From: Polaribacter sp. SA4-10
GTDB lineage: Bacteria > Bacteroidota > Bacteroidia > Flavobacteriales > Flavobacteriaceae
NCBI RefSeq assembly: GCF_002163835.1
Contig: NZ_CP019331.1
Span: forward strand, 1,525,001-1,589,000
Direction of reading: 5' to 3'
Length of the DNA: 64,000 nucleotides
The position numbers and the translations under genes are program-made. Positions 1 to 64,000 of this stretch are shown one piece after another (positions within the stretch are counted from its first letter, which is position 1; each line of letters starts with the position of its first letter). The notes beneath the pieces are model-generated. The model was given only the letters and a program-made list of their open reading frames with translations. It was not told the origin of the DNA and did no database searches.

Positions 1-1246
<1,246 letters not shown>

Positions 1247-1513
1247 ATTTTTATAATATGAATGAATAAGTTTCAAAAGAATTTAACTTAATTAAAAGTT
1301 ATGGTTATTCTACTCTTTGTTTACGCTGTCAATTTCAATATTTTCAATGAACTTTTAAGATATTAAACTAATGTAATTAAACACTTGTTGTAAACCTTAA
1401 CTTGTAGAAATGATAGAATTGAACTATCTGACTCCTTAAAATTAAATCGCTTTAATTTGTTGTAATCATTCCAAAATCTCTCTGAACTTTTTTGCTGTAT
1501 TTCTTAGCGGCTG

Positions 1514-1543
1514 CAAATATATAAACTATTTCTAATCTCACAA
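1514..1543 (-). promoter_or_regulatory. rRNA promoter P1 (proximal)
   Basis: On the minus strand TTG (1543-1541) is followed after 19 bases by TATATTTG (1521-1514). This matches the Bacteroidota sigma pattern TTG-N19-TAnnTTTG, and it is oriented toward 16S. Confidence 0.65.
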
Positions 1544-1619
1544 TAAAAAAATAAATTATTTTTTTACTTATTTCTAAACCTACTAAACAATGAACTTTTC
1601 TTGCCGAATTTTCGGACTG

Positions 1620-1647
1620 CAAAGATACCACTTGTTTAACTCATCAA
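1620..1647 (-). promoter_or_regulatory. rRNA promoter P2
   Basis: Minus-strand TTG (1647-1645), a 17-base spacer and TATCTTTG (1627-1620). It fits the Bacteroidota consensus with a slightly short spacer, and faces 16S. Confidence 0.5.
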
Positions 1648-1785
1648 CCTAATAAAAATGAAGTTATTTTTGAAGAAAAATTAAATAACTTTCTCTAAAT
1701 AATAAGCCTCTCTTTACGAATTGATAACACTAAAAAAACCAACAAATCAATGAACTTTACTAACTACATATCCTGTTAGCGGGTG

Positions 1786-1815
1786 CAAATATACTACACC
1801 TTTTTAATCCCACAA
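1786..1815 (-). promoter_or_regulatory. rRNA promoter P3 (distal)
   Basis: Minus-strand TTG (1815-1813), 19 bases, then TATATTTG (1793-1786). The sequence just downstream (TTAGCGGGTGCAAATATA on the plus strand) nearly repeats that of P1 (TTAGCGGCTGCAAATATA), suggesting promoter duplication. Confidence 0.6.
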
Positions 1816-2163
1816 CGCTTTTCTAAACTTATTTCTGAAATACTTTTAACACCTCTTTTAAGACGCTGTAAATACGTCCGTTATAACACTAAATAAAAAT
1901 GACTTTTTTGTTTATATTTTGAACATAACCGAAATAAGAGACTAATGCTCTTTAAAAGCAGCTATAGAAAATGACAAAATAGTAACTCCTCTAATATTCA
2001 AATCCGTGTTAAGGATTGAAACGACATCCTTTTATGAAGTATAAATAAAAGATACAGTGGAAACCTGACCTTTTTTATAACTATTTTATTGACAAACTAA
2101 ACCTTAATAAAAAACGGAACACTCAAACAAAAAAAACTCTACTATAATAAGTACATATATATA

Positions 2164-2194
2164 TTGTGTGAAAAATTGTTTTCTAATATCTTTG
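2164..2194 (+). promoter_or_regulatory. thrS promoter
   Basis: TTG at 2164-2166, a 20-base spacer and TATCTTTG at 2187-2194. The likely start point is about 2201, leaving a leader of fewer than 20 bases before the thrS ATG. That leaves no room for a T-box-like leader. Confidence 0.6.
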
Positions 2195-2217
2195 CATTCT
2201 TAAACAGGATACATTAA

Positions 2218-4158
2218 ATGATTAAAATTACTTTACCCGACGGAACTATTAAGGAGTTTGCTGTAAACAGTACTCCGATGGATGTTGCAAAAAGCATTAG
2301 TGAAGGATTTGCTAGAAACGTACTATCTGCAAACTTTAACGACATAACAGTTGAAACTACTACTCCCTTAACCACCGATGGTTCATTAATTTTATACACG
2401 TTTAATGATGATGGTGGTAAAAAAGCTTTCTGGCATTCTTCTGCTCACGTTTTAGCGGAAGCAATTTTAAGTTTTCACCCGAATGCTAAATTAACTATTG
2501 GACCTGCTATTGATAATGGTTTTTATTACGATATAGATTTAGGTAATGAAGTTATTTCTGATAAAGATTTTAAACAAATAGAAACTAAATTTTTAGAGAT
2601 TGCTCGTGGAAAACATGAATTCTCTTTGCGCTCAGTTTCTAAAGCAGATGCATTGTTAAAATATAAAGAAGAAAATAACCCTTATAAAGTTGAGTTGATT
2701 GAAAACTTAACTGATGGTGAAATTACTTTTTGTGATCATAGTAACTTTACTGATTTATGTAGAGGAGGACATGTACCTAACACAGGAATCATAAAAGCGA
2801 TTAAAATAATGAGTGTTGCTGGTGCTTATTGGCGCGGTGATGAAAAGAACAATCAGTTAACGCGTGTTTACGGAATTAGTTTTCCGAAGCAAAAGTTGCT
2901 AACTGAATATTTAGCATTATTAGAAGAAGCTAAGAAAAGGGATCACAGAAAACTTGGTAAAGAATTAGAATTGTTTACTTTTTCACAAAAAGTAGGTGCT
3001 GGTTTACCTTTATGGTTACCTAAGGGAGCTGCTTTAAGAGGTCGTTTAGAAGATTTTTTAAAGAAAGCACAAAAGAAAGCTGGTTACGAAATGGTGATGA
3101 CACCACATATTGGTCAGAAAGAATTGTATGTTACTTCTGGGCATTATGAAAAATACGGCGCAGACAGTTTTCAGTCAATAAAAACTCCTAAAATGGATGA
3201 AGAGTTTTTATTAAAGCCAATGAATTGCCCACATCACTGTGAAGTATACAATTTTAAACCTTATTCATATAAAGATTTACCAAAACGTTTTGCCGAATTT
3301 GGTACCGTATATAGATATGAACAAAGTGGAGAACTACATGGTTTAACGCGTGTAAGAGGTTTTACACAAGATGATGCACATATTTTTTGCACACCAGAAC
3401 AATTAGATCAAGAATTTAAAGACGTAATAGACTTAGTGCTTTATGTATTTGGTTCTTTAGGTTTTGAAGATTTTACTGCTCAAGTTTCTATTAGAGATAA
3501 AAGCACCCCAGATAAATACATAGGAGATGTTGAAACTTGGGAAATTGCAGAAAATGCAATTATAAGTGCAGCAACTGACAAAGGTTTAGATTTTGTAATT
3601 GAAGAAGGTGAAGCAGCATTTTACGGACCTAAGTTAGACTTCATGGTTAAAGACGCAATAGGCAGAAGTTGGCAACTTGGAACGATACAAGTTGACTATA
3701 ATCTACCAAAACGTTTCGATTTAACCTATAAAGGAGCCGATAATCAATTGCACAGACCTGTGATGATTCACAGAGCGCCATTTGGTTCTATGGAGCGTTT
3801 TATTGCGGTATTACTGGAACATACAGGAGGAAACTTCCCACTTTGGTTAACTCCAGATCAAGTTATCTTATTGCCAATCAGCGAGAAATTTCAAAAATAT
3901 TCAGAAAAAGTTTTAGAATCGTTAGAAAATTCCGAAATTCGCGCTCTCGTAGATGACCGAAATGAGAAAACGGGGAGAAAGATTAGAGATGCAGAAGTGA
4001 GCAAAATCCCATATATGGTGATTATTGGAGAGAAAGAAGAGCAAGATGGCACAGTTTCTGTAAGAAAACATGGAGAGGGAGATCTAGGAACATTTACTAT
4101 TGAAGAATTTATTTCTTTAATTAAAACAGAAGAAGATAGAACTTTGATGAAATTTTAA
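2218..4158 (+). CDS. thrS: Threonine--tRNA ligase
   Basis: Class II cytosolic synthetase that charges tRNA-Thr with threonine using ATP. The 646 residues match the usual full length of about 640. An N-terminal TGS domain (about 1-62) is followed by the editing domain with the HxxxH zinc motif (H73, H77), then the catalytic core with the MNCPHH segment (zinc ligand C337), the motif 2 region [17 protein letters not shown], and a C-terminal anticodon-binding domain (about 545-640). The ATG follows a good promoter by about 24 bases. infC, rpmI and rplT follow on the same strand, the order common to many bacteria, so they may be partly co-transcribed. Nothing in the sequence suggests truncation. 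Confidence 0.98.
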
Positions 4159-4235
4159 TTAGCTTTACATTTCATCAATAATTATAAAATAAGGGTTGGT
4201 AACACAACTATTGTTAAATTTAAAATTTATACGCC

Positions 4236-4796
4236 ATAGCAATTAGAAGAAGCAGGTCAAGAAGGCCGTTAAGAGTAATCAAAGAAGATCAACATAGAAT
4301 TAATGAGAAAATAAAATATGTTGACGAAGTTCGTCTTGTGGGCGAAAATATAGAAGTAGGTGTTTATCCTTTAGAGAAAGCTAAAGAATTAGCGGCTGAG
4401 CAGGAGTTGGATTTGGTTGAAATATCACCAAAAGCAAAACCACCTGTTTGTAAAATAATTGATTACAAGAAATTCTTGTATGAGCAGAAGAAACGCGAAA
4501 AATCTTTAAAATCTAAAGCTACAAAAGTGACGATTAAAGAGATTCGTTTTGGACCACAAACAGATGAACATGACTATGAGTTTAAGAAAAAACATGCTGT
4601 AAAATTTTTACAAGATGGTGCTAAATTAAAAGCATTTGTTTTCTTTAAAGGGCGTTCTATTATCTTTAAAGAGCAAGGACAAATCTTATTATTGAAATTA
4701 GCTCAAGAACTAGAAGAATACGGTAAAGTGGAGCAATTACCAAGATTAGAAGGTAAACGTATGATTATGTTTATCGCTCCCAAAAAAGTAAAATAG
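4236..4796 (+). CDS. infC: Translation initiation factor IF-3, probable AUA start
   Basis: IF-3 binds the 30S subunit, prevents premature 50S joining and rejects non-canonical start codons. The core from GTG 4338 ([12 protein letters not shown] onward) is plainly IF-3. However, the same frame stays open upstream to a stop at 4221 and encodes a typical IF-3 N-terminus ([17 protein letters not shown], then HRINEKI and the EVRLVGEN motif). No in-frame ATG, GTG or TTG sits at the expected beginning. The codon at the proper position is ATA (4236), followed by GCA ATT AGA. I therefore place the start at this ATA, giving 186 residues (E. coli IF-3 has 180 and starts at AUU). GTG 4338 would remove about 34 conserved residues. 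The rare start is expected to give autoregulation by IF-3 discrimination (known in E. coli, inferred here). Confidence 0.9.
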
Positions 4797-4852
4797 CACT
4801 GAAGTAAATTCAGTATTAACAATCTTATAAGCAAGATAAAAACGAAGGAGAG

Positions 4853-5047
4853 ATGCCTAAAATGAAAACCAAATCTAGCGCCAAAAAACGATTTAAAGTT
4901 ACTGGTACTGGAAAAATTAAAAGAAAGCACGCGTTTAAAAGTCACATTTTAACAAAGAAATCTAAAAAACGTAAGCTAAAATTGACTCATGCTACTTTAG
5001 TACATAAGTCAGATGTTTCAAACATCAAACAACAATTAGCTATATAA
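4853..5047 (+). CDS. rpmI: 50S ribosomal protein L35
   Basis: Small, very basic 64-residue protein of the large subunit. The start [20 protein letters not shown] is the family hallmark, followed by the K/R-rich middle ([18 protein letters not shown]). Its length is normal. It lies 56 bases after infC and 93 bases before rplT in the conserved IF3-L35-L20 cluster. In several bacteria L20 represses this operon by binding the leader; I do not see an obvious L20 binding pseudoknot here. Confidence 0.97.
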
Positions 5048-5140
5048 TTAGTTAATTAGGGAATTTAATCATTAACCATGGAGTTAGGCAACATAAAAGA
5101 ATTATTAAATTAATCGCCTACTACAAAAAACATTGAAATT

Positions 5141-5485
5141 ATGCCAAGATCAGTAAATTCAGTAGCCTCAAGAAAAAGAAGAAAAAAAATCTTGAAGGCA
5201 GCAAAAGGTTACTTTGGACGTAGAAAAAACGTTTACACAGTAGCTAAAAATGCGGTTGAAAAAGGAATGCTTTATGCATACCGTGACCGTAAAAACAATA
5301 AGAGAAACTTTCGTTCATTATGGATTGTACGTATTAACGCTGCAGCTCGTTTACACGGAATGTCTTACTCTCAGTTTATGGGAAAAGTGAAAGCTAATAA
5401 TATCGAATTAAACCGTAAGGTTTTAGCTGATTTAGCTGTAAACAGCCCAGACGCTTTTAAGGCAGTTGTAGAAAAAATAAAATAA
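5141..5485 (+). CDS. rplT: 50S ribosomal protein L20
   Basis: Assembly-initiating 23S-binding protein of 114 residues, the usual size. The N-terminus [19 protein letters not shown] and the block [20 protein letters not shown] are diagnostic. It is the last gene of the thrS-infC-rpmI-rplT cluster; a strong hairpin terminator follows 23 bases after the stop. Confidence 0.97.
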
Positions 5486-5507
5486 ACCAATAATTCTTGC
5501 TTATAAT

Positions 5508-5540
5508 AAAAAACCCAAACTTTTCGTTTGGGTTTTTTTT
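5508..5540 (+). terminator. Terminator after rplT
   Basis: The stem AAACCCAAAC / GTTTGGGTTT has a short TTTTC loop and is followed by a run of T. It also has an A-run on the left, so it could act on both strands. Confidence 0.9.
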
Positions 5541-5576
5541 ATACATTTACATAATGTCTATAAACATCAAAAAAAA

Positions 5577-6158
5577 ATGAAATTACGCATCTTAACTTTA
5601 GCTATTCTTTTATCATCAATTAATTCTTTTTCACAAGAAGTTTCTAATGAAACCAATTCATTAGAAAGTCAGTTTGATAAAATATACAGAATTTCTACAA
5701 GTTACCAAAAATATAAGGTAATTAGTAAAGATCTCTTTCAAAGATTGAAATTGAATGTTATCGATTCTTTGAATGCTTCTAAAAAACTTATTTTAGAAAG
5801 AGAAAGGTTATTAAAATCTGAAAGAGAAAAAAATGAAATCATAAAAACAAAGCTTGAAATAACACAGCAAAATTTAGATGCTTCTACAAAAAAAGAGAAC
5901 ACTATTTCCTTATTTGGAATGCAAATAAAAAAGGGCACATACAATATTATTTTATGGCTTTTAATAGCAGCACTAATTTCAGGTTTACTCTATTTTATAT
6001 ATAAATTTTCAAAAAGCAGTATAATAACAAGAACTGCTCAAAATAACTTACTAGATACTGAACAAGAATTTGATCAACATAGAAAAAAAGCTATAGAAAG
6101 AGAGCAAAAACTGAGAAGGCAACTACAAGATCTGATTAATAAACAAAGAAGTAATTAA
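5577..6158 (+). CDS. Uncharacterised coiled-coil protein with one central membrane segment
   Basis: I cannot assign a function to this 193-residue protein. Residues 1-19 form a signal peptide (ILLSSINSFSQ). Residues about 30-110 are charged and predicted coiled coil. A hydrophobic stretch at about 123-143 (YNIILWLLIAALISGLLYFIY) is a transmembrane helix, and the basic tail (about 150-193) is coiled coil again. A signal peptide plus an internal helix suggests an inner-membrane protein with a periplasmic coiled coil and a cytoplasmic tail. Proteins of this architecture near rplT are familiar in flavobacteria, and I recall some carrying a misplaced tRNA-methyltransferase label; nothing here resembles that enzyme. 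It stands alone between the rplT terminator and the glycogen operon. Confidence 0.8.
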   Translation: MKLRILTLAILLSSINSFSQEVSNETNSLESQFDKIYRISTSYQKYKVISKDLFQRLKLNVIDSLNASKKLILERERLLKSEREKNEIIKTKLEITQQNLDASTKKENTISLFGMQIKKGTYNIILWLLIAALISGLLYFIYKFSKSSIITRTAQNNLLDTEQEFDQHRKKAIEREQKLRRQLQDLINKQRSN

Positions 6159-6368
6159 TTTAAACTCGAAAAAAGATTAAGATATTAGGCGTATATTTTA
6201 AAATCTAATGATAATTTTATAGAAAAAACAAGAGATATATTATTATTATTATCAGTTTCATAATAATTTTAGTTCACCAGTAAATGGTTTTATTTTTTTA
6301 GTTCATTAAATAGTATTTTCATACCTTAATGATTCATTAAACAACTAAAAAAAAATTACTAAAATTTT

Positions 6369-7574
6369 ATGAAAGCCCTTTTTTATACTAGAGAATTTCC
6401 TCCTTATGTATATGGTGGTGCTGGTGTTCATGTAGAATACCTTGCAGCAGAATTAGCCAAACTTATGAAAGTTGATGTTAGATGTTTTGGAGATCAAAAC
6501 GATTCTAACAGTAACCCATCAGTAAAAGGTTTTCCATATGAAAATCCAATTTTTGACAATTCAGATGACAAACTTAAAGCAATCTTTAAGACTTTAAGTA
6601 CCGGACTTCACATGAATGCTGATCCTATTGATGCAGACGTTGTTCACTGTCATACCTGGTATTCCCATTTTGCAGGCATTATGGCAAAGCTTTGCTATGG
6701 AATTCCGCTCGTTATCACTACCCATTCTTTAGAACCTTTAAGACCTTGGAAAAGAGAACAATTAGGGCGCGGTTATGACGCTTCTTCTTGGATAGAAAAA
6801 ACGGCTATCGAAATGGCTGATGCTTTGATTGCTGTTTCTGAAGAGACTAAAGAAGATGTTTTAAAACATTTTGATGTTGATGAGAATAAAATTAAGGTTA
6901 TTTATAATGGTATTAACTTACAACAATATATCACCACACCAGAAACTTCTACCTTAGATGAATATGGAATAGATAAAAGCAAACCTTATGTACTTTTTGT
7001 AGGAAGAATAACAAGACAAAAAGGAATTATTCATTTGGTAAATGCAATAAAATATATAGCCCCAGATACTCAAATAGTTCTTTGTGCTGGTGCACCTGAT
7101 ACTCCAGAAATAGGTGCAGAAATGGAAGCTGCTGTTAACGAAGTTAAAAAGACTCGTAAAAACGTAATCTGGATTGACAAAATGGTAACAAAAGAAGAAG
7201 TCATTCAGTTATACTCACATGCTGATGTTTTTTGTTGCCCATCAATATATGAACCTTTTGGTATTATAAATATTGAAGCAATGGCTTGTGACACAGCTGT
7301 TGTTGCAAGTGCCGTTGGAGGAATTAAAGAAGTTGTGGTTCATGGAGAAACAGGGCTTTTAATTCCTGTAGAACAACAAGATTCTGCTCCTTTTGAACCT
7401 ATAGATCCAGATACGTTTTCGAAAGATTTAGCAGATGGAATAAATAAAGTAATAAATAATCCAGCATTAAGAAAATCGATGGCTCAAAAAGGCAGAAAAA
7501 GAGTTGAAGAATATTTTGATTGGATTTCAATTGCGAAACAAGTAGAAGAATTGTACAAAACATTAAAAAACTAA
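6369..7574 (+). CDS. glgA: GT4 glycogen synthase / maltose-1-phosphate synthase (GlgA-GlgM type)
   Basis: GT4 retaining glucosyltransferase using ADP-glucose, 401 residues. It resembles the actinobacterial short GlgA/GlgM (about 390-410 residues) rather than the GT5 GlgA of E. coli (about 477). Visible features are the N-terminal donor loop YVYGGAGVHVEYLAAELA, HCHTWYSHF, the family-typical THSLEPLRPWKREQLGRGY, the fold-defining VLFVGRITRQKG near 215, and the ExFGIxxxEAMAC motif (PSIYEPFGIINIEAMAC) near 295. GlgM condenses ADP-glucose with glucose-1-phosphate to alpha-maltose-1-phosphate, the substrate of GlgE, which is encoded two genes downstream. That neighbour is the main reason to prefer the GlgM role over simple glycogen extension. 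It is the first gene of a tight operon, 3 bases from glgC. Confidence 0.9.
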   Translation: MKALFYTREFPPYVYGGAGVHVEYLAAELAKLMKVDVRCFGDQNDSNSNPSVKGFPYENPIFDNSDDKLKAIFKTLSTGLHMNADPIDADVVHCHTWYSHFAGIMAKLCYGIPLVITTHSLEPLRPWKREQLGRGYDASSWIEKTAIEMADALIAVSEETKEDVLKHFDVDENKIKVIYNGINLQQYITTPETSTLDEYGIDKSKPYVLFVGRITRQKGIIHLVNAIKYIAPDTQIVLCAGAPDTPEIGAEMEAAVNEVKKTRKNVIWIDKMVTKEEVIQLYSHADVFCCPSIYEPFGIINIEAMACDTAVVASAVGGIKEVVVHGETGLLIPVEQQDSAPFEPIDPDTFSKDLADGINKVINNPALRKSMAQKGRKRVEEYFDWISIAKQVEELYKTLKN

Positions 7575-7577
7575 GCG

Positions 7578-8843
7578 ATGATAAATGATAAAGTATTAGG
7601 AATTATTTTAGGAGGAGGCCAGGGTTCAAGGTTATATCCATTAACAAAAGATAGATCTAAACCCGCTGTACCTATTGCAGGTAAATATAGGTTAGTAGAT
7701 ATTCCAATTTCTAATTGTATTAATTCTGATATTAAAAGAATGTATGTATTAACTCAGTTTAATTCTGCTTCTTTAAATGCACATATTAAAAATACGTATC
7801 ATTTTAGTTTTTTTAGTTCTGCTTTTGTAGATGTATTAGCTGCAGAACAAACAATATATAGTGACAAATGGTTTCAAGGAACTGCAGACGCTGTTAGGCA
7901 AAGTATGCATCACTTTTTAGCCAATGATTTTGAATATGCTTTAATTCTTTCTGGTGATCAATTATATCAAATGGATTTTAATGATATGATTCAGAAACAC
8001 GAAGAAAGTGGCGCAGAGATATCAGTAGCTACCTATCCTGTTAACGCAAAAGATGCTACCTCTTTTGGTTTATTAAAAACAAATACCGAAAATGTAATTA
8101 CTTCTTTTATAGAAAAACCAGCAACAGAATTATTACCAGATTGGACTTCTGATGTTGGTGATGAAATGAAATCTCAAGACAGAAATTACTTGGCTTCTAT
8201 GGGAATTTACATCTTTAATAGAGATTTATTAATTAAGTTAATGGAAAACCCAGATACCAATGATTTTGGGGGAGAAATTATTCCACAAGCTATTAATAAA
8301 CATAAAACATTAAGTTATCAATATGAAGGTTATTGGGAAGATATTGGTAATATAGATTCTTTCTTTGAAGCAAATTTAGGTTTAACAGATGATGTTCCTC
8401 AATTTAATTTATATGATGAGAAAGGAGTCTATACAAGACCAAGAATATTACCAACATCTAAAATTTCTGGAACCATTTTAAACAAAACAGTTATTGGTGA
8501 TGGTTGTATAATTCAGGCAGAAAAAATAGACAGAGCGGTTATTGGAATTCGTTCTAGAATTGGTAAAAACTCATTAATTTCTAATACCTATATGATGGGT
8601 AATGATTATTACGAATCTTTAGAAGATGTTGCTAGTAATAACATAGACATTATGATGGGAATTGGTGACAGATGTTACATCCATAATTGTATCATAGATA
8701 AAAACTGTAGAATTGGAGATGATGTAAGAATTAACGGAGGTACACATATAGAAGATACAGAAACAGACACCTATATGGTAAAAGACGGAATTGTAGTTAT
8801 TAAGAAAGATGCAACAATTGCTAGAGGAACTAATATAGGATAA
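7578..8843 (+). CDS. glgC: Glucose-1-phosphate adenylyltransferase
   Basis: Makes ADP-glucose from ATP and glucose-1-phosphate, the committed step of bacterial glycogen synthesis. The 421 residues are typical. The nucleotidyltransferase signature ILGGGQGSRLYPLTKDRSKPAVP is at about 10-32, followed by YRLVDIPISNCINS, the GTADAVRQ motif near 100, the sugar-phosphate site SMGIYIF and the substrate motif YWEDIGNIDSF near 255. The C-terminal third is a left-handed beta-helix that carries allosteric sites in the family. The start is 3 bases after the stop of the upstream GT4 gene, so the two are presumably translated together. Confidence 0.97.
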   Translation: MINDKVLGIILGGGQGSRLYPLTKDRSKPAVPIAGKYRLVDIPISNCINSDIKRMYVLTQFNSASLNAHIKNTYHFSFFSSAFVDVLAAEQTIYSDKWFQGTADAVRQSMHHFLANDFEYALILSGDQLYQMDFNDMIQKHEESGAEISVATYPVNAKDATSFGLLKTNTENVITSFIEKPATELLPDWTSDVGDEMKSQDRNYLASMGIYIFNRDLLIKLMENPDTNDFGGEIIPQAINKHKTLSYQYEGYWEDIGNIDSFFEANLGLTDDVPQFNLYDEKGVYTRPRILPTSKISGTILNKTVIGDGCIIQAEKIDRAVIGIRSRIGKNSLISNTYMMGNDYYESLEDVASNNIDIMMGIGDRCYIHNCIIDKNCRIGDDVRINGGTHIEDTETDTYMVKDGIVVIKKDATIARGTNIG

Positions 8844-8884
8844 AATAATTTTTACTTTTTTATTATTTAAAATTAACTAAATTA

Positions 8885-10822
8885 ATGCAAAATCAAAGTA
8901 GAATTGTAGTAGAAAATATTGCTCCACAAATTAATCAAGGAACCGTATTTATAAAACGTGTTGTTGATGAAATTGTAAATGTAACTGCAGCTGTTTTAGT
9001 TGACGGACATGATGTGCTTCAGGCTAGTTTATTATTTAAACATGAAGCAGATAAAACATGGTCAGAAATTAGAATGCAACCGACTTCTAATGATGAATAT
9101 ATTGCCAGTTTTCATACCGAAAAGCAGGGATTTTATTCTTATAAAATTGAAGGATGGGTAGATTATGTTTTAAACTGGCAACATGGTTTAGAACGTAAGA
9201 TTGATGATTATCAACATGTAAACTCAGAACTTTTAGAAGGAGCAGAATTGATTTCTTCGATTACTGAAAAAGTAGCTTCAGAAGAAAAAGAATATTTAGT
9301 ACACTTAATCGCTATTTTTAAAAATGCAGACGATTATTCAGAAGCTATTAAAGAAGCTGTATCTGAAAAGTTAACTGCTATTTTTATAAAATACCCTCAG
9401 AAATTTCTAACTGAAACTTCTCCGGAATTTAAAGTATATGTAGATAGAATAAAAGCAAGATTTAGCACTTGGTATGAATTTTTCCCACGTTCTGCATCTG
9501 AACAAGAAGGCAAACATGGTACCTTTAATGACTGCCATAGATTATTGCCTAGAGTTGCACAAATGGGATTTGATACTTTATACTTCCCTCCTGTTCACCC
9601 TATTGGTGAAGTAAATAGAAAAGGAAAAAACAACACTACTGTTGCACAAGATGGCGATGTGGGTTCTACTTGGGGAATTGGTTCTAAAGAAGGTGGTCAT
9701 AAAGATGTACACCCTGAATTAGGTTCTATTGAAGATTTTAAAAACTTAGTTGCAAAAGCAAAAGAAGTAGGTATTGAAGTTGCAATGGATTATGCTTTGC
9801 AGGCTGCACCAGATCACCCTTGGGTTAAAGCACATCCAGATTGGTTTAAATGGAGACCAGACGGAACCGTGCAATATGCAGAAAATCCACCAAAAAAATA
9901 CCAAGATATTCTTCCAATTTATTGGGAAAGTAAAGATTTTAAAAACCTTTGGAAAGAGTGTTTAGATACTTTATTGTATTGGATAGATTGTGGCGTTACT
10001 ATTTTTAGAGTTGATAACCCACATACAAAACCTTACTATTTTTGGGGATGGATTATTGCTGAAGTAAAAAAACAACACCCAGATGTGCTATTTTTAGCAG
10101 AAGCATTTACAAGACCTAAAGTTATGCAACAATTAGCAAAACAAGGTTTTACGCAATCATATACTTATTTTACTTGGAGAGATTCTAAGCAAGAGTTGAT
10201 TGAGTACATGAACGAATTAACTAAAACAGAACAAAAAGAATATATGAAACCTAATTTCTGGCCAAATACCCCAGATATTAATCCGTTTCACTTACAAGGA
10301 GCACCAGAAAGCAAGTACTTACAGCGTTACGCTTTGGCAGCAACTCTATCTTCTAATGTTGGTATTTATGGACCTGTTTTTGAGCAAATGATTAGTGACC
10401 CTATTCCTGGAAAGGAAGAGTACCATATGTCTGAAAAATTTCAACTTTGTCATTATGATTGGTTTAAAGAAAATAAATTAATCACATTAATTAGTAGGAT
10501 TAATAATATTAGAAAAGAAAACGAATCTTATCAACAAACAAATAATATTCAATTTTTAGAAACGGGTAATGATCAATTAATTGCATTCTATAAATGGAAT
10601 GATGATCGCTCTAACGAAACAATAACCATTATAAGTTTAGATGCTTATAATACACAATCTGGTTCTGTTCAATTACCGCTTCATGATTTAAAAGTAAATC
10701 AGGGTCAAAAAATAGAGGTAGAAGATTTGGTAACAAGAAATTGCTACAATTGGTATAATGAATGGAATTATGTAGAATTACATGCAACACTTCCATTTCA
10801 TATTTTCAAAATCGCTAAGTAA
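8885..10822 (+). CDS. glgE: Alpha-1,4-glucan:maltose-1-phosphate maltosyltransferase
   Basis: GH13_3 enzyme that transfers maltosyl units from alpha-maltose-1-phosphate to the non-reducing end of glucan, releasing phosphate. It has 645 residues. An N-terminal beta-sandwich and dimerisation region (about 1-190) precedes the TIM barrel, which opens with ARFSTWYEFFPRS, a GlgE hallmark. The nucleophile lies in IFRVDNPHTKPYYFW (D377) and the acid/base in LFLAEAFTRP (E406). Their 29-residue spacing equals that of the characterised Streptomyces enzyme (D394/E423). PVHPIGEVNRKGKNN is a further family signature. It sits between glgC and the maltokinase gene, whose ATG overlaps the glgE stop (TAATG). 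GlgE is well known from actinobacteria and scattered elsewhere; a complete set in a flavobacterium is notable. Confidence 0.96.
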   Translation: MQNQSRIVVENIAPQINQGTVFIKRVVDEIVNVTAAVLVDGHDVLQASLLFKHEADKTWSEIRMQPTSNDEYIASFHTEKQGFYSYKIEGWVDYVLNWQHGLERKIDDYQHVNSELLEGAELISSITEKVASEEKEYLVHLIAIFKNADDYSEAIKEAVSEKLTAIFIKYPQKFLTETSPEFKVYVDRIKARFSTWYEFFPRSASEQEGKHGTFNDCHRLLPRVAQMGFDTLYFPPVHPIGEVNRKGKNNTTVAQDGDVGSTWGIGSKEGGHKDVHPELGSIEDFKNLVAKAKEVGIEVAMDYALQAAPDHPWVKAHPDWFKWRPDGTVQYAENPPKKYQDILPIYWESKDFKNLWKECLDTLLYWIDCGVTIFRVDNPHTKPYYFWGWIIAEVKKQHPDVLFLAEAFTRPKVMQQLAKQGFTQSYTYFTWRDSKQELIEYMNELTKTEQKEYMKPNFWPNTPDINPFHLQGAPESKYLQRYALAATLSSNVGIYGPVFEQMISDPIPGKEEYHMSEKFQLCHYDWFKENKLITLISRINNIRKENESYQQTNNIQFLETGNDQLIAFYKWNDDRSNETITIISLDAYNTQSGSVQLPLHDLKVNQGQKIEVEDLVTRNCYNWYNEWNYVELHATLPFHIFKIAK

Positions 10823-12450
10823 TGAAAGAAAAAGCGAATATAAATTCTAGTACTTCTCTATTTTCCTCAAAAAATAAATGGGAAGAATTGATTGAAGACA
10901 AAGATTTTATAAACGTTTTCTTAGCTGATGTTTTACAAGAATACATTCAGAGACAACGATGGTATGCCGGTAAATCGAGTACAATAAAGTATATTGAATT
11001 AAGCGAATATTTTAAAATTCAGCAAGGAGGAGAAGTTTATTTTGGTCTAATTTTAGAAGTCAATTTTGTTGAAGCATTTTACCATCATTACTTTCTACCC
11101 ATTGCATTTGTTTCTGATGAAGAACACACTAAAGATGGCAGAATTCTACCATTAAAACTAAAGGACAAAGCGGGGTATATCATAGATGCAATGCATTTAG
11201 ACGCTTTCAGAAAAGTAGTTTATGAAAGAATTAGCTCTGCTTTACCCATAGATAAAACTCCTGTTCAATATCACAAATCAGAAGGTTTTAATTTCCCTCC
11301 CTATGAATCTTCAAAATTAATGGGTGTTGAACAAAGCAATACATCAATTATATATAATGGTGCATTTATCTTAAAATTTTTCAGAAGAATTTATGCTGAT
11401 AAAAATCCGGATTATGAGATGAGTCGTTTTTTATCACATAAAAAAGATTTTCAAAATACGCCTCCTTATTTAGGAAGTATGAATATAATTGATTCTGAAA
11501 ATATAAATATCACTATTGGTTTAATGCAAAAATTAGTACCTAATAATGGTGATGCTTGGGAATACTTTTTGAAAGAAATTAATGAAATCTATAAAAATAT
11601 AGATACCAAAAATATTTCTTTAAAAGATTTACCTGATGTAGAAATGTTTGAGAGAGTTAAAATAACTGAAGTTGCTCCACAAATTATAGATTGGATAGGA
11701 CTTAATTTACTGAACAAAGTAAAATTATTAGCGCAAAGAACAGCCGAAATGCACATTGCTTTAGGTTCTGAGTTTGAAGAAACAGCCTTTACTCCTACTC
11801 GTTTTAATGGAGATTATACTGTTTGGTTAAAGAACAGATTAACGTATCAATTTCAAAACAGATTAAATCTTACAGAAAATAATTTACATAAATTAGAAGG
11901 GTATTCTTTAAAACTTGCTAAAGAATTTTTAGAAAAGAAAAACGAAATTAGAAAACGGTTAGTAAATTTTGATTGGACGAAGTTAAAAGGTGAAAGAATT
12001 AGAATTCATGGAGATTATCATTTAGGACAAATTTTAGTACAAGATGATGATTTTTGCATTCTAGATTTTGAAGGAGAACCAGAAAGTACAATCAGAGATC
12101 GAAAAGTAAAACAACCACCATTAAAAGATGTTGCTGGTTTGTTTAGATCTTTTCATTACGCAATTTATTCAACCCTATTTAATCATCAAGATGAATATAA
12201 AAAAGAGCAAACAGCACTTTTTGAATATGGTGAATTATTATACAAATACATGATTTCTATTTTTATGGAAACCTATGTAGCAACAACAAAAGAAGCCAAC
12301 CTACATATTGGTTACAGAAACGAAAGAATATTTTTATTAAAATATTGCTTGTTAGAAAAAGCAATTTACGAGTTAGGTTACGAACTCAATTCAAGACCAA
12401 AATGGACTATAATTCCATTAAAAGGTATTGCTAACATTTTGAACTCATAA
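10822..12450 (+). CDS. mak: Maltokinase (Pep2/Mak type)
   Basis: Phosphorylates maltose with ATP to maltose-1-phosphate, feeding GlgE. The 542 residues have an aminoglycoside-phosphotransferase-like fold. The N-terminal cap contains the maltokinase signature RQRWYAGKSS (about 43-52). The phosphate-anchor region is SNTSIIYNGAFILKFFRR, the catalytic loop RIHGDYHLGQ (H396, D398) and the metal-binding DFEGEP (D415). The spaced RDRKVKQPPLKDVAGL element is also typical. In many bacteria this domain is fused to trehalose synthase TreS; here it stands alone, and no treS lies in the window. The maltose must therefore come from another treS or from maltodextrin breakdown (inference). It overlaps glgE by 1 base and is 4 bases from glgB. 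Confidence 0.93.
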   Translation: MKEKANINSSTSLFSSKNKWEELIEDKDFINVFLADVLQEYIQRQRWYAGKSSTIKYIELSEYFKIQQGGEVYFGLILEVNFVEAFYHHYFLPIAFVSDEEHTKDGRILPLKLKDKAGYIIDAMHLDAFRKVVYERISSALPIDKTPVQYHKSEGFNFPPYESSKLMGVEQSNTSIIYNGAFILKFFRRIYADKNPDYEMSRFLSHKKDFQNTPPYLGSMNIIDSENINITIGLMQKLVPNNGDAWEYFLKEINEIYKNIDTKNISLKDLPDVEMFERVKITEVAPQIIDWIGLNLLNKVKLLAQRTAEMHIALGSEFEETAFTPTRFNGDYTVWLKNRLTYQFQNRLNLTENNLHKLEGYSLKLAKEFLEKKNEIRKRLVNFDWTKLKGERIRIHGDYHLGQILVQDDDFCILDFEGEPESTIRDRKVKQPPLKDVAGLFRSFHYAIYSTLFNHQDEYKKEQTALFEYGELLYKYMISIFMETYVATTKEANLHIGYRNERIFLLKYCLLEKAIYELGYELNSRPKWTIIPLKGIANILNS

Positions 12451-12454
12451 AACT

Positions 12455-14362
12455 ATGGCACAGACAAAAGTACACAGTCTTTTTACAGAATTTGATATCA
12501 ATCTTTTTAAAGCAGGAAAACATTATCGTTTATACGAAAAATTTGGCTCACATATTACAACTGTAGATGGTGTAAAAGGAACCTATTTTGCAGTTTGGGC
12601 ACCAAGTGCAAAATCTGTTGCTGTAATTGGAGATTTTAATTTCTGGTTAGATACAGAGCATCATTTAAACGTACGTTGGGATGGAAGTGGAATTTGGGAA
12701 GGTTTTATTCCAAATATTGGAAAAGGAAGTGTTTATAAATATAAAGTCCAAAGTTCTCACAGTAACATTACAACTGAAAAGGCAGATCCTTTTGCCCGAA
12801 GATGTGAACATCCTCCAAAAACTGCCTCTGTAGTTTGGGAAGATGAATATGCTTGGAAAGATAAAAAATGGATGAAAAACAGAAAGAAAAATAACGCTTT
12901 AGATGCGCCTTATTCTGTTTATGAAGTTCACTTAGGTTCTTGGAAAAAGAAAGTAGAGGAAAATAGGTTTTTGAGTTATACGGAACTTGCAGAAGAACTT
13001 GTAAATTATGTAAAAGAAATGAATTTTACACATGTAGAATTTATGCCAATTATGGAGTTTCCTTACGATCCAAGTTGGGGATATCAATTAACAGGGTACT
13101 TTGCTCCTACTTCAAGATTTGGGTATCCAGATGAGTTTAAATTTTTAGTAGATAAATTTCACGAAAATGGAATTGGAGTATTACTAGACTGGGTTCCTTC
13201 ACATTTTCCTTCAGACGATCATGGTTTAGGCTACTTTGATGGATCTCATTTATATGAACATCCAGACAGAAGAAAAGGATACCATCAAGATTGGAAAAGT
13301 TTAATCTTTAACTACGGAAGAAATGAAATAAAAGCTTTTCTTATTAGTAATGCCATTTTTTGGTTAGACCAATATCATGCAGATGGTCTTAGAGTTGATG
13401 CAGTTGCTTCAATGCTTTTCTTAGATTATTCTAGAGAAGAAGGTGAATGGGAACCCAATGAATTTGGAGGAAGAGAAAATTTAGATGCTATTAATTTTAT
13501 AAAGGAAATGAATGCCGCTGTTTATGAAGCATTTCCAGATGTGCAAACAATTGCAGAAGAGTCTACTTCTTTCCCTCAAGTATCTAGACCTATTTACGAT
13601 GGTGGGTTAGGTTTTGGAATGAAATGGATGATGGGTTGGATGCATGATACTTTAGATTATTTCTCTAAAGAAACTGTTTACAGAAAACATCATCAAAATG
13701 ATTTAACCTTTAGTTTAAATTATGCATTTACAGAAAACTTTATGCTACCACTTTCTCATGATGAAGTTGTGTATGGTAAAAAGTCTATTGTAAATAAAAT
13801 GCCTGGTGATGAATGGCAAAAATTCGGAAATTTACGTTTACTATATAGCTTTATGTATACACATCCAGGAGCAAAATTATTGTTTCAAGGTGGTGAATTT
13901 GGCCAGACAAGTGAGTGGGATTTTGATGGTAGTTTAGATTGGCATTTATTAGAGTATGATGTACATAAAGGAGCACAAAGCTTAGTAAAAGATTTAAATA
14001 AATTATATAAGAAAGAACCTGCCTTACATCAAAAACAATTTTCTCCAGAAGGCTTTGAATGGATAGATCATGGAGATCATGAGAACTCAGTAATGTCTTA
14101 TATTAGAAAAGGTAACAATGAAAAAGATAATGTTATTATCATTTTAAATCTTACACCAATTCCAAGAGAAAAATATAGAATAGGAATACCTAAAGCAGGA
14201 ACTTTAAAAGAAGTTTTTAACAGTGACGCTAAAAAATATAACGGAACCGATAATTATAAAAATAAAAACCTAATAGCTAACCTAAAAGAATGGAATGGTA
14301 GAAAAAATTCTATCGAACTAAATTTGCCACCATTGGGTATGGTTGCCATTAAATATAAATAA
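12455..14362 (+). CDS. glgB: 1,4-alpha-glucan branching enzyme
   Basis: GH13_9 enzyme that cuts alpha-1,4 chains and re-attaches them by alpha-1,6 links. It has 635 residues, close to the short class that lacks the extra N1 domain of the 728-residue E. coli enzyme. A CBM48 domain (about 25-125) contains YFAVWAPSAKSVAVIGDFN; the barrel shows YEVHLGSW, GVLLDWVPSHFPSDDHGL, the nucleophile in DGLRVDAVASM (D315), the acid/base in IAEEST (E368) and LSHDEVVYGK. The 53-residue spacing D315-E368 equals that of the E. coli pair. It ends the GlgE-pathway operon; a long inverted repeat follows. Confidence 0.97.
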   Translation: MAQTKVHSLFTEFDINLFKAGKHYRLYEKFGSHITTVDGVKGTYFAVWAPSAKSVAVIGDFNFWLDTEHHLNVRWDGSGIWEGFIPNIGKGSVYKYKVQSSHSNITTEKADPFARRCEHPPKTASVVWEDEYAWKDKKWMKNRKKNNALDAPYSVYEVHLGSWKKKVEENRFLSYTELAEELVNYVKEMNFTHVEFMPIMEFPYDPSWGYQLTGYFAPTSRFGYPDEFKFLVDKFHENGIGVLLDWVPSHFPSDDHGLGYFDGSHLYEHPDRRKGYHQDWKSLIFNYGRNEIKAFLISNAIFWLDQYHADGLRVDAVASMLFLDYSREEGEWEPNEFGGRENLDAINFIKEMNAAVYEAFPDVQTIAEESTSFPQVSRPIYDGGLGFGMKWMMGWMHDTLDYFSKETVYRKHHQNDLTFSLNYAFTENFMLPLSHDEVVYGKKSIVNKMPGDEWQKFGNLRLLYSFMYTHPGAKLLFQGGEFGQTSEWDFDGSLDWHLLEYDVHKGAQSLVKDLNKLYKKEPALHQKQFSPEGFEWIDHGDHENSVMSYIRKGNNEKDNVIIILNLTPIPREKYRIGIPKAGTLKEVFNSDAKKYNGTDNYKNKNLIANLKEWNGRKNSIELNLPPLGMVAIKYK

Positions 14363-14449
14363 TTTAAAAAAGGCACTTCTTTGCTATTACATTATCAATA
14401 AAAAAATGTCCTTTTTTTATAAATATTCATAAAAAAACATTTTATTTTT

Positions 14450-14499
14450 AGACATATAAAAAATCTTTTAATCATTATTGAAAGATTTTTTATGTGTCT
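14450..14499. terminator. Long inverted repeat, probable terminator after glgB
   Basis: Arms 14450-14468 and 14481-14499 pair over 19 bases with one G-T mismatch around a 12-base loop. The inner arms are A-rich and T-rich (AAAAAATCTTT / AAAGATTTTTT), so the hairpin ends in a T-run on both strands. Confidence 0.65.
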
Positions 14500-14628
14500 A
14501 ACTTTTAAAGAAATAAGGAATATTTCTGCATTAAAACGCACTAAAACGTTATAGTAGAAAACAAAACTAAAACTGAAGAGTTTTATTATAATATACGAAT
14601 TTTGCAAGTTAAATAAACAACCAAAACA

Positions 14629-17034
14629 ATGATTGTTAATACCGAGTTAGAACAAAAAGGAAATTTATTTCCATCAGAAATAGTAAACTACAAAAAAGAT
14701 GTAGATACTTTATATTTTACTACAAAAAACCATGTTGTTTTACAACTTACAGTTGTAAGAGATAGTGTTATTAGATTTAGATACAGTACAACAGGTAAAT
14801 TTGAGAATGATTTTTCTTACGGTGTTACAATTCATGCTAGTAGAGGATATGAGTTTTTAGAAGTTTCAGAAGATGATAGACATTACATAGTAAAGACTTC
14901 TAAATTAATTTGTAACATAGAAAAACTTAGTTTACAAGTAAGTTTATATGATGCTCTAGATTTAAAACTGATAAACCAAGACGAAATTGGATTTCACTGG
15001 GAAGAGAGTTATGAGTATGGTGGGGACGTTGTAAAAATGAGCAAAGCTTGTCAGAAATCTGAAAGTTTTTATGGTTTGGGAGATAAACCTGTAGACGTAA
15101 ATTTAAAAGGAAAACGTTTTGAAAACTGGGCAACAGATTCTTATGCTTTTGGAAAAAACACAGATCCTATTTATAAGGCAATTCCTTTTTACACAGCCAT
15201 ACAAGATAATAAATCATATGGTGTTTTCTTTGACAATACCTTTAAAACTCATTTCGATTTTGCACATGAAAGAAGGAATGTAACTAGTTTTTGGGCACAA
15301 GGAGGAGAAATGAATTATTATTTCATTTACGGTCCACAAATGGAAGATGTTGTTAAAAATTATACAGATTTAACAGGTAAACCTCATGCATTGCCTCCAT
15401 TATGGGCTTTAGGATTTCATCAATGTAAATGGTCTTATTACCCAGAAGCAAATGTAAAAGAAGTAACCAAGACATTTAGAGACTTAAAAATACCTTGTGA
15501 TGCTATCTATTTAGATATTGATTACATGGATGGTTTTCGTTGTTTTACTTGGGATAAAAAACATTTTCCAGACCCAAAAAGAATGGTAAAAGAACTAGAA
15601 GATGACGGTTTTAAAACCGTTGTAATTATAGACCCAGGAATTAAAATTGATTTGGAATACGATGTTTTTAAAGAAGGATTAGATAAAGATTACTTCTGTA
15701 AACGTGCAGATGGCCCTTATATGAAAGGAAAAGTTTGGCCTGGGGAATGTTATTTTCCAGATTATACAAAACCAGAAGTTAGAGAATGGTGGTCTGGTTT
15801 GTTTAAAGAATTAATTGAAGATATTGGTGTAAAAGGTGTTTGGAATGATATGAATGAGCCAGCAGTAATGGACGTTCCTAACAAATCTTTCCCAGATGAT
15901 GTTCGTCATGATTATGATGGAAACCCTTGTTCACACAGAAAAGCACACAATATTTATGGTACTCAAATGGCACGTGCAACGTATCATGGTTTAAAGAAAT
16001 ATGCCTATCCAAAAAGACCTTTTGTAATTACAAGATCTGCCTATTCTGGTGCACAGCGTTATACCTCTACTTGGATGGGAGATAACGTTGCAACTTGGGA
16101 ACATTTAGCAATTGCAAACAACCAAGCTCAAAGAATGTCTATGTCTGGTTTTTCTTTTGCAGGATCTGATATTGGTGGTTTTGCGGAGCAACCACAAGGA
16201 GAATTATTTGCTCGTTGGATTCAATTAGGAGTTTTCCATGCATTTTGTAGAGTACACTCTTCTGGAGATCATGGAGCTCAAGAACCTTGGGTTTTTGGCG
16301 AAGAGATTACAGATATTGTAAGAAAATTTGTTGAACTTAGATATCAATTATTACCCTACTTATATACTGCTTTTTGGAATTATATAACTGACGGAACACC
16401 CATCTTAAAATCGTTGGTTTTATATGATCAACAAGATACTGCAACACATTACAGAAGTGATGAATTTGTATATGGAGAGCAAATATTGGTTTGTCCAATA
16501 ACTGAACCTAATGCAAAAGGAAGAAGAATGTACATTCCAAGAGGTAAATGGTATAATTTCTGGACTGATGAACTTGTGGAAGGTGGAAAAGAAATTTGGG
16601 TAGACGCAGATATAGATAGTCTTCCTATATTTATTAAAGAAGGTGCTGTAATCCCTAAATATCCTGTACAGCAATATGTTGGAGAAAAGGATTTTGATGA
16701 AATTACATTAGATGTTTATTATAAAGAAGGTAAAGAAGCTTCAAAGTTATATGATGATGCTCATGATGGCTATGATTATAAAAAGGGTAGATTTAGTTTA
16801 CGTACTTTTAAAGTAACAGGTAAAAAGAAAGAATTTATTTTACAGCAACATAAAAGAGGAGATTTTGACGCTGGATATTCTAAATTCAATATTGTTTTAC
16901 ACAATTTACCTTTTACAATTACTTCTATTCAAATAGATAATGTAGAAATTTCTTTAGACACTATTAATGTAGGTAAAACACAATCTATACTCACTAACAA
17001 AGAATTTACAGAAATTCACTTAATTGGGAATTAA
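14629..17034 (+). CDS. GH31 alpha-glucosidase, cytoplasmic
   Basis: Retaining exo-alpha-glucosidase of 801 residues without a signal peptide, so probably intracellular. The N-terminal beta-sandwich (about 1-245, with ESFYGLGDKPVDVNLKGKR) precedes a barrel carrying AIYLDIDYMDGFRCFTWD, the nucleophile motif VWNDMNEPAVM (D407) and the acid/base motif TWMGDNVATWEHL (D485). SGFSFAGSDIGGFAEQP and FCRVHSSGDH are typical of the family. Following the glycogen operon by 266 bases, it probably releases glucose from maltodextrins or glycogen ends. It could use sugars other than maltose; sequence alone does not settle that. The intervening hairpin suggests it has its own promoter, but I find no exact consensus match. 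Confidence 0.93.
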   Translation: MIVNTELEQKGNLFPSEIVNYKKDVDTLYFTTKNHVVLQLTVVRDSVIRFRYSTTGKFENDFSYGVTIHASRGYEFLEVSEDDRHYIVKTSKLICNIEKLSLQVSLYDALDLKLINQDEIGFHWEESYEYGGDVVKMSKACQKSESFYGLGDKPVDVNLKGKRFENWATDSYAFGKNTDPIYKAIPFYTAIQDNKSYGVFFDNTFKTHFDFAHERRNVTSFWAQGGEMNYYFIYGPQMEDVVKNYTDLTGKPHALPPLWALGFHQCKWSYYPEANVKEVTKTFRDLKIPCDAIYLDIDYMDGFRCFTWDKKHFPDPKRMVKELEDDGFKTVVIIDPGIKIDLEYDVFKEGLDKDYFCKRADGPYMKGKVWPGECYFPDYTKPEVREWWSGLFKELIEDIGVKGVWNDMNEPAVMDVPNKSFPDDVRHDYDGNPCSHRKAHNIYGTQMARATYHGLKKYAYPKRPFVITRSAYSGAQRYTSTWMGDNVATWEHLAIANNQAQRMSMSGFSFAGSDIGGFAEQPQGELFARWIQLGVFHAFCRVHSSGDHGAQEPWVFGEEITDIVRKFVELRYQLLPYLYTAFWNYITDGTPILKSLVLYDQQDTATHYRSDEFVYGEQILVCPITEPNAKGRRMYIPRGKWYNFWTDELVEGGKEIWVDADIDSLPIFIKEGAVIPKYPVQQYVGEKDFDEITLDVYYKEGKEASKLYDDAHDGYDYKKGRFSLRTFKVTGKKKEFILQQHKRGDFDAGYSKFNIVLHNLPFTITSIQIDNVEISLDTINVGKTQSILTNKEFTEIHLIGN

Positions 17035-17116
17035 ATATATAAACGATTAGTTTGTAGGAAGTTTACTAGCTGAACAATGTGAAGAAAAAAAATTAACAAA
17101 TAGGTAGTAAATACAA

Positions 17117-17160
17117 AAGCGATTGAAAGTTCTTATAAAACTTTAATCGCTTTTTTTATG
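17117..17160 (+). terminator. Terminator after the GH31 gene
   Basis: Stem AAAGCGATTGAAAGTT with its near-complement AACTTTAATCGCTTT, then a T-run. A second, similar hairpin lies at 17378-17421. Confidence 0.8.
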
Positions 17161-17214
17161 CTTAAAACTTTAATACTAAAATAGTTGTTTTATTCAAAGA
17201 GTAAATATGAAATC

Positions 17215-17252
17215 TCACTGAAAACCGTGAGATAATTCACGGTTTTCAGTGA
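17215..17252. repeat. Perfect 16-bp inverted repeat
   Basis: TCACTGAAAACCGTGA (17215-17230) and its exact complement (17237-17252) flank a 6-base loop. No T-run follows on either strand, so it does not look like a simple terminator; it could be an operator or a structured RNA segment. Confidence 0.75.
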
Positions 17253-17377
17253 AGAGAAAAAAACCCCATAAATGGGTATTGTGAGGTGTATAAAACTACA
17301 GTAACTTTGTAGTGTTAATTAGTTTTATTTTTTAAATTGTATAATTATTATTGGGGTTATTTATTTTTGTTAAACTA

Positions 17378-17421
17378 TGAAAGCGATTGAATGTTCCCTA
17401 AAACATCAATCGCTTTTTTTA
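17378..17421 (+). terminator. Second AAAGCGATTGA hairpin with T-run
   Basis: GAAAGCGATTGATGTT-like stem (GAAAGCGATTGAATGTT pairing with AACATCAATCGCTTT) and a T-run. It shares its 5' arm with the hairpin at 17117, which suggests duplication of the terminator region. Confidence 0.7.
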
Positions 17422-17444
17422 TATTTTAGAAATAATATTAGCAT

Positions 17445-17477
17445 AAAAAAACCTCAAAAATAAATTTTTAAGGTTTT
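17445..17477 (-). terminator. Terminator after prfA
   Basis: On the minus strand AAAACCTTAAAAAT pairs with ATTTTTGAGGTTTT, followed by further T. It lies 21 bases beyond the prfA stop. Confidence 0.7.
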
Positions 17478-17497
17478 ACTATTTATTTAAAGACAAC

Positions 17498-18574
17498 TTA
17501 TATTCCGTCTCCTAATCCTTTTAACTTTTCTGTATTTTCAGCGAGCATTAGTTCATCAATAATTTTCTGAATATCGCCGTTTAAGATATTAGGTAAATCA
17601 TATAATGACAAACCAATTCTATGATCTGTAACTCTACCTTGCGCATAATTATAGGTTCTAATCTTTGCACTTCTATCACCAGAAGAAACCATAGAACCAC
17701 GCTTCAAAGCATCTTCAGCATTTTTCTTTGCTAATTCCATATCATATAAACGAGAACGCAATACTTTAAAGGCTTTCTCTTTATTTTTATGTTGTGATTT
17801 CTGATCTTGACATTGCGCAACCAAACCAGTAGGAAGGTGTGTTAAACGAACTGCAGAATACGTTGTATTTACAGACTGACCTCCAGGACCTGAAGAACAG
17901 AAAAAATCGATTCGCACTTCTTTTGGATTAATCTCAACATCAAATTCTTCTGCTTCTGGAAAAACCATACAGGTTGCTGCAGAAGTATGAACTCTACCTT
18001 GTGTTTCTGTCTGCGGCACACGTTGTACACGATGCACACCGGCTTCAAACTTTAAGGTTCCGTAAACATCATTACCAGAAACTTCAAACTGTATTTCTTT
18101 AAAACCACCGTTTGTACCTTCAGAATAATCTACGGTAGAAACTTTCCAGCCTTTACTTTCGCAATATTTAGAATACATTCTAAATAAATCTCCAGCAAAG
18201 ATACTTGCTTCATCTCCACCAGTTCCTGCTCTTAATTCTACAACAGCATTTTTAGAATCTTCTGGATCTTTTGGTATTAATAAAAGTTTTATTTCCTCTT
18301 CAAGTTCAGGAATTCTAGCATTTGCCTCGTCAATTTCCATTTTGGCCATTTCCACCATTTCTGGATCAGAACCATCTGCAAGAATTTCTTTTGCCTCTTC
18401 TATATTGTTTGTTAAAGCTTGATATTCATCACCCCTTTTTACAACATCTCCTAGATCTTTATACTCTTTGCTTAACTGTGCATAGCGTTTTTGATCCATG
18501 ATAATTTCTGGCTGGATAATTAAATCAGACACCTCATCATAACGTTGCTTAACAATTCTTATTTTTTCTAACAT
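17498..18574 (-). CDS. prfA: Peptide chain release factor 1
   Basis: Recognises UAA and UAG in the A site and triggers hydrolysis of peptidyl-tRNA. The 358 residues are the usual length. The GGQ catalytic motif is at 231-233 in [14 protein letters not shown], preceded by the codon-recognition domain with [20 protein letters not shown] (RF1-type PxT context) and followed by [16 protein letters not shown]2 would carry SPF and usually a programmed frameshift, absent here. The start gives the standard N-terminus [17 protein letters not shown] terminator follows. In related genomes prfA often lies next to purM; here about 6.6 kb (nrdJ and an M4 peptidase) separates them. Confidence 0.98.
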
Positions 18575-18643
18575 CTTCTGTCTTTACTTGGATTGCGAAT
18601 TTACACATTTTATAGGTATATTTAATAATTCAAATTAAATTTT

Positions 18644-18915
18644 ATGAGCGCTATCGGTATCTTATGTTCTTTCTTATTCATGGTTTCTTGCAAAAAAAAA
18701 CAAAACCAACTTTTCTTATTGGATATTGGATTCGTTTAAACAATAAAGAAGGAAGTAGAATGTATGAAACTTGAAACAAACACCTTATAGGTTTATCCCT
18801 TACTTTAAAAGAAAAGAATACTAGTTTTAAAGAAATTATGAGCGTTATTACCAAAAAAGATACTTTATTTTTAAAAGCTGAAATCTCTAGCTCTGATTTT
18901 ATAATTTATTTTTAA
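18644..18915 (+). pseudogene. Decayed small lipoprotein gene (DUF6265-like)
   Basis: ATG at 18644 begins a lipoprotein signal (LCSFLFMVSC, then KKK) that runs out of frame about 23 codons later. In the next frame the protein continues as YWIRLNNKEGSRMYET, where the expected Trp codon is TGA. The rest reads NKHLIGLSLTLKEKNT, then FKEIMSVITKKDTLFLKAEIS, and stops at 18913-18915. The pattern (small lipoprotein, YW start of domain, YETW, two beta strands) recalls DUF6265-type proteins, but that family assignment is from memory. At least one frameshift and one nonsense mutation indicate a dead gene between prfA and nrdJ. Confidence 0.65.
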
Positions 18916-18947
18916 AAAAAATATACACTAATTATTAAATTAAAGAC

Positions 18948-21500
18948 TTATCCACATTTAGAAGAGCCACAATCTTTACATGTTAAACAACCTTCTTGGT
19001 AAATTAAATTCTGAGAATCGCAATTTTCACAAGTTTGTCCTTTGGCAACAGTACCATCTTCTACATAACGTTTTAATGCACGTACAACTCCATTTTTCCA
19101 AGAATTGATAAAAGCACTATCTAATTGTAAACTATTAATAAGTTCTATAATTTTATCAACAGGCATTCCATGTCTTATGGTACCCGAAATTAGTTTTGCA
19201 TAATTCCAAAATTCTGGATTAAACTTGTGAGACAATCCTTCAATTGTAGTTTTGTAACCTCGTTTATTTTTATATTGAAAATCATAACGCGAAGTTCCGT
19301 CTTCATTTCTATTTTTAATAATTACGCCATTTTCTACCCAACGTGGAATTAAAATTCCGTCTTCATCATCTGCTAAACCTGTAAAAATTTCATAGGGTTT
19401 ACCATCAAGTAATCCAATAAAAGCAATCCATTTTTCTTTATTATTTTGAAAACGAACCACATTTGATTCTAAAACTTGAGGACGTTTATTAGGAAAAGCT
19501 GTTAAGTTCTTTGGCGCTTCTTCTTTTTTTGTATCCGTAGAAATTAAAACACCAGATCTAGAACCATCTCTATAAACGGTTACACCTTTACAACCAACTT
19601 CCCAAGCTTTTAAATACAAATCGCCTACCAAATCTTCTGTAGCATCATTTGGTAAATTAACAGTAACACTGATAGAGTGATCTACCCATTTTTGAATAGC
19701 TCCTTGCATTTTCACTTTACTTAACCAATTAATATCGTTTGAAGTTGCTTTGTAGTATGGAGATTGTTTTACCAGTTCATCTAACTCTTCTTGAGAGAAG
19801 CTTTTAGAAGAATCGATACCATTTACTTCCATCCATTGTTTAAATTTATGATGAAAAACAACATACTCTTCCCAAGCATCTCCTAATTCATCTACAAAAT
19901 CTATACGTGCATTTTTATCATTTGGGTTTACCTTTTTTCTACGTTTATATACAGGCATAAAAACAGGTTCTATTCCAGATGAAGTTTGTGTCATTAAACT
20001 TGTAGTACCTGTTGGTGCAATGGTTAGCAAAGCAATGTTTCTTCTTCCATATGTTACCATATCATAATACAGTTTAGAATCTGCTTCTTTTAAACGTAAA
20101 ATAAACGGATTTTCTTTTTCTCTATCTGCATTAAAAATAGCAAAAGCACCACGCTCTTTTGCTAAATGCACAGAAGCTCTGTAGGTTTCTATGCATAATG
20201 TTTTATGAACTTCTGTAGAAAATATTGTTCCTTCATCACTACCATATCTAATACCTAAAGCGGCTAACATATCTCCTTCTGCGGTAATACCAATACCTGT
20301 TCTTCTTCCCTCTTCTGCTTTATTTTTTATACGTAACCAAAGGTTTCTTTCTATTAATTTCACATCTTCTGTTTCTGGATCTTGATCAATTTTAGCTAAA
20401 ATTTTATCAATTTTTTCTAATTCTAAATCAATAATGTCATCCATCATCCTTTGAGCAATTACTACATGCTTTTTAAACAACTCAAAATTAAATATCGCTT
20501 TTTTAGTAAACGGATTCTCTACATAAGAAAATAAGTTAATTGCTAATAAACGACAAGAATCATAGGCACAAAGAGGGATTTCTCCACACGGATTTGTAGA
20601 CACTGTTTTGTATCCTAAATCAGCATAACAGTCTGGCACAGATTCATTAATAATGGTGTCCCAAAAAAGAATTCCTGGTTCTGCAGATTTCCAAGCATTG
20701 TGTACTATTTTCTTCCAAAGCTTTATAGCTTCAATCTCCTTTGAATACATTGGGTTTTTACTAAAAACAGGGTATTTTAAAGTGTAATTAGCTCCTGTCT
20801 TTACGGCTTTCATAAAAGCATCATCTATTCTTACAGAAATATTTGCAGCAGTTACTTTACCTTGTTCTAGTTTTGCATCTATAAATTCTTCTGAGTCTGG
20901 GTGATTAATAGAAACCGATAACATTAACGCGCCTCTTCTACCATCTTGCGCAACTTCTCTTGTAGAATTAGAATAACGCTCCATAAAAGGGACAATACCT
21001 GTAGCTGTTAATGCAGAATTTTTTACAGGCGAACCTTTAGGGCGAATATGAGATAAATCATGCCCAACACCACCTCTACGTTTCATTAACTGTACTTGTT
21101 CTTGGTCTATTTTCATTACACCTCCATAAGAATCAGATTCGCCACTATTGCCTATAACAAAGCAATTAGAAAGTGATGCTACTTGAAAAGGATTGCCAAT
21201 ACCTGCCATTGGACTTCCTTGGGGAACAATATATTTAAAGTCTTTAATTACTTCAAAAATTTCCTTTTCTGATAATGGATTAGCATATTTCTGCTCTACC
21301 CTTGCAATTTCTGAAGCAATTCTATGATGCATATCATTTGGTGTTGTTTCATAAATATTGCCTTCAGAATCTTTTAAAGCATATTTATTTATCCACACAG
21401 TTGCAGCTAATTCATCATTTTTAAAATAAGCTAAAGAAGCCTTTAAAGCTTGACTCGTTGTCACTATTTTTCTGGGAGCTATTATAGTATTGGGTTTCAT
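18948..21500 (-). CDS. nrdJ: Adenosylcobalamin-dependent (class II) ribonucleotide reductase
   Basis: Reduces ribonucleotides to deoxyribonucleotides using B12 to generate the radical, needing no oxygen and no small subunit. It has 850 residues. The N-terminus has SLSNCFVIGNSGESDSYGG and the redox/binding region QLMKRRGGVGHDLSHIRP; the active-site motif NPCGEIPL has its cysteine near 305. APTGTTSLM is the phosphate-binding loop typical of reductases. The C-terminal domain ends in CENCDSQNLIYQEGCLTCKDC, a CxxC pair that may bind zinc or relay electrons. There is no ATP-cone at the N-terminus. The intergenic region upstream is long (606 bases); I see no clear cobalamin riboswitch. Activity implies B12 synthesis or uptake elsewhere in the genome. 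Confidence 0.96.
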   Translation of the reverse strand: MKPNTIIAPRKIVTTSQALKASLAYFKNDELAATVWINKYALKDSEGNIYETTPNDMHHRIASEIARVEQKYANPLSEKEIFEVIKDFKYIVPQGSPMAGIGNPFQVASLSNCFVIGNSGESDSYGGVMKIDQEQVQLMKRRGGVGHDLSHIRPKGSPVKNSALTATGIVPFMERYSNSTREVAQDGRRGALMLSVSINHPDSEEFIDAKLEQGKVTAANISVRIDDAFMKAVKTGANYTLKYPVFSKNPMYSKEIEAIKLWKKIVHNAWKSAEPGILFWDTIINESVPDCYADLGYKTVSTNPCGEIPLCAYDSCRLLAINLFSYVENPFTKKAIFNFELFKKHVVIAQRMMDDIIDLELEKIDKILAKIDQDPETEDVKLIERNLWLRIKNKAEEGRRTGIGITAEGDMLAALGIRYGSDEGTIFSTEVHKTLCIETYRASVHLAKERGAFAIFNADREKENPFILRLKEADSKLYYDMVTYGRRNIALLTIAPTGTTSLMTQTSSGIEPVFMPVYKRRKKVNPNDKNARIDFVDELGDAWEEYVVFHHKFKQWMEVNGIDSSKSFSQEELDELVKQSPYYKATSNDINWLSKVKMQGAIQKWVDHSISVTVNLPNDATEDLVGDLYLKAWEVGCKGVTVYRDGSRSGVLISTDTKKEEAPKNLTAFPNKRPQVLESNVVRFQNNKEKWIAFIGLLDGKPYEIFTGLADDEDGILIPRWVENGVIIKNRNEDGTSRYDFQYKNKRGYKTTIEGLSHKFNPEFWNYAKLISGTIRHGMPVDKIIELINSLQLDSAFINSWKNGVVRALKRYVEDGTVAKGQTCENCDSQNLIYQEGCLTCKDCGSSKCG

Positions 21501-22106
21501 TAAAAATTGTAGTTTTAGTTGTGGTTTTAGAAGAAATAAAGAACTTAAAAAACAACAACTTAAAAGATGACTTTTGTCATGGGGTTTGAAATAAAAAATA
21601 ATAAATAATTAATAATCAGTAAACTAACTATTTATCAGCATTAAAAAGTTGACAAATAAATTAATTTTTATTGAATTATCAGTGTATAAAATAAAGCTAC
21701 TAATTATTAGTATTTTAAAATTGATTTTAATCTATAGCTATAGAAATTAAGAGCGACTTAAATTAATAAAAAAAGAAAAATTTATTTAAAGAAATTTTTG
21801 AAGAAGATTATAAAGTTCTTGAAATCCCTAAAAACCGATTCAAGAATTAATTGAAGAATTGATTGAAAAGAAATCAAAAATCACAGTAGGAATAAAAAGA
21901 AAGCTTTTTAAATAATTAATACCACTTTAATACAAGAAATAGTTTTGGAGACTTTTTAAGTGCTTTCAAAGTTTAGTTCTTGATAATAAATCATGCTATT
22001 CTTATCGTTTCAGGTAGTTAATCTGTAAACTATAGATTTCTTAATAAGGTTTTGTAGTTAGCTATTTAAAAGGTAATTTGCGTTCAAATTAAAAATAACC
22101 CCCACA
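21501..22106. other. Intergenic region between divergent nrdJ and the M4 peptidase gene
   Basis: About 600 bases, very AT-rich. Bases 21770-21915 read, with frame changes, as a short acidic/lysine-rich peptide (IFEEDYKVLEIPK, then LIEELIEKKSKITVGIKRK). This may be a gene scrap but is too short and biased to name. A candidate promoter for the peptidase is at 22052-22080. Nothing else is recognisable. Confidence 0.4.
22052..22080 (+). promoter_or_regulatory. Candidate promoter of the M4 peptidase gene
   Basis: TTG (22052-22054), 19 bases, then TAATTTG (22074-22080), one base short of the full TAnnTTTG. It would give a leader of about 20 bases. Confidence 0.4.
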
Positions 22107-25052
22107 ATGAAAAAAATTTACTTAAGTATTTCATTAATTTTAAGTTTTTCTATCGCTTTTGCGCAAGAAAAGAATAAAATTGAAGAAGGTGTACCGCACC
22201 AAAAAACGATTTCTCATCAAGGTCAACTTACTAAAAAACAAGCTTTATCTACGTTTTCGAAGACTTATAAGTTAGACAAGAACAACACATTTAGCGCCTT
22301 TCGCTCTAGTACAGATAGAATTGGTGTAATTCATGAAAGACATCAGCAATATTATAAGGGGCTAAAAATACAGTTTGGAGTTGCTATTACGCACACTGCT
22401 AATGGAGTAGTGCAGAGTACTAATGGTGAGCTTTATAATGTTAACAATCTAGACATCACTCCTACTTTATCTAAACTTGATGGTTTTAATACCGCTTTGG
22501 ACTTAACAAATGCAACGTCATTTTTATGGGAAGATGAGATTCAAGCCGGTATAATGGAGTATTCAAAACCAGAAGGTGAACTTCTTATATTTCCTAATGT
22601 AAAAACAGGAACAGTTCACTTAGCATACAAATATGATATATATGCTACGGCACCAATTTCTAGAAATGAACTTTTTATTGACGCTAATACAGGAGAATTA
22701 CTTTATGTAAACCCTATAATTAAGCATGCTAATAAATTAGTATCTAAAAGAGAGGTTAAGAACAATGCTACAGTATTAGAAAATACTGTAACAACAATGG
22801 TTGCAGGAACAGCAGACACACGCTATAGTGGTCAACGTGCTATTGAAGGTACTTTAAAAGGTTCAGATTATGTATTACTAGATGAAACAAGAGGTAATGG
22901 TATTGTAACCTATAACTGTGAAACAATAGAGGCTTATCAAAATGTTGATTTTACAGATAATGATAATGTTTGGTCTTCAGCAGAACATGATAATGAATTC
23001 AAAGACAATGGTGCTTTAGATGCACATTGGGGAGCTGAGGTAACTTACGACTTTTGGGCTGTAAACTTTGGTAGAAAAAGTTATGATAATGAAGGTGCAA
23101 AAATTATAAGTTATGTGCATTATGATAGTAATTTTGACAATGCATTTTGGAATGGACGTGCTATGACTTACGGTGATGGTAATGACTTTGATATCTTAAC
23201 ATCATTAGATATATGTGGACATGAAATAGGACATGCAGTATGTTCTAATACAGCAGACTTAGCGTACCAAAATCAATCTGGAGCAATGAATGAAGGGTAT
23301 TCTGATATTTGGGGTGCCTGTGTAGAGCACTTTGGAAGAACAGGTTCGCTTGATGGAGCAATTGACCCAGGTGTTTGGCTAATTGGTGAAGATATAGGTA
23401 GTGGAGGTAGTCCATTACGTTCTATGATTGATCCTAATAGTAAAGGTCACCCAGATACTTATCTAGGTGAAGACTGGACGATTACAGCAGACGAAGGGGT
23501 TTGTGTACCAGATCGCGGAATAAATGACTACTGTGGTGTACACACTAATAGTGGTGTTCTAAATCACTGGTTTTATATATTAACTGAAGGAGCTGCAGGA
23601 ACAAATAATGCGACTAACCTTTTAGAAAGAGATACGTACGATGTTACAGGAATAGGGATGCGTAAAGCTGCAGAAATTGGATTTTTAGTTGAGCGTGATT
23701 TCTTAACAGCTAATTCAACTTTTGCTGATGCGAGAGTTGCTTCTATAGCTGTAGCAAGCTCTTTATACTGTGCTAACAGCCCAGAAACTATTGCTGTTAC
23801 AAATGCATGGTTTGCTGTAAATGTTGGTAATGAGTATTCTGAACAAGAATTTGACGTCTCTTTAATTTCAGTTACTAGTATGACTGTTGTAGGTTGTGAT
23901 GCAGCTCCTAGTTCTTTTGTTCCTGAATTAACAATTGTTAATGGTGGTACTAAAGTATTAGGTGATATTGAAATTACGTATAGTATAGATGGTGGTGCAG
24001 ATGTTGTATCAACAGAAACTATTAACCTTGCTGTTTGTGGCTCTAAAACAATTGCAGTAGCAATTGGAGAGCTTTCAAAAGGAGCACATACGATAGACTT
24101 TTCTGTGACAACGGATAATGATGCACTTGCTAACAATAATGACCAATCTATCTTAGTTGCTTTTAACGATAGTGGTGAGGTTAATACTGTAAATACATTT
24201 ACAAGTGATGATACCGATTTAGTGGCTTATAACCTTGCTGGGGAAGGAAACCTTTGGGAAAGAGGATTACCACTTGGAGTGTTTTTAGGACCTGCAGCGA
24301 CACCATCTGCTGTATATGCAACGAACTTAGATGGAAATCATCCAGATAAAACGATAGCAGTATTAGTTTCTCAATGTTATGATCTTTCAAACGTTACAAA
24401 TACTGTTGTTAAGTTTGATATGGCTTTTGACCTAGAAACAGATTGGGACTACATAACGTTCCAATATTCTATCAATGCTGGTGATACATGGAAAATATTA
24501 GGTACTAAAGAAGATGAAAACTGGTTTAACAACTCAAGGTTTGCTAATGACCAAGTAGCAGAAAATTGCTATAATTGTAAAGGTGCACAATGGACAGGTA
24601 TGGGTGAAGAATTTCATGATGATGGTGGTTTAAACTCTGAAATAAGGGAATACTCACATAGTTTAAGTGCTTTTGATAAAGAGGGTTCAGCAGAAAATAA
24701 TATTATCTTTAGATTCTTCTTCCAATCGGATGATGCAACAAACGAAGAAGGGGTTATCATTGATAATTTTGTTGTAGAAGAAAGTGATATTTTGAGTACT
24801 ACTGAAAATGAATTCAAAGGGCTTTCTGTTTATCCTAACCCTACAAGCGGTATTGTGTATATCTCAGGTATAGAAACCGAAGGTGCTTCAGTATCTATTT
24901 TAGATATTACTGGACGTACTATTACCAAGAATGCTACTACCTTTAAAGGAAGCACAGTAGAAGTGAATATTAATAACTTAGCTTCAGGTGCCTATTTTAT
25001 GGTTATAGAGAATGACTCATATAAATCTGTTAGACAGATTATCAAGAACTAA
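22107..25052 (+). CDS. Secreted M4 (thermolysin-like) metallopeptidase with T9SS sorting domain
   Basis: Extracellular zinc endopeptidase of 981 residues. A signal peptide (ISLILSFSIAFAQ, 1-19) is followed by an FTP/PepSY-type propeptide (about 35-200). The catalytic domain has zinc ligands in CGHEIGHAV (H372, E373, H376) and NEGYSDIWG (E396); the H376-E396 spacing of 20 matches thermolysin. GVHTNSGVLNHWFY carries the catalytic His. A beta-sandwich region (about 600-880, with a putative MAM/jelly-roll-like part) leads to the C-terminal type A sorting domain (about 905-981: LSVYPNPTSGIVYIS, SILDITGRTI, LASGAYFMVI). That tail directs export by the type IX system and attachment or release at the surface. 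It probably supports protein degradation for nutrition. A strong terminator follows. Confidence 0.95.
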   Translation: MKKIYLSISLILSFSIAFAQEKNKIEEGVPHQKTISHQGQLTKKQALSTFSKTYKLDKNNTFSAFRSSTDRIGVIHERHQQYYKGLKIQFGVAITHTANGVVQSTNGELYNVNNLDITPTLSKLDGFNTALDLTNATSFLWEDEIQAGIMEYSKPEGELLIFPNVKTGTVHLAYKYDIYATAPISRNELFIDANTGELLYVNPIIKHANKLVSKREVKNNATVLENTVTTMVAGTADTRYSGQRAIEGTLKGSDYVLLDETRGNGIVTYNCETIEAYQNVDFTDNDNVWSSAEHDNEFKDNGALDAHWGAEVTYDFWAVNFGRKSYDNEGAKIISYVHYDSNFDNAFWNGRAMTYGDGNDFDILTSLDICGHEIGHAVCSNTADLAYQNQSGAMNEGYSDIWGACVEHFGRTGSLDGAIDPGVWLIGEDIGSGGSPLRSMIDPNSKGHPDTYLGEDWTITADEGVCVPDRGINDYCGVHTNSGVLNHWFYILTEGAAGTNNATNLLERDTYDVTGIGMRKAAEIGFLVERDFLTANSTFADARVASIAVASSLYCANSPETIAVTNAWFAVNVGNEYSEQEFDVSLISVTSMTVVGCDAAPSSFVPELTIVNGGTKVLGDIEITYSIDGGADVVSTETINLAVCGSKTIAVAIGELSKGAHTIDFSVTTDNDALANNNDQSILVAFNDSGEVNTVNTFTSDDTDLVAYNLAGEGNLWERGLPLGVFLGPAATPSAVYATNLDGNHPDKTIAVLVSQCYDLSNVTNTVVKFDMAFDLETDWDYITFQYSINAGDTWKILGTKEDENWFNNSRFANDQVAENCYNCKGAQWTGMGEEFHDDGGLNSEIREYSHSLSAFDKEGSAENNIIFRFFFQSDDATNEEGVIIDNFVVEESDILSTTENEFKGLSVYPNPTSGIVYISGIETEGASVSILDITGRTITKNATTFKGSTVEVNINNLASGAYFMVIENDSYKSVRQIIKN

Positions 25053-25072
25053 TTACAAGAACATATAATAAT

Positions 25073-25105
25073 AAAAAAAGCGACTCAATTGAGTCGCTTT
25101 TTTTT
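25073..25105. terminator. Bidirectional terminator after the M4 peptidase gene
   Basis: Perfect palindrome AAAAGCGACTCAATTGAGTC followed by GCTTTT, with A-run and T-run flanks on the two sides. Confidence 0.9.
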
Positions 25106-25221
25106 GTCCTAATTATTTATTTGCTTTATTACTTAAACTCAGTACAAACTTTGGTGAATATCTAAAAGCGACCAATATTATTTGTTTTGAAAGTAATACT
25201 TAATTAAAAATTAATAAAATT

Positions 25222-26421
25222 CTAATACTCAAATACACCAAACTCACTTGTAATAGTCAGTTTTTTAGATTGGTCCTGATCTGCATCAGGATGAAAAGCT
25301 TTTACGCTACCTACAATTTTAGCATCCACATTAAAAGATTTAGAAATCGAAATAATATCATTTGCAATTTCTGGAGAAACATAAATTTCCATTCTATGCC
25401 CACAGTTAAATACTTGATACATTTCTTTCCAATCTGTTTTAGATTGTTCTTGTATCAATTTAAATAAAGGTGGAATTGGAAACATATTATCTTTTACAAT
25501 ATGTAAATTATCTACAAAATGTAAAATTTTTGTTTGTGCGCCACCAGAACAATGAATCATTCCGTGCACAGTTTCTGAATTAAATTTTGATAAAATTTCT
25601 TTTATAATTGGTGCGTATGTTCTTGTTGGAGACAACACTAATTTACCAGCATCAATTGGAGAATTTTCTATTTTGTCTGTCAATTTTATATTTCCAGAAT
25701 ACACTAAGTCTTCAGGTACAGCAGCATCAAAACTTTCTGGATATTTTTCTGCTAAATATTTATGAAAAACATCATGTCTTGCAGACGTTAATCCGTTAGA
25801 TCCCATTCCACCATTATATTCAGTCTCATAAGTTGCTTGTCCAAAAGATTCTAAACCAACAATAACATCACCCGGTTTTATATTTGCATTATCTACAACA
25901 TCTGTACGTTTCATTCTAGCAGTTACAGTAGAGTCTACAATAATTGTTCTTACTAAATCTCCAACATCTGCCGTTTCTCCTCCAGTAGAATGAATTGTAA
26001 CTCCAAAACCTTTTAAGTCTTCAATTAATTCTTCTGTTCCGTTTATAATTGCTGATAAAACTTCACCAGGAATCTTACTTTTATTACGTCCAATTGTAGA
26101 AGATAACATAATATTATCTGTTGCACCAACGCATAACAAATCGTCAATATTCATTATTAATGCATCTTGAGCAATTCCTTTCCACACAGAAATGTCACCA
26201 GTTTCTTTCCAATACATATAAGCTAGAGAAGACTTTGTTCCTGCTCCATCTGCGTGCATTATTAAACAATAATTTTCATCATTTGTTAAATAATCTGGCA
26301 CAATTTTACAAAATGCTTTCGGAAACAAACCTTTGTCTATATTCTTAATTGCATTGTGTACATCTTCTTTAGATGCAGAAACGCCACGTTGTGCGTATCT
26401 TTTAGAAACTTCTTGACTCAT
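25222..26421 (-). CDS. purM: Phosphoribosylformylglycinamidine cyclo-ligase (AIR synthetase)
   Basis: Fifth step of purine synthesis: ATP-dependent closure of FGAM to AIR. The 399 residues are longer than the 345 of E. coli but usual for the Bacteroidota form. Visible are YAQRGVSASKEDV at the N-terminus, the ATP-binding HADGAGTKSSLAY, the metal and phosphate segments MNIDDLLCVGA and STGGETADVGDLV, GLESFGQATYETEYNGGMGSNG, and the C-terminal MIHCSGGAQTK and FNCGHRMEIYV. The divergent form could be labelled only AIR synthase-related by automated tools; no other purM is in the window. An excellent promoter lies 23 bases before the ATG. Confidence 0.92.
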   Translation of the reverse strand: MSQEVSKRYAQRGVSASKEDVHNAIKNIDKGLFPKAFCKIVPDYLTNDENYCLIMHADGAGTKSSLAYMYWKETGDISVWKGIAQDALIMNIDDLLCVGATDNIMLSSTIGRNKSKIPGEVLSAIINGTEELIEDLKGFGVTIHSTGGETADVGDLVRTIIVDSTVTARMKRTDVVDNANIKPGDVIVGLESFGQATYETEYNGGMGSNGLTSARHDVFHKYLAEKYPESFDAAVPEDLVYSGNIKLTDKIENSPIDAGKLVLSPTRTYAPIIKEILSKFNSETVHGMIHCSGGAQTKILHFVDNLHIVKDNMFPIPPLFKLIQEQSKTDWKEMYQVFNCGHRMEIYVSPEIANDIISISKSFNVDAKIVGSVKAFHPDADQDQSKKLTITSEFGVFEY

Positions 26422-26443
26422 GTTGTTGTGTTGTGTTGTTCTG

Positions 26444-26473
26444 CAAATTTAGTTGTTCTAAATTTTATATCAA
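26444..26473 (-). promoter_or_regulatory. purM promoter
   Basis: Minus-strand TTG (26473-26471), 19 bases and TAAATTTG (26451-26444): a full Bacteroidota consensus. The short leader is made of GTT/ACA-type repeats (CAACACAACACAACATG). Confidence 0.7.
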
Positions 26474-26510
26474 TAAAAAAAGCGAACGTTTTTTATCGTT
26501 CGCTTTTTAT
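26474..26510. terminator. Terminator at the end of the curli operon
   Basis: AAAAAAAGCGAACG and CGTTCGCTTTTT pair around an 8-base loop. It lies just past the stop of the propeller lipoprotein gene (26526), the last gene of the curli operon, and right beside the purM -33 element. Confidence 0.9.
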
Positions 26511-26525
26511 CTATTTTGTTACAGA

Positions 26526-28037
26526 TTATTCCCAATCTGGCATTGAAGCATCTATAAATAAAATTTTTCTTTGAATATTCCCTGACAAATTTGTTATTGT
26601 AATATTCTTTTGAGAAATACCATCATTAGATGTGTTTACAAAAATAATATTAGCTTCATTTGGAGAAAAACGAGGATCTAAATCATTCGTCCCATCTTCT
26701 TTTTCATCATCAGAAACATCTAAAAAAGTCATATCTACTAAATCATAAATAAACATCCTCGTATTTAATTGTCTATAATTAGTTGCCTGAAAATTAGAAA
26801 TATCTCTTGTAAACAATAATTTGCTACCTGATGCTGAAAAATTTAAACCTCCTAATGCTCCTTCAACTCCAGAAACGACCGTATTTAAAGTGTTTCTATT
26901 AAAATCAATAATTAAAATTGAACCATTATAACCATTTTCATTGTTTGTTTTTATTGCAATTTTAGATCCATCTCCACTCCAATCACATTCCGTTATTAAA
27001 CTTCCATCTAGTGTTTCATATACTTGTTCTAACCCACTACCGTCTCTATTTATTGCATATAACTTATTAAAAGAGGAGTATAATAATTTACTTCCATCTG
27101 GCGACCATGAAAAGTCCATTTCATTTAAACTAAATCCTGATAAAGGAATTGCTGATGTAATTTTCTTAACGTTATCTCCGTTGGCACTCATGGTATATAT
27201 ATGAGCTTTATTGTCATCGATACGTAAAAAAGCTACTAAATTAATTATATTATTTTTTCTTGGCCTCCATGAATTTAAGCTTGAGTCAGTTAGTTGAACT
27301 ATATCCAAAACTTCATTGGTTTCATCGTTAAAACTTGCTGAATAAATCACATTATTCCCTCCTACTTTTTTAACATAAAAATACCTATTTGATGGGTCAT
27401 CTTTAACCTTAAAAGATCTAATACCACTTATAACCTCTGCATTAATATCATCAGTTACGGCGATACTCCAAAAATATTTTGCTCCATATTTTAAGTCAGA
27501 TAATGTATAGCTTTTATCCTTTAAATCGGTAATTCTTGTTACCTCATTATTAAAATCATTTCTAACTTCAAGTGTAAATGTTAACTCATCTTCATCTACA
27601 TCTGTTGATTCCCAAGACAGTTCAACTTCACTGAGCAAATCTAAGGATCCGTCCTCTGGAGTTATTAGTTCTGGTTTTGTTGGTGGCTTATTAAGCGCTG
27701 TAGAAATATCCATTTCAAAAACAATATTTACGTCTACCTCTGCACTTACAGTTGCTCCTTCATATTTATCTAAATATCCCTCTTTTACCGCTTGCACTGA
27801 ATATTCTTGTGCTTCAACTCCTTCAAATATAAAATTTCCTTCAGCATCTGTAAAAACAGTATTGTTTGTAGGTGAAAGTATTATTTTCACATTTTCTAAA
27901 GGAATAAACCCCTCTTTTTCAACAACAATACCTGTTAAGTCCCCAAATTCTACTAAACCAATAGTTTCTTCTTCTCCACAACTAGAAAAAAAGAGTATTA
28001 TGAATAGTATACTTACTATTTTAATTACTTTTTTCAT
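26526..28037 (-). CDS. Lipoprotein with CarboxypepD-like, FnIII-like and PD40 propeller domains
   Basis: Last gene of the curli operon, 503 residues. The lipobox is FFSSCGEE, so it is a lipoprotein of the outer membrane. Residues about 33-112 form a carboxypeptidase-regulatory-like beta-sandwich (LTGIVVEKEGFIPLENVKI, TDAEGNFIFEGV). Residues about 118-210 resemble a fibronectin type III domain (PPTKPELITPEDGS, SWESTDVDEDELTFTLEV). The rest carries TolB/PD40 propeller repeats (FSWSPDGSKLLYSS, DWSGDGSKIAIK, DPRFSPNEANIIFV). No enzyme motif is visible. It follows csgG by 11 bases, suggesting a role in curli secretion, surface anchoring or matrix binding, which is inference. No E. coli curli gene has this architecture. 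Confidence 0.88.
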   Translation of the reverse strand: MKKVIKIVSILFIILFFSSCGEEETIGLVEFGDLTGIVVEKEGFIPLENVKIILSPTNNTVFTDAEGNFIFEGVEAQEYSVQAVKEGYLDKYEGATVSAEVDVNIVFEMDISTALNKPPTKPELITPEDGSLDLLSEVELSWESTDVDEDELTFTLEVRNDFNNEVTRITDLKDKSYTLSDLKYGAKYFWSIAVTDDINAEVISGIRSFKVKDDPSNRYFYVKKVGGNNVIYSASFNDETNEVLDIVQLTDSSLNSWRPRKNNIINLVAFLRIDDNKAHIYTMSANGDNVKKITSAIPLSGFSLNEMDFSWSPDGSKLLYSSFNKLYAINRDGSGLEQVYETLDGSLITECDWSGDGSKIAIKTNNENGYNGSILIIDFNRNTLNTVVSGVEGALGGLNFSASGSKLLFTRDISNFQATNYRQLNTRMFIYDLVDMTFLDVSDDEKEDGTNDLDPRFSPNEANIIFVNTSNDGISQKNITITNLSGNIQRKILFIDASMPDWE

Positions 28038-28048
28038 AAGATTTTAAT

Positions 28049-29389
28049 TTAAAAATAAACATTAATACCAACTCCTAAACGCGAAATAAAATCATTTTTT
28101 TCTCCTAAAATTTGCCCATCTAAATCGTCACTCAACATCATGTTATATTCACCATTTATAAAAAGCCCAATTTTATTTGTAATTAAATATTCAAGCCCCA
28201 AACCTCCTTGGAGTTTAAAAAACATTTGCTCTAGGTTTGTCTTCGTTATTAATCCTGCCCCAACATAAACGTAAGGGGTGAATTTTTCAAATGGTAAAAT
28301 GGTGTATTCAAAATTAAGCCCCGAAGTTAAAAAGGGTTCATGAAAAATATCTTTATTATCTAGCTCAAGCCTTCCAACAGTTCCCCATAAGTTAAACTTT
28401 GGGTCATTAAAGGTGTATTTTAACTTAAGATCAAATCCAAACTGATTAGTAGGGCTCGCGTAATCTCCTTTAATTTGAGAGATTCCTACACCAGCTCCTG
28501 CAGAAAACTGAGCTCTTCTATTTTCTTTTTTTCTATCATAAAGTACTGTTTTATCAGCATCAATTTTTTCTTTTTCATATGCGTTTTTAACATAATCTAC
28601 GGCTTCTTCTCCACCCTCAGGACTCCATACACCATCAACAATACCCTCAACAATTAATAAATCTACAGCTTTGTCTATTGCTTCTTTTACAGCTAATTGT
28701 GATGGTTCATTTTTGGTGACTCCTGTTTCTGCTTCTAACAATCTTCTTAAGGATACAAAACGATATAAATTTGCTGAAATTCCTTGAGATAAAATAGTTT
28801 TTGAAACATAAACACTCTTCAAAATTTCTCCTGTTGATGTTGATACTATTCTTAGATAAACAGTAATTCTGTCTTGCCGATATTGATTAGAAACTCCTGC
28901 TCCAAAATAACGTAATCCAGATCCTCCTGTTATAATATTTGAATCATAAGAAACCACACCTCCTTCTATAATTGTACCTGCAAAAAGTAAAGGTGGCATT
29001 GTTACCTTATTTCCATTTGCATATTCTTGACGCGTATTTCTAATTATTTGTCTTTCGTTTAAAAGGTCTCCTATATTTTCTCTTTCTATAGGTCTAAACC
29101 AACCAGATTCTTCAAGTGACATTAATAAAATGGTAGTTCCTCCTTGGGTAACAGCAGTGCTAAATGTTGAGCCATTTTCTGCCGGCTTGTATTGCCCTGT
29201 TTGATCTCGAAACTTATAAACGCCAACAATAATTTTTTCTGAAGGAAGAAATTTTTTTGCTAAAAATTCTGGTGAAGTATTTTCTCCTATTCTTGCTTTT
29301 GTTTGATTAAAGGGTTGATTAAAATAAGCGCCGCAACTTGTTAACATACTAATTATTAACAAATAAATAATACTTGTAGTTATTTTCAT
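28049..29389 (-). CDS. csgG: Curli secretion channel CsgG fused to a C-terminal beta-barrel
   Basis: CsgG is the nonameric outer-membrane lipoprotein channel that exports curli subunits. The lipobox LTSCGAY is followed by the CsgG domain (about 20-270): KIIVGVYKFRDQTGQYKP, FSTAVTQGGTTILLMSLEESGWF, PIERENIGDLLNERQIIR, LLFAGTIIEGGVVSYDSN and ISANLYRFVSLRRLLEAETG. E. coli CsgG ends at 277 residues, whereas this protein has 446. The extra part (about 290-446) has the alternating strands of a small outer-membrane barrel (FSAGAGVGISQIKG, FTPYVYVGAGLITK, LGLEYLITNKIGLFINGEY) and ends in an aromatic residue (VYF). It is the fifth gene of the operon csgA-csgB-csgE-csgF-csgG. The fusion may be regular in this phylum; I cannot test that here. 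Confidence 0.95.
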   Translation of the reverse strand: MKITTSIIYLLIISMLTSCGAYFNQPFNQTKARIGENTSPEFLAKKFLPSEKIIVGVYKFRDQTGQYKPAENGSTFSTAVTQGGTTILLMSLEESGWFRPIERENIGDLLNERQIIRNTRQEYANGNKVTMPPLLFAGTIIEGGVVSYDSNIITGGSGLRYFGAGVSNQYRQDRITVYLRIVSTSTGEILKSVYVSKTILSQGISANLYRFVSLRRLLEAETGVTKNEPSQLAVKEAIDKAVDLLIVEGIVDGVWSPEGGEEAVDYVKNAYEKEKIDADKTVLYDRKKENRRAQFSAGAGVGISQIKGDYASPTNQFGFDLKLKYTFNDPKFNLWGTVGRLELDNKDIFHEPFLTSGLNFEYTILPFEKFTPYVYVGAGLITKTNLEQMFFKLQGGLGLEYLITNKIGLFINGEYNMMLSDDLDGQILGEKNDFISRLGVGINVYF

Positions 29390-29396
29390 GATATTT

Positions 29397-29801
29397 TTAA
29401 TTGGGGTTAGGAACGGATATCAAAGTTTGTTCACCTGTTGTGATATTTAGAATATTAACGTTTAAACCATTTGTTCCTGGGGTTATTTCTACTACTAAAT
29501 CTCCAAAAGTATAGGTTCCAATTGTTAAATCTGTATCTCCTAACTGTTCTTGAAATAAGCTTTGAGATAACGAACTAAGTAACCTAGTATTTAAAGTCCT
29601 TGTAAAATTTTCTAAAGCGGTTGGTCCTTCAACTTGAGAAGTTTCCTCTTTATAATCATTCTGCGCAACCGCAGAAGCTAAAATCTGTTGGTAATTAAAT
29701 GTATCACCTCCAAAAAAAGGGCTTATTGGCTTGTATATCAAATCTTGAGAATACACAAAACTTGAAAATAAAATGAAAATGAATATTATATTTTGTTTCA
29801 T
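29397..29801 (-). CDS. csgF: Curli assembly protein CsgF
   Basis: CsgF is secreted through CsgG, caps the channel on the surface and couples CsgB nucleator to it. The 134 residues match the 138 of E. coli. A signal peptide (IFILFSSFVYSQ) precedes the conserved mature start DLIYKPISPFFGGDTFNYQQ, the CsgG-binding segment of the family, then LNTRLLSSLSQSLF and a C-terminal beta region (GDLVVEITPGTNGLNVNI). It is 7 bases upstream of csgG. Confidence 0.94.
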   Translation of the reverse strand: MKQNIIFIFILFSSFVYSQDLIYKPISPFFGGDTFNYQQILASAVAQNDYKEETSQVEGPTALENFTRTLNTRLLSSLSQSLFQEQLGDTDLTIGTYTFGDLVVEITPGTNGLNVNILNITTGEQTLISVPNPN

Positions 29802-29823
29802 AACTAATAGATTTTTTTGATTT

Positions 29824-30549
29824 CTAAATTTTATTTTGAAAAGTAGTTTTCCTTTCTTGACTATACACTCTTAATTTCCTCATAGCAGTGACAACATTTG
29901 ATTTTAAATAGTCTTCTTGTGGTCTAGCAAAAAATTCATGAATTTTTTTTCTATCAACTTCAATTGACAAAATACTATTCCTTCCCATTGCTGGCTTTTC
30001 AATAATTTTTACTATAAATGGGTAATTTCTACCTGTAACTACATATTCTTTGTAAAAAAAGTCATGATAATCTCTACCTATCTTAGTTAAAGACCCATCT
30101 ATTACCATACCTCTAATTAAAAACTGTTTTTCATTTACTTCTTTTTCAACTTCTCCTTTTCCTCTTTGTAATAGAAATAGTGTATCTCTAGCTACTAATT
30201 TATTTTTATGTTTTATAAATAGATATACTTTTAATTCTTCGTTTTCTTTCAAATTGAGCTTAATTGTTGCTAATTGTTTTTCTTCTTTTGGTTTCAGTGA
30301 AAAATCATTAGATTCACTTTTTTTAGATAATTTTCCCAAACTATTTTTTTGAAGTACTACAAAATTGTAATTAAGATCGTCTATAAAAAACAACTCATGG
30401 TTTAGTACTTGAGCTCTTAATGTTAAAAAATCATCTACTCTAATTAAATTGATTTTTCCTTTTATTTTATAATTATCAAACTCTTGAACAAAAGAAAAAA
30501 GAGTGAAAAAAAATATTGAAATAAAGAAAATTACGATCTTATTTTTCAT
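29824..30549 (-). CDS. csgE: Curli secretion specificity factor CsgE with N-terminal extension
   Basis: CsgE is the periplasmic adaptor that caps CsgG from inside and delivers CsgA. The C-terminal half (about 135-241) carries the family pattern: LIRGMVIDGSLTKIGRDYHDFF, the arginine-aromatic region VTGRNYPFIVKIIEKPA and a long final helix (VVTAMRKLRVYSQERK). E. coli CsgE has 129 residues; this protein has 241. The first 135 or so contain a signal peptide (IFFISIFFFTLFSFVQ) and a predicted beta-rich domain (LTLRAQVLNHELFFIDDLNYNFVVL). The extension could be an extra substrate- or membrane-facing domain. A broken copy of its 5' end lies at 32382-32570. Confidence 0.9.
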   Translation of the reverse strand: MKNKIVIFFISIFFFTLFSFVQEFDNYKIKGKINLIRVDDFLTLRAQVLNHELFFIDDLNYNFVVLQKNSLGKLSKKSESNDFSLKPKEEKQLATIKLNLKENEELKVYLFIKHKNKLVARDTLFLLQRGKGEVEKEVNEKQFLIRGMVIDGSLTKIGRDYHDFFYKEYVVTGRNYPFIVKIIEKPAMGRNSILSIEVDRKKIHEFFARPQEDYLKSNVVTAMRKLRVYSQERKTTFQNKI

Positions 30550-30563
30550 AAAAATAAATTTAA

Positions 30564-30998
30564 TTAATAGCTAACTACATTGATCTCTGCTCCTCCAAAC
30601 TGAAATATTTTAAGATCCTGGAACATAGAGTTTGTACCTATTATTTTTAATAAATTATCATTTCCTGTTTGTAATACTCCTAAGTTAATTGGCTGTTTAT
30701 TATAGTAATTTGAAAATTGATACTTATTTTTATCTCCAATTTGAGATACTGTATGCTCCCCTTGTGCATACCTATTATATATATTAGCTACATTTTCAGT
30801 ACCTATTTGTTTTAATGAAATTGTGCTAATATTTTGTTGTGATGTACGTTGAGAATTATTTGTAGCATAAGCTTGTGATTGCTCTATAGTGTAGTGTAAT
30901 TGATTTGAAAAATAACTTTGTAATTTTTCATCTTGAGCATTCACTAAAAAAGAAATTAAGAAAATAAGAATATATGATATGTTATTTATTGCTTTCAT
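30564..30998 (-). CDS. csgB: Minor curlin / nucleator CsgB-like
   Basis: Curlin-repeat protein of 144 residues, similar in size to E. coli CsgB (151). It has a signal peptide (ILIFLISFLVNAQ), a linker and then about four curlin-type repeats with spaced glutamine, glycine and asparagine: ISLKQIGTENVANIY, HTVSQIGDKNKYQFS, LGVLQTGNDNLLKII and LKIFQFGGAEINVV. Being short and downstream of the large curlin gene, it fits the nucleator role, but minor structural subunit is equally possible. It is 14 bases from csgE. The decayed duplicate at 32585-32966 lacks the signal peptide. Confidence 0.82.
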   Translation of the reverse strand: MKAINNISYILIFLISFLVNAQDEKLQSYFSNQLHYTIEQSQAYATNNSQRTSQQNISTISLKQIGTENVANIYNRYAQGEHTVSQIGDKNKYQFSNYYNKQPINLGVLQTGNDNLLKIIGTNSMFQDLKIFQFGGAEINVVSY

Positions 30999-31021
30999 CT
31001 TTATCTTTTTAAAAATTATAT

Positions 31022-31054
31022 AAATGGAGTGAGAAGCCTATTCTCACTCCATTT
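31022..31054. terminator. Hairpin between csgA and csgB (left copy)
   Basis: A perfect 14-bp stem AAATGGAGTGAGAA / TTCTCACTCCATTT with a 5-base loop lies 12 bases past the csgA stop. The following T content is patchy, so read-through is likely. It may be a leaky terminator or RNA stabiliser that raises csgA over the downstream genes (inference). An identical stem occurs in the other unit at 33032-33064. Confidence 0.6.
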
Positions 31055-31065
31055 AAGAGTACTAG

Positions 31066-32097
31066 TTAGATACCTCCATTACTAGGAGTACTAATTTGAG
31101 TTACTTGAGCAGTATTTAGATTACCATTCTGTTTTATACATGAAGCACTTTTAGCTCCTAAATCAGCAGTTTGACTCACTAAAGATGAGTTTTCATTACC
31201 AATTTGATTTACCAAACTGCTGTTATTTGCCATATCAGCATTTTGAGTAACACAAGAGATGTTATCATCCCCTACTTGGTTCACTGTAGAAAGATTCATA
31301 AATTCACTAGAATCACCAACCATAGTTTGAGTTTCTACAGAAGTATTTCCATTTCCTGTTTGGTATGCAGATGCATAGTTATTAGAACCTCTTTGAACTT
31401 GTTGAGCTCCATTTTCATCTCCAACTTGGCTCGCAAAAGCTACACTTCCACTAGCTTGATTTGCACCAGTAGATTGATTTTGAACGATTGTGTTTCCATC
31501 ACCCCAAGACAATGCTGTAGCCTCATTATTATCATAACGTTGTTTTTGAGAAATTCTATTGTCATTTCCTGTTTGGCTTGCATAAGCAAAACTACCTTCA
31601 GTATGCATAGATGTTTCATTTCCAACATCCTGTATAGCATAGTTGTCGTTTCCTAATTGTTCAATACGGCCATCATTACCATCACCAAATTGTTTAATCT
31701 GTGCACCATTTCTATATCCTGTTTGATCAGTTGATGCTAAATTACCTTCTTCACCTGGAATAAAATTGGTATTATTTTGTATGATAAAAGACTCGTTACC
31801 TAGACCAACTTGAGTTCCATTCGCTTCATTAAGGTTCCCTACTTGTCTTACTAAAACTCTGTTCCTTCCATTTCTTATAAAATCTTCAGGCATTAACACT
31901 TGATCTACTTCACAAGTCGCAGCTGCAGGCGCTCCATTATTTACAATATCTATTGCTTCAACTGGCGTTCCAGCAGTTCTATGAATCATTCCTGTTTGTC
32001 CATTAGAATCAATAACGTTTGGATTAATAACGTTTCCATGTTGAGAAAATGCAACTCCTGTAGCTATACACATAGCCATAATTAATAATTTTTTCAT
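31066..32097 (-). CDS. csgA: Major curlin subunit, CsgA-like (copy 1)
   Basis: Secreted amyloid subunit of 343 residues, over twice the 151 of E. coli CsgA. Signal peptide MKKLLIMAMCIATGVAFSQ, then a non-repeat region to about 75 and roughly ten imperfect curlin repeats with the spacing Q-x-G-x-x-N-x-A-x-x-x-Q. Examples are VRQVGNLNEANGTQVG, IKQFGDGNDGRIEQLG, ASQTGNDNRISQKQ, ASQVGDENGAQQVQ, VNQIGNENSSLVSQ and IKQNGNLNTAQVTQ. The first repeats contain insertions. Three cysteines in the mature part are unusual for curlins. Substitutions against the copy at 33076-34113 are few and cluster in the N-terminal 60 residues. It is the promoter-proximal gene of the intact operon. Confidence 0.9.
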   Translation of the reverse strand: MKKLLIMAMCIATGVAFSQHGNVINPNVIDSNGQTGMIHRTAGTPVEAIDIVNNGAPAAATCEVDQVLMPEDFIRNGRNRVLVRQVGNLNEANGTQVGLGNESFIIQNNTNFIPGEEGNLASTDQTGYRNGAQIKQFGDGNDGRIEQLGNDNYAIQDVGNETSMHTEGSFAYASQTGNDNRISQKQRYDNNEATALSWGDGNTIVQNQSTGANQASGSVAFASQVGDENGAQQVQRGSNNYASAYQTGNGNTSVETQTMVGDSSEFMNLSTVNQVGDDNISCVTQNADMANNSSLVNQIGNENSSLVSQTADLGAKSASCIKQNGNLNTAQVTQISTPSNGGI

Positions 32098-32307
32098 GAT
32101 TTAAATTTTTAAAATATGTTTATTAATATTTAGCAGATCCTATTTTGAATTCAAAAAAATTCAAAAGAAATGCTATCGGGAGGTACTTCTTAAGTTAAAG
32201 GGGGAAATGTAATTTATAACTTACATTTCACATCAACTCTTAAAATGAGAGTTGGAACCATCTATACTAATCGATTAATCGTCATTTATAATTATACTGT
32301 AAATATA
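32098..32307 (-). promoter_or_regulatory. csgA leader and promoter region (copy 1)
   Basis: A -7-like TATATTTA (32307-32300, minus strand) lies about 200 bases before the csgA ATG. The leader can form the hairpins CAACTCT/AGAGTTG (32234-32254) and GAAATGTAA/TTACATTTC (32204-32229, perfect 9 bp), and contains the palindrome TTTTGAATTCAAAA near 32150. A CGATTAATCG palindrome near 32272 may be an operator. All of these recur in copy 2. Confidence 0.45.
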
Positions 32308-32381
32308 GAACCGCTTTTCAATTTGGTAAATGACCTACATCAGTTTGAAGATATTTTTAAACTTTTTTTGGATCAATACAA

Positions 32382-32570
32382 AAAATTGTAATTAAAATCA
32401 TCTACAAAAAACAACACATGGTTTAGTACTTGAGCTCTTAATGTTAAGAAATCATCTACTCTAATTAAATAAATTCCTCCTTTTATTTTATAATTATCAA
32501 ACTCTTGAACAAAAGAAAAAAGAGTGAAAAATAATATTGAAATAAAGAAAATTACGGTCTAATTTTTTAT
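32382..32570 (-). pseudogene. csgE fragment
   Basis: Matches the first 63 or so codons of csgE (30361-30549), with an ATA-for-ATG-type change at the start (ATAAAAAATTAGACC in place of ATGAAAAATAAGATC), a stop early in the frame (TAATTAAAT region) and no downstream part. It marks the breakpoint of the duplication. Confidence 0.85.
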
Positions 32571-32584
32571 AAAAATAAATTTAA

Positions 32585-32966
32585 TTAAGAGCTAACTACA
32601 CTCATCTCTGCTCCCCCAAATTGAACTATTCTTGGGTCCTGGAACATAGAGTTTGTACCTATTCTATTTAATAAATTATGATTCCCTGTTTGTAATACTC
32701 CTAAGTTAATTGGCTGTTTATTATAGTAATTTGAAAATTGATACTTATTTTTATCTCCAATTTGAGATACTGTATGCTCTCCTTTTGCATACCTATTATA
32801 TATATTAGCTACATTTTCAGTACCTATTTGTTTTAATGAAATTGTGCTACTATTTTTTTTGTGATGTACGTTGAGAATTATTTGTAGCATAAGCTTGTGA
32901 TTGCTCTATAGTGTAGTGTAATTGATTTGAAAAATAACTTTGTAATTTTTCATCTTGAGCATTCAT
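32585..32966 (-). pseudogene. Decayed csgB copy
   Basis: The repeat region (about 32585-32860) is nearly identical to csgB, but a one-base insertion in an A-run near 32857-32866 shifts the frame and creates TAG TAG. The segment encoding the signal peptide is also missing: the only ATG at the proper end (32966) begins MNAQDEKLQSYF. No export and no full product are expected. Confidence 0.88.
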
Positions 32967-33031
32967 TAAAAAAAGAAAACAAGAAAATATGATATGTTAT
33001 TTTCTTGTCTTTATCTTTTTAAAAATTATAA

Positions 33032-33064
33032 AAATGGAGTGAGAAGAATATTCTCACTCCATTT
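33032..33064. terminator. Hairpin after csgA (right copy)
   Basis: Same 14-bp perfect stem as at 31022-31054, with loop GAATA. It lies 12 bases after the csgA stop. Confidence 0.6.
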
Positions 33065-33075
33065 AAGAGTACTAG

Positions 33076-34113
33076 TTAGTGACCACCATGGCTACCAGGA
33101 GTACTAATTTGAGTTACTTGAGCAGTATTTAGATTACCAGTCTGTTTTATACATGAAGCACTTTTAGCTCCTAAATCACCTGTTTGACTTACTAAAGATG
33201 AGTTTTCATTACCAATTTGATTAACCAAACTACTGTTATTTGCCATATCAGCATTTTGAGTAACACAAGAGATGTTATCATCCCCTACTTGGTTCACTGT
33301 AGAAAGATTCATAAACTCACTAGAATCACCAACCATAGTTTGAGTTTCTACAGAAGTATTTCCATTTCCTGTTTGGTATGCAGATGCATAATTATTAGAA
33401 CCTCTTTGAACTTGTTGAGCTCCATTTTCATCTCCAACTTGGCTCGCAAATGCTACACTTCCACTAGCTTGATTTGCACCAGTAGATTGATCTTGAACGA
33501 TTGTGTTTCCATCACCCCAAGACAATGCTGTAGCCTCATTGTTATCATAACGTTGTTTTTGAGAAATTCTATTATCATTACCTGTTTGGCTTGCATAAGC
33601 AAAACTACCTTCAGCATGCATAGCATCATCAGCTCCAACGTCTTGTACAGCATAATTGTCGTTTCCTAATTGTTCAATACGGCCATCATTACCATCACCA
33701 AATTGTTTAATCTGTGCACCATTTCTATATCCTGTTTGATCAGTTGATGCTAAATTACCTTCTTCACCTGGAATAAAATTGGTGTTATTTTGTCTGATTA
33801 AAGACTCGTTACCTAGACCAACTTGAGTTCCATTCGCTTCATTAAGATTACCTACTTGTCTTATTAAAACTCTGTTCCTTCCATTTCTTATAAAATCTTC
33901 AGGCATTAACACTTGATCTACTTCACAAGTCGCAGCTGTAGGCGCTCCATTATTTACAATATCTATTGCCTCAACTGGTGTCCCCATTGTTCTGTCAATC
34001 ATTCCTGTTTGTCCATTCGGATTAATAACGTTAGGGTTAATAACGCCTCCTTCATGTTGCGAAAATGCCACTCCTGTAGCTATACACATAGCCATAATTA
34101 ATAATTTTTTCAT
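33076..34113 (-). CDS. csgA: Major curlin subunit, CsgA-like (copy 2)
   Basis: 345-residue near-identical paralogue of the curlin gene at 31066-32097. It has the same signal peptide, about ten Q-x-G-x-x-N repeats and the same three cysteines. Differences include two extra residues after the signal peptide (HEGGVINPN against HGNVINPN) and one at the C-terminus, DAMHAEG against TSMHTEG mid-protein, and IRQNN against IIQNN. The frame is fully open while the neighbouring csgB copy has died, which argues for selection on a second subunit gene. It has its own leader and promoter copy, and no intact secretion gene lies between it and copy 1. Confidence 0.9.
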   Translation of the reverse strand: MKKLLIMAMCIATGVAFSQHEGGVINPNVINPNGQTGMIDRTMGTPVEAIDIVNNGAPTAATCEVDQVLMPEDFIRNGRNRVLIRQVGNLNEANGTQVGLGNESLIRQNNTNFIPGEEGNLASTDQTGYRNGAQIKQFGDGNDGRIEQLGNDNYAVQDVGADDAMHAEGSFAYASQTGNDNRISQKQRYDNNEATALSWGDGNTIVQDQSTGANQASGSVAFASQVGDENGAQQVQRGSNNYASAYQTGNGNTSVETQTMVGDSSEFMNLSTVNQVGDDNISCVTQNADMANNSSLVNQIGNENSSLVSQTGDLGAKSASCIKQTGNLNTAQVTQISTPGSHGGH

Positions 34114-34331
34114 GATTTAAATTTTTAAAATATATTTATTAATATTTAGCAGATCCAATTTTGAATTCAAAAAAATTCAAAAGAAATGCTATCGGGAGGT
34201 ACTTCTTAAATTAAAGGGGGAAATGTAAATTTATAACTTACATTTCACATCAACTCTTAAAGTGAGAGTTGGAACCATCTATGCTAATCGATAATCGATT
34301 AATCGTTACTTATAATTATACTGTAAATATA
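34114..34331 (-). promoter_or_regulatory. csgA leader and promoter region (copy 2)
   Basis: Same elements as copy 1: TATATTTA (34331-34324), both hairpins and the TTTTGAATTCAAAA palindrome. The CGATTAATCG palindrome is here extended by a short duplication (ATCGATAATCGATTAATCG), the only notable regulatory difference. Confidence 0.45.
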
Positions 34332-34390
34332 GAACCGCTTTTGAATTTGGTAAATGACCTACATCAGTTTGAAGATCTTTTTTAAAATTT

Positions 34391-34418
34391 TTTAAAAAAA
34401 GGCCTAAAATCGCCTTTT
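34391..34418 (-). terminator. Terminator after the GSIII gene
   Basis: On the minus strand AAAAGGC-GATTTTAG-GCCTTTT runs into a T-run. It is preceded by a second, weaker hairpin at about 34451-34475 (CCAAATTATTT / AAATAATTGG). Confidence 0.7.
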
Positions 34419-34512
34419 AAAAAAAAATAAAACACTTTTACAGATAAGTACATTCCAAATTATTTTAAATAATTGGAAATTTGAAGATTAAAAGTGTAAG
34501 ATGTAAGATATA

Positions 34513-36696
34513 TTACCTCGTAAATAATAATTCTCTGTACTTTGTTAATGGCCACAAATTGTCATCTACCATCGTTTCTAATTTATCACAATGATATCTA
34601 ATTTCATCAAAAAATGGTTTTACTTTTTCACAATAATATGCTGCACATTTAAAACCATTTAACTTATTCGCTTTTCTACGTTCATCAACCATTTTATTAA
34701 CTAACGCATTAATTTCTGTGATATGATTAGAAATAACCATAATAAGTTCTATTTGTTCTTTTGCGATGTTTTTAAATTCAGGTCCAAAAATTTCTTTTAA
34801 ATTTTTAGTATTCTCTAATAATGTATTTTGATAAATAATAGCAGTTGGCACAATATGATTTCTAGCAATGTCTCCTAAAACTCTACTTTCTATCTGTAAA
34901 CGTTTTGTGTATTCTTGTAATTTAATTTCATAACGAGCTTCAATTTCTACCTTGCTCATTACATCCATTTCTTCAAACAGGTCAATTACTTTTTTAGAGA
35001 CTTTTACTTTTAAGGCTTCTGGTGTGGTTTTATTATTACTTAAACCACGTTTTTTTGCTTCTTTTTCCCAAGCATCTCCATACCCATCTCCTTCAAATCT
35101 AATTTTTTTAGACTCTTTTATATATTCTCTTAAAACATTAAAAACAGCTTCGTCTTTCTTTAGTTTTTTTGTCTCTATTAATTTATCAACTTCTATTTTA
35201 AATTCTTTTAATTGCTTAGCAACAATTGTATTTAAAACAGTCATTGGTGTTGCACAATTAGACAAAGAACCTACGGCTCTAAACTCAAACTTATTTCCTG
35301 TAAATGCAAATGGTGATGTTCTGTTTCTGTCTGTATTGTCTAATAAAATTTCTGGTATTTTACCAATAATATTCAGTTTTAAATCCGTTTTTTCTTGAGG
35401 TGATAATTTTCCTATTGTTACATTTTCTAGCTCGTCTAAAACTCTAGATAATTGACTACCAATAAACACAGAAATAATTGCTGGTGGCGCTTCATTAGCA
35501 CCTAATCGATAATCATTACTTGCAGATGCAATTGAAGATCTTAACAATTCTTCATTTTCACAAACTGCTTTTATTGTGTTTATAAAAAAAGTAAGAAATT
35601 GTAAATTCTTCATTGGTGTTTTCCCCGGACTTAACAAATTAGTCTCTGTATCTGTAGCTAAAGACCAATTATTATGTTTACCAGAACCATTTATGCCTGC
35701 AAATGGTTTTTCATGGAATAATACTTTAAATTTATGTCTGCGAGAAACTTTCTGCATTACATCCATTAATAAAGAATTATGATCTACAGCTAAATTTGCT
35801 TCCTCAAAAATTGGTGCTAATTCAAATTGATTTGGAGCAACTTCATTATGCCTTGTTTTTACAGGAATTCCTAACAACATACATTCTTGTTCTAATTCTT
35901 GCATAAAGCTCATTGCTCTTGCAGGGATTGTTCCAAAATAATGGTCATCTAATTGCTGTCCTTTTGCTGAGGAATGTCCAATTAAAGTTCTACCTGTTAA
36001 TAGTATATCTGGTCTAGACAGCGCCAAAGCATCATCTATTAAAAAATATTCTTGCTCCCAGCCTAAAGTAGCATTTACCTTAGTTACATTTTTATCAAAA
36101 TATTTACAAACGGCTGTTGCAGCGACATCTACCGCCTGTAATGCTCTTAAAAGTGGTGTTTTATTATCTAAAGCTTCCCCTGTATAAGACACAAAAATAG
36201 TTGGTATACACAAAGTTGTTTCATAAACAAAAGCAGGAGAAGTAGGATCCCAGGCTGTATAACCTCTTGCTTCAAAGGTATTTCTAATTCCGCCATTTGG
36301 AAAACTTGATGCATCTGGTTCTTGTTGTACCAATTGCTCGCCATCAAACTTCTCCATAGCCAAACTACCATTTATGGATTCAAAAAAAGCGTCGTGTTTT
36401 TCTGCAGTTGCTCCTGTTAAAGGTTGAAACCAATGTGTATAATGCGTTGCACCTTTAGACATTGCCCAATCTTTCATACTTACAGCAACTTGGTCTGCAA
36501 TTTTTCTATCTATTTTAGTTCCAAGGCCAATTGCATTCATTACACTTTCATAAGCTGCACGTGTAAGGTACTGTTGCATAGCATGTTTATTAAAGACATT
36601 TTGACCAAATAGTGTTGATCTTTTCTCATTTTGAACCACCTTTATAGGACTTCTATGTAGTGTTTCTTGCAAAGCGTTGAATCTAATCCTTGACAT
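34513..36696 (-). CDS. glnN: Glutamine synthetase type III
   Basis: ATP-dependent synthesis of glutamine from glutamate and ammonia by the large GSIII family (about 700-730 residues; here 727). The GSIII-specific N-terminus (SRIRFNALQETLHRSP, FGQNVFNKHAMQQYL, HYTHWFQPLTGATAEKHDAFF) precedes the catalytic core with GWEQEYFLID, KTRHNEVAPNQFELAPIFEEAN, the ammonium/metal region FAGINGSGKHNNWSLAT and NRTSPFAFTGNKFEFRAVGS. The C-terminal helical region after 560 is the GSIII extension. It is divergently arranged with a GSII gene, so two unrelated-size synthetases share one control region. Confidence 0.97.
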   Translation of the reverse strand: MSRIRFNALQETLHRSPIKVVQNEKRSTLFGQNVFNKHAMQQYLTRAAYESVMNAIGLGTKIDRKIADQVAVSMKDWAMSKGATHYTHWFQPLTGATAEKHDAFFESINGSLAMEKFDGEQLVQQEPDASSFPNGGIRNTFEARGYTAWDPTSPAFVYETTLCIPTIFVSYTGEALDNKTPLLRALQAVDVAATAVCKYFDKNVTKVNATLGWEQEYFLIDDALALSRPDILLTGRTLIGHSSAKGQQLDDHYFGTIPARAMSFMQELEQECMLLGIPVKTRHNEVAPNQFELAPIFEEANLAVDHNSLLMDVMQKVSRRHKFKVLFHEKPFAGINGSGKHNNWSLATDTETNLLSPGKTPMKNLQFLTFFINTIKAVCENEELLRSSIASASNDYRLGANEAPPAIISVFIGSQLSRVLDELENVTIGKLSPQEKTDLKLNIIGKIPEILLDNTDRNRTSPFAFTGNKFEFRAVGSLSNCATPMTVLNTIVAKQLKEFKIEVDKLIETKKLKKDEAVFNVLREYIKESKKIRFEGDGYGDAWEKEAKKRGLSNNKTTPEALKVKVSKKVIDLFEEMDVMSKVEIEARYEIKLQEYTKRLQIESRVLGDIARNHIVPTAIIYQNTLLENTKNLKEIFGPEFKNIAKEQIELIMVISNHITEINALVNKMVDERRKANKLNGFKCAAYYCEKVKPFFDEIRYHCDKLETMVDDNLWPLTKYRELLFTR

Positions 36697-36731
36697 ATTA
36701 TTAAAATTTTGTACTTATTTTTAATTTTAAA

Positions 36732-36739
36732 CAAATATA
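36732..36739 (-). promoter_or_regulatory. GSIII -7 element
   Basis: TATATTTG on the minus strand, 36 bases upstream of the ATG. The -33 box is poor (TTT at the right distance), so promoter strength may depend on an activator. Confidence 0.45.
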
Positions 36740-36801
36740 CCCTTTCAAAATTAGGGATAAAATTATTTTTCATGCTTTTTATACATTTACCCCCTCTTTT
36801 T

Positions 36802-36832
36802 TTTGATATGTAAGTAAAATATTTGATTTTTG
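36802..36832 (+). promoter_or_regulatory. Candidate GSII promoter
   Basis: TTTG (36802-36805), 19 bases, GATTTTTG (36825-36832). The -7 box departs from the consensus at its first base. Confidence 0.4.
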
Positions 36833-36863
36833 CATAACGAACATCACACAAACATTTTTTATT

Positions 36864-37880
36864 ATGGCTAAAATTAAATTAGAATACATTTGGTTAGATG
36901 GATATTATCCAACCCAAAACATGAGAAGTAAAACCAAAGTTGAAGAGCATGAAAACTTTCAAGGAACTGTAGAGGAGTTAGGTAATTGGTCTTTTGATGG
37001 TTCATCTACAAAACAAGCTTCAGGTGGAGCATCTGATTGTATTTTAAAACCAGTTGCTATCTATCCAGATCCTAAAAGAAGAAATGGTTATTTAGTAATG
37101 AATGAGGTAATGAATGCTGATGGAACTCCACATAAATCCAATGCACGTGCTACTATTGAAGATGATGATAACGATTTCTGGTTCGGATTTGAACAAGAAT
37201 ACTTCATTATGGATACTGAGACTGATTTACCTTTAGGATTTCCAAGAGGTGGCTACCCAGCTCCACAAGGAATGTATTACTGTTCAGTTGGAGGTAGACA
37301 TACTCATGGTCGTGATTTCGTTGAAGAGCATGCCGACTTATGTATTGATGCTGGTTTAAACTTTGAAGGAATTAACCAAGAGGTTGCTTCCGGACAATGG
37401 GAGTACCAGTTATTCGCAAAAGGAGCTAAGAAAGCAGGAGATGAAATTTGGATATCTAGATATTTATTAGATCGTTTAACTGAAGGCAAAGGAATGTACA
37501 TTGAGTACCACCCAAAACCATTAGGAGATACTGATTGGAATGGATCTGGTATGCACGCAAACTTTTCTAATACAATTTTAAGAACCTGTGGTTCTAAAGA
37601 AAAGTATATTGAAATCTGTGAAGCTTTCCGTCCGTTAGTAAAAGAACACATCAAAGTTTATGGAGAACACAACGAGCAACGTTTAACCGGAGATCACGAA
37701 ACTGCATCTATCCATGATTTCTCTTGGGGGATTTCTGATAGAGGAGCATCTATTCGCATTCCAATTATCGTTGTAGAAAAAGGATACAAAGGATGGTTAG
37801 AAGACCGTCGTCCATCTTCAAATGGAGACCCATATAAAATTGCTGCAAGAATTATTAAAACTGTTAAACCAGTTAAATAA
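36864..37880 (+). CDS. glnA: Glutamine synthetase type II
   Basis: Eukaryote-like GSII, 338 residues (family about 340-370). N-terminal beta-grasp: KLEYIWLDGYYPTQNMRSKTK and WSFDGSSTKQASGGASDC. Core motifs: FGFEQEYFIMD (metal glutamates), GINQEVASGQWEYQ, WNGSGMHANFSN (ATP site), LTGDHETASIHDFSWGISDRGASIRIP and the final LEDRRPSSNGDPYKIAARI. It lacks the adenylylation tyrosine loop of GSI. GSII genes are frequent in flavobacteria, commonly near GSIII as here. The two enzymes may serve different nitrogen conditions. A strong bidirectional terminator follows. Confidence 0.97.
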   Translation: MAKIKLEYIWLDGYYPTQNMRSKTKVEEHENFQGTVEELGNWSFDGSSTKQASGGASDCILKPVAIYPDPKRRNGYLVMNEVMNADGTPHKSNARATIEDDDNDFWFGFEQEYFIMDTETDLPLGFPRGGYPAPQGMYYCSVGGRHTHGRDFVEEHADLCIDAGLNFEGINQEVASGQWEYQLFAKGAKKAGDEIWISRYLLDRLTEGKGMYIEYHPKPLGDTDWNGSGMHANFSNTILRTCGSKEKYIEICEAFRPLVKEHIKVYGEHNEQRLTGDHETASIHDFSWGISDRGASIRIPIIVVEKGYKGWLEDRRPSSNGDPYKIAARIIKTVKPVK

Positions 37881-37899
37881 TATTACTATTTAATACAAT

Positions 37900-37935
37900 A
37901 AAAACGCTAACATTAATTTGTTAGCGTTTTTATTT
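37900..37935. terminator. Bidirectional terminator between GSII and the antiporter gene
   Basis: AAAAACGCTAACA / TGTTAGCGTTTTT, a perfect 13-bp stem with a 6-base loop, between convergent genes. Confidence 0.9.
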
Positions 37936-37955
37936 TTCCAAGCTTTTGTGATTCC

Positions 37956-38888
37956 CTAAATAGTAACGTAAATAAAAATAGCATAAACTGATAATAAAAC
38001 AATACCATCTTTCCAGTTTAAACGCATTCCTTTTGGTAAAAAAACTAAAGGTAGAATTAGCAAAGAAACTCCTAACATCCAGAAAACATCATTATTGATC
38101 AATCCCATATCTGTAACAGACACAGGTGTTATCATAGAAGTGATTCCTAAAACAGCCAAAATATTAAATACATTTGATCCGATGAGGTTTCCTAAAGAAA
38201 TTGCTTTTTCCTTCTTTAAAACTGCAATAACAGACGCAGCTAACTCAGGTATACTAGTTCCTATCGAAATAACAGTTACTGCAATTACACGCTCTGTTAC
38301 ACCAAACTCTATGGCTAGTGATGTTGCTCCATTAATTAATAATTCCGCCCCCCCCCAAAGAGCGACTCCTCCAATAGTGAAGAAAAGGACAATTTTATAA
38401 AGTGGTAACGGTTCATCATCTTCTGGAAACTCATCTAAAACTGCAGTTTTTTGAAAACGCAAAAGGTATATTAGAAAAATAATTAGAAATGAAAATAAAA
38501 TTATACCTTCATATTGCACTATAACCTTATCTCCTGTTAAAAATAGATATAACATGGCGGAAGCAATCATCATTACAGGCCAATTCGTTTTATAAAAACT
38601 TGTTTGTACTTCCATAGAACCTAATAATAATGTGATCCCTAATACTAAACCCAAATTAGCAATATTAGAACCTATAACATTACCTAAAGCCAAATCTGAT
38701 GCTCCGCTTAAAGCTGCATTAATACTTATAATTAACTCTGGTGCTGAAGTTGCAAACGAAACTACTGTCATACCAATTACTATTTTTGGTATTTCTAATT
38801 TTAACGATAAAGCAACTGCTGATTTTAACAACCAATTTCCTCCCAAAATCAATAACACCAATCCAGCAATTATTAAAAAAAAATTCAT
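37956..38888 (-). CDS. Sodium/calcium exchanger family protein (YrbG-like)
   Basis: Inner-membrane CaCA-family antiporter of 310 residues with about ten hydrophobic segments. Both alpha-repeats are clear: VSFATSAPELIISINAALSG (about 45-64) with GNVIGSNIANLGLVLG, and ISIGTSIPELAASVIAVLKK (about 207-226) with GNLIGSNVFNILAVLG. These inverted repeats hold the ion-binding Glu and Ser/Asn residues. It probably extrudes Ca2+ against Na+ or H+. Within the gene, nine consecutive G residues on the coding strand (38347-38355, in LWGGAELL) form a homopolymer prone to slippage, unusual in such AT-rich DNA. It is a single-gene unit facing the GSII terminator. Confidence 0.93.
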   Translation of the reverse strand: MNFFLIIAGLVLLILGGNWLLKSAVALSLKLEIPKIVIGMTVVSFATSAPELIISINAALSGASDLALGNVIGSNIANLGLVLGITLLLGSMEVQTSFYKTNWPVMMIASAMLYLFLTGDKVIVQYEGIILFSFLIIFLIYLLRFQKTAVLDEFPEDDEPLPLYKIVLFFTIGGVALWGGAELLINGATSLAIEFGVTERVIAVTVISIGTSIPELAASVIAVLKKEKAISLGNLIGSNVFNILAVLGITSMITPVSVTDMGLINNDVFWMLGVSLLILPLVFLPKGMRLNWKDGIVLLSVYAIFIYVTI

Positions 38889-39378
38889 CTATTTTAATTT
38901 TTGACGAAGATACATTTTTATCACTTTAAGAAAAAAACAAAAATTGAAACATGAATTAAAAGGCTTAAAAAGGTAGACTTTCCTTTGTTTTTCTATTTAA
39001 ACCAAATACACCCCTTTACCCTATAACAGTTTAAAACATATTTAATAAATTACAACTACACATTAAAACACACTACGCGTAAAGTATGTTTCACATTACA
39101 ACTAAATCAACTTTTTTAGCTCATAATGTAAAACCAAATAGATAAATAGGTCTTAAAACATTTGGTAGACAGATCTCAATACTCATACATTAATAAAAAC
39201 AATTTCGAAATTGACCTATTTTACGAACCATTAAATAACTATTACTATGATTATTGTTGCCCTAAAAACGATTAAAAATATTTCAGAAATTCTTTTTACT
39301 TTAGTCTTCTAATTAAAATTCCTTCAAAAATGAATGAATTGATTATTTTTATTAAATTTGGTATACAATCAAACAATA
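38889..39378. other. Intergenic region, nothing recognised
   Basis: About 490 bases with dense stops in all frames. I find no hairpin terminator, no exact promoter and no repeat here; short poly-A/T tracts only. Confidence 0.5.
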
Positions 39379-39531
39379 ATGAAAAAACAAGTTTTTAAAA
39401 TTCTTACAAAATCAATTAAGTTTATTTTTCCTTCTTTTACAAAAAAAAGATTAGATATTTCTAAAGCTTCAAAATTTCAATTAGCAATTATCGGATGGAG
39501 AGCTTTTGTAACTAAAAACTCATTTAATTAA
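39379..39531 (+). CDS. Small basic protein, uncharacterised (50 residues)
   Basis: ATG 39379 to TAA 39529-39531. The product is basic (KKQVFKILTKSIKFIFPSF, TKKRLDISKASKFQLAIIGW) and ends in RAFVTKNSFN. I recall short proteins of this type (xxSKxxKxQxALIGWRxxVTxNSL) in flavobacteria, usually next to a DUF2007 gene as here and sometimes mislabelled SsrA-binding protein; no SmpB fold fits in 50 residues. The stop is 11 bases before the next ATG, so the two are probably co-transcribed. The supporting evidence is context and amino-acid texture only. Confidence 0.6.
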   Translation: MKKQVFKILTKSIKFIFPSFTKKRLDISKASKFQLAIIGWRAFVTKNSFN

Positions 39532-39542
39532 AAAATAAAATT

Positions 39543-39773
39543 ATGATAGATAATTATACCAAAGTATTTACAGAAACCACAATTATTGTAAAAAGACTGC
39601 ATTCGTTATTAAATGAAGCAGGTGTTTCTTCTAGATTATCAGACAGGGTAGAGTCTGCAAGACTAGGTGGTTTTGGGGTTCCTCCTAATTCAGTTGAATT
39701 ATTTGTCTTGAATAACGATATAGAAAAAGCACAACCTATTATAGATTCTTTTAAAGAAGAAATTAATTCATAA
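39543..39773 (+). CDS. DUF2007-type putative signal-transducing protein
   Basis: 76 residues with the compact alpha/beta pattern of DUF2007: YTKVFTETTIIVKRLHSLLNEAGV (strand and helix), GGFGVPPNSVELFVLNNDIEKA (glycine turn, strand) and a final helix AQPIIDSFKEEI. The fold resembles the ferredoxin-like PII-type halves, hence the database name; no biochemical role is established as far as I know. Probable two-gene unit with the preceding 50-residue protein; tRNA-Arg follows 58 bases later with its own promoter. Confidence 0.8.
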   Translation: MIDNYTKVFTETTIIVKRLHSLLNEAGVSSRLSDRVESARLGGFGVPPNSVELFVLNNDIEKAQPIIDSFKEEINS

Positions 39774-39811
39774 AAAAATGATTTAGATTTCTTAGTTTAA
39801 AAAAATGCTAT

Positions 39812-39819
39812 TATATTTG
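39812..39819 (+). promoter_or_regulatory. -7 element of tRNA-Arg
   Basis: Exact TATATTTG, placing transcription start about 6 bases before the mature tRNA. The upstream -33 box is weak. Confidence 0.55.
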
Positions 39820-39831
39820 CACCCGCTTAAC

Positions 39832-39908
39832 GGCCATGTGGCGCAACTGAATAGCGCACTTGATTACGGCTCAAGAGGTTGCTGGTTTGAATCCAGCCAT
39901 GGTCACCA
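39832..39908 (+). tRNA. tRNA-Arg (anticodon ACG)
   Basis: A complete cloverleaf can be drawn. The acceptor is GGCCATG / CATGGTC with one G-U pair. The D-arm has GCGC/GCGC with AACTGAATA. The anticodon stem CTTGA/TCAAG holds the loop TTACGGC, so the anticodon is ACG (A34, probably deaminated to inosine by TadA). The T-arm is GCTGG TTTGAAT CCAGC. Discriminator A and an encoded CCA end at 39908. Inosine would let it read CGU, CGC and CGA. Confidence 0.95.
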
Positions 39909-39910
39909 AC

Positions 39911-39953
39911 AAAACCAGTACTTTCCAATGATTTGGAAAGTACTGGTTTTTTC
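39911..39953 (+). terminator. Terminator after tRNA-Arg
   Basis: Perfect stem AAAACCAGTACTTTCCA / TGGAAAGTACTGGTTTT followed by a T-run, directly after the CCA end. Confidence 0.92.
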
Positions 39954-40152
39954 ATTTGCAGGATACTTGCAGAATAAGCACCCCCCGTTATTACGAATCA
40001 ATAGGAAATTATACCGAGGTGAATCAAAATCAATAAAATCCCTAATCAACACTTTAACAGTAGCTTATATTTATAATTTCAATAAATTAAGATAAAATCC
40101 TATAGTAAAGATTCGTAATTATTATTTTTTTTATAGATCTCTTTGACATTTT

Positions 40153-40373
40153 GGGAACGACAGGTTTTGACAACAAGGACAATGAACTTGTAAGCATCGT
40201 AAAAGTAAATATAGAAAACTTGAAGCTTTGGCAAGTTTTTGAAACTAAAGAAGATAAGCTAAAATCAGGTTGTTCTTCACCAACTTTTAGTCGAAAATTA
40301 AGAAAGAACTAAGTATGTAGAAAGCTTTTTGGCTGCTTGTTTGGACCCGAGTTCGATTCTCGGCGTCTCCACA
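40153..40373 (+). pseudogene. ssrA: Truncated, probably decayed tmRNA
   Basis: The 5' end GGGAACGACAGGTTTTGACA and the 3' end GGACCCGAGTTCGATTCTCGG with CGTCTCCACA are the tRNA-like half-domains of a flavobacterial tmRNA. The acceptor would pair GGGAACG with CGTCTCC with one A-C mismatch. Only about 221 bases separate the ends, against nearly 400 usual in the group as I recall. PK1 is very short or absent, and most of the region for PK2-PK4 is gone. The tag region reads GAAAAC, then TTGAAGCTTTGGCAAGT; it gives the expected xENxxALAx pattern only if a frame change is allowed. I therefore call it a dead copy, though a highly reduced functional tmRNA is not excluded. A terminator follows directly. 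Confidence 0.6.
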
Positions 40374-40375
40374 AA

Positions 40376-40410
40376 TTAAAAAACCTCCAAGTTTGGAGGT
40401 TTTTTAATTT
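40376..40410 (+). terminator. Terminator after the tmRNA-like sequence
   Basis: AAAAAACCTCCAA / TTGGAGGTTTTTT, near-perfect stem with T-run. Confidence 0.9.
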
Positions 40411-40465
40411 TAATAATTTAAGAATGGAGTTTTGTGATTATATTGCAGAAAAACAAGATTAATTA

Positions 40466-41548
40466 ATGAAAATTATAGTTTCTGTAACTAATGATTTATC
40501 TACAGACCAACGTGTAGATAAAGTTTGTTCTACATTACAAAAAGAAGGTTATAAAATTGTTCTTATTGGTAGAAAACTTAAAAATAGTACTCCCTTAAAT
40601 AGAAGTTATAGCACAAAAAGAATTAAATTAATATTTAATAAAGGTTTTTTATTTTATGCTGAATTTAATTTTCGCTTATTTTTTGTTTTACTTTTTTCTA
40701 AAAAGGATACACTACTTTCTAATGATTTAGATACTTTGCTTCCAAACTACCTCGTTAGTATTCTTCAAAGAAAAAACATAGTATATGATAGTCATGAGTT
40801 GTTTCCAGAAATTCCAGAGTTAGTTCATAAGCCTTTTATAAAAAAATGTTGGTCTACTTTAGAAGCTTGGATACTTCCAAAACTTAAAAACACGTATACT
40901 GTTTGTAATAGTATTGCAGAGTTTTATGATAAAAAATATAATTCTAAATTTAAAACTATTCTTAATTTACCCAATAAAAAGGAATTAGAATTCGGTGTTT
41001 TTCCATTTAAAACAGCAGGAAAAAAGATTATTATATATCAAGGTGCAGTTAATATAGGTAGGGGTTTAGAGTTAATCATTGACACCATGAAGCTTCTTGA
41101 TAACTGTATTTTAGTAGTTATTGGTAATGGTGATATTTATGAAACTTTAGTTAAAAAGGTAGGTAACAAAAACTTAAATAATAAAATTCATTTTTTAGGA
41201 AAAATTTCTCCAAAAGAATTAAACAAACTAACTCCCTTAGCTAATTTAGGATTAAGTATTGAAGAAGATTTAGGTCTAAACTATAGATTTGCACTACCTA
41301 ACAAAATATTTGATTACATTCAGGCAGAAGTACCTATTTTGGTTTCTAATTTACCAGAAATGAAACGAATTTCAATAAATTATAAAGTTGGTGAAATTAT
41401 TAAAAACAGGAAACCAACAGAACTTGCTCAACAAATTGAAAAGTTGTTAGAAAAAGATTTTTCTAATGAATTAAAAAAAGCAAAAAAAGAATTGATTTGG
41501 GAGAATCAAGAAGAAAAACTACTTACTATTTTTAAGGATTTTATGTAA
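40466..41548 (+). CDS. Glycosyltransferase, GT4-like
   Basis: 360-residue GT-B fold sugar transferase, acceptor unknown. The N-terminal Rossmann half begins KIIVSVTNDLSTDQRVDKVC and includes SNDLDTLLPNY and YDSHELFPEIPEL; the C-terminal half begins IIIYQGAVNIGRGLELIIDTM and has FLGKISPKELNKL. The usual ExFGxxxxE donor motif is replaced by SIEEDLGLNYRFALPNKIFDYIQAEVPI, common among capsule and cell-surface GT4 enzymes. No signal peptide, so cytoplasmic or membrane-associated. Its last 30 bases overlap the convergent GT2 gene. Confidence 0.85.
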   Translation: MKIIVSVTNDLSTDQRVDKVCSTLQKEGYKIVLIGRKLKNSTPLNRSYSTKRIKLIFNKGFLFYAEFNFRLFFVLLFSKKDTLLSNDLDTLLPNYLVSILQRKNIVYDSHELFPEIPELVHKPFIKKCWSTLEAWILPKLKNTYTVCNSIAEFYDKKYNSKFKTILNLPNKKELEFGVFPFKTAGKKIIIYQGAVNIGRGLELIIDTMKLLDNCILVVIGNGDIYETLVKKVGNKNLNNKIHFLGKISPKELNKLTPLANLGLSIEEDLGLNYRFALPNKIFDYIQAEVPILVSNLPEMKRISINYKVGEIIKNRKPTELAQQIEKLLEKDFSNELKKAKKELIWENQEEKLLTIFKDFM

Positions 41549-42397
41549 ATAAGTAAGTCTAAAAAGGTTGTAAAAAAATAATGAAGATTTTTTATCTGCT
41601 ATTCTCTCAAATATACTGTGAAAAATTGCTAAAAAACTAACAATCTTGTAAGTTTCAAGCTTATAAAACATTTTAGAAATCTGAGTATCTTTTTTTAAAA
41701 TGTGATTACACATAATTAAATAAGTCAGATTTTCTAATGCCGCTTTTGTTTTGTTTAAAAAATCTTTATTTTCATCAATTCCCAAATGATAAACAGCATT
41801 ATCTAAATGTTTTATATCAATTCTATTCTTTTTTAATTCTTTAGAAAAGAGCAGATCTTCATATCCATATTTAAGTAAACTTTCATTAAAATTAATAGTG
41901 TCAAAAATTATTTTTTTAATTAAAAAGTTAGCAGTAAAAAAATATTTATAGGGTTTTTTTTTTCTTATAAAAACTGGTTTTTCTTCATTCTTTTTACCCA
42001 TTTTGCATCTAAGTAAACTACAAGTAATATCATTTTCATAAGCAATACCACCTAAATAAATAGGATCATTACCAATCTCCATTTCTTTAACATAGTTACT
42101 AATAAAGTTTGTTGACGTTGGAAAAACATCACTATCTAAAAACAACAACCACTTATATTTTGCTTTTTTTGAAAGTAAATTTCTAATTGCACTTCTTCCA
42201 ATGTTTTCTTTTAATTCAATAAAACTGGAACAAGTTAAAAAATTTATTTCTTGATTATATTTATTAAGTTTTGATTTTGAGCCGTCATCAATACAAATAA
42301 TTTCAAAAGAAATATTTGATTTAATCAATTGCTCATGCAGTTCTTTTACTAAATTTAAGGAATTATAATTATATGTAGGAATTAACACCGTTAACAT
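41519..42397 (-). CDS. Glycosyltransferase family 2
   Basis: 292-residue inverting GT-A enzyme. The N-terminal domain shows TVLIPTYNYNSLNLV, FEIICIDDGSKSK, the ribose-binding NIGRSAIRN region and the DxD metal site in WLLFLDSDVFP. YGYEDLLFSKELKK (about 197-210) supplies the acceptor-side ED motif typical of GT2. The substrate is unknown. The start ATG overlaps the stop of ftsE (TAATG), so the two are translationally coupled. Its 3' end overlaps the opposite-strand GT4 gene by 30 bases. Confidence 0.88.
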   Translation of the reverse strand: MLTVLIPTYNYNSLNLVKELHEQLIKSNISFEIICIDDGSKSKLNKYNQEINFLTCSSFIELKENIGRSAIRNLLSKKAKYKWLLFLDSDVFPTSTNFISNYVKEMEIGNDPIYLGGIAYENDITCSLLRCKMGKKNEEKPVFIRKKKPYKYFFTANFLIKKIIFDTINFNESLLKYGYEDLLFSKELKKNRIDIKHLDNAVYHLGIDENKDFLNKTKAALENLTYLIMCNHILKKDTQISKMFYKLETYKIVSFLAIFHSIFERIADKKSSLFFYNLFRLTYLHKILKNSK

Positions 42398-43083
42398 TAT
42401 ACAGTAGCTTTTTGTTCTACTTCAAATAACTTACCACCTTCACATTTAATGGTTCTTTGTTTAAACTTAACAATTAACTGATAATCATGAGTTGCCATTA
42501 AAATAGTCTTTCCGCTTTTATGAATATCATTTAATAACTCAATAACTTCTAAGGAAGTTTTTGGGTCTAAATTACCAGTTGGCTCATCTGCTAAGATTAA
42601 TTCTGGATCATTTAATAAAGCTCTAGCAATGGCAACTCTTTGTTGTTCTCCACCAGAAAGTTCAAATGTTTTTTTGTAATATTGAGATTTCATTCCAACT
42701 TTATCTAAAACCTCATTAATTTTTTCCTTTATCTTCTCTTTATCTTTCCAACCTGTAGCTTTTAAAACAAACTCTAAATTTCCAAAAACAGTATTATCAC
42801 TTAATAATTTAAAATCTTGAAATACAATTCCTATTTTTCTTCTTAAAAACGGAATTTCCTTCTCTTTTAATTTCTTTAAATCAAAACCTACAATAGCTCC
42901 TGTTCCTCTTTGTAAACTTAAATCTCCATACAAAGTTTTCATTAAGCTACTTTTTCCGCTACCCGTTTTACCAATTAAATAATAAAAATCTCCTTTCTGT
43001 ATATCTAAATTCACTTTAGACAAGACCAAGTTATCTCTTTGGTAAATATCTGCATTCTCTAATTTTAAGACTGATTCACTCAT
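42397..43083 (-). CDS. ftsE: Cell-division ABC ATPase FtsE
   Basis: 228-residue ABC ATPase that pairs with the membrane protein FtsX to regulate peptidoglycan hydrolases at the septum. Walker [10 protein letters not shown] (about 38-46), Q-loop [13 protein letters not shown], signature [15 protein letters not shown], Walker [13 protein letters not shown] and the H-loop MATHDYQL are all intact. LL(S/P)DxTVxxN is typical of FtsE, separating it from LolD. ftsX is not adjacent; in many Bacteroidota it lies elsewhere. The downstream gene is a glycosyltransferase. Confidence 0.9.
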
Positions 43084-43245
43084 AAAATAGTAGTTTCTAC
43101 AAACTTAGAAGTTTCTATTCATTTTTCACTATGAATTGAAAACAATTCTTACTTTTGATATAAATATATTAACATTTTTTACCTCCCCCATCAAACAAAA
43201 TTTAATATTATTCGTTATTAATTTTGAGTATCAAAAAATAAAAGC

Positions 43246-46200
43246 ATGAAGTTTGGTTTTTTTTTAAAACATTTTTTATCAATTTTTATTTCCTTAACAA
43301 CAGCATCTAGTTTTTGTCAACAAACTATTATAGATGCTGGCACTTTAACAGGGTATAATAATGCTTTAAAGCTATACAATAATAAAGCGTACTTCGCAGC
43401 ACAAAAAACATTTATAGCAGTTAAAGATAAATCTTTAGATGGTTCTCATTTAAGATCTGACGCAGCATATTATGATGCAATGTGTGCTATTAAATTAAAA
43501 CAAACAGGCGCAGACAAAAAAGTAGTAGCTTTTGTTGAAGAAAACCCAAACAGTAATAAAAAAAACAAAGCATATTTTAATGTTGCTAACTATTATTTTG
43601 CAAACAAAAAAGCGGCTTATGCATTAAAATGGTTTCAAAAAGTAGCTATAGATCTTCTTTCTGAAGAAAGTAAAAAAGAACTCAATTTTAAAATGGGATA
43701 TGGTTTTTTAGTAACTAAAAACTTGACTTTAGCAAAAACTAAGTTTTTACCTTTAATAAACGATGCAAAATATGGTAATGATGCTAGGTATTACTATGGT
43801 TACATTGCTTATAGATTAGAGGATTATGGAATTGCAGAATCTACTTTAAAGGAAATTGCAGATAATGAATCTTATAAAGCAGAAATTTCATATTATTTAT
43901 TAGACATTAGTTTTAAATCTGGTAAATTTAATCGTTGTTTAAAAGTTGGTATAGAATTACTTAAAACAAGTAGAAAAAAAGAGGTCTCTGAAATTTCTAA
44001 AATTATTGGTGAGAGTTATTTTAACTTAAAAAAATACGCAGAAGCAACGCCGTACTTAAATGCCTATAAAGGTGAAAAAGGAAAGTGGAATAATACAGAT
44101 TATTATCAATTAGGGTATGCATATTATATGCAAAATGATTTTGAAAATGCAGTAAGAAATTTCAATAAAATTATTGATGAAAATAATAATGTTGCTCAAA
44201 CTGCGTACTATCATCTCGGTGAATGTTACCTTAATTTAGAACAAAAAGCGGAAGCATTAAATGCTTTTAAGTCTGCTAGCGAAATGAATTTTAATAAAGA
44301 AATTAAAGAAGATGCTGCTTTAAATTACGCTAAATTAAGTTATGAAGAAGGAAACCCTTTTAAAAGTGTTGCTGATGTTTTACAAGATTATTTAAAAACC
44401 TACCCTAAGTCTAAAGCTTATGAAGAAATTAATGAATTGGTTGTTTCCTCCTTTATTCACCAACAAGATTATGAAGGTGCGTTAACTTTTTTGAGGAAAA
44501 GAAAGTCTAAAGAAAACATCGCTTTGGCTTTAGAAGTTTCTTTATATAGAGGAATTCAATTATTTAATGAGAGAAAATTAACAGAAGCGCTTTCTTTTTT
44601 TACAGACAGTAAGAGGTCTGAAAATTCAGAAATAAATAAAAAAGCACACTATTGGGAAGCTGAAACGACTTACAGATTACAAAACTATAAAGAGGCATTA
44701 ACGAAGTTTATCACCTTAAAAAAGTTTCAAGAAAACGATTCTGAAAAGGTATTCTCTTTAATTGATTATACTATTGGGTACACTCATTTTAAACTTAAAG
44801 AATACAATAAAGCTACTTTAGCTTTTAATGATTTTCTAAATAAAAGCGATATCGAAAATGCTATTAAAAATGATGCTCTAATTCGTTTAGGTGATAGCTA
44901 TTTTGCAACAAGAAATTATAGAAAAGCCATAGAGCCTTACAAAAAAGTAGTTAATGAACTTGGAGCTGAATCTGATTATGCACAATATCAAATAGGAATT
45001 AGCTATGGATTTTTAGAGAACAATGATTTAAAAATTGAAGCATTAAAATCTGTTGTAAACGATTATCCAATTTCTTTATTAAAAGATGATGCATTGTATC
45101 AATTAGCAAATACATACACAGCTATTAAAGATCATAAAAATGCACACCTTGCTTATGATAGGTTATTAGAAAAACACCCAAAAAGCATCTTTCTACCTAA
45201 AGCTTTAGTACGCCAAGGTTTATTGTATTATAATGATAATCAAAATGAAAAAGCGTTAGAAAAATACAAACAAACTACAAGTCAATTTCCAAATTCTACA
45301 GATGCTTTTGAAGCAGTTGCAAATGCAAGAAAAATTTATATTGACAAAGGTGATTTAGATGAGTATGTTAGTTGGATGAGCACATTAAAATTTATTAATG
45401 TTACCAATTCCGACTTAGACAACACCACTTTTGCTGTTGCAGAAAAAAAATATTTTGAATCTAAAGATACTGATGTTATTGTTAGTCGCTTATTTAATTA
45501 TACAAGAAGTTTTCCTGATGGAATTCATAAACTGAAAGCCAATTTTTATTTAGCTGAAACCTTATTTAAAGTAAAAGAATTCAAGAGAGCAATTGATCAT
45601 TATAAAGTTGTTTTAGAAAAAGAACAAAATGATTTTAGCGAAGAATCTCTTAGTAAATTATCTCAAATTTATTTACAAAAAAACGAGTTTGATAATGCAC
45701 TTCCTTTATTAGACAGACTAGAGCAAGAAGCTTATTCTAAAGAAAATGTGCTCTTTGCTCAAAGTAATTTAATGAAAGGATATTATGAAACTGAAGCTTA
45801 TGATTTTGCTATCGCATATGCTAAAAAAATAGTGCAAAAAGACAAATTAGAAAGTAGTTTAGAATATGATGCAAAAACTACTATTGCACGTGCTTCTTTT
45901 AAAACTGATGATTTAATTACTGCTGAAGAATTTTATATTGAAATAGAAAGAAATGCAACTGGAGAATTAAAGGCAGAGTCTTTATACTTTAACGCATTCT
46001 TTAAAAATCAGCAAAAAGAATATTTAAAATCTAATAAAATAGTTCAGAAATTAATAGCTAATTACTCTGCTTACAAATATTGGGCAGTGAAAAGTTATGT
46101 AATAATGGGTAAAAATTATTACGGTTTAAAAGATGTTTATCAAGCTACTTTTGTATTGGAAAACGTTATCAAAAATTTTAATCAATTTGAAGATATAATT

Positions 46201-46308
46201 AAAGATGCACAAACAGAACTTGATGAAATCAAAGAAAACGAAGCCAAAACAAATAATTCTGTAATACCTAAAAAAGCAGAAGTAATCCAAAAAGAAACTA
46301 AAAATTAA
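43246..46308 (+). CDS. Large periplasmic TPR-repeat protein
   Basis: 1020-residue protein with a signal peptide (FISLTTASSFCQQ, about 1-25) followed by tetratricopeptide-like helical repeats along nearly its whole length. Clear examples are AQTAYYHLGECYLNLEQKAE, DALIRLGDSYFATRNYRKAI, DALYQLANTYTAIKDHKNA and PKALVRQGLLYYNDNQNEKA. It is likely a periplasmic or outer-membrane-associated scaffold. Its stop overlaps the start of the next gene (TAATG), a predicted outer-membrane barrel, so the two probably act as one machine; no function is established from the sequence. A possible -7 box TAATTTTG lies at 43219-43226. Confidence 0.88.
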   Translation: MKFGFFLKHFLSIFISLTTASSFCQQTIIDAGTLTGYNNALKLYNNKAYFAAQKTFIAVKDKSLDGSHLRSDAAYYDAMCAIKLKQTGADKKVVAFVEENPNSNKKNKAYFNVANYYFANKKAAYALKWFQKVAIDLLSEESKKELNFKMGYGFLVTKNLTLAKTKFLPLINDAKYGNDARYYYGYIAYRLEDYGIAESTLKEIADNESYKAEISYYLLDISFKSGKFNRCLKVGIELLKTSRKKEVSEISKIIGESYFNLKKYAEATPYLNAYKGEKGKWNNTDYYQLGYAYYMQNDFENAVRNFNKIIDENNNVAQTAYYHLGECYLNLEQKAEALNAFKSASEMNFNKEIKEDAALNYAKLSYEEGNPFKSVADVLQDYLKTYPKSKAYEEINELVVSSFIHQQDYEGALTFLRKRKSKENIALALEVSLYRGIQLFNERKLTEALSFFTDSKRSENSEINKKAHYWEAETTYRLQNYKEALTKFITLKKFQENDSEKVFSLIDYTIGYTHFKLKEYNKATLAFNDFLNKSDIENAIKNDALIRLGDSYFATRNYRKAIEPYKKVVNELGAESDYAQYQIGISYGFLENNDLKIEALKSVVNDYPISLLKDDALYQLANTYTAIKDHKNAHLAYDRLLEKHPKSIFLPKALVRQGLLYYNDNQNEKALEKYKQTTSQFPNSTDAFEAVANARKIYIDKGDLDEYVSWMSTLKFINVTNSDLDNTTFAVAEKKYFESKDTDVIVSRLFNYTRSFPDGIHKLKANFYLAETLFKVKEFKRAIDHYKVVLEKEQNDFSEESLSKLSQIYLQKNEFDNALPLLDRLEQEAYSKENVLFAQSNLMKGYYETEAYDFAIAYAKKIVQKDKLESSLEYDAKTTIARASFKTDDLITAEEFYIEIERNATGELKAESLYFNAFFKNQQKEYLKSNKIVQKLIANYSAYKYWAVKSYVIMGKNYYGLKDVYQATFVLENVIKNFNQFEDIIKDAQTELDEIKENEAKTNNSVIPKKAEVIQKETKN

Positions 46309-48077
46309 TGAAAAAAGGCTTCACCATATTTTTAATTCTATTAGCATATTTATCTACAAATGCTCAAAAAAAGAATGTAGAAAAAGCTAAAGACACTGTA
46401 AAAACCGAGGTTGTAATTGTTGTTACAAAATACAATCCTGAAATTGCAGATGCAAAAAAAATTAAAAAAAATCCTACAATAAAACTTCTTAAAAAAAGTG
46501 AAAAGAAAAAACTAGAATATACAATTTACGCCGCTCCCGTGGCTTCTACTTTTATACCAAAAAGTGGTTCAGTAAAAGGAATTGACGTTGGTATAAAAGA
46601 GCGTATATATAACAATTATATTGCTGCTGGCTTTGGGAATTATACAACACCTTTCTTTGAAACCTACTTACAACATAGTACACGTTTTGAAAATGAATTT
46701 GGATTTTCTGCGAAATACTTTTCTTCTTTAGATAATATAAAAAATACTACTTTAAATAGTAACTATTCAAACTTTAATGCAAGTGTTTTTTACAAACAAG
46801 AAGACCGTTATTTTGATTGGAAGGTAAGTTTAAATTCAGAAAGAAATAAATACAACTGGTATGGGTTACCAGAAACTGCTTTTAATAAAACAACCATAAA
46901 CGCTATCAATGAAGAGCAAACTTATAATTATTTTGAATTAAATGGCGAGTTCAATTTTATAGATTCCTATATCGATTCTAGTAAATTATCTATTTCATAT
47001 TATACTGATGCTTATAAAAGCACAGAAATACTTGCCAATTTTGATACAAGACTAGACTTCCCTTTAAGTTTTATAAAAAACAATTTAAATAATATTGCCA
47101 TTAAAACGGGGGTAGAATTTTTAAAAGGAGAATTTAAGAATAGTTATAAGGATGAAAACCCTGTAAAATATTCAATTATTACAGCCAAAGTACATCCAGA
47201 ATATAAATTAGCTTATAAAGATTTCACGCTAAAAGCAGGGGCTAAAATCTTTGTTTCGCTAGACTCAGAAAATGATGCAACAAACTTTTTTGTATTCCCA
47301 AATATAATTGCACAGCAGCCTATTGTGAAAAAATACTTAAATATTTATGGCGGATTTTCTGGAGATTTACACACAAATACTTATAAGAGTTTTACTGAAG
47401 AAAACCCCTATGTTTCACCAACCTTATTTATTACTCAAACAGATGAAAAATCGAATTTCTTCATCGGTTTTAATGGTAAAATAACAAACGACATTAGTTA
47501 TAATTTAAAAGTAAGTGCTAAAAGCGAAGAAGACAAACCGTTATTTCTGCGAAATAATTCAAAATCTGACGGAACAACATCCAATGCAAATAGTATTCCT
47601 TTAAAAGGGTATGAATATGGAAATTCATTTAGTGTTTATTATGATGATGTAAAAACCAATTCCTTATTTGCAGAATTAGAATATGAATTCACAAAAAGCA
47701 TCACTTTTGGAACTAATTTTAATTATAATGATTACACCACAACAAATGCTTTAGAAAAATGGAATTTACCAGCATTAGAAGCTTCTTTTTTCGGAAAATA
47801 TAAAAAGGAGAAATGGTATGCAACAACCAATATTTTTTATGTTAGTGAAAGAAAAGATGGCGTATATAATGCCCAATTTCCTTCAAGTTTCAAAGGTATA
47901 GAAACGATTAACTCTTATATTGATGTAAACCTAAATGGAGGCTATAATTTTAACGACAAATTAGCTGCTTTCTTAAAATTGAATAACATTTTAAATAATG
48001 ATTACCAACGTTTTGCTAATTTTACAGTTCAAGGTTTTCAAGTTTTAGGAGGAATTACTTATAAGTTTGATTTTTGA
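46308..48077 (+). CDS. Plugless TonB-receptor-like outer-membrane beta-barrel protein
   Basis: 589 residues. A signal peptide (IFLILLAYLSTNAQ) is followed by a short stretch that looks like a TonB box and linker (TVKTEVVIVVTKYNPEIADA). The protein then goes straight into amphipathic strands with aromatic girdles (NNYIAAGFGNYTTPFFETYLQ, FGFSAKYFSSL, FFIGFNGKITNDISYNLKVS). It ends with LNNILNNDYQRF and GGITYKFDF, as TonB-dependent receptors do. The globular plug domain is missing and the barrel is shorter than in transport receptors (usually over 650 residues). It is translationally coupled to the large TPR protein upstream. Confidence 0.85.
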   Translation: MKKGFTIFLILLAYLSTNAQKKNVEKAKDTVKTEVVIVVTKYNPEIADAKKIKKNPTIKLLKKSEKKKLEYTIYAAPVASTFIPKSGSVKGIDVGIKERIYNNYIAAGFGNYTTPFFETYLQHSTRFENEFGFSAKYFSSLDNIKNTTLNSNYSNFNASVFYKQEDRYFDWKVSLNSERNKYNWYGLPETAFNKTTINAINEEQTYNYFELNGEFNFIDSYIDSSKLSISYYTDAYKSTEILANFDTRLDFPLSFIKNNLNNIAIKTGVEFLKGEFKNSYKDENPVKYSIITAKVHPEYKLAYKDFTLKAGAKIFVSLDSENDATNFFVFPNIIAQQPIVKKYLNIYGGFSGDLHTNTYKSFTEENPYVSPTLFITQTDEKSNFFIGFNGKITNDISYNLKVSAKSEEDKPLFLRNNSKSDGTTSNANSIPLKGYEYGNSFSVYYDDVKTNSLFAELEYEFTKSITFGTNFNYNDYTTTNALEKWNLPALEASFFGKYKKEKWYATTNIFYVSERKDGVYNAQFPSSFKGIETINSYIDVNLNGGYNFNDKLAAFLKLNNILNNDYQRFANFTVQGFQVLGGITYKFDF

Positions 48078-48121
48078 TATTTTTTACATAATTGAAAATT
48101 CACTTTTATTATATTTACTAC

Positions 48122-48838
48122 ATGTATTATTACTTAATTATTGCACTTCAGGTTTTTTGTTTTTATCATGTTTATAAAAACAAAAACGATTACTATTGGT
48201 ATTTTATCATCTTTTTTATCCCTTTAATTGGTGGGTTAATTTATGTTTTTACACAAGTAATTAATAAAAATGATGTTGCTACAATAACCGAGGAAATTAC
48301 CACAATAATAAATCCTACTAAAAAAATAAAGAATTTAGAACATGCATTAGAGTTCTCAAATACTTTCCAAAATAAAATTAATCTTGCTGATGCATATTTA
48401 GAAAACAAAGAGTATAACAAGGCCATTTTAAACTACGAGAGCGCATTAGAAAGTAATTTTAAAGAAGATCCTTACACCTTAAATAAATTAATAAAGTGCT
48501 ATTTTGAAGTTGAAAATTTCGAAAAAGTTATTGAAAATTCAAGAAAAATAAATATCGCTAAAGATTTTGAAGAAACCCTTAATTATTATGGTTTAGCACT
48601 AGAAGAAAAAGGTGATTTTGAAGAAGCAGAAATTCAGTTAAGAAAAACAGATAAAAGATACTCTAATTATAATGAAAGGTTGGCTTTGTCAAAATTTCTA
48701 ATTAGAAGAAATAAAAAGATGGAGGCAAAAGAAATTTTGCAAGAAATTATTTTAGAAACAAAAACGATGACTTCTGCTAATAAGAAAAAATATAAGCTCG
48801 TAATTTTAGAAGCAGAAAAAACAAAAAACCAATTATAA
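48122..48838 (+). CDS. Membrane-anchored TPR protein
   Basis: 238 residues from ATG 48122. An alternative TTG at 48092 would add ten residues, but a TATATTTA -7-like box lies between them, so I prefer the ATG. Two hydrophobic helices (YYLIIALQVFCFYHVY and YYWYFIIFFIPLIGGLIYVF) resemble the phospholipase D N-terminal/PLDc_N membrane module. A cytoplasmic TPR array follows (NLADAYLENKEYNKAILNYE, YGLALEEKGDFEEAEIQLRK). The role is unknown. Confidence 0.8.
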   Translation: MYYYLIIALQVFCFYHVYKNKNDYYWYFIIFFIPLIGGLIYVFTQVINKNDVATITEEITTIINPTKKIKNLEHALEFSNTFQNKINLADAYLENKEYNKAILNYESALESNFKEDPYTLNKLIKCYFEVENFEKVIENSRKINIAKDFEETLNYYGLALEEKGDFEEAEIQLRKTDKRYSNYNERLALSKFLIRRNKKMEAKEILQEIILETKTMTSANKKKYKLVILEAEKTKNQL

Positions 48839-48898
48839 TTACTTAACAAATTTCTAATTTCATTTTTGTAGATTTATAAAATCTAATTCAACTACAAA

Positions 48899-50332
48899 AT
48901 GAAAAAAATAATACTCTTACTTTCAATTTTCATATCAATTATTTCTTGTAATAAAAAACAAATAAATCTAATTGATGCTACTCAATTCTCATCAGAAGAA
49001 AAAATTGACTCAACAAATATTAAACAATTCTTTAATAGTGTTTTAACTGAAGGAAAATCTTACGAATGGTTAAGGGATTTAACTTCAAATATTGGCGGAC
49101 GTTTATCTGGTTCTCCAGAAGCAGCAAAAGCTGTTATTTGGGGAGAAAAATTAATGAAAGAAGTGGGTTTAGATTCTGTTTGGTTACAACCAGTTATGGT
49201 GCCACATTGGGTTCGTGGAGAAAAAGAAACAGCTAGATATACCACAAATGGAATAGAAAAAAATGTACCAATTTGTGCATTAGGCTTTTCTGTTGCAACT
49301 CCAAAAGAAGGCCTCTTAGCTGAAGTTTTAGAAGTAAAAAGTTTAGAAGAAGCAAAGTCTCTAGGAAACAAAATGAAAGGAAAAATTGTATTTTTTAATC
49401 GCTCATTTGACAATACATTAATAAATACCTTTAAAGCTTACGGTGGTTGTGTAGACCAAAGAGTACAAGGAGCTGCAGTTTGTGGAGAATTTGGCGCAAA
49501 AGGAGTTATTGTGCGTTCAATGACAAATAGAGTTGATGACTATCCTCATACAGGAACCATGTTTTATGGAGATTTACCAAAAGAAAAACACATTCCAACT
49601 GCTGCAATTAGTTCTAGAGCTGCAAATATTTTAAGTGCCGACTTAAAGAAAAACCCAACGCTAAAATTTTACTTCAAGCAAAGTTGTAAAACCTTACCAG
49701 ACGCTCCTTCATTTAATGTTGTTGGAGAAATAAAAGGTACTGAAACTCCAGAAAATATTATGGTTGTTGGCGGACATTTAGATTCTTGGGATTTGGCTGA
49801 AGGTGCTCATGATGATGGAACTGGAATTGTACAATCTTTAGAAGTTGCTTATTTATTTAAAAAGAATAACATCAAACCAAAAAACACATTGCGAGTTATC
49901 TTTTTTATGAATGAGGAAAACGGAACAAGAGGTGCAAAAAAATATGCAGAATTAGCAAAATTAAATAAAGAAAACCATATTGGAGGTTTAGAATCTGATG
50001 CTGGAGGCCATACTCCAAGAGGTTTTTCTATTGATGCAAACGCAGTAAATACAACTCTTTTACAAAGCTGGAAAAAACTATTATCTCCTTATGGCTTACA
50101 TGATATTGATAAAGGTGGAAGTGGCGCAGATATTAGCCCGTTAAAAGGAGAAAACGTAACCCTTGTTGGTTACAGACCAGATTCTCAACGTTATTTTGAT
50201 TATCATCACACAAGTACAGATACGTTTGATAAAGTAAATAAACGTGAACTAGAGTTAGGAAGTGCATCTATGACAAGTATTATTTATTTGATGGATAAAT
50301 ATTTATATAGTAATTCTCCTATAAAACCTTAA
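48899..50332 (+). CDS. M28 family zinc aminopeptidase, lipoprotein
   Basis: 477-residue predicted lipoprotein (lipobox SIISCNKK). The catalytic domain is interrupted by a protease-associated (PA) domain, about 120-260 (GLLAEVLEVKSLEEAKSLGNK). Zinc ligands fall in GGHLDSWD, HDDGTGIVQ, FMNEENGTRGA (catalytic Glu plus ligand), ESDAGGHTP and the final YHHTSTDTFDKV. All expected ligands are present. It resembles aminopeptidases and carboxypeptidase Q-like enzymes and probably trims peptides in the periplasm. The next gene (DoxX-like) starts 4 bases later. Confidence 0.93.
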   Translation: MKKIILLLSIFISIISCNKKQINLIDATQFSSEEKIDSTNIKQFFNSVLTEGKSYEWLRDLTSNIGGRLSGSPEAAKAVIWGEKLMKEVGLDSVWLQPVMVPHWVRGEKETARYTTNGIEKNVPICALGFSVATPKEGLLAEVLEVKSLEEAKSLGNKMKGKIVFFNRSFDNTLINTFKAYGGCVDQRVQGAAVCGEFGAKGVIVRSMTNRVDDYPHTGTMFYGDLPKEKHIPTAAISSRAANILSADLKKNPTLKFYFKQSCKTLPDAPSFNVVGEIKGTETPENIMVVGGHLDSWDLAEGAHDDGTGIVQSLEVAYLFKKNNIKPKNTLRVIFFMNEENGTRGAKKYAELAKLNKENHIGGLESDAGGHTPRGFSIDANAVNTTLLQSWKKLLSPYGLHDIDKGGSGADISPLKGENVTLVGYRPDSQRYFDYHHTSTDTFDKVNKRELELGSASMTSIIYLMDKYLYSNSPIKP

Positions 50333-50336
50333 TCTA

Positions 50337-50699
50337 GTGGATATTTTAATCCTAATTCTTAGAATTATTTTTGGCGTATTTTTTACTTATGCAGGATTTA
50401 TGCATTTTAAAAAACCAAAATTTTTCAATGGATTTATTCCACATTTCTTACCAAAATTAGCTACAAACTATGTCTTCGGTTTTATTGAGTTCGTCTTAGG
50501 AATTAGTATCTTTTTTAATCAAACAGCAAAAAATGCAGCAGTAGGCATTTTTATTTTAATGACTCTATTTTTACCAATTCACATTTTAGATGTCACAAAA
50601 AAGCAACCAGTAATTGGTTCTAAAAAACTAGCTATTATCAGAATTCCACTTCAATTTTTATTGATGTATTTATCATATTTAATCTATATAAGCATATGA
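50337..50699 (+). CDS. DoxX-like small membrane protein
   Basis: 120 residues with four hydrophobic helices (ILILRIIFGVFFTYAGFMHF, YVFGFIEFVLGISIFF, AAVGIFILMTLFLPIHIL, IIRIPLQFLLMYLSYLIYI). The pattern GxxFxxAGxxHFxxPxFF is typical of the DoxX/YphA group. The start is GTG, 4 bases after the peptidase stop, and the stop overlaps the next start (ATGA). The role in flavobacteria is unknown. Confidence 0.85.
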   Translation: MDILILILRIIFGVFFTYAGFMHFKKPKFFNGFIPHFLPKLATNYVFGFIEFVLGISIFFNQTAKNAAVGIFILMTLFLPIHILDVTKKQPVIGSKKLAIIRIPLQFLLMYLSYLIYISI

Positions 50700-52309
50700 A
50701 AAACGTACTATTAGTTGTTTTATTTTCAACTTTCTTTATTTCTTGTAAAAAAGAAAAAGCAGACTTAATTGTTATCAATTCCAACACCTATACTGTTAAT
50801 GATAACTTTGAGAATACAGAAGCGTTTGCAATCAAAGACGGAAAATTTATTGCAGTTGGCACTTCTAAAGAAATACAAGCTAATTATAAATCAAAAAACA
50901 CAATTGATGCAAAAGAACAAACAATTGTTCCTGGTTTAATTGATGCACATTGTCATTTTTATAGAATGGGATTACAGCAACAAAAAGTATCGTTAGAAGG
51001 CACAAAAAGTTATGATGAAGTGCTAGATAAAATTATCGCTTTTCAAAAAGAAAAAAACCTTACTTTTATTTCAGGACGTGGCTGGGATCAAAACGATTGG
51101 GAAGTAAAAGAGTTCCCAACAAAAGAGAAATTAGACAAATTATTCCCTACAATTCCTGTTGCTGTTGGCAGAGTTGATGGTCATGCTCTATTGGTAAATC
51201 AAGCAGCCATTGATGTATCAGGAATTACAAAAGACACCAAAGTTTCTGGAGGAGAAATAATCATCAAAAACGGAAAAATGACAGGTATTTTAATTGATTC
51301 AGCCATGGATTTTATTAAATTTCCTGAAACTTCAAATCAAGACGCAATTAAAGGTTTATTAGCTGCACAGAAAATTTCGTTTTCTTATGGCTTAACAACA
51401 GTTGATGATGCTGGTTTAGATAGAAACACAATAGAATTAATTGATGATTTACAGAAATCAAACGATTTAAAAATGCGTATTTACGCAATGGTTTCTGCTG
51501 ATGATCAAGCGCAAATTAATTACTATATAAACAAAGGAATTACAAAAACGGACCGATTAAATGTGCGTTCTTTTAAAGTGTATGGTGATGGGGCTTTAGG
51601 ATCAAGAGGAGCTGCAATGCGTGAACCTTACTCAGATAGAGAGAATCATTTTGGAGCTTTAATTTATGCTCCAGAAAGATATGAAGAAATTGCCAAACAG
51701 ATTGCTGCATCAGAATTTCAAATGAACACTCATGCTATTGGAGATTCTGCTAATACTTGGATGTTAAAAACCTATCAAAATGTTTTAAAAGACAAAACAA
51801 ATAGACGTTGGCGTATTGAACATGCTCAAATTATATCCTCTAAAGATTTTCAAAATTTTGATAATATTTTACCTTCTGTTCAACCAACTCATGCAACTTC
51901 AGATATGTATTGGGCAGAAGATCGAATTGGAAAAGACAGAATGAAAGGAGCTTATGCTTTTAAAGAGTTATTAAATAAATATGGAAAAATTGCTTTAGGA
52001 ACAGATTTTCCTGTAGAACAAGTAAATCCATTTTTAACATTTTATGCTGCTACCATCAGAAAAGACATCAATAATTATCCAGAAAACGGATTTCAAATGG
52101 AAAATGCTTTAAGTAGAGAAGAAACCTTAAAAGGAATGACAATCTGGGCTGCATTTTCTAATTTTGAAGAAGAAGAAAAAGGGAGTATTGAAGTTGGTAA
52201 ATTTGCAGATTTTATAATTCTAAATCAAGATATTATGCAAGTTAATGGAAATGAGATTCCAAAAACAAAAGTAATTTCTACTTATGTAAATGGAGAAAAG
52301 GTTTATTAA
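50696..52309 (+). CDS. Amidohydrolase, YtcJ-like, lipoprotein
   Basis: 537-residue metal-dependent hydrolase with an N-terminal lipobox (FFISCKKE). The composite beta-sandwich is formed by residues after the signal (DLIVINSNTYTVND) and the C-terminus (GSIEVGKFADFIILNQDI). The barrel shows the HxH metal motif in GLIDAHCHFYR, then MNTHAIGD, RIEHAQII and LGTDFPVEQVNP. The substrate is not determinable; relatives are N-substituted formamide deformylases and similar. It lies in an apparent four-gene run (M28 peptidase, DoxX, this gene, FKBP). A mutilated copy of its C-terminal third lies at 57421-57935. Confidence 0.92.
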   Translation: MKNVLLVVLFSTFFISCKKEKADLIVINSNTYTVNDNFENTEAFAIKDGKFIAVGTSKEIQANYKSKNTIDAKEQTIVPGLIDAHCHFYRMGLQQQKVSLEGTKSYDEVLDKIIAFQKEKNLTFISGRGWDQNDWEVKEFPTKEKLDKLFPTIPVAVGRVDGHALLVNQAAIDVSGITKDTKVSGGEIIIKNGKMTGILIDSAMDFIKFPETSNQDAIKGLLAAQKISFSYGLTTVDDAGLDRNTIELIDDLQKSNDLKMRIYAMVSADDQAQINYYINKGITKTDRLNVRSFKVYGDGALGSRGAAMREPYSDRENHFGALIYAPERYEEIAKQIAASEFQMNTHAIGDSANTWMLKTYQNVLKDKTNRRWRIEHAQIISSKDFQNFDNILPSVQPTHATSDMYWAEDRIGKDRMKGAYAFKELLNKYGKIALGTDFPVEQVNPFLTFYAATIRKDINNYPENGFQMENALSREETLKGMTIWAAFSNFEEEEKGSIEVGKFADFIILNQDIMQVNGNEIPKTKVISTYVNGEKVY

Positions 52310-52351
52310 AATTATAAAAGTATATTCGCCAATAATTTTAAAAAACATAAA

Positions 52352-53179
52352 ATGAAATCTTACATAACATTAATTTTTACACTATTACTTTTTGTTTCGT
52401 GTTCTATTGAAAATGAACCAAGTTTTACACCGCAAACAGAAGCCGATATCTTACAATATATTGAAGACAACAATTTAACTGCAACAAAAACCGATTCCGG
52501 ATTATATTATGTTATTAATAATGAAGGTACGGGAACGAGACCAACTGAGAACTCTGTTGTAAATATTACCTATGAAGGATATTTTTTAGATGGAACTATT
52601 TTTGAACAAAGTGAATCTGGTGCAATACTTGAATTGACTGAAGTAATAAATGGCTTAAAAGAAGGTCTTCAACTCTTTAAAGAAGGTGGAGATGGTATTT
52701 TATTAATTCCATCTGATTTAGCTTATGGAGCAAATGGATATAATTCTATTCCAGGAGGAGCTGTGTTAGTCTTAAATATAAAACTAACAGAAGGTGATTA
52801 TGCCGCTCAAAATGAAATTGATATTTTAAAATATATTGAAGACAATAATTTAAGTGCTACTAAAACTGATTCTGGATTGTACTATATTATTAATAATGAA
52901 GGTACGGGAACTAGACCAACAAATATGAATAATGTAACTGTTGCCTATAAAGGATATTTTTTAGATGGAACTGTCTTTGACGAAAGTAGTTCTAATGGAG
53001 TTGCATTTGGTTTGAATCAGGTAATTAAAGGTTGGACAGAAGGTATTCAGTTATTTAAAGAAGGTGGAGATGGAGTTTTATTAATTCCTTATCAATTAGG
53101 TTATGGAGTATATGGAAGTAGTTCTATTCCTGGTTGTGAAGTCTTAGCTTTTGATGTGAAATTAATAAGTGTAAATTAA
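52352..53179 (+). CDS. Double-domain FKBP-type peptidyl-prolyl isomerase lipoprotein
   Basis: 275 residues: lipobox LLFVSCSI, then two FKBP domains (about 30-147 and 152-275) that are internal duplicates. Both start with ILxYIEDNNLxATKTDSGLYY and IINNEGTGTRP, share YFLDGTxF and end with FKEGGDGxLLIP and IPGxxVLxFxxKL. The second domain keeps more of the canonical FKBP motifs (VIKGWTEGIQLF) than the first (VINGLKEGLQLF), so the first may be a chaperone-like variant. Likely folds outer-membrane or periplasmic proteins. A fragment of domain 2 is found as a pseudogene at 56998-57395. Confidence 0.93.
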   Translation: MKSYITLIFTLLLFVSCSIENEPSFTPQTEADILQYIEDNNLTATKTDSGLYYVINNEGTGTRPTENSVVNITYEGYFLDGTIFEQSESGAILELTEVINGLKEGLQLFKEGGDGILLIPSDLAYGANGYNSIPGGAVLVLNIKLTEGDYAAQNEIDILKYIEDNNLSATKTDSGLYYIINNEGTGTRPTNMNNVTVAYKGYFLDGTVFDESSSNGVAFGLNQVIKGWTEGIQLFKEGGDGVLLIPYQLGYGVYGSSSIPGCEVLAFDVKLISVN

Positions 53180-53195
53180 AGACACTTACAAATCA

Positions 53196-53232
53196 TAAAA
53201 AAGGCGAAACTTAGTAAGTTTCGCCTTTTTTT
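53196..53232. terminator. Bidirectional terminator between the FKBP and tricorn genes
   Basis: AAAAAAGGCGAAACTTA / TAAGTTTCGCCTTTTTTT, nearly perfect, between convergent genes. Confidence 0.92.
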
Positions 53233-53246
53233 AATTCTAGATTACT

Positions 53247-56200
53247 CTATTTAATATCTTGTAGTAAAACGTGCACAGCTTTTTTAAGCTGATCATCTTC
53301 TCCTCTCGCTTTCCAACCTGGTTTATTGGTTACTAAATAATCTGGCACTGCAGGACCATGTTCCATATTCATTCCAGATTCTTTTACATACCAAGCTCTA
53401 AATGGCATTCTTATATAACCATCTTGTAAACGATGTCCTCCTGTAGAAATTACAGCTCCAAAAGTGGGCTGTCCAACTAACTTTCCTAATTTTAAACTCT
53501 TAAAAGCGTGTGCAAAAATTTCTGCATTTGAATAGCTACTCTCATTGGCTATAGCCACTAAAGGTTTTGTGTTTACAGATAAAATTGCTCTCTCGTTAAA
53601 TGGGTAATTTCCTTTATATTTTTCATTATTTTTCTGAAGATTATCTGTTGCTCCTCTTGGAACCGTATAGGCATGCTGTTGATACGTTAACACCGCCATT
53701 AAGCGATCAGTAGTCCAACCACCACCATTATTTCTAACATCAATAACAATTCCTTTTTTACCGTAACCACTCGCTTTTAACTCGCGTTCAAAACGCTCAA
53801 AACTTGGTAAATTCATTCCTTGAATATGAATATATCCTAATTGTCCATTTGAATATTCTTCGACTAACTTTTTACGAGAATTCACCCATTCTTCATACAG
53901 TAAACTTCTAATGGTTTCTGTGGAATCTGTTCTAACAACAACTTCTTTTTTACTCGCTAAAGTCAACAAAATTTCGTTTCCAGAAGTATTCTTTAAAAGG
54001 CTATAAAAATTGGTAGTTTTCTCAATCTTTTTTCCATTTACAGCGGTAATCACATCGCCAATATTTAAAGAAACATTTGTTTTTGTGGATGCTGAATTTG
54101 GTAAGATAAAATTAATTCTAACGCCATTATTCACATTAGAAACATCCAATCCTAATAAACCAACTTTATCACTATACGTATCTTCTAGAGTGCTTCCTCG
54201 AAACCCCATATGACTTGCATTTAATTGCCCCAACATATTATTAAACATAAAAGAATAATCTTGTTTTGTGGACGCTGCTAAAACCCAAGGTCGATATCTT
54301 TTTACAATCTTGTCCCAGTTATAACCATGATATTTAGGATCATAAAAACCCGCAGTTATTGCTCTCACCCCTTCTTCAAAGATTTGCTCGTTTAGTTTTT
54401 GAAAATCTGTTGTGTAGGTTGCTGAATGTGAAAATGATGTAACTTTATCGCTTTTTAAAATTAGTGATTTTAATTTTCCTTTTGATGCATAATATAAAGT
54501 TCCTTTATTTAAACTGTAACTACCAACATCAGAAACATCTTTCACTTCTTTTGGAGTTCCACCAGTTATTTCAACTTTATAATACCCATTTTTATTCGTT
54601 GCTGGGTTTGTAGCTGAGACATAAACACTTTTACTATCTGCACTAAATAATGTTCCACCTTCGTTACCTGCCCAACTGGTTAATTGCACTAATCGGTCAT
54701 AAATTTTATCTTCATCTATACTTACAACTACTTTTTCTTCTGCTTTTTCTTCTGCTTTTTTATCCTTAGATTTTTCTTCTTTTTTGGGTTGATAATAATC
54801 GCCCTCTTTAAAGTCTGCTTTGGTCTTTTCCCAATCTGATTTCTGCAACCAAACCATCCAAGTATCAAAATTAACACCACCTCTATCTCCTGCTCTATTG
54901 GAAACAAATGAAAGTTTTTTTCCATCAGGACTCCAAACCGGAGAAGAATCTGACCTTGGGTGCATAGAAACATTCATTTTATTAGAAGGGTTTTCTATCG
55001 ATTGAATATAAATTTCGCTGTCGAAATCTAAATCTTGTTGAGAATAAGCAATGTATTTACTATCTGGACTCCAAGAAACATCATTTGCAGCTGCCCAAGA
55101 ATCTGAATAGCTTTTCGGTTTTACTATTTTACTGTCTTTTAAGTCCGCAATAACTAATTCTCCTCTACCAACTCTGTAAGATATTTTCATTCTATCCGGA
55201 GATAATAAAGGCTCAAAAACATCTGTTTTACTTTTTGTTAATTGCGTAACTTTCGTTTTTAAACTTCTGTTTAATTGTACCTTTTCATCAGTAGATTCTA
55301 CTTTAAAAAATTCATTTTGTCCATTTCTATCTGATAAAAAACCTAGCGTATTATCATCAATCCAAAACGGATTGTCATCTCTAAAAGGATGATTACTAAC
55401 ATTATTTGTTTTCGTTTTATCCTTATTATTTTCTTTGACAAAAATTTCACCATTGATACTTAGTGCTATCAGTTTTCCGTCTGGAGAAACACTTAAATTA
55501 CTAATAGCATCAGCTACTGTTTTTGTTTCTTCTAACTCAAATCTATTGTCCGTTGATAAATTTAAATTTAGCTTTTTAGAAACACTATTTTGAAGTTTAA
55601 AAACATCAACCCCGCTATTGTAAATAATTGTTCCATTATTACTAACCGTAAACGAAGAGACACCACTAACATTTAAATTTGTCAATTGGTTTTCAGCACC
55701 GCTTTTTGTTCCATCAGCATTTAATGAAGTCTTATAAATATTATATCGACCACTTTCTGAACTTACATAATATAAGGTATTATCTGCGTCCCAAAGAGGT
55801 GTATGATCGTTCTTTTTACTCGTTGTTATTTGATGATATTCTTTTGATTTTAAGTTGTAAATCCAAATATCTCTTTGTGCAGGACCGTTATAATCTTCTC
55901 TAGAAATTCTACAAGTTCCTTTCACAAAAGCTACAAAATTTCCGTTTGGCGAAACTGCAGCTTGACTTCCTAAAGCCGTCATAAACCGATTAGGAGTTTC
56001 GCCATTTTCATCAATCCCGTAGATTGAAGGTTCGCGCTCTGTTCCCTTAAAAATTCTATTGCTAGAAAAAATGATCTTTCCATTAGAATCCCAATCACTT
56101 GGTGTATCTATAGATGGGTGATATGTTAATTGCATTGGAACACCTCCATTTAAATCAGTCTTAAAAATATTGGCACTACCTCTTCTATTAGACGTAAATA

Positions 56201-56432
56201 CTAACTGATTACTTTTAGAATTCCAAATAGGATTGCTTTCATACCCTTGATGAATTGTTAACCTATTTGTTTGATTTGTTGCCAAATTAAGAACCCAAAT
56301 ATCACCATGATAACTGAAAGCCATTTTAGAAGCATCGGGACTTATAGATGGCATTCTTATTAAGGTGTTTTGCGCAATTAAAAAAGTAGCACTGAACAAA
56401 ACTGCGAAAAGTAGTAAAGCTTTTTTAGTCAT
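53247..56432 (-). CDS. Tricorn-type protease (S41 family)
   Basis: 1061 residues with a signal peptide (LFAVLFSATFLIAQ), so periplasmic, unlike archaeal tricorn. The first half is two beta-propellers built of PD40 repeats (PSISPDASKMAFSYHGDIWVL, NPIWNSKSNQLVFTSNRRG, DVSWSPDSKYIAYSQQDLDF, SPVWSPDGKKLSFVSNRAG). A lysine/glutamate-rich linker (about 545-570) leads to the C1 domain (about 650-740), a PDZ domain (about 745-830, LGLDVSNVNNGVRINFILPNS) and the S41 core. There IVIDVRNNGGG and NESSYSNAEIF carry the oxyanion segment and the probable nucleophile S968. It likely degrades oligopeptides taken up after surface proteolysis. Confidence 0.93.
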   Translation of the reverse strand: MTKKALLLFAVLFSATFLIAQNTLIRMPSISPDASKMAFSYHGDIWVLNLATNQTNRLTIHQGYESNPIWNSKSNQLVFTSNRRGSANIFKTDLNGGVPMQLTYHPSIDTPSDWDSNGKIIFSSNRIFKGTEREPSIYGIDENGETPNRFMTALGSQAAVSPNGNFVAFVKGTCRISREDYNGPAQRDIWIYNLKSKEYHQITTSKKNDHTPLWDADNTLYYVSSESGRYNIYKTSLNADGTKSGAENQLTNLNVSGVSSFTVSNNGTIIYNSGVDVFKLQNSVSKKLNLNLSTDNRFELEETKTVADAISNLSVSPDGKLIALSINGEIFVKENNKDKTKTNNVSNHPFRDDNPFWIDDNTLGFLSDRNGQNEFFKVESTDEKVQLNRSLKTKVTQLTKSKTDVFEPLLSPDRMKISYRVGRGELVIADLKDSKIVKPKSYSDSWAAANDVSWSPDSKYIAYSQQDLDFDSEIYIQSIENPSNKMNVSMHPRSDSSPVWSPDGKKLSFVSNRAGDRGGVNFDTWMVWLQKSDWEKTKADFKEGDYYQPKKEEKSKDKKAEEKAEEKVVVSIDEDKIYDRLVQLTSWAGNEGGTLFSADSKSVYVSATNPATNKNGYYKVEITGGTPKEVKDVSDVGSYSLNKGTLYYASKGKLKSLILKSDKVTSFSHSATYTTDFQKLNEQIFEEGVRAITAGFYDPKYHGYNWDKIVKRYRPWVLAASTKQDYSFMFNNMLGQLNASHMGFRGSTLEDTYSDKVGLLGLDVSNVNNGVRINFILPNSASTKTNVSLNIGDVITAVNGKKIEKTTNFYSLLKNTSGNEILLTLASKKEVVVRTDSTETIRSLLYEEWVNSRKKLVEEYSNGQLGYIHIQGMNLPSFERFERELKASGYGKKGIVIDVRNNGGGWTTDRLMAVLTYQQHAYTVPRGATDNLQKNNEKYKGNYPFNERAILSVNTKPLVAIANESSYSNAEIFAHAFKSLKLGKLVGQPTFGAVISTGGHRLQDGYIRMPFRAWYVKESGMNMEHGPAVPDYLVTNKPGWKARGEDDQLKKAVHVLLQDIK

Positions 56433-56519
56433 TGTGTTTGGTTTTAAACAACTAAGTTAAACTTTCTTAAACTATTTAATGTTAATTCAAAGCCCCTTTA
56501 AGATAATTTCAATAAATCC

Positions 56520-57010
56520 TTAACTAGTTATCGGTTTTATAAAATCGTTAATTTGTTCGGCACCATTCTTACCTAAATCTTTTATAAAAGCAGAGCCAAT
56601 AATAGCTCCATTTGCATAATTACAAGCAGTATTAAAGGTGTTTTTATCTGAAATACCAAAACCTATAATCAATTTACTTTGTAAATTCATGGCTTTTATT
56701 CTTTCAAAGTATTCAATTTGATTATTTGAAATCTCCCCTTTTGCAGCGGTAATAGATGCAGAAGCCACTACATAAATAAATACCTTTGAAAAAGAGTCTA
56801 TTTTTTAATTCTATCTGCGGATGTATGAGGTGTAATTAAAAACACATTTTTTAATCCGTATTTCTTAAATAATTCTTGGTAGTGGATTTCAAACTCTACC
56901 ATCGGTAAATCAGGAATTATTAATATATCTGTTCTACAAACTACTGCTTTTTGACAAAATTTTTCTTTACCGTATTTTAAAAGTTAGTTCAAATATCTCA
57001 ATAAAACGAA
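56520..57010 (-). pseudogene. Partial, frameshifted trpA copy
   Basis: Bases 56520-56768 still encode the last 82 residues of tryptophan synthase alpha (NNQIEYFERIKAMNLQSKL, IIGFGISDKNTF), close to trpA at 58709-59476. Upstream the homology continues through a stop/frameshift near 56805 and an in-frame TGA/TAA-type stop in LRYLN*LLKYG, and fades at about 57010 where an FKBP fragment begins. The N-terminal 95 or so residues, including the catalytic glutamate and aspartate region, are absent. Confidence 0.9.
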
Positions 57011-57395
57011 CAGAAGGTGATTATGCAGTTCAAAATGAAATTGATATTTTAAAATATATTGAAGACAATAATTTAAATGCTACTAAAACTGATTCTAGAT
57101 TGTACTATATTATTAATAAGGAAGGCACAAGAACCAGACCAACAAATACGAATAATGTAACTGTTGCCTATAAAGGATATTTTTTTAATGGAACTGTCTT
57201 TGACGAAAGTGCTTCTAATGGAGTAGATTTGGTTTTAATCAAGGAATTATAAGTTAGACAGAAGGTATTCCGTTATTTAAAAAAGGTGGAGATGGTATTT
57301 TATTAATTCCTTATCAATTAGGTTATGGAATATATAGAAAAAGTTCTATTCTTAGTTGTGAAGTCTTAGCTTTTCATATGAAATTAATATACTCA
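56998..57395 (+). pseudogene. Fragment of FKBP domain 2
   Basis: Matches the second domain of the FKBP lipoprotein (TEGDYAVQNEIDILKYIEDN, then NNVTVAYKGYFFNGTVFDES). A frameshift in the NGVDFGFNQ segment and stops near 57250 break it; no lipoprotein signal precedes it. It abuts the trpA fragment at a junction near 57005. Confidence 0.9.
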
Positions 57396-57732
57396 CAAAT
57401 TATAAAAAAAACAACTTTATAATTTTGACACTATTTCACCATCTATTCAGCCAATTCATGCTGTTTCAGACATATCTTGGACAGAAGATCAAATTAAAAA
57501 AGACCGAATGAAGGCAGCTTATGCTTTTAAAAATTTATTAATAAAGATTTGGTGAAATTGATTTAGTAACAGATTTCCCATAGAACAGGTAAATTGATTT
57601 AGCAACATTTTATGCAGCTACCATCAGAAAAGGTATCAATAACTATCCGGAAAATAGATTTAAAATGGAAAACCCCTTAAGTAGAGAAGAAACCTTAAAA
57701 GGAATGACAATCTGGCTGCTGGCACTAATTTT

Positions 57733-57765
57733 GAAGAAGAAGAAGAAGAAGAAGAAGAAGAAGAA
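57733..57765 (+). repeat. (GAA)11 microsatellite
   Basis: Eleven GAA units, where the intact parent gene has four (NFEEEEKG segment near 52166). Expansion occurred after loss of function. Confidence 0.95.
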
Positions 57766-57795
57766 AAAGGTAGTATTGAGTTGGTAAGTTTGCTG

Positions 57796-57851
57796 ATTTT
57801 GTAATTTTATAATTTTGTGATTTTGTGATTTTGTGATTTTGTGATTTTAAA
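57796..57851 (+). repeat. 8-bp tandem repeat (ATTTTGTG)
   Basis: Four perfect ATTTTGTG units flanked by variant units (ATTTTGTA, ATTTTATA, ATTTTAAA). The parent gene has only one such block at the ADFIILN coding position. Confidence 0.92.
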
Positions 57852-58070
57852 TCAAGAGGCTATAAAAATTAATAGAAATGAGGTTCCAAAAACAATATCA
57901 GTTTCAACATTTTTAAATGGGAAAAGGTAAATTAGTCATAGAAAAAAATTAACAAAAACTTAATTACTGTTTTAATAAAAACTATTAATAAATTGTTAAC
58001 TTTATTTCTAGATAACCATTCTAAAATAATAGGAATTATTTCTGATGAATAACCTAAAAAATAAACCGCT

Positions 58071-58706
58071 ATGAAAACAATAAAAAAATTATTTCTTTTA
58101 GTATTAATTTTATTCACCGTTAATATTTTTTCTCAAAAAAAAACTCCAAAAGAAGTTATTAAGTTAACAGTTTTAGTAAAAGATGGTGAAGGTAAACCGA
58201 TTCCTGGTGCTCTTATTTTAATAGATAATATTAAACAAGCAAGAGTTGCAAATTCAGCTGGTTATTTTAAAATAAAACTACAAAAAGCACCAAAAGAAAT
58301 TACAGCTTTCTCTCCTTTACTAGGTGCAAAGAGTGTAAAGTATGATGGTAAAAATTCTATAATCATTAACATCACAAAAAACTCTAATAATTATGTGTCA
58401 GATACTAATTATGAAAAAATAGTAGATCCAATCCAATTCAGAAATATTTATGATTATTTAAGAGGTAAAGTTTCTGGCGTTAATATTACTTCCACAAATG
58501 TAATATCAATAAGAGGTAATTCATCATGGAGTGGCAGCAGATCACCATTATTTATATTAAACGGCGTTCCAGTAGATGAAGATACATTTGGAGCTATTGT
58601 TCCAACTACTATAAAAACCGTTAAAATTTTAAAAGGTCCTGAAACCGCAATTTACGGCTTACGCGGAGCCAATGGTGTTATTGAAGTTGTTACCACAATA
58701 AACTAG
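58071..58706 (+). CDS. Secreted protein: CarboxypepD-like domain plus stand-alone TonB plug domain
   Basis: 211 residues. A signal peptide (FLLVLILFTVNIFSQ) is followed by a carboxypeptidase-regulatory-like sandwich (about 27-105: LTVLVKDGEGKPIPGALILI, ANSAGYFKIKLQKAPKEIT). Then comes a plug domain of the SusC/TonB-dependent receptor type: IYDYLRGKVSGVNITSTN, VISIRGNSSW, SPLFILNGVPVDED, VKILKGPETAIYGLRGANGV. It stops at EVVTTIN, exactly where a receptor would enter its barrel. No barrel follows, and only 2 bases separate it from the convergent trpA. It could regulate or compete with real receptors, or be a remnant that still has an open frame. Confidence 0.85.
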   Translation: MKTIKKLFLLVLILFTVNIFSQKKTPKEVIKLTVLVKDGEGKPIPGALILIDNIKQARVANSAGYFKIKLQKAPKEITAFSPLLGAKSVKYDGKNSIIINITKNSNNYVSDTNYEKIVDPIQFRNIYDYLRGKVSGVNITSTNVISIRGNSSWSGSRSPLFILNGVPVDEDTFGAIVPTTIKTVKILKGPETAIYGLRGANGVIEVVTTIN

Positions 58707-58708
58707 AA

Positions 58709-59476
58709 TTAATTTAAAATTGGTGAGATAAAATCATCCACCTTTTTTGTGCCTTTTTTTCCTAAATATTTTATAAAAGCAGAACCAATTATAGTTCCAT
58801 TTGCATATTTACATGCAGTAGTAAATGTTTGCTTATCTGAAATTCCAAACCCTATAATTAACTTACTTTGTAAGTTCATATTTTTTATTCTTTCAAAATA
58901 AGCAATTTGATTATTAGAAATATCTCCTTTTGCACCAGTAATAGATGCAGAAGCTACCACATAAATAAATGCTTTTGAATAAGAATCTATCTTTCTAATT
59001 CTTTCATCTGAAGTATGAGGAGTGATTAAAAAAACATTTGTAATTCCGTATTTATCAAATAAATATTGATAATGATTTTCAAATTCTACCATTGGTAAAT
59101 CTGGAAGAATCAGCGTATCAATTCCACATTCTACAACTTTTTTACAGAACTTATCTTCACCATATTTTAGCATCTGATTTAAATACCCCATTAAGACCAA
59201 TGGTGTTTTATTGGTGTCTTTAATCATCATTAATTGCTCAAAAATGATATCTAAGTTAACTCCATTTTCTAATGCTTTCTGACTACTATCTTGTATCGTA
59301 GGTCCATCTGCCAAAGGATCTGAATAAGGCAAACCTACTTCAATAAAATCTACGCCACTTTTTTCTAATGCTGAAATTACTTTAGTCGTATCATTTAACT
59401 TTGGATAACCACAAGTAAAATAGATAGATAATAAATTTTCACCTTTCTTCTGAAATAATTCTTGAATTGAATTCAT
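58709..59476 (-). CDS. trpA: Tryptophan synthase alpha chain
   Basis: Cleaves indole-3-glycerol phosphate to indole and glyceraldehyde-3-phosphate and channels indole to TrpB. 255 residues, a TIM barrel. The catalytic glutamate is in FIEVGLPYSDPLADGPTIQ and the catalytic aspartate in TLILPDLPMVE; the phosphate site is GFGISDKQTF. All are intact, unlike in the fragment at 56520. It starts 3 bases after trpB and is the last gene of the operon. Convergent with the plug-domain gene without a visible terminator between them. Confidence 0.97.
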   Translation of the reverse strand: MNSIQELFQKKGENLLSIYFTCGYPKLNDTTKVISALEKSGVDFIEVGLPYSDPLADGPTIQDSSQKALENGVNLDIIFEQLMMIKDTNKTPLVLMGYLNQMLKYGEDKFCKKVVECGIDTLILPDLPMVEFENHYQYLFDKYGITNVFLITPHTSDERIRKIDSYSKAFIYVVASASITGAKGDISNNQIAYFERIKNMNLQSKLIIGFGISDKQTFTTACKYANGTIIGSAFIKYLGKKGTKKVDDFISPILN

Positions 59477-59479
59477 AAC

Positions 59480-60664
59480 CTAGTCTTCTAAATATTTTGT
59501 ATAAATTTCTAAATCTTTGTCTCCTCTACCCGATAAATTAACCACTACAACTTGATCTTTTTTAAATTTTATTTTTGGCAAAACAGCCAATGCATGAGCC
59601 GTTTCTAAAGCAGGAATAATTCCTTCTATCTTCGTCAATTCAAAAGCTGCATCTAACGCTTCTTGATCTGTTGCACTCATAAATTTTGCTCTACCAATTT
59701 CATACAAAAAAGCATGCAAAGGCCCAACTCCAGGATAATCTAATCCTGCAGAAATAGAGTAAGGCTCAACTATTTGCCCATATTCATCTTGCATTAAAAT
59801 AGTTTTACTTCCATGAATTATACCAACTTCCCCTAATTGAGAAGTTGCAGCACTTTCTCCAGAATTGACTCCTAAACCTGCTGCTTCAACAGCAATTAAT
59901 TCTACATCTTCATCATCTAAATAGTGATAAAAAGCACCAGCAGCATTAGAACCTCCTCCAACACAAGCAATAATTGTATCTGGATTTTCTTTTCCTGTCT
60001 TCTCTTTTAATTGCCATTTTATTTCTTCAGAAATAATAGCTTGTAAACGTGCTACCATATCTGGATGCGGTGCAGGACCAACAACAGAACCGATTAAGTA
60101 AAAAGTTTCTGGATGCTGAATCCAATAACGAATTGCTTCGTTTGTTGCATCTTTAAGGGTTTTAGAACCACTGGTTGCAGGCACTACTTTTGCTCCTAAC
60201 ATTTTCATTCTAGTAACATTTGGTGCCTGACGCACGATATCTTTTTCACCCATAAAAACAGTACATTCCAGTCCCATTAATGCGCAAACTGTAGCTGTTG
60301 CAACTCCGTGTTGCCCAGCACCTGTTTCAGCAATAATCTTAGTTTTACCTAACTTCTTAGCAATTAAAATCTGACCAACAGTATTGTTAATTTTATGCGC
60401 ACCGGTATGACATAGGTCTTCGCGTTTTAAATAAACGTGAGCACCATATTTTTCTGATAATCTTTTTGCTAAATATAAAGGTGTTGGTCTACCAACATAA
60501 TCTTTTAGCAATGATTTATATTCTGTCTGAAACTCTTCTGATTCGATAATTTGGATGTAATTATCTGCTAATTCTTTTACATTCGGGTACAATAATTCTG
60601 GAATAAATGCGCCTCCAAATTGTCCAAAATATCCGTTTTCATCTGGGTGAAATTTTGATTTCAT
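59480..60664 (-). CDS. trpB: Tryptophan synthase beta chain
   Basis: PLP enzyme joining indole and serine, 394 residues (normal). PLP lysine in [21 protein letters not shown], the glycine-rich phosphate cup [32 protein letters not shown] and the terminal [10 protein letters not shown] are all present. N-terminal [13 protein letters not shown] matches TrpB1 rather than the TrpB2 type. It lies 57 bases downstream of trpF. Confidence 0.98.
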
Positions 60665-60721
60665 ATTTTCTAATATTCTTTCATTGCAAAGAACGAAACA
60701 ATCTCTTAATTAATAAGTAGA

Positions 60722-61429
60722 TTACTTCACTATGTTCGTAATGACGTTCTTTTTAAACTCTTTTAATTCTTCTATTTTCTTTACTCCTGGCTTACTTTCA
60801 AACTTACTATTTACGTCTAATGCATAAATAGGTAAATTAGATTTCATTATTTTTTGAACCTCTTCAACATCTTCTAACCCGATTCCTCCACTTAAAAAGA
60901 AAGGTTTTTTAAAAGGATAATTTCCTAAAACAGACCAATCGAATTTTGTTCCATTCCCTCCTCTTTCTTTTCCTTTTGTATCAAACAAAAAGAAATCTAC
61001 AACCTCTAAATAAGGTTTTAAAACATCAAAATTGAATTCATCTTTAATTCCAAAAACTTTGATGATTTCAACTTTTTCATCAGATAGTAAATGTTGATTT
61101 TTTTTCTTTTTTATCTGCTTATTTTCTTCAATAAACAACGCTCTTCTTTCTGCTAACTGGCTTTCTAAATCTTTAATATATTTTACAGATTCATCTCCAT
61201 GTAATTGAATTGCATCTAGTTGATATTCTTCTACTAAAGAAATTACAATTTCTGGATATTCATTAACAAAAACACCTGCTTTTTTTATTGATTTTGGAAG
61301 TTCTGGAATAATACCTTCAAAATTTCTTTTTGACTTTTCGTAGAAAATAAACCCCAAATAATCGGGATGCAATGCTGCAACTTCCTGGATATTTGCCACA
61401 TATTTCATTCCACAAACCTTAAGCTTCAT
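60722..61429 (-). CDS. trpF: Phosphoribosylanthranilate isomerase, with lysine-rich insertion
   Basis: Amadori rearrangement of phosphoribosylanthranilate to CdRP. The barrel starts KLKVCGMKYVANIQEVAAL (catalytic Cys 5-7 region) and has LGFIFYEKSKRNF, IQLHGDES, FFLFDTKGKERGGNGTKFDW (catalytic Asp) and PFFLSGGIGLEDV (phosphate site). At 235 residues it is about 25-30 longer than usual. The extra length is a lysine-rich segment (EENKQIKKKKNQHLLSDEKV, about 120-139) between the fourth and fifth strands. The catalytic residues are intact. Confidence 0.94.
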   Translation of the reverse strand: MKLKVCGMKYVANIQEVAALHPDYLGFIFYEKSKRNFEGIIPELPKSIKKAGVFVNEYPEIVISLVEEYQLDAIQLHGDESVKYIKDLESQLAERRALFIEENKQIKKKKNQHLLSDEKVEIIKVFGIKDEFNFDVLKPYLEVVDFFLFDTKGKERGGNGTKFDWSVLGNYPFKKPFFLSGGIGLEDVEEVQKIMKSNLPIYALDVNSKFESKPGVKKIEELKEFKKNVITNIVK

Positions 61430-61534
61430 TCTTTTTATGGTTTAATAGTTTATTTGTTTAACTGGGTATTGTTTTTTACTCAAACTCTAAATTGTTTTTT
61501 TTTACAAAAATAAACAATTCTACACTTACACTTT

Positions 61535-62323
61535 TTAGCGTATTTGACTTATAAATTCTTGACAAGCTTCTCCTGGGTTTTCTTCCTTCATAAAGTTTTC
61601 GCCAATTAAAAAACCTTGAAATCCAAATTCTTTGAGTCCAGTAATAATTTTTGGATCAGAAATTCCGCTTTCTGAAACCTTTAAACAAGTATCAGGAATT
61701 TGATTTGCTAATTTGATAGAATTCTCTAAATCAACTTCAAAAGTATTCAGATTTCTATTATTAATTCCGATGATTTTATTATCCAAATCGTTAATCTTAT
61801 CTAAATCTTCTTGCGTATGCACTTCATACAAAACCTCTAAACCTAAATCTTTTGCTAAGTTTCCGTAGTTCCTTAATTCTGTTGCAGTTAAACAAGAGGC
61901 AATTAATAAAATTACATCTGCACCAATTGCTTTTGACTCTACAATCTGAAATCCATCAACAATAAAATCTTTTCTAAGAATTGGTTTTTGTTGATTAATA
62001 ACTCTTGCTTCCATTAAATCTGCCATTGTACCTCCAAAAAACGAAGTATCAGTCAAAATAGATTGCGCAGCTACATTTGCGTCTAAATAGCCATTGGTAA
62101 CTTCTGCAATTGTTGCTTTGTCGTTAATAATTCCTTTGGATGGAGATTGACGTTTAAACTCTGCAATAATTCCAGTAGAACCAGCCTCTAACAAAGATTT
62201 TTTCAAAGAGATAACTTCTCTACTAAAAAGTGGACTTTCAACTAATTTTTTAACCGGAACTTCTGCTTTAATCTTAGCTATTTCCTTCTTTTTAAATGCT
62301 ATTATTTTATCTAGTATTGTCAT
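61535..62323 (-). CDS. trpC: Indole-3-glycerol phosphate synthase
   Basis: Ring closure of CdRP to indole-3-glycerol phosphate. 262 residues, monofunctional (not fused to trpF). Motifs: GIIAEFKRQSPSKG (catalytic Lys and Glu region), SILTDTSFFGGT, ILRKDFIVDGFQI, ADVILLIAS, GINNRNLNTFEVDL, VSESGIS and GFLIGENFM. It starts 29 bases after the four-helix-bundle gene. Confidence 0.97.
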   Translation of the reverse strand: MTILDKIIAFKKKEIAKIKAEVPVKKLVESPLFSREVISLKKSLLEAGSTGIIAEFKRQSPSKGIINDKATIAEVTNGYLDANVAAQSILTDTSFFGGTMADLMEARVINQQKPILRKDFIVDGFQIVESKAIGADVILLIASCLTATELRNYGNLAKDLGLEVLYEVHTQEDLDKINDLDNKIIGINNRNLNTFEVDLENSIKLANQIPDTCLKVSESGISDPKIITGLKEFGFQGFLIGENFMKEENPGEACQEFISQIR

Positions 62324-62343
62324 ATCAATAATTATGAATTCTA

Positions 62344-62744
62344 AATTAAGAATTACGAATTTGTGTTTCTAACTGTTTTTTGAATACTTCCGATAATTTT
62401 TAAAATTTCTTCAATATCTTTCAATAATGATACTGATTCTTTTTCTGTTAAGAAATCGGTATCTTTTAATAAACGAATCCAATAATGAGATTCTCTTGCT
62501 TCTTTATATGCTATTGTTAATTTAGCAAAAAAGTCTTTTCTACTTTGTCCTCCAATGGCTTCTTCAACATTTGCTCCTATTGAAGTGCCTGAACGTAATA
62601 ACTGTTTACTTAATACGAATTCTTTCTTTTCTTGTGATAAATGTTTATATAATTTAACCACTCTAACTGCAAAATCATAGCTTTTAATCTGAATTATATT
62701 ATCATTTTTCACCACTCGTAATTAATAATTCGTAATTGTTAATT
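62344..62744. mobile_element. Candidate mini-element with 18-bp inverted repeats around a four-helix-bundle gene
   Basis: AATTAAGAATTACGAATT (62344-62361) and AATTCGTAATTGTTAATT (62727-62744) are inverted repeats matching at 17 of 18 positions. They bracket one gene of 120 codons, whose stop codon lies in the left repeat. The 400-base unit sits between trpC and trpD. No transposase is present, so any movement would need help or a different mechanism. The repeats are AT-rich, which lowers confidence. Further half-copies (AATTATGAATT at 62330-62340, TCGTAATTA at 62716-62724) lie just outside. Confidence 0.5.
62353..62715 (-). CDS. Four-helix-bundle protein (23S rRNA IVP / S23 family)
   Basis: 120 residues, all helical, with the family pattern: YDFAVRVVKLYKHL, FVLSKQLLRSGTSIGANVEEA, KDFFAKLTIAYKEARESHYWIRLL, LLKDIEEILKIIGSIQKTV. 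Relatives are encoded in intervening sequences of 23S rRNA or as stand-alone genes that spread in Bacteroidota; a role in nucleic-acid binding or in mobile elements has been proposed, not proven. It is bracketed by inverted repeats and interrupts the trp operon, but in the same direction and without a terminator, so trp transcription can pass. Confidence 0.9.
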   Translation of the reverse strand: MVKNDNIIQIKSYDFAVRVVKLYKHLSQEKKEFVLSKQLLRSGTSIGANVEEAIGGQSRKDFFAKLTIAYKEARESHYWIRLLKDTDFLTEKESVSLLKDIEEILKIIGSIQKTVRNTNS

Positions 62745-62915
62745 ATCTAATTTTTTATTTCTGTACTTTAGAAAAAAGTAAATTATAATTCCTACAACCA
62801 AACCAATTAAGGCCTGTTTTAAAATATCTTTTGTTTGAATACCTATTGCTGCTCCCATCATTAGAAAAGCAGGAATAATTAGAATTAAATTCTTTTTCTT
62901 TTTCTTTTTTGCCAT
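62739..62915 (-). CDS. Small membrane protein, uncharacterised (58 residues)
   Basis: ATG at 62915 to TAA at 62741-62739. The N-terminus is poly-lysine (MAKKKKKKN) followed by two hydrophobic helices (LILIIPAFLMMGAAIGI and ALIGLVVGIIIYFFL) and a basic tail (KYRNKKLDN). Positive ends and the order suggest an N-in, C-in hairpin in the inner membrane. Its last codons and stop overlap the right inverted repeat of the four-helix element, so insertion may have replaced its original C-terminus. It lies 141 bases downstream of trpD. No family recognised. Confidence 0.65.
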   Translation of the reverse strand: MAKKKKKKNLILIIPAFLMMGAAIGIQTKDILKQALIGLVVGIIIYFFLKYRNKKLDN

Positions 62916-63056
62916 TATTACTATTTATTAAAACATCTCCATACTAATTTATTCATTCTTCACAAATTCACTCCATGTGACAGCACGTGAATTTCGTTCT
63001 GTCAGTTCGAGTGATTTTCGATTTTTTGAGAAAATTATATCGAGAACTTTTTCATC

Positions 63057-64000
63057 TTAAAGACTTACTAATTTTTCTAATGTTTGTTTTGCTTTTAATC
63101 CAAAAAGCGACTCTTTTACTTCGTTAAAAGCTGTTTCAAAACTTTTTGTTTCATCAACAATTTTTAAAGCAAAAGCGGCATTTGTTAACACCACATTATT
63201 TTGTGCTTCTGTTCCTTTTCCTTCTAAAATAGATTTGAAGATTTTTGCGGCATCTGCAACCGAGTTTCCTCCAAAAATTTCTGATTGCTGAATTTTTTTC
63301 TGCCCTAAATCTTCTGGATTAATAATTTGTTCTCCGTTTTTAGTAAAGAATTTAAATCCGCTTGTTAATGAAATTTCATCATAACCATCTAACGCATGAA
63401 TAATTCCGTAATTAATATCTTCTTCTTGTAAAATATAATTATATAAACGTGCAATTTCTAGATTAAAAGTTCCTAACATGTGGTTTTTTGGCGAACTCGG
63501 ATTTACCAGAGGACCTAACATATTAAAGAACGTTTTTAACGCCAATGCTTTTCTTGTTGGACTCACAGCTTTCATTGCTGGGTGAAATTTTGGCGCATGT
63601 AAGAAACAAATATTTGTTTTCTCTAAATGTGCTCTTAATATGTTTTCATCATTTGTGAACTTGTACCCAAAACTTTCTAACATATCTGAAGAACCAGACT
63701 GTGAAGACACAGAATAATTACCGTGTTTTGCTACTTTTTGTCCTGTTCCTGCAACAATAAACGAGGTTAACGTTGAGATATTAAACGTATCTTTTCCATC
63801 CCCTCCAGTTCCAACAATATCAATGGTATTATAATCTGATAAATCTACTTTTATAGAGAGTTCTTTTAACGCATCTCTAAAACCAGAAAGTTCATCAGCT
63901 GTAATTGGGCGCATCATAAAAACGGTCATAAAAGAGGCTAAATGAGCGTCATTGTATTTTTCTGCAGCAATCTCTTTTAAGATTTGTTTTGCTTCAGATT
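63057..64000 (-). CDS. trpD: Anthranilate phosphoribosyltransferase (5' end outside window)
   Basis: Transfers phosphoribose from PRPP to anthranilate. The frame continues to the right edge (codons upstream of the internal ATG at 63929 read AKQILKEIAAEKYNDAHLAS, typical of the N-terminal helix domain), so about 15 or more residues are missing and the ATG at 63929 is not the start. Motifs: DIVGTGGDGKDTFNIST (PRPP loop), KHGNYSVSSQSGSSDMLE, FLHAPKFHPAMKAVSPTRKAL and FNMLGPLVNPS. It is the most upstream trp gene seen; trpE and trpG presumably lie beyond. Confidence 0.97.
   Translation of the reverse strand, partial: SEAKQILKEIAAEKYNDAHLASFMTVFMMRPITADELSGFRDALKELSIKVDLSDYNTIDIVGTGGDGKDTFNISTLTSFIVAGTGQKVAKHGNYSVSSQSGSSDMLESFGYKFTNDENILRAHLEKTNICFLHAPKFHPAMKAVSPTRKALALKTFFNMLGPLVNPSSPKNHMLGTFNLEIARLYNYILQEEDINYGIIHALDGYDEISLTSGFKFFTKNGEQIINPEDLGQKKIQQSEIFGGNSVADAAKIFKSILEGKGTEAQNNVVLTNAAFALKIVDETKSFETAFNEVKESLFGLKAKQTLEKLVSL

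Follow-up and report, generated by a model that had tools for sequence, protein, structure and literature searches.

A shortened second ssrA gene in Polaribacter sp. SA4-10 is probably a pseudogene at a chromosomal rearrangement breakpoint

The chromosome of Polaribacter sp. SA4-10 carries, in addition to a full-length ssrA gene, a shortened second copy that is very probably a non-functional pseudogene situated at a rearrangement breakpoint. This reading, which derives from comparison of sequences, is founded on three findings: the short copy has no tag reading frame, the same genome carries a full-length ssrA, and the short form turned up in none of the other genomes searched. The copy resides within the window analysed here, a stretch of 64,000 nt (C1:1525001-1589000) from a genome assembled as one contig of 3,435,762 bases with a completeness of 99.99. 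A covariance-model search revealed a forward-strand match to the tmRNA family RF00023 (82.9 bits, gathering score 47, E 1.2e-30), so the tmRNA of about 221 bases that a sequence-only reading had placed at 40153..40373 is a real family member, although its end lies one base further, at 40374. ARAGORN did not call the short copy in the window, its sole call there being a tRNA-Arg. The features discussed below are collected in Table 1.

Table 1. Features at and around the short ssrA copy (window coordinates unless marked as genome coordinates)
Feature	Position	Strand	Basis or remark
tRNA-Arg(acg), complete; putative left attachment end of a former island	39832..39908	+	
Terminator hairpin of tRNA-Arg	39911..39950	+	stretch also found after tRNA-Arg in a number of relatives
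Possible promoter element, 13 nt directly 5′ of the short copy, TCTTTGACATTTT	40140..40152	+	upstream sequences of relatives
ssrA pseudogene (probable), 222 nt, with a 172-nt internal deletion relative to the full copy	40153..40374	+	RF00023, blastn against the full copy, lengths
5′ arm, 45 nt, 40/45 identical to the full copy	40153..40197	+	blastn, ungapped comparison
Deletion junction, AT common to both segments (2 nt)	40196..40197	+	blastn, ungapped comparison
3′ segment, 192 nt, 191/192 identical to the full copy, extending into the left arm of the terminator	40196..40387	+	blastn
EN..ALA-like string, earlier taken as a shifted tag	40214..40235	+	unchanged at full-copy position 234, in a stem
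Terminator-like hairpin AAAAAACCTCC-AAGTTT-GGAGGTTTTTT, 11 bp	40378..40405	+	seen in the sequence, unlisted by a simple scan
Glycosyltransferase gene	40466..41548	+	homologue directly downstream of full-length ssrA in G026, G009, G006 and one G122 copy
3′ fragment of tRNA-Arg, 48 nt, 87.5% identical	genome 3084315-3084362	-	anticodon region to 3′ end

The short copy consists of the first 45 nt of the full-length gene joined to its 192-nt 3′ part, which runs on into the first bases of the terminator. Because the full gene measures 394 nt, 172 nt are absent from the 222-nt copy; the sequence between full-copy positions 45 and 216 is gone and the last part alone is retained. ssrA thus remains recognizable at the score given above while bearing a disabling lesion. 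By the canonical order of tmRNA elements, we take the missing 172 nt to correspond to PK1, the tag, and PK2, and the retained 3′ part to PK3 and PK4. The sequence-only reading, by which PK1 and most of the pseudoknot region would be missing, is accordingly correct for the would-be PK1, tag, and PK2, but not for the last 192 nt, in which the would-be PK3 and PK4 are nearly unchanged; the pseudoknots that flank the tag on both sides in a functional tmRNA are not found here. Both tRNA-like ends are present, as had been noted, and the acceptor mismatch noticed at the same time proves to be a single one, A4 opposite C69, where the full copy has G4-C69 (tRNA numbering). The G3-U70 pair that confers alanine identity, as read from the sequence, and the T-arm side are both retained.

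The true tag occupies positions 95-124 of the full copy, inside the missing segment. Neither the real tag string nor any such tag in the three frames was found in the short copy, which has no tag reading frame with a resume codon and a stop. A tag reading xENxxALAx after a frame shift had been proposed for this locus; we reject it, as the tag is absent rather than shifted, and the misread string is part of the full gene as well, where it lies well 3′ of the tag in a AAAACTTG...CAAGTTTT stem, presumably PK3 if the canonical order applies. The letters of this stem vary among relatives, and a pattern search for it in 29 relative loci failed to find it in three (L027, L037, and L032). Here, as in the flank, upstream, arm, and fold comparisons, the relatives are the 29 loci L010-L038, a subset of the genus genomes.

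Searching the whole genome with RF00023 for a second tmRNA, a check that had been suggested from the sequence alone, recovered the complete gene at C1:3092425-3092818(-), with a score of 151 bits and a tag, as given by ARAGORN, of GEDNYALAA; the remaining eight matches in this genome all fall under the cut-off. A single SmpB gene is located at 500829-501257. The full copy is almost indistinguishable from the short one across the 3′ segment, but is distinguished from it by its length, its tag, its intact acceptor, and a different terminator. Trans-translation in the cell most likely runs on this full-length copy, and the result fits the earlier suggestion that the short copy is a dead duplicate of a working ssrA located elsewhere. 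The possibility raised alongside it, a drastically minimised rescue RNA, is rejected: the short copy is without a tag frame, the genome has both a full-length ssrA and an SmpB gene, and the short form was found in no second genome among those searched. A candidate minimised rescue RNA is in this way settled as, most likely, a pseudogene. The case also carries a caution, in that a covariance-model match above the gathering score, with both gene ends present, need not mean a working tmRNA.

The distribution of the short form was assessed across the genus and beyond. Of 146 genus genomes searched with RF00023, 144 gave a match at E <= 0.001 and 130 gave one above the cut-off, leaving 16 with none above it, and no other internally shortened tmRNA scored above the cut-off among them. 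Window positions 40120-40260, used as a DNA query over 166 genus genomes, matched 147, and among the matches listed (all but the weakest) only the SA4-10 locus itself spans the deletion junction. Within this scope the short form was seen in its own genome only and is not a gene form conserved among relatives. Two full-length RF00023 matches were detected in each of two genomes, G122 and G064 (L053 and L054 in the latter), and a 97.7-bit match in G152 starts at base 1 of its contig. Spread of the short copy on plasmids, phages, or viruses was rejected, since the plasmid collection gave no match, the only matching record in the phage collection covers 32% of the query, and the 20-mer spanning the junction is absent from the viral contigs. 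The same 20-mer occurs once in the genome_contigs collection, in a repetitive context on a Prevotella contig that has no tmRNA at the gathering score, and we take this occurrence to be due to chance. These collections may leave out the SA4-10 genome or near ones.

The two parts of the short copy have diverged from the full copy to very different extents. Because MAFFT, when used to align the copies, placed the 5′ arm wrongly across the deletion, the arm was compared without gaps, and only the single 3′ difference was taken from this alignment. Differences are found at 5 of 45 sites in the arm versus 1 of 192 in the 3′ segment (Fisher p = 0.001). Four of the five arm changes fall at tmRNA positions 4, 10, 21, and 30, which are invariant in all 29 relatives, and the fifth falls at position 35, which is variable (16 T, 13 A). 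The sole 3′ difference, at window position 40278, is a C in the short copy and an A in the full copy; relatives have A (22) or G (7) at this site, indicating that the short copy is the changed one. When the closing arms were folded together (the 5′ 45 nt with the 3′ 70 nt), those of the short copy reached -26.6 kcal/mol versus -32.1 kcal/mol for the full copy of the same genome and -30.5 to -38.9 kcal/mol for the relatives, such that the short copy is less stable than all 29. Among 500 random arms with five substitutions, 94.8% were at least as stable as the arm of the short copy. Folding of the whole 222 nt alone was uninformative (z -0.79). By these measures the 5′ end of the short copy looks unconstrained, and the 3′ part resembles the full copy too closely for both parts to be of equal age, which points to recent overwriting of the 3′ part.

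A 192-nt repeat with one mismatch might in principle be enough to confuse an assembler, and the short copy might on that account be an artefact of assembly. We regard this as scarcely credible. The differences in the 5′ arm indicate that the copy is not a misplaced read of the full gene, the genome is a nearly complete single contig, and the tRNA-Arg fragment at 3.084 Mb independently fits the history proposed below.

The sequences flanking the short copy bear on its origin and on its possible expression. The 13 nt directly upstream, TCTTTGACATTTT, a possible promoter element, are identical to those preceding full-length ssrA in three of the 29 relative loci (L014, L015, and L030) and differ by one or two bases in several more. 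Matches that adjoin ssrA in relatives extend about 33 nt upstream of the short copy; from there back to the terminator of tRNA-Arg, only short, scattered matches occur among the matches listed. On the strength of this shared upstream sequence, the short copy seems once to have been a complete gene with a promoter of its own rather than a bare 3′ attachment fragment. Downstream, the terminator that had been described as intact is visible in the sequence as an 11-bp hairpin, although a simple terminator scan did not list it. As both the stretch before the 5′ end and the hairpin look preserved, a transcript of the short copy is possible. At the full-length gene, as read from the sequence, an extra stretch of about 80 nt separates the TTTGACATT element from the 5′ end; this stretch (L001 1895-1975) has an inverted repeat, and similar stretches precede ssrA in several relatives.

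Were such a transcript produced, it might act as a tag-less tmRNA that inhibits or tunes the full-length tmRNA, either by binding SmpB or by entering stalled ribosomes without a tag, a role that we consider quite unlikely. Retention of the promoter-like 13 nt, the terminator hairpin, the G3-U70 pair, and the T-arm side would be in keeping with it, and there are precedents: according to excerpts from two sources, mycobacteriophage DS6A has a TLD-only tmRNA, a molecule of this type has an inhibitory effect on tmRNA that may come from titration of SmpB, and tag-less tmRNAs occur in organelles (PMC4131195, PMC11915505). These forms resemble the short copy in having tRNA-like ends without a tag frame. 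As those excerpts present them, however, they are phage or organelle genes, whereas the short copy is a private, decayed chromosomal copy that coexists with a full ssrA and has kept 192 nt of 3′ sequence. Furthermore, the short form is confined to one genome, four of its five arm changes affect invariant positions and one of these four disrupts a pair in the acceptor, and its arms fold less stably than those of every relative compared. The strain-specific version of this idea, in which the short copy would be transcribed from its kept promoter element, compete for SmpB, and so damp trans-translation, is by analogy conceivable and likewise improbable.

The genes surrounding the two copies provide evidence for the rearrangement itself. 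An AlaDh_PNT_N gene lies upstream of the full ssrA of SA4-10 and also upstream of ssrA in 27 of the 29 relative loci. The glycosyltransferase gene that follows the short copy in the window has a homologue directly downstream of ssrA in four of eight relatives with long flanks (G026, G009, G006, and one G122 copy), where it is followed, as in the window, by an ABC transporter and by a large gene that we read as TPR-like. In G034 the homologue is situated 4.3 kb downstream of ssrA, and it was not found in the long-flank stretch examined of G028, G029, or G064; in this tblastx comparison, matches shorter than 30 aa or overlapping a better match were dropped. With flanks of 1.5 kb, it follows ssrA in three of the 29 loci. 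Its assignment as the ancestral downstream neighbour thus rests on a minority of relatives. Taken together, the neighbours of ssrA in relatives indicate that the window now contains the downstream side of what is most likely the ancestral ssrA locus, the upstream side being at 3.09 Mb. In G122, both ssrA copies (L051 and L052) keep the AlaDh_PNT_N homologue and the genes that follow it, and the glycosyltransferase is beside only one of them in the stretch examined.

A corresponding exchange is seen on the tRNA-Arg side. In the fetched stretch of 8 of 11 relatives, a PrmA-TIM block follows tRNA-Arg and the genes found to the left of it in the window; the block lies within about 3 kb of tRNA-Arg in all of the eight except G061 (about 12 kb). 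The other three comprise G100 and G122, which have no PrmA block in the fetched stretch, and G034, in which part of it is found, but only beyond a second tRNA-Arg fragment (tblastx; matches under 40 aa, under 40% identity, or overlapping a better match were dropped). In SA4-10 itself the PrmA-TIM block is located at 3.070-3.084 Mb, adjoining the 3′ fragment of tRNA-Arg. Islands in tRNA genes leave such 3′ fragments behind. The interval between the block and the full ssrA contains this fragment, one DUF285 protein, and a pair of M12B-type metallopeptidases with sorting tails; the two metallopeptidases (L047 4692-9506) are similar and adjacent, carry Por secretion tails, and sit beside the full ssrA.

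Gene order shows two ancestral loci fused in the window, with the DUF2007-like/tRNA-Arg side of the one next to the downstream side of the other, the ssrA locus; their two remaining sides now flank the full-length ssrA. These four flanks fit a single inversion from about 1.565 to 3.09 Mb that has oppositely oriented ssrA copies at its ends. Most simply, if in part by inference, the rearrangement is one 1.53-Mb inversion between ssrA and a tRNA-Arg island that already carried an ssrA copy. Under this scheme, an element carrying an ssrA copy would have integrated in tRNA-Arg, the position of the short copy being what suggests that the island brought it; recombination between the island copy and the native ssrA in opposite orientation would then have inverted about 1.53 Mb. 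In the same recombination the shared 3′ half was probably overwritten and the 5′ end, older and decayed, stayed behind on the tRNA-Arg side; overwriting of this kind would account for the near-identity of the 3′ segments. Among 12 relatives assembled as one contig, ssrA and tRNA-Arg lie on opposite strands, as the inversion needs, in seven (G001, G009, G013, G021, G029, G100, and G122) and on the same strand in five (G016, G024, G034, G061, and G074). An inversion symmetric about the replication axis is not supported by the position of dnaA (3413311), and, given the asymmetry about this gene, further rearrangements may have taken place, with more than one event possible. In a search restricted to the integrase family PF00589, no member was listed within 70 kb of either breakpoint, the nearest being at 3009754, about 75 kb from the tRNA-Arg fragment. 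From the proposed history it would seem that ssrA copies, once moved by mobile elements, can act as recombination sites for megabase-scale rearrangements. An ssrA-mediated inversion is not named in the literature titles and abstract beginnings surveyed, from which we make no claim that none is in print.

The short copy could instead be an ssrA fragment left directly by an island that integrated in ssrA and duplicated its attachment site, without any inversion between two copies. The formation of ssrA fragments by island integration is mentioned in an excerpt of PMC4131195, and 3′ ends of ssrA seem to be used as integration sites in the genus, as in G028. We nevertheless judge this origin very improbable, because the short copy has kept both ends of the gene and lost a stretch between the two, its 5′ arm in itself speaking against an attachment fragment, and because it lies 1.5 Mb from the full copy on the opposite strand, between flanks that show swapped ancestral neighbours. 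As described in excerpted sources, known ssrA pseudogenes share with the short copy the presence of a second, incomplete ssrA beside a complete one, and islands use both tRNA and tmRNA genes; those pseudogenes are, however, described as lacking one gene end, whereas the short copy has both ends and lacks the middle.

Several relatives offer glimpses of integration at the same two genes. In G028 (L048 4824-8537), a full ssrA is followed by an adjacent tyrosine recombinase gene and a frame that we name Fic-like. About 3.2 kb away, the ssrA 3′ end recurs as a perfect repeat of 132 bp, which shares sequence with the end of a short reading frame that matches PAPS_reduct below threshold; the arrangement looks like a young island in ssrA. 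G029 contains a decayed 3′ fragment of ssrA (L049, about 6270-6373; 92/105) away from its full ssrA, and ssrA seems to be an integration site in the genus. In G034 (L097, L098) and G122 (L101), a further 3′ fragment of tRNA-Arg lies downstream of the gene, at distances of about 70 kb and 10.5 kb, and tRNA-Arg likewise looks like a repeated integration site in the genus.
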